The notes below the pieces were generated by a model. The model ran no database searches. It was not told where the DNA came from and saw only the letters and a program-made list of their open reading frames with translations. Positions 1 through 64,000 of a DNA stretch of 64,000 nt are shown here, in pieces. Each line of letters starts with the position of its first letter. Position 1 is the stretch's first letter. The position numbers and the translations under genes were made by a program. Origin of the DNA: Burkholderiales bacterium (GTDB lineage: Bacteria; Pseudomonadota; Gammaproteobacteria; Burkholderiales; Burkholderiaceae_D); NCBI GenBank assembly GCA_016200895.1, contig JACQDX010000017.1:1-64000 (forward strand), in the 5' to 3' direction.

Positions 1-89
1 CGTAATATTGTTCTGTGTATCTGAAAAACCATTAATCTCTGTCCGCTTTATATTCTTGCTGTCAATAATCTTGAACCTGAGCTGCAACG

Positions 90-914
90 CTAACGCGGGC
101 GGTTGCCTTCTTTCAGCACTTCGGGTTTGTAGTAACGTGAAAAGCCCTTCCAGACCATGCCTGAACGGGCTGCCTTTTCCATCATTTCTTGCAGGGCATT
201 GCGGTCATCCTGGCTCAGGCTTTTCTTTGACAGGTAGATGCCGCTGTCACTCCAGGGTAATTCAGGCAGGGGGTCAAACCTGAGTTTGTCGACCATGTCT
301 TCTACCCTGACATCTCCCTGCACCGCGCCAGCAAAAATATAGGGTGCCATGATGGAAAAATCAGCTATACCCGCTTTTAATACTCTGGCAGCAGATACGG
401 TATCTGCCTCAACGACCAGCCTGCCCTGCTTTTGTAATTCTGCGATGATGGCCTGATAGGCCTCGCCATAGTCAAAACCACGCACGACAACAACTTTCAG
501 ATTTTTTTGTTCCAGCAACTCTTGCTGATTATGTATAACAGGTCGCGCAGACTGCAGGGAAACCAGGGTGGCACGCGTATAGATCAGGGGAATGAAAAAG
601 CCAAGCTCATCCCGTTTGGCAGTGCGTATGGCAGGGAAGAGTATATCAGCCTGGCCATTCTCAAACATCGCTTCGAGGCGCGCACGTGGTACGGCTGAAA
701 ATTGAAATTGGCAAGTTTCCTTGGAAGACAGGCTGCGAAAGATATCAGGATAAATACCCGTGACGCTATCCCCATTGACGATCACGCTAAAACCCAGCGA
801 TGTGACAGGTGCATTGATCACACGTGAACAGGCAGCCTGGGCATGCAAAGAGAGATGGCTCAGTAACAACACCAGGACGATACGTACTGCATGGCACTTT
901 GTCAGCATACTCAT
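90..914 (-). CDS. Periplasmic solute-binding protein (SBP family 3-like)
   Basis: The protein has 274 residues. A hydrophobic signal peptide (about residues 1-28, ending in HAQAA) precedes a periplasmic-binding fold of the amino-acid ABC transporter type. Visible family features are an early stretch containing GIYPDIFRSL, a lobe crossing near SARPVIHNQ, and a late segment near YLSKKSLSQDDR. No permease or ATPase gene is adjacent, so it may be an orphan binding protein or a ligand sensor rather than part of a transporter. The start at 914 is chosen because an AAGGTG Shine-Dalgarno-like run lies just upstream; a TTG three bases further out is less likely. The ligand cannot be told from the sequence. 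It runs towards the window edge and nothing downstream of its stop (bases 1-89) is coding that I can support. Confidence 0.8.
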   Translation of the reverse strand: MSMLTKCHAVRIVLVLLLSHLSLHAQAACSRVINAPVTSLGFSVIVNGDSVTGIYPDIFRSLSSKETCQFQFSAVPRARLEAMFENGQADILFPAIRTAKRDELGFFIPLIYTRATLVSLQSARPVIHNQQELLEQKNLKVVVVRGFDYGEAYQAIIAELQKQGRLVVEADTVSAARVLKAGIADFSIMAPYIFAGAVQGDVRVEDMVDKLRFDPLPELPWSDSGIYLSKKSLSQDDRNALQEMMEKAARSGMVWKGFSRYYKPEVLKEGNRPR

Positions 915-994
915 CAAGATTCACCTTGATCATGAATCAGTACACGATAGAGCATAATGATGCTTTACGGCAAGCATGATTACGGTCAAAAAAG

Positions 995-1684
995 TCACTC
1001 TTTGTCACATAGAGCAAATAAACTGCTTTCTGAGAGAAGTTCTATCTTGCCATAAGCAAGCCTGATCAAACCATCTTGCCTGAAAAATCTTAATTCTTTC
1101 GATAAAGTCTGGCGCGTCATACCCAGCATCATGGCCAGCGCCTCCTGTGTAACCGGTACCACGGCATGGCCATCTTTTTGGCGATTCGCCACCTCAGCCA
1201 GCAACAACAATCGACGTGCCACTCTCGCACGCACTGAACGCAGGCCTGCATCTTCGACTATGCCATATAGCAGGCGTATGCGTCTTGCCAGCATGCGGGT
1301 AATTGCGGTGGCGAAGGAATTGCGTTGCATGAGACTGCGAAAAACTTGCGGTTCCAGCACCAGTAACGCCACCTCAGTCAATGCGGTTGCATCATGAGTG
1401 CGCGGCAACTCATCAATGAGAGAAATTTCACCGAACCAGGTTGCCGCCTCCAGAAAAATAAGTATGGCTTCGCGCCCTTCCGCACTGAGGGTGGACATCT
1501 TGATGCTGCCACTAAGCAGAGCATAAAAACCGCTGGGCTCATCCCCCTGGCGAAACAACATTTCACCGGGTCGCAAGCGCAAATGTTCACAAGAGACTAA
1601 CATGGTCTTACGGTCTGCCATAGGCAAGCTGGCGAACCAGGGGTCGGCCAGCAGGATGTTCATCAAGTTTGCTTGTGATGCCAT
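995..1684 (-). CDS. Crp/Fnr family transcriptional regulator
   Basis: The protein has 229 residues. An N-terminal cyclic-nucleotide-binding beta-barrel covers roughly residues 20-135 (LRPGEMLFRQGDEPSGFYAL, then a segment with WFGEISLIDELPRTHDATA). A long dimerisation helix and a C-terminal winged helix follow, with a recognition-helix stretch TQEALAMMLGMTRQTLSKEL. There is no FNR-type cysteine cluster at the N-terminus, so it is not an Fe-S oxygen sensor of the classical kind. Whether it binds cAMP cannot be judged. It is divergent from the HD-domain gene at 1805, and the 120-bp gap contains an imperfect palindrome that could be its own operator. The start codon is ATG, without a strong Shine-Dalgarno site. 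Confidence 0.9.
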   Translation of the reverse strand: MASQANLMNILLADPWFASLPMADRKTMLVSCEHLRLRPGEMLFRQGDEPSGFYALLSGSIKMSTLSAEGREAILIFLEAATWFGEISLIDELPRTHDATALTEVALLVLEPQVFRSLMQRNSFATAITRMLARRIRLLYGIVEDAGLRSVRARVARRLLLLAEVANRQKDGHAVVPVTQEALAMMLGMTRQTLSKELRFFRQDGLIRLAYGKIELLSESSLFALCDKE

Positions 1685-1735
1685 GAAAGATAAGTCGTTC
1701 GCACGAATAGATGAAATGAATTGTAAAGTATTTGA

Positions 1736-1754
1736 CAGTTTGAGTTCAAAACTG
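1736..1754. promoter_or_regulatory. Imperfect palindrome between divergent genes
   Basis: CAGTTTGA and TCAAAACTG face each other across GT, an inverted repeat with one extra base on one arm, and a TTGACA hexamer overlaps its left edge (1732-1737). It sits between a Crp/Fnr gene and an HD-domain gene. The core TTGA-TCAA resembles half-sites of the Crp/Fnr family, but its 2-bp spacing is shorter than the usual FNR box, so binding by the neighbouring regulator is only a guess. Confidence 0.35.
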
Positions 1755-1804
1755 CGTTTAAGGTATGTCTGTAAAGCTTATACGTCTAATCAGGGAGTAT
1801 TCAA

Positions 1805-2395
1805 ATGCAACATCGCGCGCAATTTGTCCGCATGGAGGACAGTACCCAGGAAGACTGGCAAATCATTGCTGGCGAGTTCAAGCATTTTGTCCAGGGCTTG
1901 CCCGACAGGGTCATGCAACATCTGCGTTTGCTGGAGGGGGACTATGGCGGTTTCCCGATAGACCGCTTTACCCATTCGTTACAAACCGCCACGCGTGCCT
2001 TGCGGGATGGCCGTGATGATGAATATGTCTGTTGTGCGCTATTGCACGACATAGGCGATACATTGGGATCTTTTAACCATCCTGATATTGCAGCAGCGAT
2101 CCTGAAGCCCTTTGTCAGTGAAGAGAACCTGTGGATGGTGCAACACCATGGCATATTCCAGGGCAATTACTTTTTCCATCACATAGGCATGGACCGGGAC
2201 ATGCGCGAGCAGTTCCGAGGGCACCCGCATTTTGAGCGTACGGCAGAATTTTGCGCCTTGTACGACAACCCGTCTTTCGATGCGCATGCAGAAACTTTCC
2301 CGTTGGTGGAATTTGAACCCATGCTGACCAAGCTGTTCAGCCAGCCGCGCAATACCATCTACAAGGCTGCCATCAGCGATAACAACGACAAATAA
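1805..2395 (+). CDS. HD-domain protein (predicted phosphohydrolase or oxygenase)
   Basis: The protein has 196 residues and carries a compact HD domain. The HD motif is in CCALLHDIGD (about residues 78-87), and a second metal-ligand helix is in VQHHGIFQGNYFFHH (about 112-126). The histidine-rich second helix and the length resemble predicted HD phosphohydrolases related to PhnZ and myo-inositol-oxygenase-like di-iron enzymes. Those enzymes oxidise C-H bonds rather than hydrolyse phosphoesters, so either chemistry is possible. No phosphonate gene is adjacent. A GGGAG Shine-Dalgarno site lies 8 bases before the ATG. It is followed by a hairpin and then by the aldolase-SDR pair. Confidence 0.75.
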   Translation: MQHRAQFVRMEDSTQEDWQIIAGEFKHFVQGLPDRVMQHLRLLEGDYGGFPIDRFTHSLQTATRALRDGRDDEYVCCALLHDIGDTLGSFNHPDIAAAILKPFVSEENLWMVQHHGIFQGNYFFHHIGMDRDMREQFRGHPHFERTAEFCALYDNPSFDAHAETFPLVEFEPMLTKLFSQPRNTIYKAAISDNNDK

Positions 2396-2408
2396 TCACA
2401 AGGGCTTA

Positions 2409-2458
2409 CACAAAATTGTCCCAACACGGCACTGCAACGCTTTGGGGCAATTTTTGTG
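2409..2458 (+). terminator. Stem-loop after the HD gene, terminator or attenuator
   Basis: CACAAAATTGTCCCAA (2409-2424) pairs with TTGGGGCAATTTTTGTG (2442-2458) around a loop of 17 bases. One G-U pair and one bulge are needed. The five-T run is within the distal arm, so the inner stem TTGTCCCAA/TTGGGGCAA followed by TTTTT can act as an intrinsic terminator. It separates the HD gene from the aldolase gene, which has its own Shine-Dalgarno site. Confidence 0.5.
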
Positions 2459-2495
2459 TAAGTCCAAGTCACAAAAAAACAACACTGGAGACATT

Positions 2496-3251
2496 ATGCA
2501 TATACCCTCAGTCAAGGATCTGGTCAGCGCAGAAGAATGGCAATTACGCATTGATCTGGCCGCCTGTTATCGCCTCGTCGCAGCTTATGGCTGGAGCGAT
2601 CTGGTCTTCACCCATATCAGTGCACGCATCCCCGGACCTGAGCATCATTTTCTCATCAACCCTTACGGATTGATGTTTGATGAAATCACGGCTTCCTCTC
2701 TGGTGAAGGTGGATCAGCAGTGCAATAAGGTGATTGATTCACCCTTTCCAGTCAACCCGGCTGGCTTTGTCATCCATAGTGCAGTGCATGCAGCGCGGGA
2801 AGATGTGCAATGTGTTTTGCATACGCATACACGGGCTGGCGTTGCTGTCAGCGCGCAAAAATGTGGGGTGTTGCCGCTGTCGCAGCAATCAACTTTTGTG
2901 CTGGCATCGCTGGCTTATCATGATTATGAAGGGGTTGCCTTCAGGGAAGATGAAAAACCACGCTTGCAAGCTGACATGGGACAGGCTAACTTCCTGATGT
3001 TACGCAATCATGGTTTATTGACAGCGGGGAAATCGATCGCTGATACCTTCCTGTCCATGTACACCTTTGAAGCGACTTGCCAGATACAACTGGCAGCGCA
3101 GGCGGGTGGGGAACTGATACATGTGAATCCCCTCATCGTCAAAGGGGTGTCAGAAGCCATGCGCGTACAGACAGGTGGGCTGGGTGGCGCCTTTGTCTGG
3201 CCTTCCCTGATACGCAAACTCGATCGCATGGATGAAAGCTATAAACTATGA
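2496..3251 (+). CDS. Class II aldolase/adducin family protein
   Basis: The protein has 251 residues from the ATG at 2496, which has a CTGGAG Shine-Dalgarno site; an upstream TTG would add 18 unlikely residues overlapping the hairpin. The class II aldolase/adducin fold is recognisable. It includes GWSDLVFTHISARIP near the start, the zinc-site HTHTRAG around residue 110, and LRNHGLLTAG around 170. Members of this family cleave or epimerise sugar phosphates using zinc, but many are uncharacterised. The stop codon overlaps the next ATG (ATGA), so it is translationally coupled to an SDR oxidoreductase, an arrangement suggesting consecutive steps on one substrate. The substrate is unknown. Confidence 0.88.
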   Translation: MHIPSVKDLVSAEEWQLRIDLAACYRLVAAYGWSDLVFTHISARIPGPEHHFLINPYGLMFDEITASSLVKVDQQCNKVIDSPFPVNPAGFVIHSAVHAAREDVQCVLHTHTRAGVAVSAQKCGVLPLSQQSTFVLASLAYHDYEGVAFREDEKPRLQADMGQANFLMLRNHGLLTAGKSIADTFLSMYTFEATCQIQLAAQAGGELIHVNPLIVKGVSEAMRVQTGGLGGAFVWPSLIRKLDRMDESYKL

Positions 3252-4066
3252 AGGCAAAGCACAAGGTCGTTGTCATTACCGGCAGTTCAGATGGAATAGG
3301 AGCAGAAATAGCGCGTCAACTAGCCAAGAAATATGGCCCCAGTCTGGCACTGGTGCTGGCTGCACGCAATGAAGAAGCACTCAAGAAAGTGGCTGCCGAA
3401 TGCAAGGCCTTTGGTGCAGTATCTCTGGTCGTCAGGACGGATGTCAGTGTAGAGGCCAATTGCCGCTATCTGATAGAAGCAACAGTAGAACAATTTGGCA
3501 GCCTTGATGTACTCATCAATAACGCGGGCAAATCTGCCCAGGCGCTGCTGGAAGAAGTCGATAACCTGGGCTGGTATCAAGAGCTTATGCGCATCAATTT
3601 CTGGGGTAGTGTCTGGTGTACCCATGCTGCCCTGCCTCACTTGAAAAAGTCACGTGGCAGCATTGTCGCCGTATCTTCACTGGCTGGTCTGATCGGTGTG
3701 CCTGGCCGCACTGCCTATAGCGCCAGCAAGTTTGCCATGGGTGGATTTTTTGAATGTCTGCGCTCAGAATTGAAAGAAGCCGGGGTCAAGGTGACGCTCG
3801 CCTATCCTGGTGTGGTTGCTACCCAGATACGCTATAACGGTTATAACGCGGCTGGTGAGGCAGCGGGCAAGAGTGGTTTGAAAGAAGATGATGCCATGTC
3901 GATAGAAGAATGTGCATCGCTGATCATACGGGGTTATGAACGTGGTGATCGCGAAGTCGTCATGAGCTTCAAGGGTAAGCTGGGACGCTGGCTGAAACTG
4001 ATAGCTCCGGGTCTGGTCGAGAAGATGGCGATGGCGGCTTTGAAGAAAGAAGTCAGACCGCACTGA
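3248..4066 (+). CDS. SDR-family NAD(P)-dependent oxidoreductase
   Basis: The protein has 272 residues and is a classical short-chain dehydrogenase. The cofactor motif is TGSSDGIG (residues 11-18), NNAG follows near residue 91, and the catalytic Ser-Tyr-Lys set is seen in AVSSLAG and YSASKFA (Tyr about 157, Lys about 161). The C-terminal part lengthens the protein beyond the usual 250 residues and contains a hydrophobic, basic stretch (KGKLGRWLKLIAPGL), suggesting lipid or membrane contact as in some SDRs acting on acyl chains or sterols. It is coupled by ATGA overlap to the aldolase gene and followed by a strong bidirectional terminator. Confidence 0.9.
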   Translation: MKAKHKVVVITGSSDGIGAEIARQLAKKYGPSLALVLAARNEEALKKVAAECKAFGAVSLVVRTDVSVEANCRYLIEATVEQFGSLDVLINNAGKSAQALLEEVDNLGWYQELMRINFWGSVWCTHAALPHLKKSRGSIVAVSSLAGLIGVPGRTAYSASKFAMGGFFECLRSELKEAGVKVTLAYPGVVATQIRYNGYNAAGEAAGKSGLKEDDAMSIEECASLIIRGYERGDREVVMSFKGKLGRWLKLIAPGLVEKMAMAALKKEVRPH

Positions 4067-4085
4067 AACGGCCACATCGAAACAC

Positions 4086-4120
4086 AAAAGCCCTGAACTG
4101 TCTGGCAGTTCAGGGCTTTT
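4086..4120. terminator. Bidirectional intrinsic terminator
   Basis: A perfect 15-bp stem (AAAAGCCCTGAACTG with CAGTTCAGGGCTTTT) surrounds the loop TCTGG. The ends supply T-runs in both directions, so it can stop transcription of the SDR gene (plus strand) and of the porin gene (minus strand), which converge here. Confidence 0.9.
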
Positions 4121-4141
4121 GGTTTTTACAGCATCACACCA

Positions 4142-5191
4142 TTAGAAGCGATGTTGGATACCAACAGTTGCTGACGTCTGGTTCGTCGCGAAACCGGCAT
4201 CATCACGTGATACGCCAGTCAGCTTGTTATTGCTGGCCTTGGCATAGCCTGTCGCGATATAGATATCAGTACGTTTCGACATCGCATACTTGGCGCGCAG
4301 TACCAGCATGCCAGGATCAGCGTCTGCGCCAGCAGCAACATTCTTGATGTCCTGATAGTAGTAGACGCCAGTCAAAGTCCAGGCAGGTGCTACTGCATAA
4401 TTCGCGCCCAGCCATAGTGTATCACTGCGCAGATCTGCAGCACCTGTCGCCAGGGTTTTCTTGAAATTACGGTAGCCAGCAAATACTTTGGCAGGGCCAA
4501 AATCGTAAGAGCCACCCAGGTGCAATACCTTGGCCTGGTCGTAAGAACCATTGGCTATCGGTGCGCTATTGTTTTGCTCGTAAGTGATGACTGCAGCCCA
4601 TGGGCCATCGAATGCGCTTGCGGCAACAACGTATTTTGCATTGCCGGAAGTATTGCCAGCGACTTCGCCAAAACCATAAGTTGCACCCAGTTTGTAGCCT
4701 TTGCCGTCATATTGGTATTTGAGCAAATTGGATACACCAGTCAGCATGCCGTCTTTGCGGTTGCCAGTGGCACCGGCAGAGGTTGCCCAGGAGTATTGCG
4801 GTGCATAACCCATGGGGTCAAATGGCAGGATGAAATCATAGGTGGTGCTGTAAGAACGGCCAGCAATGATGCGGCCAAAATCACCTTGCAAACCGACATT
4901 GGCCTGACGGCCAAAGATGTCGCCATCAGAAGCACCAGTATCGAGCAGGATGCCGCCTTCGAGTTGCATGATGGCTTTCAAACCGCCACCCAGGTCTTCA
5001 CTGCCGCGTAAGCCAAAACGAGAAGTGTTCATGCCACCGCTATTGAGTTTGAACTGACTGCCCTTGTTCGCATCAGCATTGTTGTTATATGTGATATTGG
5101 CATCAATGAGGCCATAGATAGTGACGCTGGTTTGCGCATGCGCTGCGGTTGCCATACATGCCAGCGTGGCCGCGCCGAGTAACTTCTTCAT
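4142..5191 (-). CDS. Gram-negative porin, Burkholderiales type
   Basis: The protein has 349 residues. A signal peptide of about 20 residues ends in AHAQ. Next comes the hallmark TSVTIYGLIDANI of trimeric betaproteobacterial porins, alternating beta-strand patterns throughout, and a C-terminal strand ending VGIQHRF. The terminal phenylalanine is the recognition signal for outer-membrane insertion by the BAM complex. It should form a 16-stranded general diffusion pore. A good Shine-Dalgarno site (AGGAG) precedes the ATG, and a 377-bp noncoding region lies upstream, consistent with a regulated, highly expressed monocistronic gene. Confidence 0.95.
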   Translation of the reverse strand: MKKLLGAATLACMATAAHAQTSVTIYGLIDANITYNNNADANKGSQFKLNSGGMNTSRFGLRGSEDLGGGLKAIMQLEGGILLDTGASDGDIFGRQANVGLQGDFGRIIAGRSYSTTYDFILPFDPMGYAPQYSWATSAGATGNRKDGMLTGVSNLLKYQYDGKGYKLGATYGFGEVAGNTSGNAKYVVAASAFDGPWAAVITYEQNNSAPIANGSYDQAKVLHLGGSYDFGPAKVFAGYRNFKKTLATGAADLRSDTLWLGANYAVAPAWTLTGVYYYQDIKNVAAGADADPGMLVLRAKYAMSKRTDIYIATGYAKASNNKLTGVSRDDAGFATNQTSATVGIQHRF

Positions 5192-5568
5192 CGGTGTTCT
5201 CCTATAGAAATTTTTGTTTTGCAGACAACATGCGTGTCATGTGGTCGGTTCACATGCTAAGGAGTATAAGCTTTCAGTTGCCTTTCTAAGCCTGGGTTCC
5301 TTATCAAACCAGCATCATACTGTTGTGAAATTGCCTCCTGGTGTGTTCGCTACGGTCCGCTATGGCTTGTTACGGCCCTCATACACCATAGACAGAAATT
5401 TTCTGTTTTGCCAGAACTCATTTCACGCCAGTTTTTTCAGGCTTCACGCCAAATTTCTGCAACTGATCTCATACAGGTGGCGGCTTGCGGAGCCAGGCCT
5501 TAATCTGACATTGCTGTCCCCAACAACACACAGATTACTTACTCATTTACTAAACAACGGAGTCCATC
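5192..5568. other. Intergenic region between porin and exported TPR protein
   Basis: This stretch of 377 bp lies between divergent genes and must hold promoters for both. I find no convincing reading frame, no strong hairpin and no obvious palindromic operator. The Shine-Dalgarno sites are AGGAG for the porin and CGGAG for the downstream gene. Confidence 0.6.
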
Positions 5569-6306
5569 ATGAAAAACCTTTTTACTACAACTACGATCAA
5601 AAACCTTTTGCTTGCTGCAGGTATCGCAACCCTGTCTGCCAGCAATGCCATGGCCTTTTCTGAAACTGAATTCAGAACTGCCGTCAAACAACTGGTGAGC
5701 ACGCCTATCATCAGCCAGGAACAATATGTCGCCAATGCAGTGAACGCCTGGTTGAATCAGGATTACATCAACTCACTGGCGCAGGCAGAGATAGATGCCA
5801 GCCGGACAGCCAACCTGCAAGCGGCCACTACTTTCAACAATCTGTTGAAACAGGAGCCAGGTAACCCTCTGCTGATGTCCTATGCCGGTGCAGCAACTGC
5901 CAAGTCTTCACTGGATAAATTTGCCAAAGGTGAAAAAACGACGGCACTGGAAGATGGCACTGCACTGGTAGAGCAGGCTTTGCAACTGGCCAATAATAGC
6001 CAAGCCATGCATGGTAGCGTGCCTGTGGCACTGGAAGTGCGCTTTGTTGCAGCAAGCACTTATCTGGCTGTGCCAAAAGCCATGAATCGTCATGACAAAG
6101 GTGAGCAATTGTTGAAAGACGTCATCGATGCCCAGCAGTTCGCGCAGACAGATGTGAATTTCCGTGGTGCAGTGTGGTTGCGTGCTGCGACTTTGGCAGC
6201 AGAGAAAAACCGTGCAGATGAAGCAAAAAAATATCTGAATGAGATCTTGAAAAACAATGCACCGCAAGCTCAGAAAGCTGCGCAGTTATTGCAAACATTG
6301 TCCTGA
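5569..6306 (+). CDS. Exported TPR-like protein of unknown function
   Basis: The protein has 245 residues. A signal peptide (about residues 1-28, ending in SNAMAF) precedes an almost entirely helical protein with paired alanine-rich helices. Examples are the segments with FNNLLKQEPGNPLLMSYAGA, LEVRFVAASTYLAVPKA and WLRAATLAAEKNRADEAKKY. The spacing resembles degenerate tetratricopeptide repeats, which bind other proteins. I do not recognise a named family. It stands alone, with an intergenic gap upstream and the convergent glmU downstream. The start is supported by a CGGAG Shine-Dalgarno site 7 bases before the ATG. Confidence 0.75.
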   Translation: MKNLFTTTTIKNLLLAAGIATLSASNAMAFSETEFRTAVKQLVSTPIISQEQYVANAVNAWLNQDYINSLAQAEIDASRTANLQAATTFNNLLKQEPGNPLLMSYAGAATAKSSLDKFAKGEKTTALEDGTALVEQALQLANNSQAMHGSVPVALEVRFVAASTYLAVPKAMNRHDKGEQLLKDVIDAQQFAQTDVNFRGAVWLRAATLAAEKNRADEAKKYLNEILKNNAPQAQKAAQLLQTLS

Positions 6307-6378
6307 TCTGTTGATGTGTATTACTGTGTAGCGGCCAGCCGAAACGAGTGACATGACTGACCGCTACACCATTAATTT

Positions 6379-7737
6379 TTACTTCTTGATTTTGACTGGA
6401 CGCTGCCAGCCATCGATCGTGATTTGTTTTGCGCGTGAGACGGTCAGCTTGCCATCTGGTGCATCCTTGGTCAGAGTGGTGCCCGCGCCTAGCGTCGCGC
6501 CTTTGCCAACCCGCACTGGTGCCACCAGTTGTGTATCACTGCCGATGAATGCATCGTCCTCGATGATGGTACGGGATTTGTTCACGCCATCATAATTGCA
6601 GGTAATCGTGCCTGCGCCGATATTGACGCGGCTGCCTATGGTGGCGTCACCAATATAGGCCAGGTGATTGGCCTTGCTGTGCGCGGCGATCTGGCTGTTT
6701 TTGACTTCAACAAAATTACCGATATGCACGTCTTCTGCCAGTTCGGTACCTGGGCGCAATCTGGCATAAGGGCCTATCTGTGATTTGGCACCGACGATGG
6801 CATCTTCGATGTGGCAAAAGGCTTTGATCGTGCTGCCTGCTGCTATACGCGCATCCTTGATGACGCAGTTCGGGCCTATCGTCACGCCATCTTCCAGTTG
6901 CACCTCACCGATAAAGACGCAGCCCACATCAATTAACACATCACGCCCGCATTGCAGGTTGCCACGCACATCTATGCGTGCCGGGTCATACAGGCCCACG
7001 CCTTGCTCCAGCAATTTGAGGGCGATATTTTTTTGATGCGTGCGTTCCAGTTCGGCCAGTTGTACCTTACTGTTGACACCCAGGGTTTCCCAGACTGCAT
7101 CTGGCTGGGCTGAGACGACTTCCACTCCATCGGCAACGGCCTGGGCGACGATGTCGGTCAGATAATATTCACCCTGAGCATTCTTGTTGGACAAATTGCC
7201 CAGCCATTTTTGCAAATGCGCCGTTGGTATCGACATGATGCCGGTATTGGTTTCTGTGATCTGGCGCTCAGTCTCACTCGCATCTTTTTGTTCGACGATG
7301 CGTTTGATGATGCCTTCTTCCCTGACGATGCGGCCAAGACCTGTCGGGTCTGCCATGTCCACCGTCAATATGCCCAGCTTGTCTTTGCCAGCCGCCACGA
7401 TGAGACGTGCCAGGCTGGCAGGCGTGGTCAGTGGCACATCACCATACAAGACCAGGGTAGGCTGACTAACATCCAGCACAGGCAAAGACTGGGCGACGGC
7501 GTGGCCGGTACCCAGTTGGGGTTCTTGCAGTGCAAAGCGCAAGTCTGCGGCGGCAACGGTCGTTGGCACTTGTTCACCACCATGGCCATAGATCACGCAA
7601 ATAGTGCTGGCTTGAAGCTGGCGCGCTGTGGCGATCACGTGGTTCAGCAAAGGCTTGCCTGCCAGCGTATGCAAAACCTTGGGCAGGGAAGACTGCATGC
7701 GTTTGCCCATGCCTGCAGCAAGAATGACGACGTTCAT
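6379..7737 (-). CDS. glmU: Bifunctional GlmU
   Basis: This is the bifunctional enzyme of cytoplasmic UDP-GlcNAc synthesis. Its C-terminal domain acetylates glucosamine-1-phosphate with acetyl-CoA, and its N-terminal domain transfers UMP from UTP, feeding peptidoglycan and lipopolysaccharide. It has 452 residues, close to the 456 of the E. coli enzyme. The N-terminus carries the nucleotidyltransferase signature LAAGMGKRM and the lysine of [13 protein letters not shown]. The C-terminal third shows the left-handed beta-helix hexapeptide pattern and the acetyltransferase region [11 protein letters not shown]. It is divergent from the Fur-boxed operon and convergent with the TPR gene. glmS is not adjacent in this window. 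Confidence 0.97.
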
Positions 7738-7889
7738 AGTAGGTGAATGTAAGTTGAAATCCGCAAAAGTTTATCACGCGCAGCTTTGCTGAACTTTATG
7801 AAAGACTTGCCAAATTGCTTATTGCACTATGTACCGGAAACAAAAATGTACAATTCCTACTGCTTTTCCGGCACGACTCCATGTACAAT

Positions 7890-7904
7890 TGAGAATAATT
7901 ATCA
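7890..7904. promoter_or_regulatory. Fur box
   Basis: TGAGAATAATTATCA matches the 7-1-7 Fur consensus TGATAATNATTATCA at all positions but one. It lies 6 bp before the ATG of the PepSY gene, the first of five co-directional genes. The decamer ATGTACAATT occurs twice just upstream, about 35 bp apart. Repression by iron-loaded Fur is the expected mode of control for the downstream operon. Confidence 0.8.
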
Positions 7905-7910
7905 TTTAGA

Positions 7911-8567
7911 ATGAACAAGAATAATTTCATGCAAGCAGGTACGGACAATTTATCGCAACAACAAAGCAGGGCTTTCTGGTTGCGCCATTTACATCAATGG
8001 CATTGGATCAGTTCAGCACTTTGTCTGATTGCCATGATCCTGTTTGCTGCCACCGGCATCACCCTGAATCACTCTGCACAGATAGAAGCGCATCCAGTAG
8101 TCAGCAAGAAAGAGGGTAAATTGCCGCTGGCTTTATTGTCGCAATTGAATGCATTGAAAAATACCGATGATGCGCCTATACCCGGCGACGTCAGCGACTG
8201 GCTGGCGCAAGACCTGGGTATCAAGCTCAGTGAGCAGGTGCCAGAATGGTCGCCAGAAGAAGTATATGTAGGTTTGCCGCGCCCTGGTGGTGACGCTTGG
8301 CTGCGCATTACGTTGGACAACGGCGAGATTGAATATGAACTGACCAGCCGCGGCTGGATTGCCTACTTCAATGACTTGCATAAAGGCCGCAATACTGGCA
8401 CTGCCTGGAACTGGTTTATTGATGTATTTGCCGTGGTCTGCCTGATTTTTTGTATGACTGGCCTGTTCCTGCTGAAAATGCATGCAGGCAAACGCCCAAG
8501 CACCTGGCCGGTGGTGGTGTTTGGCCTGGTCTTGCCATTAATTTTGGCTCTGATGTTCATTCATTGA
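7911..8567 (+). CDS. PepSY-associated membrane protein
   Basis: The protein has 218 residues. A cytoplasmic start with RHLHQWHWISS is followed by a membrane helix (about 33-54, ending in ATGITLNHS). A periplasmic PepSY-like region of about 100 residues comes next, then two further helices (about 163-183 and 198-217). The HQWHW and LNHS histidines resemble haem- or metal-coordinating positions in the PepSY membrane-helix family, members of which pass electrons across the inner membrane to iron substrates. It is the first gene behind the Fur box. Spacing to the next gene is 45 bp. Function as an inner-membrane electron carrier is inference from family and context. Confidence 0.82.
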   Translation: MNKNNFMQAGTDNLSQQQSRAFWLRHLHQWHWISSALCLIAMILFAATGITLNHSAQIEAHPVVSKKEGKLPLALLSQLNALKNTDDAPIPGDVSDWLAQDLGIKLSEQVPEWSPEEVYVGLPRPGGDAWLRITLDNGEIEYELTSRGWIAYFNDLHKGRNTGTAWNWFIDVFAVVCLIFCMTGLFLLKMHAGKRPSTWPVVVFGLVLPLILALMFIH

Positions 8568-8612
8568 TTATTTAAAATCGTTCTAACTTTGCTCATAAAA
8601 GGTTGTATATCC

Positions 8613-9131
8613 ATGCGTAAATTGCTCCCGTTTGCCATCACCAGTTTGCTGGGTGTCCCGGCCATAAATGTAGTCGCGGCTGACCTGACTTTGAAAGTCG
8701 AAGTACCGCGCCTGAATGTGGCTGAATATCACAAACCCTATGTGGCAATCTGGCTGGAAAAACCAGACCAGACATTTGCTGGCAACCTGGCAGTCTGGTA
8801 TGACTTGAAGAAAAAGGACAATGAAGGCACAAAGTGGTTGAAGGACATGCGCCAATGGTGGCGCCGTAGTGGCCGTGAATTGCAGATGCCAGTTGAAGGC
8901 GTCAGTGGTGCCACCCGTACCACGGGCGAGCAAACCCTGAGTTTTGCGGGCGACAAAGGTGTATTGGCCAAATTGCCCGCTGGTGATTACCAACTCATCG
9001 TCGAAGCTGCGCGAGAGGGCGGTGGCCGCGAAGTCGTTAAAGTGCCATTCCAGTGGCAAGCCAAAGGTGAACAAAACCTGAAAGCACAGGGCAGCAGTGA
9101 ACTGGGCGCGATTGCTGTCACCATTAAATAA
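8613..9131 (+). CDS. Exported DUF2271 protein with FMN-attachment motif
   Basis: The protein has 172 residues from the ATG at 8613; a TTG 24 bases upstream is less likely. A Sec signal peptide (about 1-23, ending in VVAAD) leads a beta-rich DUF2271 domain. Residues 98-104 read SGATRTT, the pattern in which NqrC and RnfG carry FMN covalently on the last threonine of SGATxT; here that would be Thr103. An ApbE flavin transferase is encoded two genes downstream. The inferred role is a periplasmic one-flavin electron carrier between the membrane reductase and an iron complex. The motif is visible; the flavinylation is inference. Confidence 0.85.
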   Translation: MRKLLPFAITSLLGVPAINVVAADLTLKVEVPRLNVAEYHKPYVAIWLEKPDQTFAGNLAVWYDLKKKDNEGTKWLKDMRQWWRRSGRELQMPVEGVSGATRTTGEQTLSFAGDKGVLAKLPAGDYQLIVEAAREGGGREVVKVPFQWQAKGEQNLKAQGSSELGAIAVTIK

Positions 9132-9185
9132 TAGATGCGCTAATAGACAAGCTCATAGACACGTAAACAAGGCTCAAGGACCGTC

Positions 9186-9995
9186 ATGAAAAATTTTAAA
9201 AAAATCGCTCTCTTCTCAGCACTGGCTTGCGCAGCTTTCACTGCCCAGGCACACCGTGCGTTTCTGGTGCCGTCGTCAACCATCGTTGCTGGCAATACGC
9301 CATGGGTCACGGTTGATGCGGCGGCTGCTACCGATGTCTTTGTTTTTGATCACAATGCATTAAAGCTCGATAACCTGTTTATCACAGCACCCGATGGCAC
9401 ATCCCTGAAACCGGAAAACGCCAGCACAGGCAAGTTCCGCAGCAGCTTCGATGTCAAGCTCGGCCAGACTGGCAGCTACAAGATAGGTCTGTTGAATGAG
9501 GGCCTGTTTGCCAGTTATAAAGAAGAAGGCAAGGTCAAGCGCTGGCGCGGTACGGCAGAAACATTTGCCAAGGAAGTGCCCGCCAATGCGGAAGAATTGC
9601 AAGTCACACAACGCAGTGGCCGCGTTGAAACTTTTGTCACCAACGGCAAACCCGGTGGCAAGTCCATGGATATCACCGGCAATGGCCTGGAGTTGAGCGG
9701 TGCCACGCATCCAAATGACCTGGTCGCTGGCGAAACTGCCCAGTTCCGTCTGACCCTGGATGGCAAACCCGCAGCCAAAGTCAATGTCACCCTGATTGCT
9801 GGCGGCTTGCGTTATCGTCAAAAGCTGGATGAAAAAACTTTCATCACTGACAGCGACGGCAAATTCAGCATTACTTGGGCCAATGCTGGTTTGTACTGGA
9901 TGGAAGCAGAAATCAAGGATGACAAACAAGTCAAAGCCCCAGCCAAATCCAGAGTTGCCAGCTATGTAGTCACACTGGAAGTCTTGCCGCAATAA
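9186..9995 (+). CDS. Exported DUF4198 protein
   Basis: The protein has 269 residues. A signal peptide (residues 1-22, ending in FTAQA) exposes an N-terminal histidine in AHRAFLVPS. Two beta-sandwich-like halves follow, the second with PAAKVNVTLIAGG and DSDGKFSITWANAGLYWMEA, typical of DUF4198. The family is often found beside metal-uptake genes, and the exposed N-terminal histidine is a plausible metal ligand. Gene order (PepSY, DUF2271, DUF4198, ApbE, flavoreductase) recurs in iron-responsive operons of proteobacteria as I recall them. Its exact role is unknown; periplasmic metal handling is the best guess. Confidence 0.83.
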   Translation: MKNFKKIALFSALACAAFTAQAHRAFLVPSSTIVAGNTPWVTVDAAAATDVFVFDHNALKLDNLFITAPDGTSLKPENASTGKFRSSFDVKLGQTGSYKIGLLNEGLFASYKEEGKVKRWRGTAETFAKEVPANAEELQVTQRSGRVETFVTNGKPGGKSMDITGNGLELSGATHPNDLVAGETAQFRLTLDGKPAAKVNVTLIAGGLRYRQKLDEKTFITDSDGKFSITWANAGLYWMEAEIKDDKQVKAPAKSRVASYVVTLEVLPQ

Positions 9996-10017
9996 TAGTG
10001 ATCAATACTTAGTGAAT

Positions 10018-11022
10018 ATGCGTCGTGTTTTTATACCGCTGGATGTGGCGGAACCACAAATTCCACCTGCCCATGCCGTCAGCCACACCCTCAGTGGCAA
10101 AAGCATGGGTACCAGCTGGACTGTGCAGCTACTCCTCTTGCCGCATCACGACATGCAAGAATTGCAGGCAGGGATAGAGGCAGAGTTGAACCAGGTCGTC
10201 ATGCAAATGAGTACCTGGGACGCAGCCTCGCATTTATGCGAGTTCAACCATGCACCGTCGCATAGCTGGCAATCCTTGCCAGCAGAATTTTTCAAGCTGG
10301 TGGACTACAGTTTGTACCTGTCCCAACAGACTGCCGGAGCTTACGATATCACGGCAGGAAAACTTGTTGATCTGTGGGGCTTTGGTCCCTCAGGCAAGCG
10401 CGATAGCGCACCCACAGAAACTGAAATCCACACTGCCCTGCAAGCTGGCAACTGGAAATCACTGGAACTGGACCATGTGAACCAGCGCCTGCGCCAGACT
10501 GGTAGCATTGCGCTGGATTTATCCTCGATTGCCAAGGGCTTTGCGCTGGACCAGATCGCGCTTTATCTCGATACGCAAAAAATCACCAGTTACCTGATAG
10601 AACTGGGTGGTGAATTGCGCGGGCTGGGAATGAAAAAAGACCAGTCACCTTGGTGGGTCAGGATAGAAAGCCCGGCTAATAATCATGAAAAGCTGGACAA
10701 GGAATACCTGGTTGCCCTGCATGGCATGTCGATTGCGACTTCCGGTGATTATCGCCAGTATTTTGAGCAGGATGGTCGCCGCTATGCGCATACGATTGAT
10801 CCGCGCACTGGTTATCCGGTAGTCAATGATCTTGCCTCGGTGACGGTATTGCACCCCGAATGTATGGTGGCAGATGCGATGGCAACCGCGCTGACAGTAC
10901 TGGGTTGCGCAGCAGGTCTGGAACATGCCGATCAACATCAGATTGCGGCCTTGTTCCTGCAAAGAACGGCTACTGGTTTCGAAGAAAAAATGAGCAAGGC
11001 TTTGAGTGCTATGCTGGATTAA
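10018..11022 (+). CDS. apbE: ApbE-type FAD:protein FMN transferase
   Basis: ApbE enzymes move FMN from FAD onto a Thr or Ser of a target protein with Mg2+. The protein has 334 residues, and the family landmarks are in order: GKSMGTSWTVQL near 25, AGAYDITAGKLVDLWGFG near 110, ALDLSSIAKGFALD near 170, HTIDPRTGYPV near 260 and VADAMATALTVLG near 285. The start is either this ATG or a GTG two codons earlier. Most ApbE proteins are exported lipoproteins, but no hydrophobic signal peptide is visible here. This raises the question of how an exported target, such as the DUF2271 protein upstream, is reached. The next gene starts 7 bases after the stop. Confidence 0.92.
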   Translation: MRRVFIPLDVAEPQIPPAHAVSHTLSGKSMGTSWTVQLLLLPHHDMQELQAGIEAELNQVVMQMSTWDAASHLCEFNHAPSHSWQSLPAEFFKLVDYSLYLSQQTAGAYDITAGKLVDLWGFGPSGKRDSAPTETEIHTALQAGNWKSLELDHVNQRLRQTGSIALDLSSIAKGFALDQIALYLDTQKITSYLIELGGELRGLGMKKDQSPWWVRIESPANNHEKLDKEYLVALHGMSIATSGDYRQYFEQDGRRYAHTIDPRTGYPVVNDLASVTVLHPECMVADAMATALTVLGCAAGLEHADQHQIAALFLQRTATGFEEKMSKALSAMLD

Positions 11023-11028
11023 TCGCAC

Positions 11029-12516
11029 ATGCGCCTGCCTTCTTTAAGCTGGATGAACCGTATCAGTCTGGCCTTGACGCTCTTGTGCGTCGCCAGCTTT
11101 TTTCTTCCCTTGCCTGCACAAAAAAAATTCAGTGCCGCGCTAGTGCTTGTCAGCTACCTGAGTTTTTGCCTGCAAACCCTGCGCAGACACAATGAGGAAC
11201 TGGCTACGCAACATCAAGGCTTCAGTGCTGAACTGAATCAGGCGAATGCACAAAGCATAATGATCGTCTATGCCAGCCAGACCGGTTTTGCCGAACAGAT
11301 CGCCGTCAAAACTGCACAGCATTTGCAAGACGCGGGCATGAGCGTTGCCATCAGCAGCCTGGCTGCCATCAAAGTTGAAACCCTGAGCAAGACCAGCCGC
11401 ATATTATTTATTCTCAGTACCACCGGTGAAGGTGATGCTCCCGACAATGCGGCAGCTTTCACCCGCCTTGTCATGAACCAGAAAATCGATTTATCCCATT
11501 TGCATTTTGCTGTACTGGCACTGGGTGACAGACATTATCAGCAGTTTTGCGCCTTTGCCCACAGAATGGATCACTGGCTTAAACACCAGCAGGCCCACAG
11601 TCTGTTCGACATGATAGAAGTCGATAATGGTGATGAAGGTGCGCTACGTCATTGGCAACATTATCTGGGTTTGATAAGTGGCCACACCGAAATGGCTGAC
11701 TGGAGCAAGCCTGGTTACCAGGACTGGATCTTGACTGAGCGCGAATTACTTAATCCCGGCAGCCTGGGGGGACCTGCTTATCGCATCGCCTGCATTCCTG
11801 CGCAAAACGCTGGCAGTAATGACTATGTCTGGCAGGCAGGCGATATCGCAGAAATCGGCCCTGATTACCCGCCAGAGGCTAATGCAGTCAATAATACGGG
11901 CGAGCGCCCTGCCCTGCCACATCGTGAATATTCTATTTCATCCTTGCCCGCCGATGGCAAGCTGGAATTGCTGGTACGCCAAATGCATAGACCTGATGGC
12001 AGCCTGGGCATAGGTTCTGGCTGGCTGACAGCCTATGCAGAAATCGGACAGAGCATCAAACTGCGCATACGCGAAAATCGCAACTTCCGTGCACCAGCAC
12101 AGGACTGCCCACTGATCCTGATCGGCAACGGCAGCGGGCTGGCGGGTTTGCGCGCCCACATCAAGGCACGTGCAAGCCATGGTCATTTACACAATTGGTT
12201 GTTTTTTGGTGAAAGAAATGAGGCACATGATTTTTTCCATCGTGAAGAAATCCTGGCCTGGCAAACCAATGGCGTGCTCAATAAAGTGAACCTGTGCTTT
12301 TCCCGTGACCAGGCTGAACGCCGCTATGTACAGCATGCCATACAAGAACAGCAGGCAGACATCCTGAAATGGGTGGAACAAGGCGCTGCAATTCTTGTCT
12401 GTGGCAGTCTGCAAGGCATGGCAGAAGATGTGCACCAGACCTTGAGTAATATCCTGGGTCTGGATACACTGGAAAGCATGGCGGAGTTGGGGCTGTACAG
12501 ACGGGATGTGTATTAA
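11029..12516 (+). CDS. Membrane-anchored diflavin reductase (CPR/CysJ-like)
   Basis: The protein has 495 residues. Two membrane helices (about 12-28 and 35-52) lead a flavodoxin-like domain (VYASQTGFAEQIA near 84, LSTTGEGDAPDN near 128). A ferredoxin-reductase module follows, with FAD motif HREYSISS, nicotinamide-binding region LIGNGSGLAGL and a C-terminus ending YRRDVY as in cytochrome P450 and sulfite reductases. It should take electrons from NADPH through FAD and FMN. The membrane anchor and the company of PepSY, DUF2271 and ApbE point to a role feeding electrons across the inner membrane rather than to sulfite reduction. It is the last gene of the Fur-boxed operon. Confidence 0.9.
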   Translation: MRLPSLSWMNRISLALTLLCVASFFLPLPAQKKFSAALVLVSYLSFCLQTLRRHNEELATQHQGFSAELNQANAQSIMIVYASQTGFAEQIAVKTAQHLQDAGMSVAISSLAAIKVETLSKTSRILFILSTTGEGDAPDNAAAFTRLVMNQKIDLSHLHFAVLALGDRHYQQFCAFAHRMDHWLKHQQAHSLFDMIEVDNGDEGALRHWQHYLGLISGHTEMADWSKPGYQDWILTERELLNPGSLGGPAYRIACIPAQNAGSNDYVWQAGDIAEIGPDYPPEANAVNNTGERPALPHREYSISSLPADGKLELLVRQMHRPDGSLGIGSGWLTAYAEIGQSIKLRIRENRNFRAPAQDCPLILIGNGSGLAGLRAHIKARASHGHLHNWLFFGERNEAHDFFHREEILAWQTNGVLNKVNLCFSRDQAERRYVQHAIQEQQADILKWVEQGAAILVCGSLQGMAEDVHQTLSNILGLDTLESMAELGLYRRDVY

Positions 12517-12764
12517 GTGCAAGATGCTTTTTCCTGATTGAACTGGGATCATCTGTAAATGGGCCGTCAGTACCGCAATTCAATTTTGCAACACTTGTTG
12601 CAATTCCCCACATGAAATTCATGTCTTTTTTCATATACATTGTTGTACGATAGCGTTTGCCCGTTTTTGTTAATATATTTACGGGATTACTTTTGACACG
12701 GCAATGCTCGGCGATAGTGCTACAGCGTTGCTAAAATCCGTACTTATAACAGGGCTCACCCATC

Positions 12765-14687
12765 ATGGCAGACGTCATCACCATACTGAATACTGGCAGC
12801 AGCAAAAACCGGGTTGATATTGTCTTTGTTGCTGAAGGTTATACTGCAGCAGAGCGCGCCCAGTTTTTGGCAGATGCGCAAAAATTTCTCGACAATATGC
12901 TGGGTGATGCCAATGCCAAGCTGAATGCGCCATTTTCACCGTATAAAAACCTGTTCAATGCCAGCGCTATTTTTGTCGCTTCGACACAATCAGGCACAGA
13001 CCAGCCCAATAAAAATATCAGCGTCAATACTTATTTCGATGCCACCCAGCATGGTAGTGACGGACGTTTGTTATATGGTGATTTTTCCAAAGTAAATACG
13101 GTCGTCAACGGTGCTGTCGCCAGCGATGCGCATGAACTAGTGATAGTGCTGGTCAATACCGCACTATACGGTGGTGCCGGTGGTTCTATCGCCTGGGCAT
13201 CTGCCGGGAATATTTCTTCTGCTGAAGTGGTGCTGCATGAAATCGGCCACAGCTTTGCTGGCCTGCAGGACGAATATGTGGATACTTCCATCGCCAGTAA
13301 TTACCCTGTGACTGATCCTGGTTTCCTGGCTAGTCCCCATGTCACTGATTCGCTAAGCCGGATACCCTGGTCGGCCTGGCTGGGTTACAAGGATGGCGAT
13401 CTCGGCGTGGTCGGTACTTATCAGGGTGGTTATTACCGCGACTCAGGTATCTGGCGTGCTACCCAGGATTCAAAAATGAATCATTTGGGTGTGGCCTTCA
13501 GTGCGCCTGAAAAAGAAGCCTTTGCGCTGAAATATTATGCCGCCATTGGTGACTATCTTGACCTGTATTCCAGCATACCCGGTGTTTATCAGCCATCGGT
13601 GCCAGACAGCAGTTTGCTGGCCTATACCTGGAAGATAGGCGGTAACACTGTCAATACCACAAGCAAAGTCTATTTTGATGCCTATGGTTCTGGTGCCTAC
13701 AAGGCTGGTGCCAGCCTGAGCCTGACGACCATAGACAGCACCGGCTACATACGCAAAAACCTCAGCACCACCCAACAAACTGAAACCACCACGCTGGACA
13801 AAACTGTCGTCAATGTCAGCGGTGCCGCCAGCAGCCTGAATGGCAATAACACTATCTTCCAGTTTGATGGCAGCAACAATACGATAGGCCTGAGTGCGCC
13901 TGAGTCTGTGCGTTATGACTATATTGATGGCGGCGCAGGTATCGATACGCTGGTCATCAGCGCCAAACTGGGTACGGGTGGTGGCAGCTATTTCGTCAAT
14001 GAAATTGGCAATAATACTGTGTTGCTGGGTAATCAAAATGCGGCTTACTGGGCTGCCCATAATGTAGAAAAAATTCAGTTCACCGACTACATCGTGAATA
14101 CCATGGTGTATGACAATGCCCACACCATCAAGACCGGGGAATTGAAGGCGCTGGAAGAATTGTATGTGGCCTATTTCAACCGCGTGCCTGATGCTGACGG
14201 CCTGGATTACTGGATCACTCAGTTCAAGTCTGGCATGAGCTTCAAGCAGATAGGTGATGCCTTCTTCCTGGCGGCTGCCCAGTTCCCGGCGCAAACAGGC
14301 TATAGCGCCAGCCTCAGCAATACTGATTTCATCAATATCATTTATAAGAATGCCATGGGCAGAACCGATGGTGCAGATGCGGCTGGACTGAAATACTGGC
14401 TCAATGAACTCGATACCGGCATACAAAGCCGTGGTTCCATGGTCAGTGCCGTGCTGGCCGGCGCACGTGCTTTCACGGGCGATGCGACCTGGGGCTGGGT
14501 CGTCAATTTGCTGGATAATAAAATCAAGGTCGCCAACCAGTTCGCTGTTGAATGGGGCTTGAATTTCCTGACGCCTGAGGCATCCATCACCAATGGTATC
14601 GCAATTGCCTCTGCAGTAACGGCTACTGATACTTCGGTAGCGATTGCACTGGTGGGCATTTACGACGGACAGATACAATTTGCCTGA
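12765..14687 (+). CDS. M64-family metallopeptidase with DUF4214 tail
   Basis: The protein has 640 residues. The zinc site is HEIGHSFAGLQDEY (His158, Glu159, His162, with Asp169-Glu170), the HExxH-x6-DE arrangement of peptidase family M64, whose known member cleaves IgA. A beta-rich middle region contains YIDGGAGIDTLVIS, similar to the calcium-binding or linker segments of RTX-type secreted proteins. The C-terminal half (about 460-600) is a DUF4214 domain (LYVAYFNRVPDADGLDYWI and a second copy NAMGRTDGADAAGLKYWLN), frequent in secreted and adhesive proteins. There is no signal peptide, so type I secretion by a C-terminal signal is inferred. No ABC exporter is encoded nearby. A terminator follows. 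Confidence 0.85.
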   Translation: MADVITILNTGSSKNRVDIVFVAEGYTAAERAQFLADAQKFLDNMLGDANAKLNAPFSPYKNLFNASAIFVASTQSGTDQPNKNISVNTYFDATQHGSDGRLLYGDFSKVNTVVNGAVASDAHELVIVLVNTALYGGAGGSIAWASAGNISSAEVVLHEIGHSFAGLQDEYVDTSIASNYPVTDPGFLASPHVTDSLSRIPWSAWLGYKDGDLGVVGTYQGGYYRDSGIWRATQDSKMNHLGVAFSAPEKEAFALKYYAAIGDYLDLYSSIPGVYQPSVPDSSLLAYTWKIGGNTVNTTSKVYFDAYGSGAYKAGASLSLTTIDSTGYIRKNLSTTQQTETTTLDKTVVNVSGAASSLNGNNTIFQFDGSNNTIGLSAPESVRYDYIDGGAGIDTLVISAKLGTGGGSYFVNEIGNNTVLLGNQNAAYWAAHNVEKIQFTDYIVNTMVYDNAHTIKTGELKALEELYVAYFNRVPDADGLDYWITQFKSGMSFKQIGDAFFLAAAQFPAQTGYSASLSNTDFINIIYKNAMGRTDGADAAGLKYWLNELDTGIQSRGSMVSAVLAGARAFTGDATWGWVVNLLDNKIKVANQFAVEWGLNFLTPEASITNGIAIASAVTATDTSVAIALVGIYDGQIQFA

Positions 14688-14720
14688 TGTCTGGCTGGAT
14701 GTTTTCCTAATAAAGCAGTA

Positions 14721-14746
14721 AGAAAGCCACCTTGGGGTGGCTTTCT
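14721..14746. terminator. Bidirectional intrinsic terminator
   Basis: AGAAAGCCACC and GGTGGCTTTCT form an 11-bp stem around TTGG, followed by TATTT on the plus strand. It lies between the convergent M64 gene and NTF2-like gene, touching the latter's stop codon. Confidence 0.88.
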
Positions 14747-15177
14747 TATTTGACGATACCGGCGTGTATGGCAGCTTGGCCATCACTCCAGAATACTTTC
14801 TGGACGATGGAATTGATCAACCATTGCGCGTTTGCCTTAGTCAAACCAAATTCATAAAGGCAATGCGTATGCAGGGTCTGGCCTTCTGCATTTTTGCGAA
14901 AAATAATCGTCGAGACTTTTGCCCTGGCCGCATCACCTGATAATTCAATGTCAGTATTGCCACTCAGATGATGGGTCTGTAAGTCTTGCAAGGCGATGCG
15001 GCGTAATTCTGCATAACGCTGATTGCTCATTCGTTCAGGCGGGGTGCCGCGCAAGTCTGAATAATCGGTATAAACAGATGCAGCCAGGCAGGCGCGCAAA
15101 GCGTCCCAGTCTTTCAGGTCAAAACTATTGGCGAACCTGGCCAGGAGGTTTTGAATGGCATGCAAGTCAGCGCTCAT
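14746..15177 (-). CDS. NTF2/SnoaL-like protein
   Basis: The protein has 143 residues with a cone-shaped NTF2-like fold. It has an N-terminal helix pair (AIQNLLARFANSFDLKDWDALRACL in sense, with the usual DLKDWD turn) followed by curved strands. The pattern matches the SnoaL-like polyketide-cyclase/steroid-isomerase superfamily. Such proteins bind small hydrophobic ligands or are enzymes, and the substrate cannot be predicted. It has no signal peptide. The SGNH hydrolase gene upstream ends 7 bases before its start, so the two are probably cotranscribed. Confidence 0.75.
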   Translation of the reverse strand: MSADLHAIQNLLARFANSFDLKDWDALRACLAASVYTDYSDLRGTPPERMSNQRYAELRRIALQDLQTHHLSGNTDIELSGDAARAKVSTIIFRKNAEGQTLHTHCLYEFGLTKANAQWLINSIVQKVFWSDGQAAIHAGIVK

Positions 15178-15183
15178 AAAAAC

Positions 15184-15822
15184 TTATTTGAGGATGGAAG
15201 ACACCACACCGACCAGTTCCCAGCCCAGTATCAAATGCTGGTCAGCATCCAGGTGCACGCCATCATATTCACTGGAAGTAACGACACTGCCTGCATCAAA
15301 GAAATGGCAGCCTGCAGCAGCGGCAACTTCTTTATAGGCATCGGCCAGACCAGTACATTTTTCTTCACAGCCGATAAACTTGGGGGCAATCGCCCCCTTG
15401 GGTATACGTGGCGGTGGCGGTACCACGATGAGTATGGGCGGGATCTGCATACCTGGCTCTATCGGTGCCTGCCGTATGGTATTGATAATCACAGCCAATC
15501 CTTGTGAGGATAACCAGGCATCATTCTGATGCATGGACTGGAAATCATTAATGCCCAGCATGACGATCACCAGCGACAGGGGTGTCAGGGTTTCTATGCG
15601 TTGCGCCAGACCTTGCGATCCATTTCGACCTGGCTTGAAGGGGTCTTCCCACACAGTGCGGCGGCCATTCAGGCAATCTTCCACTACGCGCACATGCTGA
15701 TCTGCACTGTTGAGGCCGATCTCCAGTACACCTGGCCAGCGCTCTTCAAAGTTCAGACGTTTGCGTGTCGTCGGGATCAAGCCCAAGGACAAAGAATCAC
15801 CGTAGACCAGTATGTGCCGCAT
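15184..15822 (-). CDS. SGNH/GDSL-type hydrolase
   Basis: The protein has 212 residues and contains all four SGNH blocks. The nucleophile is in YGDSLSLG (Ser10), a glycine block lies in the region around residue 55, MLGINDF carries the block III Asn (about residue 95), and DGVHLD supplies the catalytic Asp and His (about 187-190). No signal peptide is present, which sets it apart from the TAP/TesA thioesterases and fits the cytoplasmic acetyl-esterase/arylesterase branch. The ester substrate is unknown. Short spacing (13 bases) from the YjdM gene suggests a shared transcript. Confidence 0.88.
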   Translation of the reverse strand: MRHILVYGDSLSLGLIPTTRKRLNFEERWPGVLEIGLNSADQHVRVVEDCLNGRRTVWEDPFKPGRNGSQGLAQRIETLTPLSLVIVMLGINDFQSMHQNDAWLSSQGLAVIINTIRQAPIEPGMQIPPILIVVPPPPRIPKGAIAPKFIGCEEKCTGLADAYKEVAAAAGCHFFDAGSVVTSSEYDGVHLDADQHLILGWELVGVVSSILK

Positions 15823-15835
15823 GTAGTACTCCAGA

Positions 15836-16177
15836 TTAGACTTTTTTCAGATAACAGGCTTTTAACATGAAATTGCCTGCGTCCATTTTACAATCGACTT
15901 CATGGTCGCCGCTGACCAGGCGTATGCTTTTCACCTTGCTGCCCATTTTCAGCGTGGTAGACGAACCTTTGACTTTCAAATCCTTGATGAGGACGACAGC
16001 ATCACCATCGGCCAGCACATTGCCATTTGAATCCTTGACGATACGTTCATCATTGTCGTCCGCAGTAGTGTTAGCCTGCATGGGCCATTCATGACCACAA
16101 TCGGCACAGATATAGTTGTCGCCATCTGGATAAGTATTTTCCATGGAGCAGACCGGGCAGGCGGGAAATTGAGACAT
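15836..16177 (-). CDS. yjdM: Zinc-ribbon protein YjdM (PhnA family)
   Basis: The protein has 113 residues from the ATG at 16177, close to the 111 of E. coli YjdM; a longer frame upstream is rejected. An N-terminal zinc ribbon has two Cys pairs (CPVC and CADC, about 13 residues apart), and the C-terminal SH3-like half contains VKDLK-type strands and ends in the region MLKACYLKKV. Older literature calls this family PhnA and links it to phosphonate use, but its biochemical role is unproven. No phosphonate genes are adjacent. Confidence 0.9.
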   Translation of the reverse strand: MSQFPACPVCSMENTYPDGDNYICADCGHEWPMQANTTADDNDERIVKDSNGNVLADGDAVVLIKDLKVKGSSTTLKMGSKVKSIRLVSGDHEVDCKMDAGNFMLKACYLKKV

Positions 16178-16251
16178 GAGATGCTTTCTTGATGCAAAAA
16201 GAAAGACAGTATAGCCGACCGCTCTTCTCAAACCGGGAATACCCGAGTGCA

Positions 16252-18294
16252 TTAGTCAGCGGTATCAACGGAATCAGTATCATTGACAGTCGCAACAAGA
16301 GGGATTTGCATGATAAAACTGGTACCAGCACCCTCTTCACTCTCTATGCGGATATCACCACCCAGCAAACTGGTGACGATGTTATAGACGATATTCATGC
16401 CCAGCCCGGTACCACCCTGACCCAGTTTGGTAGTAAAGAAGGGATCAAATACGCGCCGCAGGTTTTCACTTGGTATGCCCACGCCATTATCATCAAAGCG
16501 CAGTTTCACTCTTTCTTGCCCCAGCATGGTGGCGCTGATCCAGATTTGTCCGTCGGGCGTACCTTCAAAGGCATGCAGGATGGCATTATCGACCAGGTTG
16601 CAAATCACCTGATCCAGCGGCCCTGGAAAACTGTCCAGTTCTATATGCTCGGGTATATCCAGGCTGATCTGCAAACCTGCCTGACGTATCTTGGCCATCA
16701 TGGTGGCAATCACATCATGGCAAACCTTGCCGAGATGAAAACGGCGGCGCTTGGAACTGGCCTGGTCGACAGCCACTTGCTTGAAACTGGCAACCAGGTC
16801 TGCCGCATTGTTCAAACCATGTTCTATCAACTCGCTGGCGTGTTGTGCTGCCTGCAGATAGGCGGCCAGGTCCGAGCGACGGATATTGCTATCGCCCACC
16901 TTCTGGGCAAACTCCTGGGTCTTGGCTTGCAGGGTGCTGGCAGTCAGCAAGCTGTTGCCTATGGGGGTATTGAGTTCATGTGCAACACCTGCCACCAGCG
17001 AACCCAGGGCTGCCAGTTTTTCACTGCGCATCAAATCATCCTGGGTATGGCGCAGTTCTGTGGTTCGCTCGGCGACATTCTGTTCCAGCAAGGCATTGGC
17101 TTTCGACAAGGCCGTTTGTACTTTTTTAAGTTCGGTGATATCAGTATAGGTGGTAACAAAGCCTTGCAGCTCGCCATTTTCGTGGATGGGCTTGCCCTGC
17201 ACCAGATGGGTATGGGCATTTGGGCGGATGCGTTCAAACTGATGTGCCTGAAACTGCCTGGCCAAAGTCAGGCGGGTACTGATGAGCTCTTCGATATCAC
17301 CTTCACCGTATTCACCGCGCTCGGCCATGATGCGCAATAAGTCTTCAAATGGCACACCCTGATAAATCGCATCAGCATGATAATCAAGCACATCAAGAAA
17401 ACCCTGATTCCACAAATACAGCTTCAATTGGTCATCGAACACGCTCAGGCCCTGGGGCATATGTGCCAGCACGGCTTTCAGAAACAGGGATTGCTTGCGG
17501 AATTCAATTTCTATACGGCGTTTGGCTGTCACATCCATGCAGGTAGTGACAAAACCACCGCCCTCTACCGGCACGCCACGCACTTCTATGAAGCTGCCGT
17601 CAGAACGCAGACGTTCATAAAAATAAGGAACATCGCTTTGTATGATGGCCATGAGCTTGGCCAGTTTTTCTTCATCGCTGGCGCTGCTGAATTCACCATA
17701 TTCCCCACGCTTGATATTCGCTTCAAACACTTCCCGCGCCAGCGGTGACTGGCCCTGAAACAAGGCGGGCGGCAAATCCAGCATGCGCAACAGTTCACTA
17801 TTCCAGGCAACAACCCTGAGATTTTCATCGATCAGTGAAACACCGCCAGGAAAATTTTCCAGTAAAACGCGCAGCTTTTCATTTTTCTTGCGCGCGGCCA
17901 ACTCTGCCTGCTTGTGCTCGGAAATATCACGTACCACAGCAACGATGCATAGACGCCCATTGTCTTCCAGGAGATTCAGGGCTACTTCAGACGTGAACAG
18001 GCTACCATCTGCCCTGCGTGAAGCCCATTCAAAGCGCTGGGACTGGCCAGCCTTGGTCAGCTCTATATAACTGTTGGCGGCAGTCAGGGAATCCCGCCCG
18101 TCAAACTGGCTGGCGGCTGATAAATGTACCGGTGCGCGGGCAAGTAATTGCTCTCTTGATAAGCCAAACATTTTCTCGGCACTGGGATTGCAATCTATGA
18201 AATGCTCCCCCTCTAACACAAGCAAGGCATCCTGAGCCTGCTCTACCATGGCGCGGTATAGGGCAACTCTGGATACTTCAACTTTGTCTGGCAT
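16252..18294 (-). CDS. Soluble PAS-PAS-PAS sensor histidine kinase
   Basis: The protein has 680 residues from the ATG at 18294. A TTG at 18399 would add 35 residues and is less likely. It shows three PAS modules: one around 15-130 ending in VVRDISEHK, and two PAS_7-like modules around 145-270 and 275-400, each with a DLPPALFQG- or YHADAIYQG-type helix. A coiled coil leads to a HisKA helix with the phospho-acceptor in VAHELNTPIGN (His about 439) and a HATPase domain (DNAILHAF, DDNGVGIP, GTGLGMNIV). It has no membrane helix, so it should sense a cytoplasmic signal, such as redox or a ligand in a PAS pocket. No response regulator is adjacent. Confidence 0.92.
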   Translation of the reverse strand: MPDKVEVSRVALYRAMVEQAQDALLVLEGEHFIDCNPSAEKMFGLSREQLLARAPVHLSAASQFDGRDSLTAANSYIELTKAGQSQRFEWASRRADGSLFTSEVALNLLEDNGRLCIVAVVRDISEHKQAELAARKKNEKLRVLLENFPGGVSLIDENLRVVAWNSELLRMLDLPPALFQGQSPLAREVFEANIKRGEYGEFSSASDEEKLAKLMAIIQSDVPYFYERLRSDGSFIEVRGVPVEGGGFVTTCMDVTAKRRIEIEFRKQSLFLKAVLAHMPQGLSVFDDQLKLYLWNQGFLDVLDYHADAIYQGVPFEDLLRIMAERGEYGEGDIEELISTRLTLARQFQAHQFERIRPNAHTHLVQGKPIHENGELQGFVTTYTDITELKKVQTALSKANALLEQNVAERTTELRHTQDDLMRSEKLAALGSLVAGVAHELNTPIGNSLLTASTLQAKTQEFAQKVGDSNIRRSDLAAYLQAAQHASELIEHGLNNAADLVASFKQVAVDQASSKRRRFHLGKVCHDVIATMMAKIRQAGLQISLDIPEHIELDSFPGPLDQVICNLVDNAILHAFEGTPDGQIWISATMLGQERVKLRFDDNGVGIPSENLRRVFDPFFTTKLGQGGTGLGMNIVYNIVTSLLGGDIRIESEEGAGTSFIMQIPLVATVNDTDSVDTAD

Positions 18295-18409
18295 GGGCAG
18301 CCCTGATTGAGTTGGATATGGGGAAATAGACTCTCTATTAAGTTTCCAGTATTCATCAAACCCGCGGAGACTACAAGCGCCAAATCTGGCGAGGTCCAAA
18401 TTTATACAA

Positions 18410-20038
18410 TCAGCGGTTCAGACTAGTTAACAACTTTTTCATATCAACTGCATAAAATCGCTCAACGGGCTGATATGCCTTCTTGCAAGGCATATCCAGT
18501 TGCAGGCCAGATTCCATGATCAAGCTGACCTGAGAGCGCTGCTTGCAAGCTTCTATGATGGCCGCCAGGGTGTCAGGATGATTGTATAAAGGCAAATTTT
18601 CTGACTTGATGATGCTCATGCCGCCGCGCAGCATTTTGCAGCTTTTGACTTCATCCACGCTGATTTTGTCCGCTTGTGGAAACATGCTGGCGCTACCGCA
18701 ATCCTCCCTCATCAATTCCTGCATGGCTTGATTGATCATGGCATTTTTTTGTTGCTGGCTGGCGACGACTGGATGGGCCAACCCTGTTTGCTGAAAAAAA
18801 TCTACCCAGACAGCCTGCATGCTTTCTTGCTTGCCAAGCAGACGTGGCAACCATTTACTCTTGCATGCAGGTTCGTCACCACATTCAAGAGCGTGGGCAA
18901 AATCTGGCTTTACTGCCTGTGCCAGTCTGAGCTGCTCATAAAAACCATCAAAACGCTCAAATGGTCCAGCCTTGCCCTGCCTTGCTGCCAATCCATACAC
19001 ATAGACTGCCAGCCCGCAACGATAATCCAGTAGCCCGCCACGTATCTGATTTGCCGTCAAACTACCCCAAACGGACTGACGTACATGGAGAAAACACTCG
19101 CCCAGAGCCATGTTCAAGTCTTCGGCAGCCTGCTCATGGGTCAGCCATCCTTTATGGACGGCCATCAACCAGCGCAAGAATTCGCCACCACCTTCATGGA
19201 TCAGACGTGCATCAGCGTAGGCATCAGTCGCATCGCGCATTTGAAAACGATGACTAAATTCATGCGACACAAACAATGTCATCATGCGATCTGTCTCAGC
19301 ATCCGGCTGCAAGGGCCAATTGACAAAGGCCAGACGCATGACGTCGGCTGCGTCGCCATCTGGTCTGGCCCTACCAGGACCTGTCACCCTGGAGACCGCA
19401 ACGACGGGCATCTCGAATTTTGCTTTTGGCATGACCTGACGCAAAAAAGCGACGCTTTCGTCACCCGTTTTGCGTATATTGCTGATATTGGCTTCCCCCA
19501 TCGCTGCATCAAAATAGCCAATAAAATTACCTTCCACCTTTAATTGCTTTGGCAATAATAAGGCAGCCATATCACCACCGTTTCCATCTGTGGCCCTGGC
19601 ATTGTCTGCAAACACCCGAGCATTCATGGCAATTCCAGGTGCGCTAAAACTGTAGTTCACTTTGCCGCAACTTTCATCCACGGCAAAATTGCTGGTATGA
19701 ACATAGATCGCATCCCCCACGGGGAAAGCCGCGGGATAGCCCCGCACTTTATTAGCACTTACAGGTACCTGGAAAAGTAATCGCGTACACGCCACTTGCT
19801 GACCGCTCGCATGCTCACCATCCGCCTTGCCACAAGCATCAAGTGACTGCCAGCTGCTACGTATTTTTGCTGCATCACTGCCATGCTTTTTAAAGACCAG
19901 TTGAGTGCATGCCAGTGGTAACTGATAACTCACTTCGAGTGCCTGTGGATGCAGAAATTTGATATTGACGTCAACATCTGCGCAAGCACAACCAGATACT
20001 GCCAACAAGAAGGTTGCAAGTATTTTTTTATATTTCAT
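18410..20038 (-). CDS. Gluzincin-like lipoprotein, putative metallopeptidase
   Basis: The protein has 542 residues. A short lipoprotein-type leader (LLAVSGC, Cys17) is followed by a beta-rich N-terminal third. The motif HEFSH (His259, Glu260, His263) is followed exactly 18 residues later by Glu282 in LIHEGGGEF. This is the HExxH-x18-E zinc signature of the M1/M61 gluzincins. A helical C-terminal half with many cysteines (CGDEPACKSKW, then DCGSAS, KSCKML) suggests disulfides in the periplasm. I recognise no named family, and peptidase activity is inferred from the zinc site only. It has its own gap upstream and 115 bases separate it from the kinase gene downstream. Confidence 0.7.
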   Translation of the reverse strand: MKYKKILATFLLAVSGCACADVDVNIKFLHPQALEVSYQLPLACTQLVFKKHGSDAAKIRSSWQSLDACGKADGEHASGQQVACTRLLFQVPVSANKVRGYPAAFPVGDAIYVHTSNFAVDESCGKVNYSFSAPGIAMNARVFADNARATDGNGGDMAALLLPKQLKVEGNFIGYFDAAMGEANISNIRKTGDESVAFLRQVMPKAKFEMPVVAVSRVTGPGRARPDGDAADVMRLAFVNWPLQPDAETDRMMTLFVSHEFSHRFQMRDATDAYADARLIHEGGGEFLRWLMAVHKGWLTHEQAAEDLNMALGECFLHVRQSVWGSLTANQIRGGLLDYRCGLAVYVYGLAARQGKAGPFERFDGFYEQLRLAQAVKPDFAHALECGDEPACKSKWLPRLLGKQESMQAVWVDFFQQTGLAHPVVASQQQKNAMINQAMQELMREDCGSASMFPQADKISVDEVKSCKMLRGGMSIIKSENLPLYNHPDTLAAIIEACKQRSQVSLIMESGLQLDMPCKKAYQPVERFYAVDMKKLLTSLNR

Positions 20039-20067
20039 AGGGATAATTATTCAGTGGAATTATTTTC

Positions 20068-20499
20068 CTAAAGCGGCCCGGTATGTTCCAGCAGGTAATA
20101 AACCCCATCCTCCCCTTGCCCCTGCTCGATTTGATGCCATCCCAGATGCTGATAAAATTTCAGGGCAGCATGGTTTTGTGCCACGCATTTCAATCGCCAC
20201 GGGAAAGCTAAATAAGTTTGCAGATGCTGCAAGAGCGCCCTGCCTAGTCCTTGCGCTTGCGTCTGGGGAGCTACATACAAATGATGGATATAGGCATCAG
20301 CTTCCTGCACTGCCAGAACAGCCAATGCATGATCCAGTGCATCCACTGCGACCCATACTGTTTCGCCATGCATAACATCAACAAAATCGGGAATGGTTTC
20401 TGCAGCGCGCTGCTGCCATACAGCTTCGACCAGACATTTCTGGTAAATTGTCTGCAGGGCGCTGGCATCCGAATCACTGGCTCTGCGTATGGTAGTCAA
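20068..20499 (-). CDS. GNAT-family N-acetyltransferase
   Basis: The protein has 143 residues with the GCN5 fold. A strand-turn HHLYVAPQTQAQGLGRALL carries the acetyl-CoA pyrophosphate loop (QxQGLG), and ALKFYQHLGWHQIE is the typical C-terminal motif. The acceptor substrate is unknown. Its start overlaps the stop of the upstream DinB-family gene by four bases, so the two are translationally coupled. Confidence 0.88.
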   Translation of the reverse strand: MTTIRRASDSDASALQTIYQKCLVEAVWQQRAAETIPDFVDVMHGETVWVAVDALDHALAVLAVQEADAYIHHLYVAPQTQAQGLGRALLQHLQTYLAFPWRLKCVAQNHAALKFYQHLGWHQIEQGQGEDGVYYLLEHTGPL

Positions 20500-20996
20500 G
20501 ACTGAGCATCCGTTTGTCGGCTCAGGAATACGGTCAAAGTATCTTTCGGTGGCTGCTTACCTATCTGGAACAAGATACGGCCAACCGCACCCCGGTGATA
20601 ATTTCCGTGGGTAGCCACATGCAATAACATCTCGCCACGTGACATGCAGCCGGGTGTGCCATCCACAAAAGTAAAGCGTATGTCATCTGCAAACCTGGTT
20701 TCTTGCTGGGCGGCGACATAGTCTATGTACCACTGATCAACTTCTTGCACGCCTCGCTGCAAATCAGCCAGTGTGGGTGTTTCTTTGGTGTTCAACGCTG
20801 TAAAACCATGTTGCTGGCTTTGCAGGTTGGCGACGAAAATCTTGTCAACTACATAGACATGATTGAGGATGCGTATCGCATCATGCAATTCACGCGCATG
20901 CTCGTCCGGCGAGACACTGGCAGCCAGCTGATACAAGTCAGCATTGGCCCAGGCTTTGTATTCAAACAAAGTCAATAAAAGTTTTTTGGTATGCAT
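20496..20996 (-). CDS. DinB-family protein
   Basis: The protein has 166 residues and forms a four-helix-bundle DinB/YfiT-type protein. The three metal ligands are recognisable: a His in RILNHVYVVDKIF (about residue 46) and two in LLHVATHGNYHRGAVGR (about 126-134). This superfamily includes thiol-dependent S-transferases using bacillithiol or mycothiol in other phyla, but the thiol partner in a betaproteobacterium is unclear. It overlaps and is coupled to the GNAT gene. The pair has a noncoding gap of 192 bp upstream that holds the terminator of the neighbouring gene. Confidence 0.85.
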   Translation of the reverse strand: MHTKKLLLTLFEYKAWANADLYQLAASVSPDEHARELHDAIRILNHVYVVDKIFVANLQSQQHGFTALNTKETPTLADLQRGVQEVDQWYIDYVAAQQETRFADDIRFTFVDGTPGCMSRGEMLLHVATHGNYHRGAVGRILFQIGKQPPKDTLTVFLSRQTDAQS

Positions 20997-21142
20997 ACGA
21001 TTCCGCTAAAACAGACAATAAATTCCTGCATCAGCAATTGCCTGCAAAGTACTCAGCAGAAAATTGCATCTACACACGTATTTTAGCGATTAATGCGCTT
21101 GCCTGTCGGGATACCGGAATCGGTTTTAGTTAGCTGGCAAAA

Positions 21143-21169
21143 AAATGCCTGTCATCAGGACAGGCATTT
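21143..21169 (-). terminator. Intrinsic terminator
   Basis: AAATGCCTGTC and GACAGGCATTT form an 11-bp perfect stem around ATCAG. Reading on the minus strand, the hairpin is followed by a T-run, so it ends the transcript of the exported-protein gene at 21189. Confidence 0.88.
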
Positions 21170-21188
21170 GTATCATAGCTCAGACAAC

Positions 21189-21626
21189 TTATTTTGTAGC
21201 TTCTGTCGAGGCAGTCAGCAAATGCAAGGGGCGCACCTCTTGTGATTTTGACTTTACCTCATTGATGGAAATTGTTCGTCCATCCAAAAACACTTGATAC
21301 GACGAAGCTGAACCACCTGAATTTTGTCTTAGCGACATACGTGTCTTGCCGTTAAGTTGGTAATCCACACCAGAGCCTCCATGTACTGCGCGGTATTTGA
21401 TCGTCTTGCCATCAATACCGGCATTAAATGCGGCGGCACCCTTCATCTTCAACAAGATATCATACAAGCCATCTGCATTTCTGCCAGCAAATTGCGCCAT
21501 TTCCACGTCCACATCTTCACCTTCCAGGTACTTACCGTAAGGATTCACGACGACGGTCTCAGCCATGACAAACCCCGTCATGGCGGACAAGAAAAACGCA
21601 AAAATCAATGACTTTGGTAGTTTCAA
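21189..21626 (-). CDS. Small exported protein of unknown function
   Basis: The protein has 145 residues. A signal peptide (about 1-22, ending in GFVMA) precedes a mostly beta mature part with VVNPYGKYLEGEDVDVEMA, then a glycine-rich loop (HGGSGVDYQLNGKT). I do not recognise the family. It is monocistronic, with its own terminator and a noncoding gap of 145 bp upstream. The protein is probably periplasmic and soluble, as no membrane or lipidation signal is visible. Confidence 0.72.
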   Translation of the reverse strand: MKLPKSLIFAFFLSAMTGFVMAETVVVNPYGKYLEGEDVDVEMAQFAGRNADGLYDILLKMKGAAAFNAGIDGKTIKYRAVHGGSGVDYQLNGKTRMSLRQNSGGSASSYQVFLDGRTISINEVKSKSQEVRPLHLLTASTEATK

Positions 21627-21771
21627 TTTTATTTACCTTTGGATGTAAGTGGCTTATAGACAGGCAATCAGCAATTCATACACTGAATTTTGGGTCTGGC
21701 AATCTTACATAAATAAAATCAAAACTTGGATATAGGTAGAAACATTTACAAAATTTACATTTTTTACAAAC

Positions 21772-22245
21772 TCATCCGACGTAGGCTTTGTCCAGATCAG
21801 CAATGATAATTTTCTTCATCTGGAACATGGCCATCATGACTCTTTGCGACTTTTCCTGGTCGGCATCACTGAGATAACGGATCAATGCTTGGGGTACAAC
21901 TTGCCAGGACAGGCCATATTTGTCAGTGAGCCAGGCACACTGGCTTTCCTGACCACCGCCCGCCAACAATTTGTCCCAGTAATAATCCACCTCTTCCTGC
22001 GTTTCACAATCGATGACGAAGGAAATGGCAGGAGTAAAACTATACACAGGCCCACCATTCAGGGCGACGAATTCTTGTCCGGCCATGGTGAACTTGATCG
22101 TCAACACCGTGTCCTTAGGCAGAGGGGCACCTTCGCCATAGCGGACTACATCCAGGATTTTTGCATCCTTGAAGATATCGAGGTAAAAATGTACTGCTTC
22201 TTCGGCCTGATGATCGAACCAGAGGGTAGGGGTGATTTTTTGCAT
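21772..22245 (-). CDS. VOC-superfamily (PhnB-like) protein
   Basis: The protein has 157 residues. The opening KITPTLWFDHQAEEAVHFY and the later FVALNGGPVYSFTPAISFVI are characteristic of the PhnB branch of the vicinal-oxygen-chelate superfamily, annotated in some databases as a 3-demethylubiquinone methyltransferase-like domain. Catalytic activity is usually unproven for this branch, and it may act in antibiotic resistance or as a binding protein. The residue pattern QCAWLTDKYGLSWQVVP marks the second beta-alpha-beta module. Confidence 0.88.
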   Translation of the reverse strand: MQKITPTLWFDHQAEEAVHFYLDIFKDAKILDVVRYGEGAPLPKDTVLTIKFTMAGQEFVALNGGPVYSFTPAISFVIDCETQEEVDYYWDKLLAGGGQESQCAWLTDKYGLSWQVVPQALIRYLSDADQEKSQRVMMAMFQMKKIIIADLDKAYVG

Positions 22246-22321
22246 GATGCCGTCTCCATTTTAAATATAGATTCAAGAGGATTTACAATCTACAGCCAAA
22301 ACTCAATTCTGCATTGCTGCT

Positions 22322-22618
22322 TTACTGATCAATGATAACCAGAGTACCCCTGCTACCCGCCGCAACCGCGTGCGGCGTATGCGCGGGCACCAGGTACAAC
22401 TCACCCGCTTTGACAGCCACTATCTCACCATGGATGTCCAGATTCATTTGCCCGTCCAGCACCAGTAAGGCTTCAGTGAAATCATGCGTTTCATCTGGAT
22501 AATCACTTTCATCCATACGCAAGACTTTGACTTGCGCACCACCTGCCTTGCCCAAAATAGTGGAACGCCAGGCGACTGGCAAAGATGCCGCCTCTGAAAT
22601 CAAATTCTTATGCAACAT
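22322..22618 (-). CDS. Small cupin-domain protein
   Basis: The protein has 98 residues and is a single cupin barrel. The first motif region is DETHDFTEALLVLDGQM and the second is LYLVPAHTPHAVAAG, which keeps the His and Pro-x-x-x-Pro-His pattern used for metal binding. It is a minimal cupin of unknown substrate. The NTF2-like gene upstream ends 15 bases before its start, so cotranscription is likely. Confidence 0.85.
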   Translation of the reverse strand: MLHKNLISEAASLPVAWRSTILGKAGGAQVKVLRMDESDYPDETHDFTEALLVLDGQMNLDIHGEIVAVKAGELYLVPAHTPHAVAAGSRGTLVIIDQ

Positions 22619-22633
22619 CTGTATCTGTTCCTC

Positions 22634-23128
22634 TCAATTGCTTTCTTTCAAAGCCGGGTCCCAGTGTTCTGCAATCTTGCCATTCTCTATGCGGAACATG
22701 TCAAACCAGGTCGTTGTATATTTCTTGCCTGCATCTTTGGCATCCGGCACGGTACTGACAAAGCTCAAAATGACTTTATCACCTTCAGCCGTTATCGCCA
22801 CCAAGGGTGCCTTGACCCTGGCCTGTATGTCTTTGGGTTTGACGAATTTGCTGAAGACTTCTACAAAAGCCGCCCGCCCGGTCGCCACATTGGGGTTGTG
22901 CTGGATATAGGATACAGCCAGATATTTATCTGCCAGCTCCATATGCCCCCCCTCAAACACTTCCCGCCAAAAGTCATACACCAGCCGTTTATTGGCTGCC
23001 AGCCGCGCATCCGCACTGGACAACATTGCTTCATGATCAGGATTGGCTTGCACAGGCAATTGCGCGTGGGCAAGTGCAGGCAGGCTAAGGCAGGAAACCA
23101 AGGCTAGACGACGAAAAGAAATCAACAT
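22634..23128 (-). CDS. Exported NTF2/SnoaL-like protein
   Basis: The protein has 164 residues from the ATG at 23128, which has GGAG nine bases upstream. A signal peptide (about 1-23, ending in LAHAQ) precedes an NTF2-like domain with NKRLVYDFWREVFEGGHME and YIQHNPNVATGRAAF, the QHNP pattern of the SnoaL-like family. The C-terminal part keeps KIAEHWDPAL. This branch is often found as predicted polyketide-cyclase-like proteins exported to the periplasm. Its ligand is unknown. It forms a probable two-gene unit with the cupin gene. Confidence 0.85.
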   Translation of the reverse strand: MLISFRRLALVSCLSLPALAHAQLPVQANPDHEAMLSSADARLAANKRLVYDFWREVFEGGHMELADKYLAVSYIQHNPNVATGRAAFVEVFSKFVKPKDIQARVKAPLVAITAEGDKVILSFVSTVPDAKDAGKKYTTTWFDMFRIENGKIAEHWDPALKESN

Positions 23129-23193
23129 GAAGACTCCATTGGAAAAACATATTCGGCTTACCAACCTACTGCAAAGTGGCCCTCAAAGTAATG

Positions 23194-23433
23194 CTACTTG
23201 CCAGCATCACTCTTCGCAGGTTTGGCAGCAGCCCCGCCGGTTTGGACCTCGACAATCGCCCTTTGTTCATCCGACTTTTGCTGCATCAACTGCGCCGCCG
23301 CTTTAGCCTTATCCAATTGAGCTTTCTGTTCGGAAAGAAAATTGGCTGAAGCACTGGGTTCAACCTTGGGTTCTGGGGGTTTGTTGCAGGCAGCGAGAAT
23401 AGAGACGCAAGCTAAAACGAGAATGGTACGCAT
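23194..23433 (-). CDS. Small lipoprotein with coiled coil
   Basis: The protein has 79 residues from the ATG at 23433, chosen because AGGAG precedes it. The lipobox is LAAC (Cys16). The mature part is short and charged, with one predicted amphipathic helix (LSEQKAQLDKAKAAAQLMQQ) and a glycine/alanine/lysine tail. This resembles small Lpp-like structural lipoproteins in shape only. Function is unknown. It lies downstream of a terminator and probably has its own promoter. Confidence 0.7.
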   Translation of the reverse strand: MRTILVLACVSILAACNKPPEPKVEPSASANFLSEQKAQLDKAKAAAQLMQQKSDEQRAIVEVQTGGAAAKPAKSDAGK

Positions 23434-23525
23434 GGAATACTCCTGAAAGCTGCAGCATCGCAGCAATGACCAAATTAAATGTAGATAGGTATTCTAGCAA
23501 TAAATAGCGTTTAGCAAAAAAACAA

Positions 23526-23554
23526 AAAAAGCCCGAAGAGTTTTCGGGCTTTTT
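23526..23554 (-). terminator. Intrinsic terminator downstream of icmF
   Basis: A 12-bp stem (AAAAAGCCCGAA with TTCGGGCTTTTT) around GAGTT is flanked by T-runs on both strands. On the minus strand it lies 226 bases after the icmF stop, beyond the long inverted repeat. Confidence 0.85.
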
Positions 23555-23653
23555 GTAATTCGAAAGTTTTATCTCCACCGTACATACAGAGTCATTCAAC
23601 TTTTAGTGCTTTATATAAGCGTGCGCAGCGCCGCCCATAAACAAACCGTACCC

Positions 23654-23777
23654 GTGGCACGCTGAGAAATTCAATTCGCGGGATGCAGAGCAAGGCGCAA
23701 AGCACAGCAATACGTCGGTATTGCGCGCATTTGCAACGCAGCTATGCGCCCGCTAATTGGATTTATCAGCGTGACAC
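23654..23777. repeat. 124-bp imperfect inverted repeat (long hairpin)
   Basis: The outer 29 bases at each end (starting GTGGCACGCTGA and ending TCAGCGTGACAC) are complementary at 25 of 29 positions by my count. The centre is a perfect GCAATAC-gtcg-GTATTGC hairpin, with partial pairing between. The whole element can fold into one long stem immediately after the icmF stop codon. The composition (GCGCAAAGCACAGCAATACG) looks like a dispersed intergenic repeat, a MITE or BIME-like element, but no second copy is in the window. Confidence 0.65.
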
Positions 23778-23779
23778 AA

Positions 23780-26700
23780 CTACATGTTGCGACGATATTG
23801 CCCTCCTACTTCGAAAAGTGCGGTTGTAATCTGCCCCAGCGAACAAACCCGTGCCGCATCCATCAACCTGGCAAACACATTCTCATTATTGATCGCCGCC
23901 AGCTGCAAGGCCGCCAGCGCCTTCGGTGCCACATCCGCATGGCGGCCATGGAAATCTGCCAGGCGTTGCAACTGCGATTGCTTTTCTTCTTCGGTAGAAC
24001 GCGCCAGTTCTATCTTTTGCGGCGTGTCATTGGCTTTTGGATTACGGAAAGTATTCACACCGATGATGGGTAAAGTGCCGTCATGTTTCAGGTGTTCATA
24101 GTGCATGGATTCTTCCTGTATCTTGCCGCGTTGATAGCCGGTTTCCATCGCACCGAGTACACCACCACGCTCAGCGATGCGTTCAAACTCTTGCATGACG
24201 GCTTCTTCTACCATGTCAGTCAGTTCTTCGATGATGAAGCTGCCCTGGATAGGATTTTCATTCTTGGCCAGACCCCATTCACGATTGATGATGAGCTGAA
24301 TAGCCAAAGCACGGCGCACTGATTCATCAGTAGGCGTGGTGATGGCCTCATCATAGGCATTGGTGTGCAGGCTGTTGCAGTTGTCGTAGATCGCAATCAG
24401 GGCTTGCAGTGTGGTGCGGATATCGTTGAAATCTATCTCTTGCGCATGCAGGGAACGACCGCTGGTCTGGATATGGTATTTCAGTTTCTGGCTACGGTCA
24501 TTCGCACCATATTTATCACGCATGGCTACGGCCCAGATACGGCGGGCGACGCGGCCCAGCACGGTGTATTCAGGGTCCATGCCATTGCTGAAGAAGAAGG
24601 ACAGGTTGGCCGCAAAATCATCAATGTGCATGCCACGCGCCAGATAGGCTTCGACAAAGGTAAAGCCATTCGACAGCGTGAACGCGAGTTGAGAAATCGG
24701 GTTCGCACCGGCTTCGGCAATATGGTAACCGGAGATGGAAACAGAATAGAAATTGCGTACCTGGTGATGGACAAAATATTCCTGTATATCACCCATGACC
24801 TTCAGCGAGAATTCTGTCGAGAAGATACAGGTGTTCTGGCCCTGGTCTTCCTTGAGGATATCTGCTTGCACCGTGCCACGTACATTTTGCAATACCCAGG
24901 CACGAATCTTGGCGGATTCATCAGCAGTGGGTTCGCGCTTGTTATCGACGCGGAATTTTTCCATCTGCTGGTCGATGGCAGTATTCATGAAGAAGGCCAG
25001 TATGGTCGGTGCCGGGCCATTGATGGTCATGGACACCGATGTGGCCGGATCGCACAGATCAAAGCCGTCATACAAGACCTTCATGTCTTCCAGTGTCGCG
25101 ACTGACACGCCAGAGTTACCGACCTTGCCGTAGATATCAGGACGAATGGCCGGGTCTGCACCGTACAGTGTCACCGAGTCAAAAGCAGTAGACAGGCGCT
25201 TGGCATCCATGCCTTGCGACACCAGCTTGAAACGACGGTTGGTACGGAAAGGGTCACCCTCACCTGCAAACATGCGGGTAGGGTCTTCGCCTTCACGTTT
25301 GAAGGCGAACACACCGGCGGTGAAGGGGAAAGAACCAGGTACATTTTCCAGCAACAGCCAGCGCAGGATTTCACCGTGATCGACAAAGCGTGGCAAAGCC
25401 ACCTTGCGAATTTTTGTACCGGACAGGGATTGCTGTACCAGGCGGGTGCGTATCTCTTTGTCGCGAATCTTGACAACATATTCATCACCGGCATAGGCAG
25501 CCTGCATATCTGGCCACATGCTGATGAGTTTTTTGGATTCACCATCGAGGCGGTTTTCACGCTCGATAATCAAGTCATCAAAATCAGCAGGCTTGCCTGC
25601 CACTGAGAGCATGCGCTTGCTTTCTTGTAGTTGCTGGCGCTCACGGGCAATCAAGACCTGCTTGCCAGTATTCTTGTGATAGGCACGTACCGTATCGGCA
25701 ATCTCAGCCAGATAACGGCTGCGGGCCGGTGGCACAATAACATTCTTGGCACTGGAATATTTGACACTGATGGCGGCCAGTTTGCTTGGCTTGGCCAGCA
25801 AACCACGTTGCACCAGTGCTGGCAAGATGCCTTGATACAGCGCAGTCACGCCATCATCATTGAAGCGTGAAGCTTGCGTGCCATAGACTGGCATTTCATC
25901 GGGCTTCTGCGTCCACAATTCGCGGTTGCGCTGGTATTGTTTGGCGACATCGCGCAGGGCATCTTGTGCGCCTTTGCGGTCAAATTTATTGATGGCGACA
26001 AAATCGGCAAAGTCCAGCATGTCGATTTTTTCCAGCTGCGATGCGGCACCAAATTCTGGCGTCATCACATACATGGACACATCGACGTGCGGCACAATCG
26101 CTGCGTCACCCTGGCCTATGCCTGAAGTCTCGACGATGACCAGGTCAAAACCGGCAACTTTGCAAGCAGCGATGACGTCTGGCAAGGCTTGTGAAATTTC
26201 TGAACCGGCTTCACGGGTTGCCAGCGAACGCATGAAAACCTTGAGCTTGCCCTTCCATGGGTTGATCGCATTCATGCGTATGCGGTCACCCAGCAAGGCA
26301 CCACCAGATTTGCGGCGCGATGGGTCTATGGAAATCAGGGCAATGTTCAGGTGATCATCCTGGTCCAGTCGTATGCGGCGTATCAACTCATCCGTCAGCG
26401 AGGATTTACCGGCACCACCGGTACCCGTAATACCCAGGGTAGGTGTCTTGCTGGCTTTTGCCGCATCCATCAATTGCGTGCGCAATTCCGGCGCGACCTT
26501 GTCGTTTTCCAGCGCGGTAATCAATTGCGCCAGTGGACGGTGTTTGTCGGCGATATCGCCTTGCTGCAATACTGCCAGCGTCGTTGGTGCATAGCCAGAG
26601 AGGTCACTGTCGCAAGCCTGTATCATCGACAAAATCATGCCCACCAGGCCCATGCGCTGGCCATCCTCAGGGCTGAAAATACGGGTCACGCCATAGGCAT

Positions 26701-27058
26701 GCAGGTCAGCAATTTCTTCCTGCACGATGACACCACCGCCACCGCCAAACACCTTGATATGCGCACCGCCGCGTTGCTTGAGCAGGTCTATCATGTATTT
26801 GAAGTATTCAACATGGCCACCCTGGTAACTGGAAATGGCGATGCCCTGAGCATCTTCCTGCAGAGCGGCAGTGACGATTTCTTCTACCGAGCGGTTATGA
26901 CCCAGATGGATAACTTCTGCACCATTCGCCATCAAAATGCGGCGCATGATATTGATCGAGGCATCATGGCCATCGAACAGGGAAGCGGCGGTAACAAAGC
27001 GCACTTTGTTGGCTGGTTTGTATTCAGTCAGGTTCTGGGCAACGGACAGGTCAGTCAT
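23780..27058 (-). CDS. icmF: Fused isobutyryl-CoA mutase IcmF
   Basis: The protein has 1092 residues in one chain. The B12-binding domain carries DGHDAS (Asp29, His31 as lower axial ligand) and GGGGG (105-109). A MeaB-like G-protein chaperone follows, with P-loop GTGGAGKSS (about 212-220), and the acyl-CoA mutase TIM barrel forms the C-terminal half. The domain order is that of IcmF, which interconverts isobutyryl-CoA and n-butyryl-CoA with adenosylcobalamin and uses the GTPase to load and protect the cofactor. A methylmalonyl-CoA mutase would have a different architecture. GAGGAAG precedes the ATG. A palindrome lies about 90 bp upstream. Confidence 0.95.
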
Positions 27059-27140
27059 GTCTTCCTCATCGGTCTTGTTTTATCACAATGATTATTGTTA
27101 TTTGACAACAATCACTGTGTTTGGGTTAGGCTAAGTTATA

Positions 27141-27160
27141 TGACGTTAACGTAAACGTCA
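27141..27160. promoter_or_regulatory. Palindrome upstream of icmF (LiuR-like operator)
   Basis: TGACGTTAACGTAAACGTCA has arms TGACGTT and AACGTCA around AACGTA. It resembles the ACGT-rich sites recognised by MerR-family LiuR regulators of branched-chain amino acid and acyl-CoA catabolism, as I recall them. No MerR gene is present in the window. A second, weaker inverted repeat built on ATTGTT and AACAAT lies between it and the icmF start. Confidence 0.5.
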
Positions 27161-27253
27161 ATTAAAAATTGTGATCATGCTTTTCATGCAATTCATTGCT
27201 CGCAAGAGTGCTCTTTGGCTATGTGTTGGTAATACATGCATTTATTACCCCGC

Positions 27254-27675
27254 TTATTTGCGTAGATGCAACTCACGTCCGGAAAAATGGTATTCCTTGC
27301 GACGCTCACCTATCTCTGTCGTAATGACCGCACTCAAGTCCATACATCTGGCATGCGTACCTGATATTTGTACTACCCCATTCCATTTTTGCAAATCAAA
27401 TAAGCTGGAAGCGCCATGACCAGCACTGGCATGCAAACTTGCAGTGCCAGAACTGGGGCTGACGATTTCAACACCCCAGTCTTTGGGTATGCCTGCCATG
27501 CCCAGAATTCTCCACAAGCTTGTGTCAGTTTGATCTCAGTGACACGTTCCCCATCTCCCTTAGCCAGCATAAGCCGGGGGAAGAAGATACGGAAAGTTGA
27601 CGCAGGCGCTGCCTCTGCAACTGTTATGCACAGGCCAGCCGTTGCCATCAATACAAACATGAGCTTTTTTAGCAT
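27254..27675 (-). pseudogene. Small exported protein gene broken by a frameshift
   Basis: Two overlapping frames make one protein of about 140 residues. The first gives a signal peptide (MLKKLMFVLMATAGLCITVAE) and the segment ERVTEIKLTQACGEFWA. The second, shifted by one base, continues as IPKDWGVEIVSPSSGTASLH and AGHGASSLFDLQKWNGVVQI up to a natural stop. The junction is near base 27490, where one missing base would restore a single frame reading QAIPKDW. The combined product resembles a small exported family with Cys near residue 55 and a GHGA motif that I have no name for. It could be a real mutation or a sequencing error. Confidence 0.6.
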
Positions 27676-27745
27676 ATAAAAATTGGGCCAAGGTTTGGCC
27701 GTCTTGTTTGAGCAAATTATTCAGCAGCAACTCATCAACAGACAT

Positions 27746-27780
27746 TGCAAGACTCACTTCTATAAAAAGTGAGTCTTGCA
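27746..27780 (-). terminator. Strong hairpin after the oxidoreductase gene
   Basis: TGCAAGACTCACTT and AAGTGAGTCTTGCA form a perfect 14-bp stem around a seven-base A/T-rich loop, 11 bases after the stop codon at 27791. A clear T-run is lacking, so it may stabilise the 3' end or terminate only partly, leaving some read-through. Confidence 0.6.
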
Positions 27781-27790
27781 TAATCATAGA

Positions 27791-30700
27791 TCAGGCTACG
27801 CGCGCCACTTCCTTGATCACTGTTGTATTTTGAGGATTCAGCAAAACTGCCTTTTCTGCATGATACGCCTGCATGGCCTTTTCTTTGACATGGCCGTAAC
27901 CGCGTATTTTTTCAGGCAGGCTCGCGAGAGCAATGGCCTGTTCCAGATTGTCTACATTCAGGCCCGCTGCCAGTTTTTCCATCAGGGCTGTGTATTCAAC
28001 GATGAGGGCACGTTCGGCCTTGCGTTCTTCTGTGCGGCCAAAGATATCCAGTGCCGTACCACGCAAGCCCTTGAGTTTGGCCAGCAGCCTGAATGCCTGC
28101 CAGACCCAGGAACCATATTGAGCCTTGACCAGATGACCCTGTCCATCTTTCTTCGAGAAGATAGGAGGTGCCAGATTGAATTTCAGGCTGAAGTCGCCTT
28201 CAAACTGTTGCTTGAGCTTTGCCGTGAAATCGCCATTGGTATACAAGCGTGCGACTTCATACTCATCCTTGTAGGCCATGAGTTTGAAAGCATACTTGGC
28301 GACTGTCATGCTGAACTTGTTACCGGCATTCAATGCAGACTCAGCCTTGCGCACCTTTTCAACCAGGTTCGCATATTGCTGGGCATAGGCGGCGTTCTGG
28401 TAATCCGTCAATACTGCAATGCGGCGTTTGACCAGGGTATCCAGGCTTTGCGGCATCTGGATGACAACAGGCTGCCCAGGGATGGCGATTTTTTCCACAC
28501 GGGTGAAGTCCACGGCAGCACGGCGGCCCCAAAGGAAGGCTTTCTTGTTAGCTTCTATGGCAACGCCATTCAGTTCTATCGCCCGCAGCAAGGCTGTTTC
28601 AGATACCGGTATCGCACCATTCTGATAGGCAAAACCGAGCATGAACAGGTTGGTGGCGATAGAGTCACCCATCAAGGCCGTTGCCAGTTTGGTGGCATTG
28701 ATGAAATCGACGTTGCCACCGACTGATTCAGAAATCAGATGCTCTACCGATTCCAGCGGGAATTGCCAGTCAGGATTCCTGGCAAACGGGCCAGTCGGCT
28801 GTTCATGGGTATTGATGACAGCACGGGTACGGCCTGCGCGCATTTTGGAAATAGCATCATGTGCGCCAGCAGTCAGGATATCGCAGCCAAGTATCAGGTC
28901 AGCTTCACCGGTCGCAATACGCTGTGCACGCAATTTGCCAGCCTGGTTGACGATGCGTATATGCGAAGTCACCGAGCCATTTTTTTGCGACATGCCTGTC
29001 ATGTCGAGTACCGATGCGCCCTTGCCTTCCAGATGCGCGGCCATGCCGAGCAAGGCACCGACCGTAATTACACCGGTGCCGCCTATGCCGTTCAGAAGGA
29101 TGTTGTATGAACTTTCACAGACTGGCAATACGGGATCAGGCAAAGCGCCGAAGTCATCGGTCTTTGCAGTGCCGGTTTTGGATTTGACCAGCTTGCCACC
29201 TTCTACCGTGACAAAGCTGGGGCAGAAACCTTTGACGCAGGAGTAATCCTTGTTGCAAGACGATTGATCTATGCTGCGCTTGCGACCAAATTCTGTTTCC
29301 ACTGGCATGATGGAAGTACAGTTGGATTGCACGCCACAGTCGCCACAGCCTTCGCAGACTGCTTCATTGATGAACATGCGCTGGTTGGGGTCAGGGAATT
29401 CGCCTTTTTTGCGGCGGCGACGCTTCTCGGCGGCACAGGTCTGGTCGTAAATGAGTACGGTTGCACCGGGTATCTCGCGCAATTCACGTTGCACCGCATC
29501 CATGTCCTTGCGGTCATGCAGGGTCGCAAAGCTGGGCAAGTTTGATCTGTCGGTATAACGTGACAAATCCTCAGTCACCAGGGCAATGCGCTTGACGCCC
29601 TCTGCCGCCATCTGTTGCGCCATCATCGGCACACTGATGATGCCGTCTACGGGCTGACCACCTGTCATGGCAACCGCATCGTTGTATAAAATCTTGTAGG
29701 TGATATTGACCTTGGCCGCCACCGCAGCGCGTATCGCCAGGTAACCGGAATGGAAGTATGTACCATCACCCAGGTTCTGGAACACATGTGGCAATGTAGA
29801 GAATGCGGCCTGGCCTATCCATGGCGCACCTTCACCGCCCATGTGGGTCGTCAGTTTATTGAATTCAGGGTAAATCGCCGTCGCCATGACGTGGCAACCT
29901 ATGCCTGCCAGAGCCAGGCTACCTTCAGGCACCTTGGTTGAAGTATTGTGCGGGCAACCTGAGCAATAATAAGCAGGGCGCGCAGGCGTATTGACTTGTT
30001 TGCTGAGGACAACATCCTTGGCTTCCAAAAATGCCAGGCGGGCCTTGATGAGGTCGCTGGTATGGAAGCGGGCAATGCGCGAAGCAATCACACGGGCAAT
30101 CTGTGCTACTGAAAAATCGGCCTTTGAAGTCAGCAGCCATTCGCCACGCGGATGTACCCATTCGCCTTTTTCATCGAACTTGCCGATGACGCGTGGACGC
30201 ACATCGTCGCGCCAGTTATACAGTTGTTCTTTGAGCTGGTACTCAACCATCTGGCGTTTTTCTTCGACCACCAGTATTTCATCAAGCCCCTGGGCGAATT
30301 CACGCACGCCATCTGGCTCCAGCGGCCACGGCATGGACACTTTGAACAGGCGTATGCCTATCTCGGCAGCGAATTTTTCATCTATGCCCAGTTCTTCCAG
30401 CGCTTCCAGCACATCCAGATAGGATTTTCCAGATGCGACGATGCCCAGACGCGCAGTCGGGCTGTCTATAGTGACATGATTGAGTTTGTTGATGCGGGCA
30501 TATGCCAGGGCTGCATAGATTTTGTAATCCTGCATCAGGGCTTCTTGCTTACGTGCCTGTATGCCAAGGGTATCGAGTGACAGACGGGTATTCAGGCCAC
30601 CTTCAGGCATGACAAAGTCTTGCGGAATCTTGATTTGCAGGCGGAAAGGGTCGGCATCGACCGAAGAAGTGGATTCCACTGTATCCGCCAGCGCCTTGAA

Positions 30701-31408
30701 GCCAACTGCGCAGCCAGAAAAGCGCGACATGGCCCAGGCATGCAGACCCAGGTCCAGGTATTCCTGCACATTGCTGGGATACAGCATGGGGATCATGCAG
30801 GCCGAGAAAATATGGTCGGACTGATGCGGCAGCGTCGATGAGTACGCACCATGGTCATCACCGGCCACCAGCAAGACACCGCCATGTTTGGATGTGCCCG
30901 CATGGTTCATGTGCTTGAAAACGTCAGCACTACGGTCCACGCCTGGGCCTTTGCCATACCACATGCCAAATACACCATCGTATTTGGCCGGGCCTATCAG
31001 GTCTACCGTTTGCGAGCCCCATACTGCAGTCGCTGCCAGGTCTTCATTGACGCCGGGCACGAACTGCACATGGTTTTGCTCCAGCAGTTTTTTGGTTTTC
31101 CACAATGTTTCATCCAGGCCACCCAGAGGCGAACCACGATAGCCGGAAATAAATCCCGCCGTATTCAGCCCCGCAGCCTGGTCGCGCTGGCGCTGCATCA
31201 TGGGCAGGCGTACCAGGGCTTGTATACCGGACAGGAAGATCGTGCCGCTGTTCGACGTATATTTATCGTCGAGTTGCACATCATTCAATTGCGGGGGGCT
31301 GGTGATCTGGCTGGCTTCGAGTGCATCGCTGGATGCTTCTTGATTGCTATTGCCAGTTCTGGCGAGGGACGAGAGTCCAGCAGACTCCATTGTGGTGTCG
31401 GATGACAT
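27791..31408 (-). CDS. Indolepyruvate:ferredoxin oxidoreductase-like protein
   Basis: The protein has 1205 residues and fuses the domains found on separate IorA and IorB subunits elsewhere. The N-terminal pyruvate-oxidoreductase pyrimidine domain has GYRGSPLGG (about 89-97), and a thiamine-pyrophosphate domain follows around 480-620 (CSGCPHNTS, GIGCHVMATAIYPE). A cysteine-rich cluster CEGCGDCGVQSNC (685-697) suits a 4Fe-4S centre, and a gamma domain follows from about 770 (LNGIGGTGVITVGALLG). It should oxidise 2-oxoacids to acyl-CoA, typically arylpyruvates or branched-chain 2-oxoacids, passing electrons to ferredoxin. Cotranscription with icmF (same strand) is possible but interrupted by hairpins. 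Confidence 0.9.
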   Translation of the reverse strand: MSSDTTMESAGLSSLARTGNSNQEASSDALEASQITSPPQLNDVQLDDKYTSNSGTIFLSGIQALVRLPMMQRQRDQAAGLNTAGFISGYRGSPLGGLDETLWKTKKLLEQNHVQFVPGVNEDLAATAVWGSQTVDLIGPAKYDGVFGMWYGKGPGVDRSADVFKHMNHAGTSKHGGVLLVAGDDHGAYSSTLPHQSDHIFSACMIPMLYPSNVQEYLDLGLHAWAMSRFSGCAVGFKALADTVESTSSVDADPFRLQIKIPQDFVMPEGGLNTRLSLDTLGIQARKQEALMQDYKIYAALAYARINKLNHVTIDSPTARLGIVASGKSYLDVLEALEELGIDEKFAAEIGIRLFKVSMPWPLEPDGVREFAQGLDEILVVEEKRQMVEYQLKEQLYNWRDDVRPRVIGKFDEKGEWVHPRGEWLLTSKADFSVAQIARVIASRIARFHTSDLIKARLAFLEAKDVVLSKQVNTPARPAYYCSGCPHNTSTKVPEGSLALAGIGCHVMATAIYPEFNKLTTHMGGEGAPWIGQAAFSTLPHVFQNLGDGTYFHSGYLAIRAAVAAKVNITYKILYNDAVAMTGGQPVDGIISVPMMAQQMAAEGVKRIALVTEDLSRYTDRSNLPSFATLHDRKDMDAVQRELREIPGATVLIYDQTCAAEKRRRRKKGEFPDPNQRMFINEAVCEGCGDCGVQSNCTSIMPVETEFGRKRSIDQSSCNKDYSCVKGFCPSFVTVEGGKLVKSKTGTAKTDDFGALPDPVLPVCESSYNILLNGIGGTGVITVGALLGMAAHLEGKGASVLDMTGMSQKNGSVTSHIRIVNQAGKLRAQRIATGEADLILGCDILTAGAHDAISKMRAGRTRAVINTHEQPTGPFARNPDWQFPLESVEHLISESVGGNVDFINATKLATALMGDSIATNLFMLGFAYQNGAIPVSETALLRAIELNGVAIEANKKAFLWGRRAAVDFTRVEKIAIPGQPVVIQMPQSLDTLVKRRIAVLTDYQNAAYAQQYANLVEKVRKAESALNAGNKFSMTVAKYAFKLMAYKDEYEVARLYTNGDFTAKLKQQFEGDFSLKFNLAPPIFSKKDGQGHLVKAQYGSWVWQAFRLLAKLKGLRGTALDIFGRTEERKAERALIVEYTALMEKLAAGLNVDNLEQAIALASLPEKIRGYGHVKEKAMQAYHAEKAVLLNPQNTTVIKEVARVA

Positions 31409-31803
31409 AAGGTGGCTCCAAAATTTGTGATTTAGATCGCAAAGAGCATGCGTTGTGCCCGGTAAGACACAATTTTGCTCGTAGCCTATAGCGAGGTATC
31501 AGAGATAGGCTCTCGTTGCGTTGGTAGTGATAACTACCATTTTATTCGAATTCGACACAAAATTCGATATCAAGACGCTATCTGCAACACATCTGCCAAC
31601 GTCAGATATGCGACGTGATACTTGAAACCGGTCTGGTCGAATCAAAGAGACATCAAAAGAAGCTTTCGAAATTCCGCTGCAGCGCTTCTTCGACTTCCTT
31701 TGAAATCTGCTGTGTTCACAGTGTAGGTGGAATACGTCTTTGTGGAAAATATGGAATTAAAATAGGGGTATCATGAAAAATGATAGCCTTCCTCATCACC
31801 GTT
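31409..31803. other. Intergenic region upstream of the oxidoreductase gene
   Basis: This 395-bp stretch has no supported reading frame. It holds three inverted repeats: TTGTG and CACAA at 31453-31472, TGGTAGT-gata-ACTACCA at 31522-31539, and TCGAATT-N8-AATTCGA at 31546-31567. They lie 45-160 bases upstream of the start codon and could be operator sites. I cannot assign a regulator. Confidence 0.5.
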
Positions 31804-32265
31804 TCAGGTAGGTGATTGCATCAATTGCCAGAGGCCAAGGGCAATGCCCAAGCCAGTGAACAGGCAAATTGCCGAGGTAATCAGCAGCAAGGCATTCACG
31901 CCATGGATGTTGGTGACCGAGGCCAGGGCTTCTGGCATCCAGATGATAAGGGGAACAAAACTCACGCCCCTGACTATGAAGCCACAAGCCATCAGGGCCA
32001 GCACTGCACGCGTAAATGGCAAACGCCGTATCAATCCCACACCAGAAAAAACAAACGCGGCACAAACAAACAGGAAGCTGGCAATGATGATGCAGACCAC
32101 GATTGGATATCGCTTGCCCGCCCTTGCCATTGCTACGATGGCATCCGGTGCGCCAATATAGGCGTACCAGTCCGGGCCACCAAAAATGGTGGCAAGGTGG
32201 ATCAATGCACCCAGCACCAGTACTATGCCTGACCAGAACAGATAGGGATTGTTGATTTTTTTCAT
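31804..32265 (-). CDS. Small membrane protein with four helices
   Basis: The protein has 153 residues from the ATG at 32265. Longer starts are rejected because they would overlap the terminator of the upstream gene. Four hydrophobic helices cover about 8-26, 53-75, 84-105 and 119-145. A conserved-looking loop GPDWYAYIGAPDAIV follows the first helix. I recognise no family with a known function. It faces a noncoding region downstream and lies just after the sugar-utilisation locus terminator, so it is likely independent of it. Confidence 0.65.
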   Translation of the reverse strand: MKKINNPYLFWSGIVLVLGALIHLATIFGGPDWYAYIGAPDAIVAMARAGKRYPIVVCIIIASFLFVCAAFVFSGVGLIRRLPFTRAVLALMACGFIVRGVSFVPLIIWMPEALASVTNIHGVNALLLITSAICLFTGLGIALGLWQLMQSPT

Positions 32266-32287
32266 ACGAACCAGCTTAGCATAGGCG

Positions 32288-32315
32288 AAAAAAAGCGGGA
32301 GCATGAAGCTCCCGC
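32288..32315 (-). terminator. Intrinsic terminator of the glucan locus
   Basis: GCGGGAGC and GCTCCCGC pair around ATGAA, followed on the minus strand by a seven-T run. It lies 35 bases after the stop of the sugar permease gene at 32350. Confidence 0.92.
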
Positions 32316-32349
32316 AATCTCCTGTAACGAGGAAAACCAAAAGTAAAAA

Positions 32350-33648
32350 TTAATCCAATTTATCGGAATACATCTCTGCATAACGTATGCCGAAATACAG
32401 GATAAAGGTGTAGCAGGCTGCAGGCACATAAAAAGAAACATGCAGGCCTATAGTGTCAGCCAGATAGCCTTGCAGGAAAGGCACCAGTGCACCGCCGACG
32501 ATGGCCATGCACAAAATGCCTGAGCCCTGTCCCGTCAAAGGCCCCAGCTTGTTCAAAGCCATGCTGAAGATGGTCGGGAACATGATGGAATTGCACAGTC
32601 CCACAGCCAGTATCGCCCACATCGCAAACGAGCCATGACTATAGATGGCGGTCAGGATCAGTATGATGGCAGCGGCAGAATTAAATGCCAGGGTCTTGCC
32701 AGGGCTGACCTTGCGCATGACGGCAAAACCAATGAAACGTCCTACCATAGCACCGCCCCAATAAAAACTGACATAGTGCGCTGCGACTGCGGGTGGCAAG
32801 CTGCCTACATCAGCCTCTCCGAGGAAATTGATGAGGAAACTGCCTATGCTGACTTCACCACCGACATATAAAAATATACCAATCGCCCCCATGAGCAGAT
32901 GAGCATGTGACAGCACCGAAGTTTTTGCGTTGCTGACTTTGGCATCACTTCCTTCAGCGTGAGTAATTTTAGGCAGGCGGGCAAAGGCGAACAAGACTGC
33001 CAGTAACAGCAAGGCACCCGCCAACATCAGGTAGGGCATTTGCACCGCAGCACCGGCGCTGGCCCGATACGTGACTTGTTCAGCTGCTGGCAATTGATTG
33101 ATCTCTACTGCTGTCAGCGCAGCGCCAGACAAGATCAATATGCCACCCAGAATAGGCGCCACCGTCGTACCCAGGGAATTGAAGGCCTGTGTCAAGGTCA
33201 GGCGGCTGGAGGCTGTCTTTGCTTCACCAAGTACCGTGACATAGGGATTAGCCGCCACCTGCAAAATCGTGATGCCAGATGCCAGCACAAAAAACGCCAG
33301 CAGGAACAAGGCATAGCTGCCCATGGATGCCGGATAGAACATGGCGCAACCAGTGGCCGCAATGACGAGGCCAGTCACTGCGCCATGCTGGTAGCCGATT
33401 TTTTTGATCAGCATACCGGCGGGTAGGGACACAATAAAGTACGCGCCAAAAAAACAAAACTGCACCAACGTCGCCTGCACATAGCTGAGGGTATAAATGG
33501 ATTTCAAGTGCGGGATCAGCACATCATTGAGTGAAGTCAGAAAACCCCACATGAAAAACAAGATCGTCACGATGACGAGAGAGCTGGTCTGGCTTCTGGC
33601 ATTGCCATCAGACCTTATGGTAGCGCTTGTCGGTAGTGAAGTTTCCAA
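32350..33648 (-). CDS. Sugar MFS transporter, GluP/FucP family
   Basis: The protein has 432 residues and about 12 membrane helices. The opening helix contains FFMWGFLTSLNDVLIPHLK, the signature of the fucose:H+ symporter family that includes GluP glucose/galactose permeases. The loop motif SLPAGMLIKKIGYQHG fits the same family. It would import free glucose made by the hydrolases of the locus. It is the last gene of a minus-strand series that includes glucokinase and GH3, with an 18-bp gap to glucokinase, and it is followed by a strong terminator. Galactose or N-acetylglucosamine remain possible substrates. Confidence 0.92.
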   Translation of the reverse strand: METSLPTSATIRSDGNARSQTSSLVIVTILFFMWGFLTSLNDVLIPHLKSIYTLSYVQATLVQFCFFGAYFIVSLPAGMLIKKIGYQHGAVTGLVIAATGCAMFYPASMGSYALFLLAFFVLASGITILQVAANPYVTVLGEAKTASSRLTLTQAFNSLGTTVAPILGGILILSGAALTAVEINQLPAAEQVTYRASAGAAVQMPYLMLAGALLLLAVLFAFARLPKITHAEGSDAKVSNAKTSVLSHAHLLMGAIGIFLYVGGEVSIGSFLINFLGEADVGSLPPAVAAHYVSFYWGGAMVGRFIGFAVMRKVSPGKTLAFNSAAAIILILTAIYSHGSFAMWAILAVGLCNSIMFPTIFSMALNKLGPLTGQGSGILCMAIVGGALVPFLQGYLADTIGLHVSFYVPAACYTFILYFGIRYAEMYSDKLD

Positions 33649-33665
33649 GATATAGCTCCTTATAA

Positions 33666-34667
33666 TTAATTTTTTTCCTGCTTGCCAAGATGATCAGCCA
33701 GCATGGCTGATACACCGAGGAATGCCGGATATTCTTCAGTAATCAGATAGGTCGGTATCTGCGCCAGAAAACTGCTGAGCCGCCCCTTGGCTTCAAAGCG
33801 CTGACGAAATGCAGATGCAGCAAACAAAGGTCCCAGTCTGGGGACGATGCCGCCACCTATATACATGCCGCCGGTCGCTCCAAGAGTCAGCGCAACATTG
33901 CCAGCCATGCTGCCAAGGATGGCGCAAAAATGCTCAACCGTGCGCAGGCAATCTGCGCAACTGCCATCAACTGCACGATGTGTGATCTCTGCTGCATCGA
34001 GGGTCTTGCCAGAGATGGCAGCACAGATCAATTCCAGCCCCCTGCCCGACAACAGGCGCTCTGCCGAGACGTGCTCATATTGCTGCCACATTAATTCGAG
34101 TATGCGCATTTCTTCCCGACTTACTGGCGCAAAACTGGCATGCCCACCTTCGCTGGACAGCGGTACCCAGGAGCTACCAGCGGGGATAATGCCGGACACA
34201 CCCAGCCCCGTACCAGCACCTATCAAACCTATGGCCGAACCAGGCACATCAATGCCGCCACCAACTTTCTGCAACTGGCTGGTATCCAGATAGGGCAAGG
34301 CCATTGCCAGCGCAGTAAAGTCATTGATGACCAGCAGACTGCTGAAGTCGAGTTGCTCGCGCACGGCAGAGATGGAAAAACTCCAGTGATGATTAGTCAT
34401 GCGCACGCTGTCGCCATCGATGGGATTGGCAATCGCAATGGCAGCGTGCGCTAATCTTGCATCATGCCTGACCTGTACTTGCCTGACCGCAATGCTGGCG
34501 AGATAGCTTTTAATCGCATCCGGCAAACTGGAATAATCAATGCAGGCCAGCACGCTGACAGCCTCAAACTGACGCTCTGCAGTTTCCAGCGCAAAACGGG
34601 CATTGGTGCCGCCTATATCGGCCAGCAGGCGCGGGTAAGTCTGGTTGACCTTCTGAGTGAGCATCAT
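33666..34667 (-). CDS. glk: Glucokinase
   Basis: The protein has 333 residues and is a bacterial Glk-type glucokinase. The phosphate-binding motif is LLADIGGTNARFAL near the N-terminus, NDFTALAMALPYL follows in the middle, and GLIGAGTGLGVSGI binds the adenosine. It phosphorylates glucose with ATP in the cytoplasm. The start at 34667 overlaps the GH3 stop (ATGA), so translation is coupled; a second ATG follows at once and a longer frame to 34682 is possible but less likely. Coupling with GH3 and the sugar permease places it as the entry step of the locus. Confidence 0.93.
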   Translation of the reverse strand: MMLTQKVNQTYPRLLADIGGTNARFALETAERQFEAVSVLACIDYSSLPDAIKSYLASIAVRQVQVRHDARLAHAAIAIANPIDGDSVRMTNHHWSFSISAVREQLDFSSLLVINDFTALAMALPYLDTSQLQKVGGGIDVPGSAIGLIGAGTGLGVSGIIPAGSSWVPLSSEGGHASFAPVSREEMRILELMWQQYEHVSAERLLSGRGLELICAAISGKTLDAAEITHRAVDGSCADCLRTVEHFCAILGSMAGNVALTLGATGGMYIGGGIVPRLGPLFAASAFRQRFEAKGRLSSFLAQIPTYLITEEYPAFLGVSAMLADHLGKQEKN

Positions 34668-37252
34668 TTCAACTCTGCACAATTCAAGGCGTCCGGGTCT
34701 TTTGCTGTACCACCGACGATTTGTATATTCGTGAAGGCGGCACTGAAAGCTGCTGTGCTGCTGATGCTGAATGGAACATCCACACTATCAAGCTTGACAC
34801 CTTTGGCGGTGAAACAGGACAAGGGGATTTTGATGGTCTGTTTTTCTTTCTTGCCAGCCAGTCGTTTGAAGACTTCAGTAACATCCACGCTGGCACTGCA
34901 ATGGCTGCGGCTATTGCTACCGCAATGCATCGACAGGCTGACCGTTCCTGCAGGTGCAGTGGCCACGATAGTGTCGAAGTTTAATGCACCATCCTTGCTG
35001 GCAAAGCCGGGAATCGCTGTGCCATGCGCGGCACGGGCTTCTATGCGCGCGGCACCATTCCAGCTAACCTGCTTGGCATCTTGCTGACTGTTGACCTGGG
35101 CAGTCTGGACGCTGATGCCGGGCATATTCAACACGCGGTTCAAGTCTGCCCCCACCGCCTGCTGTTCATTGCCACTGACAACATACAGAGGATAAGTCGC
35201 ACGGTCAGCCTGGTTGAATACCGGATAAGTCTTTGTCACGCCACAGCCACCGGATGGATATTTGCTATCGAGCTTTCCTAATTTTGTCTTGCTGGAATAG
35301 TTGAGGCCATAACCGAGTTTGAACAAAGGTGAGTAGTTCGGCTCATCAAAATTCAGACTGGTCTGGCAGACAGATTTAGGCCACGAAAATGACAGCGTGC
35401 CCTTGAAGTCATGCGTCACTTTACCATCTGCGGCACGGAACAAGACATCTGCCACCCCCTTGCCTTCAGAGCCTGGTAACCAGGCAGCGACAAAACTGTC
35501 TGACAGATTCAGCAGGTCATTCACATACAGCGGGCGGCCGGAGACAAAAAGGGTCACTACCGGTTTACCTTTGCCAGACACAGCCTGCAGTACCGCCAGA
35601 TCTTCAGGGTAGCGACCACTATGGCGCAAAGTACCAGCGGGGCCTATGTCACCATACATTTCTGCATACGGTGTTTCACCGATAACAGCAATCACCGCAT
35701 CAAAACGGCTGACATCCACTCCCTTGGCATCAACACTGAATTCGACATTGGCGTCGCCCACTGCTGCTTTAATACCTGTCAGTATGGAATCTGCATTCGG
35801 GAAATCAACATTCTTATTATCAGTGCCCTGCCAGGTCAGGGACCAGCCACCGGTCTGGTTGGAGATATCATCCGCAGTCTTGCCAACGACCAGGATTTTC
35901 TTGTTACGTGCCAGTGGCAAAGTCGCGCCATCGTTCTTTAACAAGACCAGGGATTCACGCACGGCCTGCCTGGCCAGCTCACGGTCTTGCAAGGCGTCCT
36001 GTTTGCCTGCATAAGTATTTTCAGATGGCTTTTTACCGAACAAACCTGCACGCAATTTCACGCGAATGATGCGTGTCACCGCATCATCTATCCTGCTCAT
36101 GGGAATCTCACCAGACTTGACCTGGACTATGGTGTTGCTGATGAAAGCCTTCCAGGCATCCGGCACCATGACCATGTCTATGCCAGCATTGATCGCTTGC
36201 GGGCAGCTGTCATTGCGGCAACCAGGTACTTCTGCTATACCATCCCAGTCGGTGACGATGAATCCATCAAAGCCCATTTTTGTTTTGAGTACGTCCGTCA
36301 ACAAGGCCCTGCTGCCATGCATCTTGCCGTAGTTTGCACCTGAGGCTTTATCGTTCCAGCTATTATAGGATGCCATCACGGTTTGTGCGCCTGCTGCCAA
36401 GGCAGTCATATAGCCTTGCGCATGTACATTGAGCATCTGTGCATTGGTGGATAGATTTACACCCCTGTCCTTGCCCTGGTCAGTACCACCATCGCCCATG
36501 AAGTGCTTGGCGGTGGCAATCACATTACCATCATCCAAGAAGGAGCCCTGCAAGCCTTTTACATATTCACCTGCATACTGCCGTACCAGTGCGCCATCTT
36601 CAGAAAAGCTTTCATAAGTGCGGCCCCATCTGTCATCACGCACCACGGCAAGCGTAGGGCCAAACACCCAGGCTATACCAGTAGCCCGCACAGACTTGCC
36701 CATGACACGGCCTATTTGTGCGGCCAGTTGCGGGTTGTGGGCGGCACCCAGGCCGATATTGTGCGGGAACAGGGTTGCGCCATATACATTGCTATTACCA
36801 TGTATCGCATCTATACCCCAGACTACGGGCACTTTGACGGTCATGTCGGTTGCCATTGATGCTTCATAATATTTGTCCGCCAGAGCCACCCAGTCAGCCG
36901 CCGTGCCACGTTTGTTATTGCGGTCTGGCCAACTGCCACCGCCATTCAATACTGAGCCCAGGTAATAGCGACGTACATCATCCGGCGTGATAGATTTTAT
37001 TTCAGGTTGTGTCATCTGGCCTATTTTTTGCTCCAGCGTCATGCCTGCAACAATCGCAGCGACCTTGGCTTCGATGGCCGGGTCCTTGCTGATAACGCTC
37101 TGGACTTGCGGCCAGGCCGCGAGATTATTGGCAGGCATATTGCCCGGTCCGAATTGCTGCGAACTGCCAGTCGCAGCCAAGCTGATATTTCCTGCACTGT
37201 ATGCCAGTATCAGGGCGGAGCTTAGTGCAAGTATGCCTGTCTTTAATTTCAT
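34664..37252 (-). CDS. GH3 exo-beta-glucosidase/glucanase
   Basis: The protein has 862 residues from the ATG at 37252, chosen because a signal peptide (about 1-26) starts there; the longer upstream frame is spurious. The GH3 two-domain core is clear: VVWGIDAIHGNSNVYGA near 145, DDRWGRTYESFSED near 206, and FIVTDWDG with the catalytic Asp335. A C-terminal domain of about 200 residues resembles the carbohydrate-binding extension of exo-1,3/1,4-beta-glucanases such as ExoP. Expected product is glucose from beta-1,3/1,4 oligomers, probably in the periplasm. It is coupled to glucokinase by ATGA overlap. Confidence 0.92.
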   Translation of the reverse strand: MKLKTGILALSSALILAYSAGNISLAATGSSQQFGPGNMPANNLAAWPQVQSVISKDPAIEAKVAAIVAGMTLEQKIGQMTQPEIKSITPDDVRRYYLGSVLNGGGSWPDRNNKRGTAADWVALADKYYEASMATDMTVKVPVVWGIDAIHGNSNVYGATLFPHNIGLGAAHNPQLAAQIGRVMGKSVRATGIAWVFGPTLAVVRDDRWGRTYESFSEDGALVRQYAGEYVKGLQGSFLDDGNVIATAKHFMGDGGTDQGKDRGVNLSTNAQMLNVHAQGYMTALAAGAQTVMASYNSWNDKASGANYGKMHGSRALLTDVLKTKMGFDGFIVTDWDGIAEVPGCRNDSCPQAINAGIDMVMVPDAWKAFISNTIVQVKSGEIPMSRIDDAVTRIIRVKLRAGLFGKKPSENTYAGKQDALQDRELARQAVRESLVLLKNDGATLPLARNKKILVVGKTADDISNQTGGWSLTWQGTDNKNVDFPNADSILTGIKAAVGDANVEFSVDAKGVDVSRFDAVIAVIGETPYAEMYGDIGPAGTLRHSGRYPEDLAVLQAVSGKGKPVVTLFVSGRPLYVNDLLNLSDSFVAAWLPGSEGKGVADVLFRAADGKVTHDFKGTLSFSWPKSVCQTSLNFDEPNYSPLFKLGYGLNYSSKTKLGKLDSKYPSGGCGVTKTYPVFNQADRATYPLYVVSGNEQQAVGADLNRVLNMPGISVQTAQVNSQQDAKQVSWNGAARIEARAAHGTAIPGFASKDGALNFDTIVATAPAGTVSLSMHCGSNSRSHCSASVDVTEVFKRLAGKKEKQTIKIPLSCFTAKGVKLDSVDVPFSISSTAAFSAAFTNIQIVGGTAKDPDALNCAELK

Positions 37253-37364
37253 ATTTTTACTCTTTATCGTTAGCAAATCACCTGACTCGCTTTGTCTCTG
37301 GATAAACGGATACCGCCTGCTTTTACTGCTGAACCACATACCAATTTTTGCACTTATTTTGCAC

Positions 37365-38195
37365 TTACGATTTGCGCTTGAATACACGCACATAATCCAC
37401 CAGCATCTGTTGCGGGAATACCGTGCTGGCATCGGGTGTACCTGGCCAGTCACCACCAATGGCCAGGTTTAGAATAAGAAAATGAGGATGATCAAACACC
37501 CATTTTCCCGCCAACTGATCGGGGCGGACTGAGTGATATTGAATACCGTCTACATACCAGCGTATTTCTGTGGCTTCCCATTCCACAGCATAGATATGAT
37601 ATTCATCGGCGAACTTGCCACTGGCCAGGCTGTAGGGCCTGCCATTACCCTGCGCACCCGAATAGCCTGGGCCGTGCACAGTGCCATGTATGGTTGCAGG
37701 CTCTTTGCCTATATTTTCCATGATGTCTATCTCGCCGCAATTGGGCCAGCCTGCAGTACTGATGTTATTACCCAGCATCCAGAAGGCAGGCCAGGTTCCC
37801 TGGCCTGCCGGGATTTTTATGCGTGCTTCAAAGCGGCCATAAGTTGTTTCCTGCAAGCCCGCAGTCTTGATACGGGCCGAGGTATATTCGCGACCTGAAT
37901 AATTTTCTTTGCGTGCTTCGATAATCAGTTTTCCTTCGGCGAGACGCAGGTTCTCTGTCCGACTGGTATAGAACTGCAATTCATGATTGCCCCAGCCATC
38001 ACCACCGGTTTCTTCTTGCCATTTGCTGTGATCAAGCGTGCTGCCATCAAATTCGTCTTGCCAGACCAGTTCCCAGATAGGGTTGCTGACTTGCGTGGTA
38101 ACGCTTGGTTCAAGCACGGGAGTAGCGACTTGGGTAGCGCTACCACCACAGGCGCACAAAAAAAACAGACAGGCAAGAGTAAGGTATTTTTTCAT
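37365..38195 (-). CDS. GH16 beta-glucanase (laminarinase-like) lipoprotein
   Basis: The protein has 276 residues. The lipoprotein signal ends in LCACGGS (Cys16), so it is probably anchored to the outer membrane. The GH16 beta-jelly-roll begins at LVWQDEFDG, and the catalytic signature is GEIDIMENIG (nucleophile Glu155, assisting Asp157, acid/base Glu160). The bulged ExDxxE arrangement with an extra Met is that of laminarinases (endo-beta-1,3- and mixed-linkage glucanases), as opposed to the tighter lichenase form. It would start polymer breakdown at the cell surface. It lies between GH3 and the TonB-dependent receptor. Confidence 0.92.
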   Translation of the reverse strand: MKKYLTLACLFFLCACGGSATQVATPVLEPSVTTQVSNPIWELVWQDEFDGSTLDHSKWQEETGGDGWGNHELQFYTSRTENLRLAEGKLIIEARKENYSGREYTSARIKTAGLQETTYGRFEARIKIPAGQGTWPAFWMLGNNISTAGWPNCGEIDIMENIGKEPATIHGTVHGPGYSGAQGNGRPYSLASGKFADEYHIYAVEWEATEIRWYVDGIQYHSVRPDQLAGKWVFDHPHFLILNLAIGGDWPGTPDASTVFPQQMLVDYVRVFKRKS

Positions 38196-38217
38196 ATGAA
38201 ACCGATACAGGTCAGTA

Positions 38218-38249
38218 ACAGTCTGGCCCGCATATGCAGGCCAGACTGT
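38218..38249. promoter_or_regulatory. Intercistronic hairpin between receptor and GH16
   Basis: ACAGTCTGGCC and GGCCAGACTGT form an 11-bp perfect stem around CGCATATGCA. No T-run follows, so it is not a standard terminator. In this position it could slow 3' decay of the receptor message and reduce expression of the downstream hydrolases. Confidence 0.6.
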
Positions 38250-38260
38250 CAGGCTTTACA

Positions 38261-40960
38261 TCAATAACTTACACCTACACGTACACCAAAAGAACGCTGG
38301 TCTATGTAGCTGGCACCCATTTTTCCACCGCCTGCATTCCAGCCATTGGTCTTGGCTTTGGCGTCGGTGAAATTGCGGACATAAGCTTCAGCAAACCATT
38401 TGTCATTCGGTGCCACCAATTTCAATGACACATCGCCTTTGGCATAGGCTTTTTGCGTCAGGCCGATATGGGCATTGTCAAAATTGCGCAAGTCGAAATA
38501 CACCTTGTCTTGCCAACGCATGCCTATCCATGGTGTCAGAGTATAACCATTGTCGAACGCAAACTCTTGCGAGAAATTCATGCCAAAAGTGAATTTAGGC
38601 GCATTCGGCATTTGATTGCCTTCCAAGTTATAAGCACGGCGACCACGCAATCTGTCGTCGCTACCCAAGTAAACCGCAGGGCAAGCGACAGCACCAAACT
38701 CTGCACGCTGGTCACAAGCATAACCATCATCATAAGAATCATAATCATGGATCACACTTTTCAGATAACTGAAAAAGCCACCCAGCTTGGCACCCGGCCA
38801 TGGACGATAATCCCACTCGGTTTCTATACCTGACAAATTGACTTTAGCAACGTTGACGGTTTGCCAAGCAGTCGCCACATCGCAAGTCGGTGCCCATGAT
38901 GGGCAAGGCAAATTGTCTGGCGTAGTAACCTTGGCCAGGAAGTTGCTACCGGTTTGCTGCATGTCCTTATACTGCATGGCGAACAAGACGACTGACAAGG
39001 CCAGACGGTTATCCAGTAATTTGCCTTTGTATCCCAATTCGAAATTGGTAACGGTTTCTGGCTTATAAGTCAGATAGGTGATCTGCTCTTTTTTATTGTC
39101 ACCATACACGCAAGTTGTCTGGCCGCACTTATTGGTACGGTCACCAAAGCCACCCGACTTATAGCCAGTGGCCAAGGCTGCATAGACCATGTCACTTGGG
39201 GTCAACTGTGCTTGCAGGCCCAGACGGTATGTACCTTTACTCCAGCTGTCGCTATGGTCGTTATTGGTGCCTGGACCATAACCTGCGTAAGCTGCAGCCC
39301 CACCGAGGGAACCCATTTGCGGCGTGATCTGGTTGCCATTAGGGGTACGGTAACTGTCTGTACCTGGGGTGCCGTAATCAAACATGCCGTTGTAATAGCC
39401 ATAGCTTTGGCCACCCCAGCTATTGCCGCCGTAGTTCATGCCGCCTACGTCGGTCTTGGTATCACGTGTGTAGCGTGCACCCACAGTGGCAGTCCAGACT
39501 GGAGTGAATTTCCAGTCTGCTTGTGCGAACAAAGCCTTGGAATCGATTTGACGGTCAGGCTGTGCGTAGAACTGGCTGATAGGGATATTGTTGGGGCCAT
39601 AGTGCATCTGTTCCTGGCCAAAATTGATGGCATTCTTTTCATGCATCCAGAATGCGCCAGCAACATACTGCCAGGTATCAAAGCTCTGCTTCAGTTGCAG
39701 TTCGTGTACAGTGGACAGATATTTCGAATCCAGAGTTCTCGTCAGGTTATCCGAGATAGGCCAGACTGACCAGTTGCCATCTACAGGATTGCGACCTGTG
39801 ACTTCAAAAGCATAGGGTGAGACACCGCCATCGTCATCATGAACCTGGCTGCGTTTTTGGTTCGCATAGACAAAACCATATTCTAGCGTTGTGTTTTTAT
39901 TCATGTTCCAGATGGCCTTGGAACGCACGGTATCGATGGTCATATCGACCTTGCCCGGTACATTGATCAACACGTCGTACTGACCACGCACACAAGCCCA
40001 ACGCGTGCCAGCAGACTGGTCACAATCACGCATGCCTATGTAACCAGCACCAGAGTCCTGGAAGTGCTCATAAGCGAGTTGCCATTCCAGATCATTGTTG
40101 ACCTTCAGCCTGGCAGCCAACCGTCCTGCCCATTGGTTCTGGTTGTTATAGCCATCTGCCTTTGATACCTTGCTGTTGAAGCGTTGAGTGACATCAGGTA
40201 TACCATCCGGCTTCCAGCCCAGTGCCGGGATATTCGCTTCAGAGAAATCCTGCATCTGGTTGAACGGGCTGTCCCGGGTGACTTTCATCAAGGTGGCACG
40301 CAAGGCCAGTTTGTCATTCACTGCGATATTCTGTATGACATTAATATTGCGCAAATTCAGGCTGCCAGTTTCTAGTGAAACGCTGCCATAGGTAGATCCG
40401 AATTCTGGCTTGGCCGGAATGATGTTGATGCTGCCTGCGGTTGAATTACGGCCAAACAGCGTACCTTGGGGGCCGCGTAAGACTTCTACCTGGTCCAGAT
40501 CAAACATCAGCGCTTGCGCGCCTTGTGGACGCGGTGAATACAGACCATCTATATGCAAGCCGGCAGATGGATCACCGATTTCGGTGAAGTTGGTGGCGGT
40601 AATGCCGCGTATCGTAATCTTGACGGCGGAGTCATTGGCCTGGCCGTCCATCTGCACATTTGGCAATTCACCGGATATGCCTGCCAGATTATTAATGCCT
40701 TGCTTGGTCAGTTTTTCCTGACTGAAGGCAGTCACTGCCAATGGTGTTTTTAATAAAGATGTGGCGCGGCGGGTGGCGGTAACGGTAATTTCTTGTACTT
40801 CGTTTTTATCTGCGTCTGCTTTTTTTGTTTTGGATTTGCTGTCTACTTCTGCGACTTTACTGCTTTCTTGATCTTGTGCCCATGTATAAGCTGTCAACTG
40901 TGCGCAGGCGCTGGCTACGGCCAGGCTTATCAGGGTACGCTTGGTTATTTGATGAAACAT
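38261..40960 (-). CDS. TonB-dependent receptor for glucan oligosaccharides
   Basis: The protein has 899 residues. The start at 40960 is preferred because GGGAG lies five bases upstream; ATGs at 40963 and 40972 are poorer. A signal peptide (to about residue 30, with TAYTWAQ) is followed by the plug domain beginning EITVTATRRATSLLKTPL and by a 22-strand barrel ending SFGVRVGVSY, with the aromatic terminal residue needed for BAM. It should import oligosaccharides across the outer membrane using TonB. Specificity for beta-glucan is inferred from the neighbouring hydrolases. A LacI-type operator lies upstream. Confidence 0.9.
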   Translation of the reverse strand: MFHQITKRTLISLAVASACAQLTAYTWAQDQESSKVAEVDSKSKTKKADADKNEVQEITVTATRRATSLLKTPLAVTAFSQEKLTKQGINNLAGISGELPNVQMDGQANDSAVKITIRGITATNFTEIGDPSAGLHIDGLYSPRPQGAQALMFDLDQVEVLRGPQGTLFGRNSTAGSINIIPAKPEFGSTYGSVSLETGSLNLRNINVIQNIAVNDKLALRATLMKVTRDSPFNQMQDFSEANIPALGWKPDGIPDVTQRFNSKVSKADGYNNQNQWAGRLAARLKVNNDLEWQLAYEHFQDSGAGYIGMRDCDQSAGTRWACVRGQYDVLINVPGKVDMTIDTVRSKAIWNMNKNTTLEYGFVYANQKRSQVHDDDGGVSPYAFEVTGRNPVDGNWSVWPISDNLTRTLDSKYLSTVHELQLKQSFDTWQYVAGAFWMHEKNAINFGQEQMHYGPNNIPISQFYAQPDRQIDSKALFAQADWKFTPVWTATVGARYTRDTKTDVGGMNYGGNSWGGQSYGYYNGMFDYGTPGTDSYRTPNGNQITPQMGSLGGAAAYAGYGPGTNNDHSDSWSKGTYRLGLQAQLTPSDMVYAALATGYKSGGFGDRTNKCGQTTCVYGDNKKEQITYLTYKPETVTNFELGYKGKLLDNRLALSVVLFAMQYKDMQQTGSNFLAKVTTPDNLPCPSWAPTCDVATAWQTVNVAKVNLSGIETEWDYRPWPGAKLGGFFSYLKSVIHDYDSYDDGYACDQRAEFGAVACPAVYLGSDDRLRGRRAYNLEGNQMPNAPKFTFGMNFSQEFAFDNGYTLTPWIGMRWQDKVYFDLRNFDNAHIGLTQKAYAKGDVSLKLVAPNDKWFAEAYVRNFTDAKAKTNGWNAGGGKMGASYIDQRSFGVRVGVSY

Positions 40961-41265
40961 CATGTCTCCCATATTTTTTCAGTTATCGGCACGCGCTAGC
41001 GGTCGCCGTGGTCCGCACATGGCCTTGCATGTGCGTCTTACTGGTATTTTTTGTTTTGGCTGGCATCTTTTGCGCCATGCACATGTGCTGCTGAAAACGC
41101 TATCCTGCATTACCCATAATGTATTATCCATAATGGGAAGGTTTCCAAATTTATCGAAAAAGCATAGTGCTACCCCCGTTTCTGTTTGTCAATGAAAATG
41201 TGTTCCCGAAGCAGCTCGACATATATATCCTGCACTGCGACAGACATGCCGATTACGTCTGTCTG
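40961..41265. other. Intergenic region between receptor and GH1
   Basis: This 305-bp region contains one LacI-type operator (41134-41147) and a candidate -10 hexamer GATAAT (minus strand, 41123-41128) just downstream of it. A direct repeat CCATAATG occurs at 41114-41121 and 41128-41135. No supported reading frame is present. Confidence 0.5.
41134..41147. promoter_or_regulatory. LacI-family operator upstream of the receptor
   Basis: TGGGAAGGTTTCCA matches the palindrome TGGAAACGTTTCCA at 12 of 14 positions. It is one of four such sites in the locus and lies about 175 bp upstream of the receptor start. Confidence 0.65.
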
Positions 41266-42702
41266 TCATGCGGCTGAGGATTCTTGCTGTTGTTGCGCTG
41301 CAGTAGAACATTTTTCTTTTGCTTTTTCTGTTCCCAGCAAAAAATCCCGATACCAATGCGCGCTCAGTTTTGGTGTGCGTTTTTGCGTGACGAAGTCGAC
41401 ATACACAATGCCAAACCTGCGCGAGCAACCTTCAGCCCATTCGAAGTTATCCAGCAAGCTCCAGAGGAAGTAACCCTTGACCTGACAGCCCAGGCGTATC
41501 GCTTCTTTGACAGCCAGCAGGTGGCGTATCAGGTAATCGCGACGCAATTCATCTCTGACCTCACCGTCCTCGTCGAGATAGTCATCATAGGTCGCGCCAT
41601 TCTCGGTGATATACATGGCATGCGGCTGATAATCATCCTGTATGCGCTTGAGCAGGCTGGTCATGCCTTCAGGTGCAATTTCCCAGCCAAAGGCAGTGCG
41701 CTCAACACCTACCGCATCCACCAGGCGAGTGTTCAACGGTGATGCGCCGGGTGCGTGCTCTATGATTTCAGGGAAATAGAAATTTACACCCAGAAAATCA
41801 GTAGAGACTGCCATTACCTGCATATCACCCTCATGTACCACAGGGGCGTAACCCCCCAGCGCCTGCCAGACGTCCTGAGGATAGCCACGACCATATAAAG
41901 GATCGAGATACCAGCGGTTACGTAAGCCATCATGCAGCCGTGCGGCAGCAAAATCTTCAGGCTTGTCACTGGCTGCCGAGATGGGATGGAGATTCAGTGC
42001 CAGGCCTATCCTTGCATCAGCGACATTGGAACGTATCACCGGCGTTGCCAGGCCGTGTGACAGTAGGACATGGTGACATACCTGGATTGCTGTCTTGAAG
42101 TCTTTGATGCCCGGCGCATGGATGCCATCAGCATGCCCCAGCATGGCCGTGCACCATGGTTCGTTGTGGGTTATCCAGTGCTTGACCCTGTCGCCCAAGT
42201 GCTCTGTGATGACATCGGCAAATTCAACGAACGCATGCACGGTATCGCGCGACAGCCAACCGCCCCGGTCTTGCAGGTATTGCGGCAGATCCCAGTGATA
42301 CAGGGTAGCCCAGGGTTGTAGGCCACGTTCCAGCATGCCATCGACCAGACGCGAATAGAATGCCAGCCCTTCAGGATTTGGTTTGCTGTCAGGCCCGGAA
42401 AATATACGCGGCCAGGAGATGGAGAAGCGATACGCATTGTTGCCCAGGCTTTGTGCAATATCCAGATCTTCAGGCCAGTGATGATAATGGTCAGAAGCTA
42501 CCGCGCCATTGCTGCCATCACGGATGGTTCCAGGCTGCTCACAAAAACTATCCCAGATGGATGGAACCCGTCCATCTGTCGCTGCTGCGCCCTCTATCTG
42601 ATAGGCAGACGTTGCCGTACCCCATAAAAAGTCGCTGTTAAAATCTGTGCGCTGTAACTGGCCAACTAGTCCCGGAACTGCATGAAGAAGATTTTTTCTC
42701 AT
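41266..42702 (-). CDS. GH1 beta-glucosidase
   Basis: The protein has 478 residues and is a full-length GH1 enzyme. The N-terminal family signature is FLWGTATSAYQIEGA, the acid/base is Glu181 in THNEPW, and the nucleophile is Glu367 in ITENGATYDD. It has no signal peptide, so it acts on oligosaccharides already in the cytoplasm, such as cellobiose or laminaribiose, releasing glucose for glucokinase. The C-terminus ends in a glutamine- and alanine-rich tail. The start lacks a clear Shine-Dalgarno site. A promoter with a LacI-type operator is directly upstream. Confidence 0.93.
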   Translation of the reverse strand: MRKNLLHAVPGLVGQLQRTDFNSDFLWGTATSAYQIEGAAATDGRVPSIWDSFCEQPGTIRDGSNGAVASDHYHHWPEDLDIAQSLGNNAYRFSISWPRIFSGPDSKPNPEGLAFYSRLVDGMLERGLQPWATLYHWDLPQYLQDRGGWLSRDTVHAFVEFADVITEHLGDRVKHWITHNEPWCTAMLGHADGIHAPGIKDFKTAIQVCHHVLLSHGLATPVIRSNVADARIGLALNLHPISAASDKPEDFAAARLHDGLRNRWYLDPLYGRGYPQDVWQALGGYAPVVHEGDMQVMAVSTDFLGVNFYFPEIIEHAPGASPLNTRLVDAVGVERTAFGWEIAPEGMTSLLKRIQDDYQPHAMYITENGATYDDYLDEDGEVRDELRRDYLIRHLLAVKEAIRLGCQVKGYFLWSLLDNFEWAEGCSRRFGIVYVDFVTQKRTPKLSAHWYRDFLLGTEKAKEKCSTAAQQQQESSAA

Positions 42703-42741
42703 ATTTTTTGCTTGTTTAATCTAAAGTTGATTCGGATAAAA

Positions 42742-42772
42742 ATTATATGGAAACGTTTCCAACTTGAATCAA
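42742..42772 (-). promoter_or_regulatory. GH1 promoter with embedded operator
   Basis: On the minus strand a perfect TATAAT (42742-42747) is preceded by TTGATT (42767-42772) at 19-bp spacing. The operator TGGAAACGTTTCCA occupies the spacer exactly, so repressor binding would block RNA polymerase. The transcription start would fall about 30 bp upstream of the GH1 start codon. Confidence 0.6.
42748..42761. promoter_or_regulatory. LacI-family operator, perfect palindrome
   Basis: TGGAAACGTTTCCA is a perfect 14-bp palindrome with the central CG step typical of LacI-family operators. It lies 46 bp upstream of the GH1 start codon, inside the promoter. Confidence 0.85.
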
Positions 42773-43209
42773 AAAATTTTGAGTATTTACTACTCAGAAT
42801 TTTTATATGTGCCTATTTCCAGGCTTGCACGTGCTTGCCTGCACTTACCCGACTCTGCAGAAAATTCCAATGAAAGCAACTCACTGTCAGATTAGCCAAT
42901 GGTAATACAGACAGAATTAATATGAGACGACCGTCTGCATCTGGCGATGCTGCTACAAAACCAAGGAAGCTCTGAGTTAGTACATGCCACCGCGCTGCAG
43001 CCCGCATGAATACTTAGGCCGACTTTGAGAAGCCGGACTTAATCAGACCTTCCCCAAGCTATTACATCACAATAATTCTTTATCTAAAAGCGCCAGTATG
43101 AAGTAGATCAGCATCAATGCAACTGCCTGTGGAATGCCTGGCCATATGAACTTTGCCTTCCCCGCTAACCACATCAGATGCAGTGAAATCTTTATTACTC
43201 TTCATTTAA

Positions 43210-43223
43210 TGGAAAGGTTTCCA
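43210..43223. promoter_or_regulatory. LacI-family operator, auxiliary site
   Basis: TGGAAAGGTTTCCA differs from the perfect palindrome only at one central base. It is 508 bp upstream of GH1 and 159 bp downstream of the repressor stop codon, with no gene starting next to it. It may serve as an auxiliary site. Confidence 0.65.
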
Positions 43224-43381
43224 TCTTTTCATAAAAAAAATGAATAGTCAAGAAAATCTATTCATTCTTTTTTCACTATTTTGCGGTATTTATACAACAG
43301 ATTCTTCTGACAAAATCACAGATTTTCAACTGTTTTTCAATGGTTTTTCGCATCATCCAACAAGCCATTCTCACAGGAAAT

Positions 43382-44434
43382 TCAATTGGCTTTATGTCTC
43401 TGCTGCGATGGCTTCGACAAGGATGCACGCATCGTGACTTTAATTGGATAATCGCGCACCACCGGCCTTCTGGCACCATAACAGCGGTTCAATAATTCAT
43501 TCAATGCGCTCAGCGTGACATCACGCCAGGGGATGTGCACAGAGGTCAGTGGCGGTGCGGCATAGGCTGCACTCATGGTGTCATCGTAACCTATGACGGA
43601 AACATCATGCGGCACTGAAATGCCTGCCTGCTGAAAATACGATAAAGCACCCAGAGCCATTTCATCATTCGCACAAAACAGGGCAGTAAATGGACGTCCG
43701 GAACTCAATAATTCTTTGGCGCAATTCCAGCCTCCCTCAGGCGAGAAATCGCTTTCGGCTATCCACATATTGGCCGTATCAATCCCTGCGCGACCAAGCT
43801 CACCGAGAAAGCCATTAATACGGTCCACATTATCCGGCGCAGTTGAGGGGCCAGCAATCACGGCAATTTTCTTGTGTTTGTATTCAAGCAAAGCACGTGC
43901 AGCCATGACGCCACCATGCACATGATCAGCAGTAAAGCATTGGTCGGCGATGGTTTCTGAATCGTGGTTCAGGACGACCAGGCGATCCCGCTTTTGGCCC
44001 AGGATAGAAAAATCTTCGTCGGTCAACACATTACTCATGACGATGAGGCCGTCGCAACCACGCTCCATCAGGAATTCTATGCCTTCCACACCCTGACGCC
44101 GTTCATCACCTATTCCCACACCGAAGGCAACCACCATATGCAAACCAGCCAGACGCAACTCGGTGTCGATAGACTGCAGGATGGGCATATAAAAAGTGCC
44201 CTTGAGCACAGGAATATACACCCCTATCATTTGCGAATTGCCTGACAAGAGGCTGCGCGCGGCATGAGAGGGACGAAAATCCAGTTCAGCAATCGCTTTG
44301 CGCACGCGCTCCTGCGTCTTCACAGACACTGATCCCTTGCCGCTTACCACACGGGAAGCCGTACCCAGTCCCACACCCGCCAGGCGGGCCACATCCTTGA
44401 TCGTCGCCACTTGATTCTTTTCCATGTTTATCAT
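43382..44434 (-). CDS. LacI-family repressor of the glucan locus
   Basis: The protein has 350 residues. The N-terminal HTH is TIKDVARLAGVGLGTASRVV with the hinge region SHAARSLLSG, followed by a sugar-binding periplasmic-fold effector domain (ADHVHGGVMAARALLEY, VIGYDDT). It is the only LacI-type regulator in the window and sits between GH1 and the ABC operon. The operator-like palindromes upstream of GH1, the receptor and the ABC operon are probably its targets. The effector may be glucose or a glucan disaccharide. Its gene starts 53 bp after the stop of the ABC ATPase, so it may be the last gene of that operon, giving autoregulation. Confidence 0.92.
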   Translation of the reverse strand: MINMEKNQVATIKDVARLAGVGLGTASRVVSGKGSVSVKTQERVRKAIAELDFRPSHAARSLLSGNSQMIGVYIPVLKGTFYMPILQSIDTELRLAGLHMVVAFGVGIGDERRQGVEGIEFLMERGCDGLIVMSNVLTDEDFSILGQKRDRLVVLNHDSETIADQCFTADHVHGGVMAARALLEYKHKKIAVIAGPSTAPDNVDRINGFLGELGRAGIDTANMWIAESDFSPEGGWNCAKELLSSGRPFTALFCANDEMALGALSYFQQAGISVPHDVSVIGYDDTMSAAYAAPPLTSVHIPWRDVTLSALNELLNRCYGARRPVVRDYPIKVTMRASLSKPSQQRHKAN

Positions 44435-44486
44435 CCGGCCAGTATATAAAAAATTCGTCTCGCCTACCGCGAATAATATTCTTCAA

Positions 44487-45548
44487 TCACAAACGTGACT
44501 CTGATCTGGCATCAAACAGGGATACTTTATCCGTGTTGATATCAAAACGCACCGTTTCTTCCAGCTTGAACTGTCGGTTCTCATGGTCCAGCAGGCACAG
44601 TTGCTGGCTGCCCATGTTCAACCATAGCAATTGGTGATTACCCATGGGTTCAACCAGGCTGAGCTTGCCACTGTAAGCGCCATCCGTCTGCAATTGCATA
44701 TGCTCAGGCCGGATACCCACAATAACTTCTTGTTCATGCTTTTCTGCCTGAAAGGCATAAGCCGACAAATCCAGGCTCATCACTTCATTACCAAACTGCT
44801 TGTCTCCATCCAGCTTGCCAGCAATAAAGTTCATGGCTGGAGCACCTAAAAAGCCTGCAACAAACAAGTTAGCCGGGCGTTCGTACACTTCTGACGGCGT
44901 ACCCAGTTGCTGTATCTTGCCAGCCCGCATGACGACGATGCGGCTGGCCAGGGTCATGGCTTCCACCTGGTCGTGCGTCACATACAGCATGGTGGAGCCA
45001 AGATTCTGGTGCAGGAGCTTGAGTTCACGGCGCAATTCTGTACGCAACTTGGCATCCAGGTTCGATAATGGTTCATCAAACAAAAACACTCTGGCTTCCC
45101 GGACCAGAGCGCGGCCTATCGCCACCCTCTGCCTTTGCCCACCAGATAATTGTGCAGGCTTGCGTTGCAATAAACTTTGTAATTGCAGCATCTCAGCTAC
45201 TTGCACTATACGCTTTTGTATCTCCACTTTTGGCAAGCCATTGATACGCAGGCCAAAGGACATGTTCTTTTCCACCGTCATGCTCGGGTAGAGTGCATAA
45301 GACTGGAAAACCATGCCTATCTGCCGGTCACTGGGTTCGGCGTAACTGACATCCTTGCCTGCGATTTCTATACTACCTGCCGCGATATCGATGAGACCAG
45401 CTATGCTGTGCAGCAAGGTCGATTTGCCACAGCCGGACGGCCCAAGCAAAACCAGGAACTCGCCCTCTTCCACATCGAGGTCCAGTTGATCTATGATCTT
45501 TTGTCCGCCCAGTTGTATATCCAGATTCTTGAGACTTACATATGCCAT
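44487..45548 (-). CDS. Sugar ABC transporter ATPase (UgpC/MalK-like)
   Basis: The protein has 353 residues from the ATG at 45548. The Walker A motif is GPSGCGKST, the signature is LSGGQRQRVAIGRAL and Walker B is VFLFDEPLSNLD. A C-terminal OB-fold domain (from about residue 240; VGIRPEHMQL) is typical of the MalK/UgpC class that energises carbohydrate importers. It lies 10 bp downstream of the permease gene in the same transcript. Confidence 0.94.
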   Translation of the reverse strand: MAYVSLKNLDIQLGGQKIIDQLDLDVEEGEFLVLLGPSGCGKSTLLHSIAGLIDIAAGSIEIAGKDVSYAEPSDRQIGMVFQSYALYPSMTVEKNMSFGLRINGLPKVEIQKRIVQVAEMLQLQSLLQRKPAQLSGGQRQRVAIGRALVREARVFLFDEPLSNLDAKLRTELRRELKLLHQNLGSTMLYVTHDQVEAMTLASRIVVMRAGKIQQLGTPSEVYERPANLFVAGFLGAPAMNFIAGKLDGDKQFGNEVMSLDLSAYAFQAEKHEQEVIVGIRPEHMQLQTDGAYSGKLSLVEPMGNHQLLWLNMGSQQLCLLDHENRQFKLEETVRFDINTDKVSLFDARSESRL

Positions 45549-45558
45549 GCGCTCGTCC

Positions 45559-46428
45559 TTAACCTTTGACCGCACCGGCGGCAATGCCACGCACAAACCA
45601 GCGGCCCGAAATGAAATAGATAGCCAGTGGCAACAAGGCCGTCAAGATGGTCGCTGCCATATTGACGTTATACATTCTGGTGCCAGTGGTGGTGTTAATC
45701 ACATTATTGAGTTGCGCTGTCATGGGTAAATGTTCACGACCAGCAAATACCAGGCCGAGGATGTAATCGTTCCATACTCCGGTCACCTGCATGATGGCGG
45801 CGACGACTATCATGGGCAAGGACATGGGCAGCATCAGTTGCACGAAGATACGAAAAAAGCCTCCACCGTCTATGCGTGCTGCATGAAACAATTCTTGCGG
45901 TATTCCGAGATAATAATTGCGGAATAGCAGAGTCATGATGGGCATACTGAAAATTACATGCACCATGACGATGCCGGGCAAGGTACTGAACATATTCAAT
46001 GCCGCCAGCACACGCACCAGAGGAAACATCATGACTTGCACGGGGATGAAAGCACCCGCCAGCAAGATAGCAAACAAGAGTTGTGAGCCACGTGGCCGCC
46101 AGAATGACAAGGCATAACCATTCAATGCCCCAAGAAAAATCGCCAGCACCGTACTGGGCAGCGTGATCGCTACCGAGTTCCAGAAGCCACTACTGATACC
46201 TTCGCAGGCCACGCCTGTACAAGCCACACTCCAGGCTTGCCGCCAGGGTTCGACAGTAATCTGCATGGGCAGCGCAAAGATATTACCAAGACGGATTTCA
46301 TCCATGGACTTGAAAGAAGTCACCAGCATGATATACAGCGGTAGCAAGAAGAATGCAGCAGCAGTCAGCAGGAAGGCATAAATACCTATGCGCGCTGGTG
46401 TCAAGGTGCGCTTTGTCTGCAGACTCAT
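45559..46428 (-). CDS. Sugar ABC permease, MalG/UgpE type
   Basis: The protein has 289 residues and six predicted membrane helices. The conserved EAA loop is visible as HAARIDGGGFFRIFVQLMLP (about 195-214), matching inner-membrane permeases of carbohydrate uptake transporters. Its start overlaps the stop of the other permease gene (ATGA), so the two are translationally coupled. It forms a heterodimer with that permease in the inferred complex. Confidence 0.93.
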   Translation of the reverse strand: MSLQTKRTLTPARIGIYAFLLTAAAFFLLPLYIMLVTSFKSMDEIRLGNIFALPMQITVEPWRQAWSVACTGVACEGISSGFWNSVAITLPSTVLAIFLGALNGYALSFWRPRGSQLLFAILLAGAFIPVQVMMFPLVRVLAALNMFSTLPGIVMVHVIFSMPIMTLLFRNYYLGIPQELFHAARIDGGGFFRIFVQLMLPMSLPMIVVAAIMQVTGVWNDYILGLVFAGREHLPMTAQLNNVINTTTGTRMYNVNMAATILTALLPLAIYFISGRWFVRGIAAGAVKG

Positions 46429-47327
46429 ACTTTTCCCTTACGCGCTCGCGCATAAGCATAAGGTATCAACAAGGCCAGCACTGGCAACAACATCATGACA
46501 GCACCAGCAGATGCCAGTGCCAGGTTGGCCCGACCAAACAAGTGGTCCATGATGAATTTTGCGGGTACTTCACTGGCAGTGCCCGGGCCGCCCTGGGTCA
46601 TGGCTTCAACGGCATCAAACAGCTTGACGACGGCAGTTGCCAGCAATAAAAAAACGGTGGCGAAATTGGGTAGCAGCATGGGGATGATGATGGACAGGTA
46701 AACCCGCCAGGCAGGTATGCCATCCATGCGGGCGGCTTTCCAGATGTCCTGGTCTATGCCACGCAAACCCGCCAGCAACATCGCCATGACCAGGCCGGAA
46801 GCCTGCCAGACGGTAGCGATGACGACGGTATAGATGACCATGTCTTGGTCGACTATCCAGTCAAACTGAAAATCCTTGAAACCCAGTTGGCGTATGCCTT
46901 CTTGTATACCTACCCCCGGCGTCAGCATCCACTGCCACACCAGGCCGGTGGCGACGAATGACATGGCATAGGGATACAGGAAGATGGTACGCAAGACGCC
47001 TTCCCCCGTGACATTCTGGTCTATGAATACGGCGAGCAAGAACCCTATTATGACGCAGGCCAGGATGAACAGCCCCCCATAGATTGCCAGGTTATTCAGT
47101 GACAATAACCAGCGCTCATTATCAAACAGACGCTCATACTGGCTCAGGCCGACAAAGTTATTGACTGGCAAAGTACGTGAACTGCTCAGCGAAATTTTCA
47201 GTGTCCACAGCAAGGTCGCCAGATAGCCAAATACCACAGTCAGGCTCATGGGTAACAGGGCCGCATGAGGGATGAGCTTGGTATGCAGCTTGCCTTTGAA
47301 TCTGACGCTGGGTAGACTGGTTTGCAT
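46425..47327 (-). CDS. Sugar ABC permease, MalF/UgpA type
   Basis: The protein has 300 residues from the ATG at 47327; a TTG two codons upstream is less likely. It has about six membrane helices. The EAA-type loop is WKAARMDGIPAWRVYLSIIIP. The first membrane segment starts near residue 27, as in the UgpA/MalF class that pairs with the permease encoded next. It lies 37 bp after the binding-protein gene. Confidence 0.93.
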   Translation of the reverse strand: MQTSLPSVRFKGKLHTKLIPHAALLPMSLTVVFGYLATLLWTLKISLSSSRTLPVNNFVGLSQYERLFDNERWLLSLNNLAIYGGLFILACVIIGFLLAVFIDQNVTGEGVLRTIFLYPYAMSFVATGLVWQWMLTPGVGIQEGIRQLGFKDFQFDWIVDQDMVIYTVVIATVWQASGLVMAMLLAGLRGIDQDIWKAARMDGIPAWRVYLSIIIPMLLPNFATVFLLLATAVVKLFDAVEAMTQGGPGTASEVPAKFIMDHLFGRANLALASAGAVMMLLPVLALLIPYAYARARKGKV

Positions 47328-47363
47328 GAGCAAGAGGCGCTTGGTAGAGTATTAGTATGGCAC

Positions 47364-48605
47364 TTAGTTCTTCAATGCTGCGATGATATTTTTTTGCGCT
47401 TTTTCTACCGCCATATTGGTGTTCCAGTAGGCAGTCAGCACGTCGGTCAGGGCACCATTCTGGTCTGGTGTCAGGTAAATCTCACCTATACCTGCATGAC
47501 GACTTTTGTCTTTCATGATTTCCAGCCCCATCTGGGCACACAGATTCAATTGCGTCACATCGAGATCATTGCGTACTGGGATGGAACCCTTGAGCTTATT
47601 GAATTCCAGTTGTGGCCCTGGTGCCACCACGATGCTGGCTAGCAATTTTTGCGCCTTGAGGGTTTCCGGGTTGCTGGTTTTTGGAAAAACAAAGGCATCG
47701 CCCTGTATCAGGTAAGGTGCTTTTGGCCCCAGGCCAGGCATGCAGCCATATTCACGGCCAGCAACTTGCTTGGCGGCGACGAATTCACCCAAAGCCCAGT
47801 CCCCCATGATTTGCATGCCTGCCGTGCCCTTGATGAGCAAGGCGGTGGTGTCATTCCAGTTGCGGCCTGGTGATGCGGTATCAACATAGGCACGCAAACG
47901 CTTGAAGCTCATCAAGACTTTGCGAAAAGCTTCTGAATTCATGGCGGCGACATTATGGTCACGTATCACGCTCAGGTAGAGATCCTTGCCACCCACATTT
48001 GCCAGCATGGCCATAAAGACTATGGTCTCCTGCCAGGCCTGGCCACCATGTGCCAGCGGTATCAGGCCTGCTGCCTTGAGTTTGTCTAGGGCAGCAAACA
48101 TCTCATCAGGCGTGGCAGGTTCCTTGTCTATGCCTGCCTTTTTGAATGCGGCTTTGGAATACCATATCCAGGTCGGCATGTGGATATTCACAGGCACGGC
48201 ATAGTAATGTCCCTTGATCTTGAGTACATTGCGTATGGGTTCTGGCAAGGTTTTATCCCAGTTTTCTTTGGCTGCAACATCATCGACATTGTTGAGCATA
48301 TCTTGCTCGACGACGTCCTGAAATTGTCTGGAAATATTGAATTGCGCTGCGGTAGGCGGATTACCGCCAACCATGCGGTTGATGGCGACTGAACGCGCCT
48401 GGTCACCACCGGCGATAGCAGTATCGGTCCAGACACCTCCCACAGCACGATAGGCTTCGGCAAATTTGGCAACAGCAGCGGATTCACCACCAGATGTCCA
48501 CCAATGCATGACTTCGGCCTTTGGCCCTGCGGCATGCGCAGACATGCTGGCTGCTAACAGGCTGCCCAGCAACAGGGCAAGCACCGGCTTATTGGTTTTA
48601 TACAT
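47364..48605 (-). CDS. Sugar ABC solute-binding protein
   Basis: The protein has 413 residues from the ATG at 48605, which has a GGAG site seven bases upstream. A signal peptide (about 1-25, ending in MSAHAA) is followed by a family 1 extracellular binding protein (EVMHWWTSGGESAAVAKF, and a hinge region with PTWIWYSKAAFKKAG). It captures an oligosaccharide or glucoside in the periplasm. The operator at 48771 lies 165 bp upstream, so the operon (binding protein, two permeases, ATPase, perhaps LacI) is probably under the same repressor. No substrate is proven, but the context favours beta-gluco-oligosaccharides. Confidence 0.92.
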   Translation of the reverse strand: MYKTNKPVLALLLGSLLAASMSAHAAGPKAEVMHWWTSGGESAAVAKFAEAYRAVGGVWTDTAIAGGDQARSVAINRMVGGNPPTAAQFNISRQFQDVVEQDMLNNVDDVAAKENWDKTLPEPIRNVLKIKGHYYAVPVNIHMPTWIWYSKAAFKKAGIDKEPATPDEMFAALDKLKAAGLIPLAHGGQAWQETIVFMAMLANVGGKDLYLSVIRDHNVAAMNSEAFRKVLMSFKRLRAYVDTASPGRNWNDTTALLIKGTAGMQIMGDWALGEFVAAKQVAGREYGCMPGLGPKAPYLIQGDAFVFPKTSNPETLKAQKLLASIVVAPGPQLEFNKLKGSIPVRNDLDVTQLNLCAQMGLEIMKDKSRHAGIGEIYLTPDQNGALTDVLTAYWNTNMAVEKAQKNIIAALKN

Positions 48606-48749
48606 TTTGTCTCCGCCTACGTTTCCACAGCGCATAGCGCACACTGCTTGCATTGCGTACAGATATAACAGCTCATAGGTTGCAATTTTCTACGTTTTTA
48701 TGTTTTTGCATCCCGGATAAGAAGGAATTTCCAGTTCTTTATATTTTTG

Positions 48750-48770
48750 ATTGCATCGATCTGATGCAAT
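48750..48770. promoter_or_regulatory. Second palindrome abutting the ABC operator
   Basis: ATTGCATC and GATGCAAT are perfect 8-bp arms around GATCT. The right arm ends one base before the LacI-type operator at 48771. It may be the site of a second regulator. This sequence is not repeated elsewhere in the window. Confidence 0.5.
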
Positions 48771-48784
48771 TGGAAACGTTCCCA
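48771..48784. promoter_or_regulatory. LacI-family operator upstream of the ABC operon
   Basis: TGGAAACGTTCCCA matches the perfect palindrome at 13 of 14 positions. It lies 165 bp upstream of the binding-protein start codon. Confidence 0.75.
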
Positions 48785-48896
48785 TAAATCCAGGCAAAAT
48801 ATAACACCCGGGGTTTTCCAGTGTCAACATATTGTCATTATGAATAACAACAGTCTTGTTCATTCTTCTCTTCACGACAAATTACCCTGGGCATAT

Positions 48897-49799
48897 TCAT
48901 CCGCGCTGCACCATGGTGTCGCGCAATTGCGTGACGATGAGATCAACAAAACTTCTCACCTTGGCATTGGCATAGCGGCTCTCCCTGTGTACCACATGCA
49001 CTGGCAAAGGCGCAGTTTCATATACCTGCATGACGCGGCATAATTGTCCGCCATCGAAATACCCGCCAACCTGATAAGACAACATGCGGCTGATACCCAG
49101 GCCAGCCAGACTGGCTTCTATGGCAGCATCATTGCTGCTGACGGTCAGACGCGGTTTGACCTTGACTGCCATATTCTGTCCTGCATGAGCGAAGCGCCAT
49201 TCCACCATGGGGGTGACGCCAGTAGCCGCAATGATGCTGTGCCTGCTCAATTCATCCGGGCTGGCTGGTACCCCATGCTGCTCCAGATAAGCGGGTGAGG
49301 CGCAAAGTACACGGCGTATCTGCCCTACCCGTATCGCTTTCATGCTGGAGTCAGGCAGCTCGCCTATGCGCACACCGACATCCACGCCTTCTTCCAGCAG
49401 ATTGACGACACGGTCGAGAAACAACGCAGATACATCCATGGCTGGGTAGCGCTGTAAATATTCGACGATGCCCGGCATGACAAACATTTTGCCAAACATC
49501 ACGGGAGCGGTAACGGTCAGGTGGCCACGCGGCTCGGCATTGATACCGGCGGTGGCTTCGTCAGCAGCTTCTACATCAGCAATGATACGGCGCGCATCTT
49601 CCAGATAACGCTGACCCGCTTCAGTCACCCTGACAAAGCGGGTACTGCGATTGAGCAGCTTGACACTGAGCCTGGCTTCCAGTGCCGCGATGGCGCGTGT
49701 CACTGCGGGCGGCGACATGGCAAGCCGACGTGCTGCAGCGGCAAAGCCCTCTTCTTCGGCAACGGCCACAAAAACAGTCATGAGATGCAGCTTATCCAT
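48897..49799 (-). CDS. LysR-family transcriptional regulator
   Basis: The protein has 300 residues. The N-terminal winged HTH (FAAAARRLAMSPPAVTRAIA, about 17-36) is followed by the LysR substrate domain. This is the AaeR/DsdC-unlike common branch in which the gene usually controls a divergent neighbour. Here that neighbour is the DUF1348 gene at 49925, and the shared 125-bp gap contains a perfect palindrome. The effector is unknown. Confidence 0.92.
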   Translation of the reverse strand: MDKLHLMTVFVAVAEEEGFAAAARRLAMSPPAVTRAIAALEARLSVKLLNRSTRFVRVTEAGQRYLEDARRIIADVEAADEATAGINAEPRGHLTVTAPVMFGKMFVMPGIVEYLQRYPAMDVSALFLDRVVNLLEEGVDVGVRIGELPDSSMKAIRVGQIRRVLCASPAYLEQHGVPASPDELSRHSIIAATGVTPMVEWRFAHAGQNMAVKVKPRLTVSSNDAAIEASLAGLGISRMLSYQVGGYFDGGQLCRVMQVYETAPLPVHVVHRESRYANAKVRSFVDLIVTQLRDTMVQRG

Positions 49800-49822
49800 A
49801 GCTCTCCATCGATTATTCCACT

Positions 49823-49845
49823 ATTTACAATAATTAATTGTAAAT
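49823..49845. promoter_or_regulatory. LysR-type operator, perfect palindrome
   Basis: ATTTACAAT and ATTGTAAAT are perfect 9-bp arms around AATTA, between the divergent LysR and DUF1348 genes. The T-N11-A pattern of LysR boxes fits within it. Confidence 0.75.
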
Positions 49846-49924
49846 CATGGCTATTCTTCAGACAAACGATATTGCGTAAATTTGAGCATCGATAACTCAG
49901 TACACGACATTTACTAAAGGACGA

Positions 49925-50413
49925 ATGAATATGGATAAATCACAGGAAATCGCACGCCCACCCCTGCCGCCCTTCACGCTGCAAACGGCAATACAAAAAG
50001 TGCGCATGGCAGAAGATGGCTGGAATAGCCGCGACCCGGACAAGGTAGCGCTGGCTTATACCGTGGATACCGTCTGGCGCAACCGCCATGAATTCCCGCA
50101 AGGACGCGAGCAAGTCAGGGAATTTTTACAGCGCAAATGGGCGGCAGAACGTGAATACCGCCTAATCAAAGAATTATGGGCGTTCCGCGAAAATCGCATT
50201 GCCGTGCGCTTCGCCTATGAGAGTTGCGACCATGCAGGCAACTGGACACGCTCTTACGGCAACGAAAACTGGGAATTTGCTGACAATGGCCTCATGCACA
50301 GACGCCTGGCCAGCATCAATGATCTGCGCATCAGCGCAGATCAGCGTCAGTTTCACTGGCCCCAGGGTCGCAGGCCAGATGATCATCCCGGACTGAGTGA
50401 TCTTGGCTTATAA
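49925..50413 (+). CDS. DUF1348 NTF2-like protein
   Basis: The protein has 162 residues and matches the DUF1348 branch of NTF2-like proteins. Characteristic stretches are [32 protein letters not shown] and [19 protein letters not shown]. Members are common LysR targets with unknown ligands. An AAAGGA Shine-Dalgarno site precedes the ATG; a second ATG follows two codons later. The last 31 bases overlap the 3' end of the acyltransferase gene on the opposite strand. Confidence 0.88.
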
Positions 50414-51582
50414 GTAAAGCCAGGATCAAGTCCGAACAGAGGACGAAGGAAAAACACACGGCGTATGATTTCATAACTGAGGAAGCAAGTCGCTGCCGTC
50501 AGGGCAACCAGCAAGATACCTTCCGTGAGTGCAGGCAGTGCCAGCGGCTTCATGCTATGCGCCATGATGACGATATAAGTCTGATGCAGGATATACACAG
50601 GAAACACAGCCTGCGTCAGATAGCGTCTTGCCGGGCTGTCCAAGTTCAAATACTGCCTGGCATAACCACAGGCTGCAATAATTGCCGACCAAGTCATGCA
50701 AACCCATACGCCACGCTGGAACATGAGCAGCCATTTTGGAGTCTCGGCATAGTCGATATTAAAATAAATAATGAGGAAGAGCCAACCACATGCAGCTATC
50801 CTCAGAGCAAGCCAGCGCATGGCGGTAAGCTCTTGCCAGAACGTCGATGAGTTCGCGATCAATGCACCAAACACAAAGATAAACAAGTAACAGGCATGGT
50901 TGTACCAGTCGCCCGTCAGGCCATTATTGGGCGGGAAAGAACTCAACAAGCCCAAGCGTACCAGCGCGAGATACACAACAGGCAAAACCAGAATGCGCCA
51001 GCCCCTCATCTGCTTTTGCAGCCAGCTACGGACGGCCTGGAACCATGAGGGTTTGAACGCCAGCCAGAACCACAGCAACACACTATATACCCACAGGTAG
51101 GAAACAAACCACAGGTGATTCCAGGTAGGCAAATCCAATACCTTGCCTTCGATCTTGAAACCCCGGAAGCGATGCAGATACAACTGCATGAATTCACTAT
51201 AGTTGCCTGCATAGGCCAGTTTTTCTACCACTTCCAGATAAGCTTGCGGCGGTACCACGACATACATGCCAAAGATCAGCGGCAGCAAAAGACGCAGGCT
51301 GCGGTTGCGCAGGAATTTCCCCGTGGCGATTTTTTCCAGCATAAAGGACGATGCCACGCCAGAGATGAAAAACAGCAGGCTCAAACGCCAGGGGCTGGTC
51401 AGCATCATCAGCGGCTGTATCGCGCTGCTGGCATGCGGGCTTTTGACATGCCAGCCCCATTCCACATAGTACATGCCTACGTGATACAAGATCAGCAGGA
51501 AGAAGGCGATGATCCTGACCCAGTCGAGGAAATACAAACGCTGCGATGGCAAACCTGACACTGCTATGCTTGAATTTGACAT
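50383..51582 (-). CDS. Acyltransferase-3 family membrane protein
   Basis: The protein has 399 residues and about ten membrane helices, matching the acyltransferase 3 family. The opening [20 protein letters not shown] (His about 38) carries the catalytic-type histidine, and an Arg-rich loop [14 protein letters not shown] follows near 92. It is close to the OpgC/MdoC branch that succinylates periplasmic glucans, and to O-acetylases of surface sugars. The acceptor is unknown. The LytTR regulator gene ends 126 bp upstream on the same strand, so it could be its target or cotranscribed. It overlaps the DUF1348 gene by 31 bp tail to tail. Confidence 0.88.
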
Positions 51583-51707
51583 GATTCCAATTATTGCCTG
51601 TTGATGAACACAGGCGCAATACTAAAAGCATGATCAAATTCGTACCAGAAAAAAGTGGCGGACTGGATGTGGGCAGGGGTGAAATGGAAAACCAGGCTTG
51701 TCCAGGC

Positions 51708-52406
51708 TTATCTGGATAAGCCCTGCACGACTTCATCCCTGTGTTGACGGCTGCATGGCAGTCGCAAGTCGTTCAGCAACACCAGTTCTGCATCCCCCTT
51801 TTGTGCTGGCAAGACCTGGACGATCTGATCCAGTCTGACGATATGGCTGCGGTGACAACGCACAAAACCTTCGCCCAATCTTTCCTGCAAACCCGACAAG
51901 GTTTGCCGCATCATATGCTGTTGTTGGGCTGTATGCACCATCACATAATTGTCCGCCGCTTCCAGCCGGATGATATCGGCTAGCTTGATGACGACGACGC
52001 GGCCTTTTTCATTCAGGAGTAAATGCTGTTCTGTCTGGATTTTTTTTACACTTGCACGACGTTCACTCACCCTTTGCAGGGCGCGCAAGAACCTCGCTTC
52101 ATCATAGGGTTTGAGCAAATAATCTATCGCATTCGCATCAAAAGCCTGCAAGGCAAACTGGTCATAGGCGGTGACAAAAACGATCAGTGGCACAGGTGCG
52201 GTCAATTGACTGGCGACCGTAATGCCATCCATCTCCGGCATTTGTATGTCGAGGAAAACCAGATCAGGCTGCTGTTTTTGAATACAATCCAACGCTTCTT
52301 TGCCATCCCTGGCTTCTGATACGATTGCATCTGTCACATGCTCGGCCACCAGGCGTCTGAGCTTGTCCCTGGCATAGGCTTCATCATCGACGATGAGGAT
52401 TTTCAT
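51708..52406 (-). CDS. LytTR-type response regulator
   Basis: The protein has 232 residues. The receiver domain carries acidic residues in IVDDEAYARDKL and the phospho-acceptor in LVFLDIQMPEMDG (Asp about 55). The C-terminal LytTR domain (about 130-230) includes RCHRSHIVRLDQIV, a DNA-binding beta-sheet domain rather than an HTH. It overlaps the kinase stop by ATGA, so the pair forms a coupled two-component system of the LytS/LytR type. Its targets are direct-repeat promoters that I cannot locate here. Confidence 0.93.
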   Translation of the reverse strand: MKILIVDDEAYARDKLRRLVAEHVTDAIVSEARDGKEALDCIQKQQPDLVFLDIQMPEMDGITVASQLTAPVPLIVFVTAYDQFALQAFDANAIDYLLKPYDEARFLRALQRVSERRASVKKIQTEQHLLLNEKGRVVVIKLADIIRLEAADNYVMVHTAQQQHMMRQTLSGLQERLGEGFVRCHRSHIVRLDQIVQVLPAQKGDAELVLLNDLRLPCSRQHRDEVVQGLSR

Positions 52407-53488
52407 GGCGCTGCGACCTCGATATCAATTGGCAAGCGCAGCTCGGTCATGACACCGGAAGGTGCCAGTTCGCTCAACTGCAGGCTGGCTTTATCCTGAT
52501 ACAGGACTTGCAGGCGCTGGTGCAAATTGCTGATACCTACACCTGAACCCTGTTTCCCCTCATGCAAATGTCCAGCGTCATCCTGTATGCGTACGACCGC
52601 CTGTCCCGCTTCGCTATACGCACTGATTTGTATGCGGGTAAGCTGGCTGCGTTTTTCCACCGTATGTTTGAAGCTGTTTTCCAGTATGGTTTGCAGGCTC
52701 ATGACAGGCACTTTATTGCTGAGCACATCGTCAGCAATATCCCAGCTTATTTCTACCCTGTCGACAAAGCGCAGGCTCATCAGTTTTGCGTAGGCTTGCA
52801 GCAGTTTCAGTTCATCTGCCAGAGTAGTTTCGCTATGCTGCCCCAACTCCATGCTGGCGCGCAAGAGTGCGGCGATCTGGCTCAGCGCTGTGTCAGCCAG
52901 TTTGACATCGGTGTACATCAGCGATGAAATGGTATTTAGTACATTGAACAGGAAATGCGGCTGCATCTGCTGCGTCAGCCTGTGCAATTGTGCATCACGT
53001 AACAGCGCCTGGGATTTCTCTGCTTTTTCTTTTTCTTCCAGCAAAGAGGCGTAAGCTTGCAGGCCAAAGATGACGACATAGAACATGCCAAAGAACATGA
53101 ATATCTTGCTGCACTCGTAGAAGTAGACCTTGATCCAGCCGTCATGATGATAGCTCAAGCCCAGCATCGCATACACCGCATGGCGCAAGCTGTACACTGT
53201 GATGACAAATACCGTGCTCAGCAAAGGCAGGGGTAGTATCTGTTTCCAGAACCACTTGGCTGGCGTCTGCAACAAACGCCTGTCAGTCAGCTTGCGCCTT
53301 TGCAGCAAGAGCAGGAGTGTGCCGACGAGAGCAGATGAGCTTTCCCAGAACATGGGTTCCCAGATATGCTTGCCGCCACCTTTCAAATGGTCTTGTACGG
53401 CCACGGCCACCATCAACATCCAGAACAGAAACCAGCCCACGAAGACTGGTTTTCTGATCTTGTTCCAATACGCCAGTCCGTCCATCAT
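52403..53488 (-). CDS. LytS-type sensor histidine kinase
   Basis: The protein has 361 residues from the ATG at 53488, which overlaps the LysR stop; a longer frame beginning further upstream runs over LysR sequence and is rejected. Four predicted membrane helices occupy roughly 15-175. A His_kinase-domain motif QMQPHFLFNVLNTIS (His about 203) and a HATPase domain with GVGISNLHQRLQ follow. It has no periplasmic sensor domain of size, so it senses through its membrane part. It is translationally coupled to both neighbours. Confidence 0.9.
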   Translation of the reverse strand: MMDGLAYWNKIRKPVFVGWFLFWMLMVAVAVQDHLKGGGKHIWEPMFWESSSALVGTLLLLLQRRKLTDRRLLQTPAKWFWKQILPLPLLSTVFVITVYSLRHAVYAMLGLSYHHDGWIKVYFYECSKIFMFFGMFYVVIFGLQAYASLLEEKEKAEKSQALLRDAQLHRLTQQMQPHFLFNVLNTISSLMYTDVKLADTALSQIAALLRASMELGQHSETTLADELKLLQAYAKLMSLRFVDRVEISWDIADDVLSNKVPVMSLQTILENSFKHTVEKRSQLTRIQISAYSEAGQAVVRIQDDAGHLHEGKQGSGVGISNLHQRLQVLYQDKASLQLSELAPSGVMTELRLPIDIEVAAP

Positions 53489-54423
53489 TGCGCCACCAGA
53501 TTGCTGGTGCCCAGCCATTTGCCGCTCAGGCTTAAATCGCGGGTCAGTTCCAGTACCAGTTTTTCTACTGCCATGGCAGCATTCGTCAAGGGAATATTCT
53601 TGGATGCACACAGGGTTACGGTACGTGACAATTGTACATCGCTGATGGGGCAGGCGCGCATTTCACCGCGTTCGATTTCTGCCAGCATGGGTGATACGGG
53701 CAAAATGGTCGCCCCCATATCAGCCATTAACGCAGATTTTAAAATCGCTATCGAGGTAATGTCGATGACATTCTCTATGTGCTTGCCCTGCTCCCGGACT
53801 ACCTGCTCTATGCGTGGCCGCACACCGTGTTGTATGCTGGGCAGGATCAGGGTGGCTTGCAAGACCTGCGCCAAAGTAATCGACTTGCGCTTGCAGGCAA
53901 ACTGCGAATCCGTGCGCGTGATATACATCATTTCTTCTTCAACCAGCGGTTTGCTGGTGAAACCGCCCAATTGACCGTCATCAAACAGGATGGCCAGGTT
54001 CAAACGGCCTGAGCGTAACTGCTCGGTCAGGTTGCCCGTCAATTCCTCTGTCAGTTGAAAGGCGATATCGGGGTAGGCTGTACGCACGGCTTTCAATAAG
54101 GGGAAGGCCAGCGCACCAGACGCACTTTGCGGTATACCGAGTGCCACCGTGCCACTGGGTTTGTCTGTCGATTGGGCGACGGCCGATTTGGCATCGCTGA
54201 CTTGCTTCAAAATCGCTAACGCATGCTCATAGAATATTTTACCGGCATCGGTAGCCTGCATGCCCTGGGCAGAACGATGCAGCAAGATTGCACCCAGTTC
54301 CTCTTCGAGTTGCTGCAATTGCTGGGTCAAGGCTGGCTGTACGATATGCAGCACGCGCGCCGCACGCGACAGCGAGCCGTGATCGACGATGGCGACAAAA
54401 TAACGTAGCTGGCGCAATTCCAT
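53485..54423 (-). CDS. LysR-family regulator in a regulatory operon
   Basis: The protein has 312 residues. The HTH is LSRAARVLHIVQPALTQQLQ, with PALTQQ typical of the branch that includes the nitrogen regulator Nac. The effector domain contains ALGIPQSASGALAFP and ILPVSPMLAEIE. It begins three bases after the Lrp-type gene stop and its own stop overlaps the kinase start. No divergent gene accompanies it, which is unusual for LysR genes. Its targets are unknown. Confidence 0.9.
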   Translation of the reverse strand: MELRQLRYFVAIVDHGSLSRAARVLHIVQPALTQQLQQLEEELGAILLHRSAQGMQATDAGKIFYEHALAILKQVSDAKSAVAQSTDKPSGTVALGIPQSASGALAFPLLKAVRTAYPDIAFQLTEELTGNLTEQLRSGRLNLAILFDDGQLGGFTSKPLVEEEMMYITRTDSQFACKRKSITLAQVLQATLILPSIQHGVRPRIEQVVREQGKHIENVIDITSIAILKSALMADMGATILPVSPMLAEIERGEMRACPISDVQLSRTVTLCASKNIPLTNAAMAVEKLVLELTRDLSLSGKWLGTSNLVAQ

Positions 54424-54426
54424 TTT

Positions 54427-54873
54427 TTATTCCACAGGCTTGATGGCCCGCCTTTCTATCGATGAAGACAGGATCAGGGAAGTCGATGTCACGCCGCAGC
54501 GCGCCAGACTGGTGATCACACGCTCCAGCTCGCGCACCGAAGGTGCGACGACTTTGACGATCACACAATCTTCGCCGGTAATGGCGTGGCATTCAACTAC
54601 TTCTGGTACTTGTTCGGCAATTTTCAAGACTGGCGTGTCCGTTCCACGACTGGCAATGCGGACAAAAGCAGTGATGCCATAGCCCAGTGCCTCAGGATTG
54701 ACCCTGGCATGATAGCCAGTGATGACGTTGGCCGCTTCCATGCGCTTAACCCTCTCGGTCACGGCAGGCTGGCTGAGATGTATGCGCCGCCCTATCTCGG
54801 CCAGGGTGACCCTGGCGTCGGCTTGCAAAATCTCCAGGATTTTTCCATCCATCATGTCTAATTCTATCTTCAT
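54427..54873 (-). CDS. Lrp/AsnC-family regulator
   Basis: The protein has 148 residues. The HTH lies near the N-terminus (RIHLSQPAVTERVKRME, about 28-44), followed by the amino-acid-binding RAM domain (VIVKVVAPSVRELERVI). It faces a divergent EamA transporter gene at 54999, a common Lrp/AsnC-exporter arrangement. It is also the first gene of a tight minus-strand operon with LysR, LytS and LytR. The ligand is probably an amino acid. Confidence 0.93.
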   Translation of the reverse strand: MKIELDMMDGKILEILQADARVTLAEIGRRIHLSQPAVTERVKRMEAANVITGYHARVNPEALGYGITAFVRIASRGTDTPVLKIAEQVPEVVECHAITGEDCVIVKVVAPSVRELERVITSLARCGVTSTSLILSSSIERRAIKPVE

Positions 54874-54998
54874 GGGAAAAGCCTATTTTTTCGGTGATAT
54901 TAAAAGGAATGTACCCGATTTACCTTTGATTATCCATTCAAAATTCAATCTCACTGACATACACTCGTTACTTGAATTTAATTTATGCTTCCTCAACC

Positions 54999-55886
54999 AT
55001 GCGCCATCTGCCACGTAAAGTATTATTCGCCCTGCTTACAGTCTATATAGTCTGGGGCTCCACTTACTTTGCCATACAAGTGGCCTTGAAGGCTTTCCCG
55101 CCGTTCATGATGATAGGTACGCGCTTTCTGGTAGCGGGGGCAATCTTGTATGCCTGGCAAAAATGGCGCGGTGCAGCCAACCCGACTTTGCGTGAATGGC
55201 GTGATGGTGGCATTGTCGGCATATTGATGCTGGGTGGCGGCACTGGTTTGACTGCTGTGGCCCAGCAATATGTTTCTTCCGGTCTGACTGCGGTCTTTAT
55301 TGCCTGCTCACCCATGATCTTGTCTGGCTTGTCCGGGCTGTTTGGCGACTGGCCCAAGCGTCGTGAATGGACTGGCATACTCTGCGGATTTGTCGGCGCC
55401 ATGCTGCTGGCATCTGACGGGCAATTCTCGGCCCAGCCTTTGGGCATACTGTTTTTGCTGGGGGCAATATTATGCTGGGACGTGGGTTCGATTTTGTCGC
55501 AAAAGAAACTCAAGATGGCTGCTGGCGGCATGGGCTTTGCCAGTGAAATGCTGGTGGGTGGACTGTTCCTGTTCATCATCAGCCTGTTCAAGGGCGAGCA
55601 ACTGACAGGTGAAGTTACTATTAATGCGGTGGCGGCCTGGGCTTACCTGGTGGTAGCTGGTTCCCTGCTGGCATTTACTGCGTATATGTATTTATTATCC
55701 AAAGTACCGGCTGGCCTGGCAGCCAGCTATGCCTATGTCAATCCCGTTATTGCGGTCGCACTGGGCGTGGTGTTTGGTGGTGAGCATCTGTCCATGCGCG
55801 AAATGCTGGCGATGAGCATTATCCTTGGCAGTGTCATCATGATGACGAATGCGCATAAAAAGAATAAGGAACAGGCTACGACCTGA
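54999..55886 (+). CDS. EamA/DMT-superfamily transporter
   Basis: The protein has 295 residues from the ATG at 54999 (a TTG 27 bases earlier is less likely). Ten membrane helices are arranged as two EamA repeats. The N-terminal repeat opens with TVYIVWGSTYFAIQVALK and the second contains PAGLAASYAYVNPVIAVALG, close to the YedA/RhaT-like branch. It exports or imports a small metabolite, possibly an amino acid in view of the divergent Lrp-type gene. The Shine-Dalgarno site is weak. Confidence 0.88.
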   Translation: MRHLPRKVLFALLTVYIVWGSTYFAIQVALKAFPPFMMIGTRFLVAGAILYAWQKWRGAANPTLREWRDGGIVGILMLGGGTGLTAVAQQYVSSGLTAVFIACSPMILSGLSGLFGDWPKRREWTGILCGFVGAMLLASDGQFSAQPLGILFLLGAILCWDVGSILSQKKLKMAAGGMGFASEMLVGGLFLFIISLFKGEQLTGEVTINAVAAWAYLVVAGSLLAFTAYMYLLSKVPAGLAASYAYVNPVIAVALGVVFGGEHLSMREMLAMSIILGSVIMMTNAHKKNKEQATT

Positions 55887-55959
55887 CGCAGAAGCTGAAA
55901 CTAAAGCTGAGCATGAAATGCTGCTACGATATGGCAGCACCAAAACGTTTGCAACAAAC

Positions 55960-57009
55960 TTAAAAGAATTCGGCCGTATCGTTGGACACTTCTATCTTCA
56001 AATCGCCGCTGGATACCAGCTCATCATAAAAACAAGTCCGGTTACGTCCATTGGTTTTGGCGAAATACAGGGCCTGGTCAGCCCGCCCGACGATGGCGAC
56101 GGCGGGTTCAAATGGATCTATACGAGCATAGCCTATGCTGATGGTCACCGTACCTACCTGAGGGAAATGGTGCAGTTCCACATTCTGACGGAAACGTTCA
56201 AAGATGGTATTGGCATCTTCCTGCGAAGTAGAGCGCAGTAAAATGACGAATTCTTCACCACCAAAGCGGAACAGGCGGTCTGAAGGACGGAAAGAACTGC
56301 GCAAGAGGTTGGCGATCAGGATCAGGACTTCGTCACCATATAAATGTCCAAACTGGTCATTCACACGTTTGAAATGATCTATGTCCAGCACGGCCAGCCA
56401 GTGCTGGCGCTCAGGCTCATGGCTGCGACGTTCTTCTTCGGCCCGTTCAGCTTCGGTGCTGGCACGCTGTTGCAAGGCACTGCTGCGCAATACCTTGGAA
56501 AAATTATCATCAAAAGTCTTGCGGTTAAGCAAACCTGTCAGTGAGTCGCGCTCACTATAATCAAGCAGGTTCTGGAAGTTGCGATAGACAATCAGCATGC
56601 CGTTGACGACTTCCATGGCGGTCGTCGTGTAATTGGCAGGCTTGTAAATTTCCAGGCAAGTATGCAGTTTGTCATTGATCCAGATAGGCAGCCAGATGAT
56701 TTTGCCACCTTCGATGGATTGCTCTATGACTTGCTGCTTGAGCGCTATGCCTTCTTTCAACTGAGGATAAAGCTCTATTGAATCATGAGATCCAGGGGAT
56801 ATCTGGGTTTCGTCAGCAATAGCGACTGTGTCGTCTTCAATGCTGATATGCGGTTTGATAAAGACTTGCTGACCAACAGAAACCACATCCAATACTCGCG
56901 CCGATTCCGCGTTGGTCAATTGACGCAGCGCAGTAATTACTGAAATATTCAGTAAGTCATGATCGCGATGCCCGGTAATTTCTACCAGGTGTTTAATGAT
57001 TGATTCCAT
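55960..57009 (-). CDS. Diguanylate cyclase with GAF-like sensor
   Basis: The protein has 349 residues from the ATG at 57009; the longer frame to 57129 is rejected. The N-terminal half resembles a GAF-type sensor (about 20-170). The GGDEF domain begins at DSLTGLLNRKTF, and the catalytic motif is FGGEEFVILL. Five residues before it stands RPSD, the RxxD inhibitory site that binds product cyclic-di-GMP, so feedback inhibition is expected. It has no membrane helix, so it acts in the cytoplasm. Confidence 0.92.
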   Translation of the reverse strand: MESIIKHLVEITGHRDHDLLNISVITALRQLTNAESARVLDVVSVGQQVFIKPHISIEDDTVAIADETQISPGSHDSIELYPQLKEGIALKQQVIEQSIEGGKIIWLPIWINDKLHTCLEIYKPANYTTTAMEVVNGMLIVYRNFQNLLDYSERDSLTGLLNRKTFDDNFSKVLRSSALQQRASTEAERAEEERRSHEPERQHWLAVLDIDHFKRVNDQFGHLYGDEVLILIANLLRSSFRPSDRLFRFGGEEFVILLRSTSQEDANTIFERFRQNVELHHFPQVGTVTISIGYARIDPFEPAVAIVGRADQALYFAKTNGRNRTCFYDELVSSGDLKIEVSNDTAEFF

Positions 57010-57315
57010 GCGCTGTATTCCTGCATCTTCCTGCCGACCATTGCATAAATTACCAGTACAAACTCGCCAGCAACAATTTGCCACACTAAACCGCTGCGCG
57101 CAAATTGCCCTTATACAATAGTATAACAAGTCAGGGCTGGCTTTACCTGATATTCTGCAAACAATTCATACAGAGACATATTTTTACAAAATTGCACTTA
57201 TTTTCAGTTGAAACTCATTTTCAATTAGGTGTGGGATTCATTGAGATACCGAACTAAAGTAATATAAGCAAAATAAGCAAAATCATCTCAACCGCACTTT
57301 TGCCGGAGTGTAGCC
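57010..57315. other. Intergenic region between cyclase and cupredoxin gene
   Basis: This 306-bp stretch lies between divergent genes and is A/T-rich (for example a run of AATATAAGCAAAATAAGC near 57260). No reading frame or palindrome stands out. It must hold both promoters. The coding sequence to the right has a GGAGTGTAGCC stretch before its ATG. Confidence 0.45.
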
Positions 57316-57945
57316 ATGCATCGTCTACGAATCAATTCCTGCATTTTCACTCTGCTCAGTCTGGTCTACGTAGCAGCCAGCCAACTCGTGGCCGGTGCTG
57401 CGCATGCCAATTCGGTAATCCAGGTCACGGATAGCAGCGGCCAGCCGGTTCAGGATGCCGTTGTCTATGCAGAACTTGCCGGTAGTCCACAAATTGCCAA
57501 AACAGCTACAGCAGAAATCCAGCAAAAAGACAAAAAATTCATGCCTTTTGTAACGGTGGTGCAAACCGGGACCTCGATTTCCTTTCCCAACAATGACACT
57601 GTCAGGCATCATGCTTATTCGTTTTCGCCGGCTAAACCCTTTGAATTGAAGCTGTACTCTGGCAAACCCGCGGCACCCGTCATATTTGATAAATCAGGTA
57701 CCGTCATCGTAGGTTGCAATATCCACGATCAGATGGTCGCCTACATACATATTGTAGATACCCCGTATTTTGCCAAGACTGATGCGAGTGGCGCTGCCCG
57801 GCTGCCTGCCATTCCTGCAGGGAAATATATCTTGAAAACCTGGCACCCAAAGCAACCGGCGTCTGCACCGGTACAAGAGCAAAATATACAAATTGACAGC
57901 AATGGCCTCAACCTGACTGTAAAATTAAATTACAAGGCTGGATAA
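57316..57945 (+). CDS. Exported cupredoxin-like protein
   Basis: The protein has 209 residues. A signal peptide (about 1-32, ending in AAHAN) is followed by a single cupredoxin fold. Copper ligands typical of plastocyanin-like domains are visible: His in TVRHHAYSF (about 99), then Cys, His and Met in VGCNIHDQMVAY (about 138-145). The protein is annotated in similar genomes as a methylamine utilisation protein, but no amine dehydrogenase is present. The mature protein probably carries a type I copper and transfers an electron in the periplasm. It lies 54 bp before a diguanylate cyclase/phosphodiesterase gene, so they may be cotranscribed. Confidence 0.85.
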   Translation: MHRLRINSCIFTLLSLVYVAASQLVAGAAHANSVIQVTDSSGQPVQDAVVYAELAGSPQIAKTATAEIQQKDKKFMPFVTVVQTGTSISFPNNDTVRHHAYSFSPAKPFELKLYSGKPAAPVIFDKSGTVIVGCNIHDQMVAYIHIVDTPYFAKTDASGAARLPAIPAGKYILKTWHPKQPASAPVQEQNIQIDSNGLNLTVKLNYKAG

Positions 57946-57999
57946 TTACAAAGCTGGGTAAGCAGGAAATACTTTTCCACGCACACCAAGAGGAAGTTC

Positions 58000-60450
58000 A
58001 TGCGTTTGCATAGTTTGGAAAGCCGGGTTGTCACTCTTTTTATAGGCTTGCTGTTGACACTACAACTGGCAGCCTATTTTGCCATTGGCAATGCCATAGA
58101 CAGAAATGCGCGCACTGCGGTTGAAGAGAATTTGAAAATCAATGAGAAATTCCTGCAACGCCTGCTCGACCAAAATGCACAAAAACTCATACAGGGTGCC
58201 ATCGTCCTGGCCAAGGAATATGCTTTTCGCGAAGCCATAGGAACGCACGATACTGAAACCATCGTTTCCACCCTCTCCAATCATGGCAGTCGCATAGGTT
58301 CAGACCTAACCATGCTGGTTGGCCTGGACAGAAAAATCACAGCCTACTCAAATACCAGCAAGACCAATAAAACCAGCAACGATGGCAACAATAGTGCAAA
58401 CCCTGAATTGAGCAAGAGCCTGCAACAATCGGTCGCCACGCTAATACAGCAAGCTGAAAAATCCGGCAGTGCTGCCAGCACTGCCATTGTTGATGGCAAG
58501 CCTTATCAGATGGTAGTCGTGCCTATTGAAGCCCCGGTCACCATTAGCTGGGTGGTCATGGCCATCCCCATAGGCAAGGCTCTGGTTAGCGATATGCATG
58601 AGCTGTCGCGCATGCAAATCAGTTTATTGACATCGGAAAAACAAGGCAACTGGGTAGCCAATGTGTCCAGCCTTAGCGATGGAGATGCTAGTAAACTGGC
58701 GCAGCAGTTGCCCACGGCAGACAAGCAGATCAACTATCTGCCAGCCCTGCAAATCGATGATGACCAGTACAGTGCCCGCATACTCAAACTGGCACAAAAT
58801 GATGAGTTCAATACGATCGCCGTATTGCAATTATCTATCAGCCAGGCAGTTGCTCCGTATAAAGAATTACAGCGAAATATTTTGATACTGACAGTACTTG
58901 GTGTCGTCGTTGCCAGTATCATCAGTGCCATCACGGCGCGTCGTATTACCGGGCCAGTGCGGCAACTCGCCGAGACAGCTCGCGCCCTTGGCGCAGGTGA
59001 TTACACGGCCACCATCAACGTCAAACAAAAAGATGAGATCGGTGATCTGGCGCGCACCTTCATGACCATGCGCGATGGCATAGCCCAGCGTGAAAAAGAA
59101 ATCAGCCGGCTGGCTTACTGGGACACCTTAACAAATTTACCCAACCGCGCACTGTTCACCGACATGCTGGAAGAAGCCATCGCCAGCGCACGTTCCCATG
59201 AAAAGTCTTGTTATGTGCTGATGATGGATCTGGACCGTTTCAAACATGTGAATGACGTCATGGGACACCGCTTTGGCGATATCCTGCTGAACCAGGTTGC
59301 GATACGCCTTTCAGCAGAACTTGGCGCTGGCGGTACCAAACCAGCCCGCCTCGGCGGTGATGAATTTGCCATACTGTTACCGGCTAGCTCAAAAGAAAAT
59401 GCACTGGATCTGGCGAACCGTATCTTGCGCTCTTTGGAAAAACCGATATCCATAGAAGACCAGACTGTCGATCTGGGAGCAGGCATAGGCATCGCAGGCT
59501 TCCCCGAACATGCGGGCGATGCCCAGAGTTTGCTAAGCCGTGTCGAAGTCGCCATGTATGCAGCGAAACAGGGCAACAGCGGTGCGGTCATCTATTCACC
59601 GGATATTGATAAGTCCAGCCAGCAAAGCTTATCCCTGCTCAGTGAATTGCGGGCGGCACTCGAACAACAGGCCTTCCGTTTATATGTGCAACCCAAGGTT
59701 GGTCTTGACGATGACCAGGTGATCGCCGTCGAGGCACTGGTGCGCTGGATACATCCCGAACGCGGCTTTATTTTCCCCGATCAATTCATTCCCTTTGCTG
59801 AACAAACCGGCTTTATACGCCAGTTAACCCACTGGGTCATGAATGAGGCGGCGCGGGTCTGCCATGCATGGAATCAGCAAGGCATACATCTGAAAATCTC
59901 GGTGAACATTTCCACCCGCGACTTGCTGGACCAGGACTTGCCCGGCAAATTTGCCCAGATACTGCAAAACCATGATGTAAAAGCAGCTTCGTTTTGCCTG
60001 GAAATCACTGAGAGCGCCATCATGGATGACCCGGTCAGGGCTTTCCAAACTCTGGACAAGTTGCATGCCATGGGCCTGGAATTATCGATCGATGATTTTG
60101 GTACCGGCTATTCTTCGCTGGCCTATTTGAAGCGCTTGCCTGTCCATGAATTGAAAATCGACAAGTCTTTCGTACTCAAGATGGAAAAAGATATTGATGA
60201 CACCAAAATCGTCAAATCCACCATTGATCTCGGCCACAATATGGGCCTGCGCGTAGTTGCCGAAGGTGTGGAAAACATAGAAGTCATGAACTTGCTGAAA
60301 GAGCTGGGCTGCGATCAGGCCCAGGGCTATTACATCAGCAGACCCATGCCTTCAGCCGATATGCCAGCCTGGCTCAGCAAATGGCAGGAGCAACACCAGC
60401 AACATCAGCAACATCGGCAAGATGAACAGAATCAACTAAGCTCACCTTAA
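58000..60450 (+). CDS. Dual GGDEF-EAL protein with HAMP and periplasmic sensor
   Basis: The protein has 816 residues. Membrane helices at about 10-30 and 292-312 frame a periplasmic sensor of about 260 residues, followed by HAMP (about 312-365). The GGDEF domain (YWDTLTNLPNRALF to LGGDEFAILLP) keeps the catalytic motif but lacks an RxxD inhibitory site (TKPA precedes it). The EAL domain has VEALVRW, NISTRD, EITESAI, SIDDFGTGYSS, LKIDK and AEGVEN, so it should hydrolyse cyclic-di-GMP to pGpG. The net direction depends on the sensor signal. A C-terminal Gln/His-rich tail (HQQHQQHRQ) is odd and could bind metal. Confidence 0.93.
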   Translation: MRLHSLESRVVTLFIGLLLTLQLAAYFAIGNAIDRNARTAVEENLKINEKFLQRLLDQNAQKLIQGAIVLAKEYAFREAIGTHDTETIVSTLSNHGSRIGSDLTMLVGLDRKITAYSNTSKTNKTSNDGNNSANPELSKSLQQSVATLIQQAEKSGSAASTAIVDGKPYQMVVVPIEAPVTISWVVMAIPIGKALVSDMHELSRMQISLLTSEKQGNWVANVSSLSDGDASKLAQQLPTADKQINYLPALQIDDDQYSARILKLAQNDEFNTIAVLQLSISQAVAPYKELQRNILILTVLGVVVASIISAITARRITGPVRQLAETARALGAGDYTATINVKQKDEIGDLARTFMTMRDGIAQREKEISRLAYWDTLTNLPNRALFTDMLEEAIASARSHEKSCYVLMMDLDRFKHVNDVMGHRFGDILLNQVAIRLSAELGAGGTKPARLGGDEFAILLPASSKENALDLANRILRSLEKPISIEDQTVDLGAGIGIAGFPEHAGDAQSLLSRVEVAMYAAKQGNSGAVIYSPDIDKSSQQSLSLLSELRAALEQQAFRLYVQPKVGLDDDQVIAVEALVRWIHPERGFIFPDQFIPFAEQTGFIRQLTHWVMNEAARVCHAWNQQGIHLKISVNISTRDLLDQDLPGKFAQILQNHDVKAASFCLEITESAIMDDPVRAFQTLDKLHAMGLELSIDDFGTGYSSLAYLKRLPVHELKIDKSFVLKMEKDIDDTKIVKSTIDLGHNMGLRVVAEGVENIEVMNLLKELGCDQAQGYYISRPMPSADMPAWLSKWQEQHQQHQQHRQDEQNQLSSP

Positions 60451-60474
60451 GCCAGAGATAGTCAGGCTAAATAC

Positions 60475-62187
60475 TCAGGCCAGATGTACGAACTGGCCTG
60501 ATTTACGGTCACGCTTACGGTTGTACATGCGACTGTCGGCGATTTTAATGAGCCGCACATAGTCACTGCCATCCTCAGGGAAGCTGGCCCAGCCTACCGA
60601 CACTCCAACACTGACGACCACATCTTCCAACGCAATCGGCTGCTCGACAATATTGCAGATTTTCTCCACGGTATTGTTGATGTCGATGGAATTTTTTGTG
60701 TCTTTCAACAGCAACACAAATTCATCCCCGCCATAGCGTGCCACTTCATCGGTTTCACGTATGGCTGAACGCAAGCGGGCAGCAATGACGACCAGGGCCT
60801 TGTCACCGGCATCATGACCATGATTGTCATTGATGTATTTGAAACGGTCCAGGTCGATGAACAATAAGGTGAATCCTTCGCTGGCACCAGGATTTTCCAG
60901 TGCCTGTTTTTGCAAGTAATTAATCTGGGTGAACAGGGATTCACGGTTTGCAACCTGCGTCAGTTTGTCATAGCGCAGCTTGTTTTCCATCTCGATAAAA
61001 GTCTGGGCCAGGGTGCCTATCTCATCAGTGCGGCGGATTTGCAGGCTGGGCATGGGTTCGCCATTACCAAATTTTTCAGCCGCTGAAGTGAGCTTGCGGA
61101 TATCGCGTATCACACGCTCAACGATAGTCAAGCCTATGGTCAATGCAAAGATGATGCATGCCAGTGCGATCACCATGCTTTGCATGAAACCCTGGTTAAT
61201 ACTGCTCATGAAATCGGCACGCGGCACCGCAACCACAGTCAGCCAGTTCAAACCCTGCTTATTACCCAACGGCGAGATCGCCACATCGATGGTGCCGTTG
61301 CTGAGCTCCATGGAATGCGTCTGGGTGGACTGTAGTTTCATGCTGCCTACGCGCTGAAAGGTCTCACTGATCAGCGGCGTCTTCATATCGATGGCTCGCA
61401 TGCGCTCGGGTGTGCCGTTAACTGTGCGTTCGGGCAATTCCAGGCCTGAAGTGGCGACGATATAGCCATCCGCATCGACAATGTAGGCAACACTGTTCTT
61501 ACTGATTTCCAGCTTGCGCAGGAAATTGGATAATTCCTTGAGCGTCAGATCAGTTGCCATGACACCGGCAAATTCATGGTTCTTCTGATAAACGGCTTTT
61601 GCCAGCGTGATGGTCGGATAATGGAAAGAAAAATTATTATAGATTTTTGACCAGACAGGTCTTTCCGAAGTTTGTGCAGTCTTGTACCAGGGTCGTAGTC
61701 GAGGATCAAAATCATCACTGCGCAAGACATTCGAACGGTCACCCACATGACTCACGCGATAAACCGTGCGCTTGTCGCCATCAGGCTCACGCCAGAACAA
61801 TTGCACCATTTCCTTTGAAATTCTATAGACACCAACAAAACGCCCGTCACTGCCGCCAAAGTAGACATAATTGTTGACGTCCATGAACAAGCCGCTGGCA
61901 GCCCAGAACTTCTCTTCCAGGGCTTTCATGTCAGCAGAAAAATTCTGTTCTTTGGGTAAATTGGTAGGGCTGGGCGCTACTGACTCCAGTGCTATCAGGG
62001 CGCCATCCAGATGTTTTTCGGTCGCCAGATTAATGCGATTGACCATGTCGCCAAGTATGCGCTGCGTCAGCGTATAGACAGCGTCTGTCCCGGCCTTCAT
62101 GGAGACCCAACCTATAGCGGCAGACACGCCTATCACCAGCACAATGATGGGTATCACCAGTTCTCGACGCAAAGAAGAACGACTCAT
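60475..62187 (-). CDS. Diguanylate cyclase with Cache-type sensor
   Basis: The protein has 570 residues from the ATG at 62187; a TTG at 62199 is less likely. Helices at about 12-34 and 330-350 frame a periplasmic double-Cache-type sensor whose typical region includes DPRLRPWYKTAQTSERPVW and VMATDLTLKELSNFLRK. A HAMP segment follows, then a GGDEF domain with YGGDEFVLLL. RETD five residues upstream is an intact RxxD inhibitory site. It should make cyclic-di-GMP in response to a small-molecule ligand, possibly an organic acid or amino acid. It converges with the GGDEF-EAL gene. Confidence 0.92.
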   Translation of the reverse strand: MSRSSLRRELVIPIIVLVIGVSAAIGWVSMKAGTDAVYTLTQRILGDMVNRINLATEKHLDGALIALESVAPSPTNLPKEQNFSADMKALEEKFWAASGLFMDVNNYVYFGGSDGRFVGVYRISKEMVQLFWREPDGDKRTVYRVSHVGDRSNVLRSDDFDPRLRPWYKTAQTSERPVWSKIYNNFSFHYPTITLAKAVYQKNHEFAGVMATDLTLKELSNFLRKLEISKNSVAYIVDADGYIVATSGLELPERTVNGTPERMRAIDMKTPLISETFQRVGSMKLQSTQTHSMELSNGTIDVAISPLGNKQGLNWLTVVAVPRADFMSSINQGFMQSMVIALACIIFALTIGLTIVERVIRDIRKLTSAAEKFGNGEPMPSLQIRRTDEIGTLAQTFIEMENKLRYDKLTQVANRESLFTQINYLQKQALENPGASEGFTLLFIDLDRFKYINDNHGHDAGDKALVVIAARLRSAIRETDEVARYGGDEFVLLLKDTKNSIDINNTVEKICNIVEQPIALEDVVVSVGVSVGWASFPEDGSDYVRLIKIADSRMYNRKRDRKSGQFVHLA

Positions 62188-62537
62188 ACTTGGACTCAAT
62201 GGGGCTCAAAAAAGGCTATCGGAAATTTCTGTTCGGTGTTCTGTCCTGCATTGCCCTGAATTGCCTTTGCATCTGCAGACATTTCAAACTACCCGGCCTG
62301 CTGCCAAAATGCCAACTAATTATTTAATGAAGAAAAATCAGGGGGCTTTAGTATATACCGTTAAAAATTGTTAAAACCATCTTCTGTGACAACACAAAGA
62401 TTAAATCTTGCGTATTGTGGTAAATGAACTGGTCTGACCAGGTCGAATACTAATGCCAGCTTAGCTTTTCATCCATTTCTTTTATTAATTGAATCGGTTA
62501 CTCTCATGAAAAATTTCTTTTGAGCAACCAATATACT
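62188..62537. other. Intergenic region upstream of the TPR gene
   Basis: This 350-bp region carries the promoters of the cyclase (minus) and TPR (plus) genes. It contains a five-codon frame (ATG at 62506, stop at 62521-62523) that overlaps a TTG possible start of the TPR gene. No strong palindrome or terminator is visible. Confidence 0.4.
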
Positions 62538-63689
62538 ATGGACTTATACGCCACCGATAGTGAAGTTACGCGGTTAGAGCAGCGCTTGACCGGAACGGTG
62601 GTGCAAGAACAACTTGACGAGTTGCTCACACTGGCCTGGCACCTGCGTCAGCGCGACAGTAGTCGCGCTCTGAACTTGTGCGAACAAGTCAGCAAATTAC
62701 TGACTACCTCGGCCAGGACGGACACTGACAAGGCGCTGGTCTACTTGCGTCTGCAATTGATCAGGGCTGAAGAAAAATGGCTGCATGCCGATCTTGACAG
62801 TGCAGCAGCCATCATCCACGCGATACTCCGCCATCCCGATGTACATCTGGATCCAGCTGCCCTCAGCGATGCCCACCGCATCCTGGGCTTCATCTTCTCG
62901 GATCAGGGCAAGCACGTTGAATGCGACATAGAAATGGCCATTTCTATTGATGAAGCCAGCAAGGGAGATGATATCTTGCGCAAGCAATGTACCGCTGCTG
63001 CCCTGGCCAGGGTCGCCGTCTTGCGCGATGACAAATTAGCCAAGTCTTACTTTGACCGCTATTTCGGTTCCAGAAATCCCCCCAAGGAAATCCATCCTGG
63101 CCTGACGGCCTTGATGGATGATTTTCTCGGTTTGCATGCAGGCTTGAATGGTCACCAGGACGATTCGGTGGCGCATTTAAGCAAGGCATTTCAAGCCTGC
63201 CTGGATTCTGGCCAGATACGCCGCGCCATCCTGACAGCGGCGAATATAGGTTACAGCTACAGCAAGGCAAATGATTTTGAAGCTGCGCTTGAATGGTTGC
63301 AAAAGGCATTGAAGCTGGCCAAACCTACGGGCTGGGCACCGAGCATAGGCAATTGCCTGATGCAAATAGGCGACACTTTGCGCAAAATGGGCTCACTCGA
63401 TGCGGCCGACCAAATATTGCATGAAGCACTGGAACAATTATCCAGGCTTACCGGCTCGCGCAATTATGCATTGACCATCAGCGTCCTTGCTGATGTCGCA
63501 CTCGACAGGCATGACTACCATCTCGCATTGAATCTTTTCTCCCAACTGGCTATGCTGCAAGGTGCGCAAGAACAGGCCGATTTGCAAGAAGCTGCCAGGC
63601 TTGGCCAGGCAAAGGCACAAGCCAGACTCAAGCCTGCGGTCAGGGAAACTGTGGTTCACAGACACGACACACTTGTGGCAAAGCGTTAA
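62538..63689 (+). CDS. TPR-repeat protein
   Basis: The protein has 383 residues from the ATG at 62538, or 389 from a TTG at 62520; neither has a strong Shine-Dalgarno site. It is wholly helical with repeated pairs such as RRAILTAANIGYSYSKANDF, FEAALEWLQKALKLAKPTGW and YHLALNLFSQLAMLQGAQEQ, matching tetratricopeptide repeats. The pattern resembles the N-terminal TPR module found before GGDEF domains in related genomes. Here the chain ends after a basic tail (VVHRHDTLVAKR) with no catalytic domain. It may be a stand-alone scaffold or a truncated regulator. It has no signal peptide. The repeat array begins about 75 bp downstream. Confidence 0.78.
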   Translation: MDLYATDSEVTRLEQRLTGTVVQEQLDELLTLAWHLRQRDSSRALNLCEQVSKLLTTSARTDTDKALVYLRLQLIRAEEKWLHADLDSAAAIIHAILRHPDVHLDPAALSDAHRILGFIFSDQGKHVECDIEMAISIDEASKGDDILRKQCTAAALARVAVLRDDKLAKSYFDRYFGSRNPPKEIHPGLTALMDDFLGLHAGLNGHQDDSVAHLSKAFQACLDSGQIRRAILTAANIGYSYSKANDFEAALEWLQKALKLAKPTGWAPSIGNCLMQIGDTLRKMGSLDAADQILHEALEQLSRLTGSRNYALTISVLADVALDRHDYHLALNLFSQLAMLQGAQEQADLQEAARLGQAKAQARLKPAVRETVVHRHDTLVAKR

Positions 63690-63763
63690 TTACTCTTGTG
63701 CAACATCTGACTAACTTGTATAAATAGGACTTACGCAAAACCACCCCAAAGCGTTCCAGCTCC

Positions 63764-64000
63764 TAGCCATACTACAGTACTGTCTTCGTCGCTACGGTGC
63801 AGTCGAAGTTTCAGACAACATGTTGTCTGCCGACGTAACGAACCACCCTTGCAAGGGTGGTTTCCTAGAGCGATAGGTGTAGTTGGGATTTCGAACAACA
63901 TGTTGTCCGCCAACGTAACGAACCTCTCTTGCGAGAGAGGTTTCCTAAAGCGATAGGTGTAGTTGGGATTTCGGACAACATGTTGTCCGCCAACGTAACG
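63764..64000. repeat. Tandem array of 80-bp palindrome-bearing units
   Basis: Two exact-length 80-bp units occupy 63841-63920 and 63921-64000. They differ at only seven positions by my count, and a diverged partial unit precedes them (best match 63801-63840, probably from about 63764). Each unit has a first palindrome of about 22 bp (AACCACCCTT in unit 1, AACCTCTCT in unit 2, with matching complementary arms) and a second palindrome of 18 bp (CGGACAACATGTTGTCCG in unit 2). Arm differences compensate in pairs. The conserved rest reads GCGATAGGTGTAGTTGGG, and each unit ends CAACGTAACG. The array continues past the window edge, with no gene of its own seen here. Confidence 0.85.

Follow-up and report, generated by a model that had tools for sequence, protein, structure and literature searches.

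Bacterial genomes commonly contain small palindromic repeats, most of them unexplained. The end of the window, by which we mean the whole 64,000-nucleotide stretch of contig JACQDX010000017.1 (assembly GCA_016200895.1) analysed here, holds a tandem array of such palindromes, for which an earlier note proposed selection either for a folded RNA or single-stranded DNA (ssDNA) or for paired protein half-sites. We asked what this element is, whether its structure is maintained and how it came to lie where it does.

Reading of the sequence gives a tandem array of three contiguous 80-bp units (63797–64036), whose starts lie exactly 80 bp apart with no spacer between them (Table 1). The repeat had been expected to run past the window edge and does so: three units are counted on the extended contig, where the third is complete, with its last 36 bp outside the window. 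The 80-bp spacing first described also stands, but the description of two units plus a diverged partial one does not, as the 'partial' copy is apparently the full-length unit 1 under a different phasing of the boundaries. Two palindromes per unit with paired changes can be read directly in the array; the first is AACCACCCTTGCAAGGGTGGTT, then AACCTCTCTTGCGAGAGAGGTT in units 2 and 3, and successive copies of the second are CAGACAACATGTTGTCTG, CGAACAACATGTTGTCCG (one mismatch) and CGGACAACATGTTGTCCG. In keeping with the note, this is not a CRISPR, given that the units are contiguous 80-bp copies without spacers. By eye, the array is also unlike an attC site. A consensus scan around it found neither promoter nor terminator.

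Table 1. Coordinates of the array, its host element and the upstream gene in the window (M, the folded module of each unit; R1, covariance model of M).
Feature	Position	Strand	Remarks
Upstream ORF, 389 aa, TTG start	62520..63689	+	tetratricopeptide-like by eye; ends 35 bp before the MITE
MITE left terminal inverted repeat	63725..63740	+	TAGGACTTACGCAAAA, IS701-type end
MITE left interior, 'L' module	63741..63796	+	by eye, degenerate here
Unit 1, 80 bp	63797..63876	+	M at 63796–63865 by R1 (89.6 bits, E = 6.5e-21)
Unit 1 helix P1	63802–63806 with 63830–63834	+	stem statistics and folding
Unit 1 5-nt bulge	63807–63811	+	between the P1 5′ arm and P2
Unit 1 hairpin P2	63812–63818 with 63823–63829	+	P1–bulge–P2 spans 63802..63834
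Unit 1 hairpin P3	63841..63862	+	AACCACCC-TTGCAA-GGGTGGTT; the first palindrome of the earlier note
Unit 2, 80 bp	63877..63956	+	M at 63876–63945, R1 87.2 bits
Unit 3, 80 bp	63957..64000 in the window, to 64036 on the contig	+	M at 63956–64025; R1 59.1 bits as cut by the window edge, 93.6 bits on the full contig (L021 3957–4026)

The genes associated with the array had been expected beyond the edge; instead, the array forms the inner part of a MITE, with ordinary-looking genes on either side. What the window holds is a single copy of an IS701-ended Undibacterium MITE that carries module M in triplicate, and we infer that the window's genome is itself Undibacterium, which belongs to Burkholderiales (NCBI taxonomy). 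Copies of the family are bounded by inverted repeats TAGGACTTACGCAAAA...TTTTGCGTAAGTCCTA, and the end pattern (two or fewer mismatches) occurs at 109 + 112 places in the genome, compared with 15 + 15 for a reversed-pattern control. In the window copy, the L module consists of degenerate forms of the AGCTGCGTTGCAGCT and GTACTAAAGTAC hairpins of other copies, followed by TCTTCGTCGCTACG (by eye). Identical 5-mers flank TAGGACTT...AAGTCCTA in 27 of 104 distinct family-A copies, compared with 0.87 expected from permuted pairs (offset and length were picked as the best of a scan). The 5-bp target duplication of the MITE is family-wide, but none can be seen at the window copy because its right end is truncated and matches only positions 1–19 of the right-end model, to about 64055. 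Beside such a MITE end in a related genome is an IS701-like transposase remnant of 46 aa (NF049921, E = 3.1e-12; below the whole-protein cut-off, as expected of a fragment), and an IS701-like transposase gene of the Paraburkholderia plasmid pBN3 has an identical 14-base MITE end on both sides. The element shares the ends TAGGACTTACGCAAAA and 5-bp duplications of IS701-family MITEs but differs from them in having an interior module common to elements with other ends.

Comparison of the array with the window's genome yielded at least 44 matches (40 of 107 candidates scored), of which about 38 were unit-bearing copies with 72–92% identity to the array and the remainder were either short hits on copies without the unit or palindromes matching themselves. 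A form of the MITE of ~104 bp without the 80-bp unit was found in at least 40 copies: of 141 candidates 40 were scored, and every one of these matched the query copy at 92–100% identity. Among 119 collected loci, chosen mostly for holding the unit, complete elements carried one unit in 95 cases (in two of which the right end is split), two units in 6 and three in 2 (including the window's), with elements cut by contig ends set apart; six further elements were unit-less (9 rows, as 3 elements were read on both strands). The divergence of the unit-bearing copies, and the recurrence of a similar interior with changed ends, could indicate that M is the old interior of one MITE superfamily, without present host function, whose structure is kept for transposition (a cis need for DNA or RNA). 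However, the copies without M are abundant and more alike, which argues that M is not needed for the spread of that MITE, and we consider this explanation improbable.

Some copies of the MITE have unusual surroundings. Truncated copies at L027 121–253 and L051 1854–1980 are joined at nearly the same point to CTTATTGACTGCACTTTTACATAAAAGTTCATCTATTT..., and these fusions suggest a second composite element. At L053 2096–2404, a unit-bearing and a unit-less MITE lie ~10 bp apart in opposite orientations, a possible composite. Downstream of the array itself, the truncated right end directly adjoins the start of the following gene (contig 64036–64093; L021 4037–4094), which has a possible TTG start within MITE-derived bases (L021 4054). 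A protein similar to the product of this gene is encoded at L021 5535–6443, and between the two lies a gene for a truncated-haemoglobin-like product (L021 4871–5425, by eye).

M also lies between ends other than those of the window's MITE, both in Undibacterium G024, G026, G025 and G009 and at one locus of the window's genome (L057); these ends include TAGGGTCTGTTGACATATATTTTAG, CACTTTTTCGCCCATCTGGA and GCTTGTTGGAAAATTAATCTGGC. In other genera, the ends around M are CTAAGAGGCTGTTGCAAACACAG, CTAAGGGCCCGCGCAGGAATAAGTTAG, GTAGGGCGGACAGCGAAGC and GTTCAAACCAAAACGTGTGCTGG, and dRS3-like ends (GTCATCCCGGCG...GGGATCCAG) also bracket it (by eye). Of 51 contexts outside the Undibacterium family-A set, an inverted repeat flanks M at p ≤ 0.01 in 23 and does not in 28, in a test with 100 shuffles of the left flank that can flatter GC-rich palindromic flanks. 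In all, M was located in eight or more inverted-repeat elements that differ in their ends, namely seven with significant arms and the window's. Pairwise comparison of these eight end sequences gave 2 of 28 results at p ≤ 0.05, which is about the chance level and hence no sign of kinship among them. The L module seems to travel between elements too: an L-like hairpin (CCGTACT...AGTACTGTCT) recurs elsewhere and can point either way (by eye). It precedes M in reversed form in L192–L194 and, again reversed, follows M in Cupriavidus metallidurans CH34 (L327, by eye; M confirmed by R1).

Module M is found within and beside genes as well. In one genome, the reading frame of uvrD runs through an M-bearing repeat (L276 1501–1571; ORF 2–2371, minus strand), and the encoded UvrD has ~47 residues more than that of E. 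coli, between residues 239 and 243 of the latter; this insert holds M and precedes the conserved GDDDQS motif. The tmRNA gene (ssrA) was identified by ARAGORN beside M in 4 of 44 loci (L200, L260, L272 and L281), with M downstream on the same strand in each. These copies are preceded by an inverted copy of the tmRNA T-arm region that resembles the letters of each genome's own tmRNA, and the array at L267 is adjoined by a tmRNA-end-like fragment (both by eye). Around L270 1501–1570, M seems to interrupt a tyrosine-recombinase (integrase-like) gene just before the LRH box (by eye). The flanking inverted repeat is not significant for M in this gene (p = 0.73) or in livG (L195, p = 0.10; genes identified by eye). 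The window array had no match among phages and plasmids, and L304, an array of the second family discussed below, had none among plasmids; one M copy matches two megaplasmid records of Cupriavidus metallidurans (M confirmed by R1). Searches of viral contigs (IMG/VR) with two patterns gave 0 and 1 match, and contig L299 holds a full-length M (7163–7232; R1, 91.4 bits).

Across these contexts, M is ~70 nt long and hardly varies in its layout, in which a short helix leads through a GNA/GNA internal loop to a helix of 5 bp, followed by a conserved 5-nt bulge, a first hairpin and a second one. Of the 142 full-length copies recovered by a sequence-only profile, 76 fall below 90% mutual identity, and in these non-redundant copies the three stems have standard pairs in 89.3% of cells, compared with at most 50.5% when partners are slid by 1–3 positions. 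In alignment A1 (66 sequences: 64 of the 76 plus L206 and L207, with 12 left out for indels or decay), 96.5% of cells are paired, compared with 80.8 ± 0.5% in shuffles, and 190 cells are doubly changed, compared with 39.3 ± 5.1, a count reached in none of 500 shuffles. Double change is seen in 17 of the 20 stem pairs. RNAalifold, without a given structure, returned the same helices together with two outer pairs, G2–C and T3–A, outside P1. These pairs (2–44 and 3–43) are absent from R1 and are excepted from the leaning of alignment A3, which was built by the model, towards the model's structure. Among 102 distinct rows (of 108 R1 matches), pair 3–43 is T–A in 78, C–G in 15, A–G in 3, T–C in 1 and a gap in 5, and the C–G rows are spread over 12 loci from four or more GTDB families. 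The covariation first noticed between neighbouring units is confirmed across copies of M, and this T–A/C–G outer pair adds to it.

Several unpaired bases of M rank among its most conserved positions. At the junction of the outer helix and P1, G-N-A lies opposite G-N-A with both middle bases free; G4·A42 is present in 93 of the 102 rows and A6·G40 in 78, the latter replaced by A–T in 8 and G–C in 5. This loop resembles tandem sheared G·A pairs. The bulge is nearly invariant (T15 in 101, T16 in 97 and G12 in 96 of 102 rows), A42 is constant in 101 of 102, and the linker, like the bulge and the GNA/GNA loop, is nearly fixed while the stems covary. The letters of P2 and P3 vary freely; the centre of P2 differs in length between copies and covaries (C–G in 49 and T–A in 14 of 66). 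A small extra hairpin 3′ of P3 was present in 23 of 108 R1 matches, counted only with loops from a preset short list; examples are CCC(TGCAA)GGG, CGC(TGCAA)GCG and CTC(CGCAG)GAG, in which the stem letters vary.

Dyad symmetry of this kind, together with the covarying P2 centre, could also mark a double-stranded DNA site in which each palindrome is an operator for dimeric regulators. However, P1 is closed across an asymmetric bulge, the letters of P2 and P3 vary freely, unlike those of operators, the P2 centre is not constant in length, and G·T and A·C are unequally tolerated (see below), making such a site very unlikely. Of the two kinds of selection first proposed, that for a folded RNA or ssDNA is supported, whereas paired protein half-sites are disfavoured by the helix across the 5-nt bulge, the covarying pair outside the palindromes and the conserved unpaired bases. 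Alternatively, the paired changes could be mutational rather than selected, arising by template switching in hairpins (quasipalindrome correction). Palindromes are known substrates of template switching, P2 and P3 are near-perfect palindromes, and variants are common to the units of one array. Yet this process predicts neither the constant geometry with its fixed 5-nt bulge and conserved T15 and A42 (each 101 of 102) nor the covariation of pair 3–43 in at least four GTDB families, and broken single changes are still common in P3 of Undibacterium copies (49 broken cells versus 65 doubly changed and paired). We therefore regard a purely mutational origin as quite unlikely, and favour a selected single-strand fold.

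A fold of a single strand should tolerate G·T above A·C on that strand. On the strand of M, G·T outnumbered A·C by 85 to 41 in 119 anchored sequences (sequence-only set), and by 58 to 39 when the closing pair of P3 was left out; P1 showed no G·T excess (19 versus 23 in 136 unique sequences). A further count gave 25 versus 10 in 81 rows, of which one (L207:922–991) was in A1 and the other 80 lay outside the training set. This asymmetry modestly favours the strand shown. Two window units folded with z-scores of −3.4 and −1.9 when read on this strand, compared with −2.9 for each of them on the complementary strand; both strands fold about equally well, so that energy does not decide between them. 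The orientation of M relative to genes is weakly biased.

A search of Burkholderiales genomes with the 80-mer, proposed as a check in the earlier note, found copies elsewhere: BLAST matches were obtained in 22 of 294 genomes and 8 of 44 genera of the window's family (window's genome included). With R1, M was found in 25 of 399 genomes and 19 of 158 genera of the order Burkholderiales (window's genome included) and in 97 of 297 genomes and 34 of 68 genera of a second family of the order (window's genome outside the set). In the phylum, 4 of 398 genomes matched (window's included), and the sole one outside the order was weak (E = 6e-4). Copy numbers from R1 are lower bounds, based on no more than 12 (order and phylum) or 17 (second family) scored candidates per genome. 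Titled genome contigs matching a module pattern comprised 29 stretches, all from Undibacterium. Tandem arrays of M recur with different periods: five copies at ~186 bp in G136, three at ~149 bp in G685, four at 93–100 bp in G1202 and two at 70 bp in G1322. Neither outcome that had been named as speaking against a structured element, copies that vary without pairing or no copies elsewhere, occurred.

Some features of M recall transposition through ssDNA. A GTAG/GGAG-like tag precedes the bulged hairpin, copies are inserted in livG and in the integrase-like gene without a significant flanking inverted repeat, tandem copies occur, and GNA/GNA loops also form in DNA; M could thus be a minimal IS200/IS605–REP-like element that folds as ssDNA (5′ GNAG tag plus bulged hairpin), is cut and moved in trans by a Y1 (RAYT-like) transposase and rides along in MITEs. 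A fixed GTAG/GGAG tag was not found, however, as the second tag base can be any base (T in 38, A in 25, G in 22, C in 11 and a gap in 6 of 102 rows). A RAYT/REP origin was also rejected on the basis of the 30 Y1_Tnp loci fetched among the matches listed, none of which contained M when scanned with R1. Y1_Tnp matches were present in 16 of 20 genomes searched, and the four genomes with none (incomplete assemblies, 71–99%) all had unit-like matches. The mobility of the family-A MITE is, moreover, accounted for by its ends and target duplications. We consider movement by a Y1 transposase unlikely. The GTAG- and CGTC-tagged REPs (Di Nocera et al. 2013; PMC3733652) are described as intergenic and sometimes intragenic, also in replication and repair genes. 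As described there, they share with M the tag-like bases before a hairpin, and some M copies lie within dRS3-like (CGTC-1) palindromes (by eye), but M is longer (two hairpins, a bulge and a GNA/GNA loop) and its tag is variable.

The element had been reported as unrecognised among CRISPRs, attC sites and named non-coding RNAs, which was partly wrong: judging by shared properties, with the known repeat compared by its description, M is very probably the Beta-proteobacterial repeat element, BRE (Hot et al. 2011; PMC3110155). BRE is described as a GC-rich tandem repeat of 75–91 bp with variable copy number, found in Bordetella, Comamonadaceae and Azoarcus, intergenic and sometimes inside ORFs (PMC3110155). 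M is likewise betaproteobacterial, intergenic and sometimes intragenic, and tandem, with periods of 80 bp (Undibacterium), 93–100 bp (G1202) and 70 bp (G1322) that fit this description; the periods of ~149 bp (G685) and ~186 bp (G136) are unlike BRE spacing. The available parts of the BRE description contain no Undibacterium copies, MITEs with different ends, consensus structure or ssrA neighbourhood (PMC3110155). If M is BRE, our finding adds a new branch, in Undibacterium, to a repeat that has a name but no explanation. As far as the open-licence matches listed show, its consensus fold and its presence within several distinct kinds of tiny transposon appear to be new. Among those matches, the BRE paper was the only close published candidate for M. 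BRE also bears on the nature of the folded strand: it lies within the bprJ region, described as the source of the ~80-nt transcript BprJ1 (PMC3110155), and for this reason, provided that BRE and M are the same thing, we hold RNA to be about twice as probable as ssDNA.

Scans of the window stretch and of sets of 15 and 19 loci against Rfam gave no match over M at gathering score; at L200 and L281, tmRNA_permuted matches below threshold overlap an edge of M by 18–23 bases. In architecture, the MITE with M is like the pneumococcal BOX element, in which outer modules with TIRs and TSDs enclose a central folded module that can be absent or repeated (Croucher et al. 2011; PMC3049150). In both, going by the description of BOX, the central fold is nearly independent of the ends; however, the organism is unrelated, the part of the source considered does not describe boxB in elements with other ends (PMC3049150), and we claim no kinship.

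On the ends, target duplications, fold and contexts observed here, the best explanation as a whole, to which we give a probability of roughly 0.6, is that M is a selected single-strand fold that rides as a passenger of non-autonomous transposons and acts in RNA. M is most likely a structured RNA (less likely ssDNA) passenger that became tandem by unequal exchange. The transposon ends would supply mobility and would change to suit the active transposase while the interior is retained, with M as an old selected structure that may have passed between element families by recombination. M would act either within a transcript of its surroundings or as a separate RNA of ~80 nt, in a fold (P0/GNA–GNA/P1–bulge–P2 plus P3) that may present the bulge and linker to a partner, the simplest being an RNA-binding protein or the RNA-decay machinery; no partner protein for M was found. 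Insertions of M beside genes would as a result be tolerated or useful. Unequal exchange between 80-bp repeats, or slippage, could have produced the tandem units, and this would account for the variants shared within one array. That M is an order-wide structured RNA or ssDNA, unmatched in Rfam, exchanged between unrelated families of tiny transposons, selected for its fold and binding a Burkholderiales partner is a tentative proposal, to which we assign less than even odds.

M combines a well-supported fold and a covariance model with natural contexts in which it is present or absent, in tandem, in different elements and in frame, and so makes testable why such repeats keep their structure. If M is BRE, then BRE gains a structure and a likely mode of spread.
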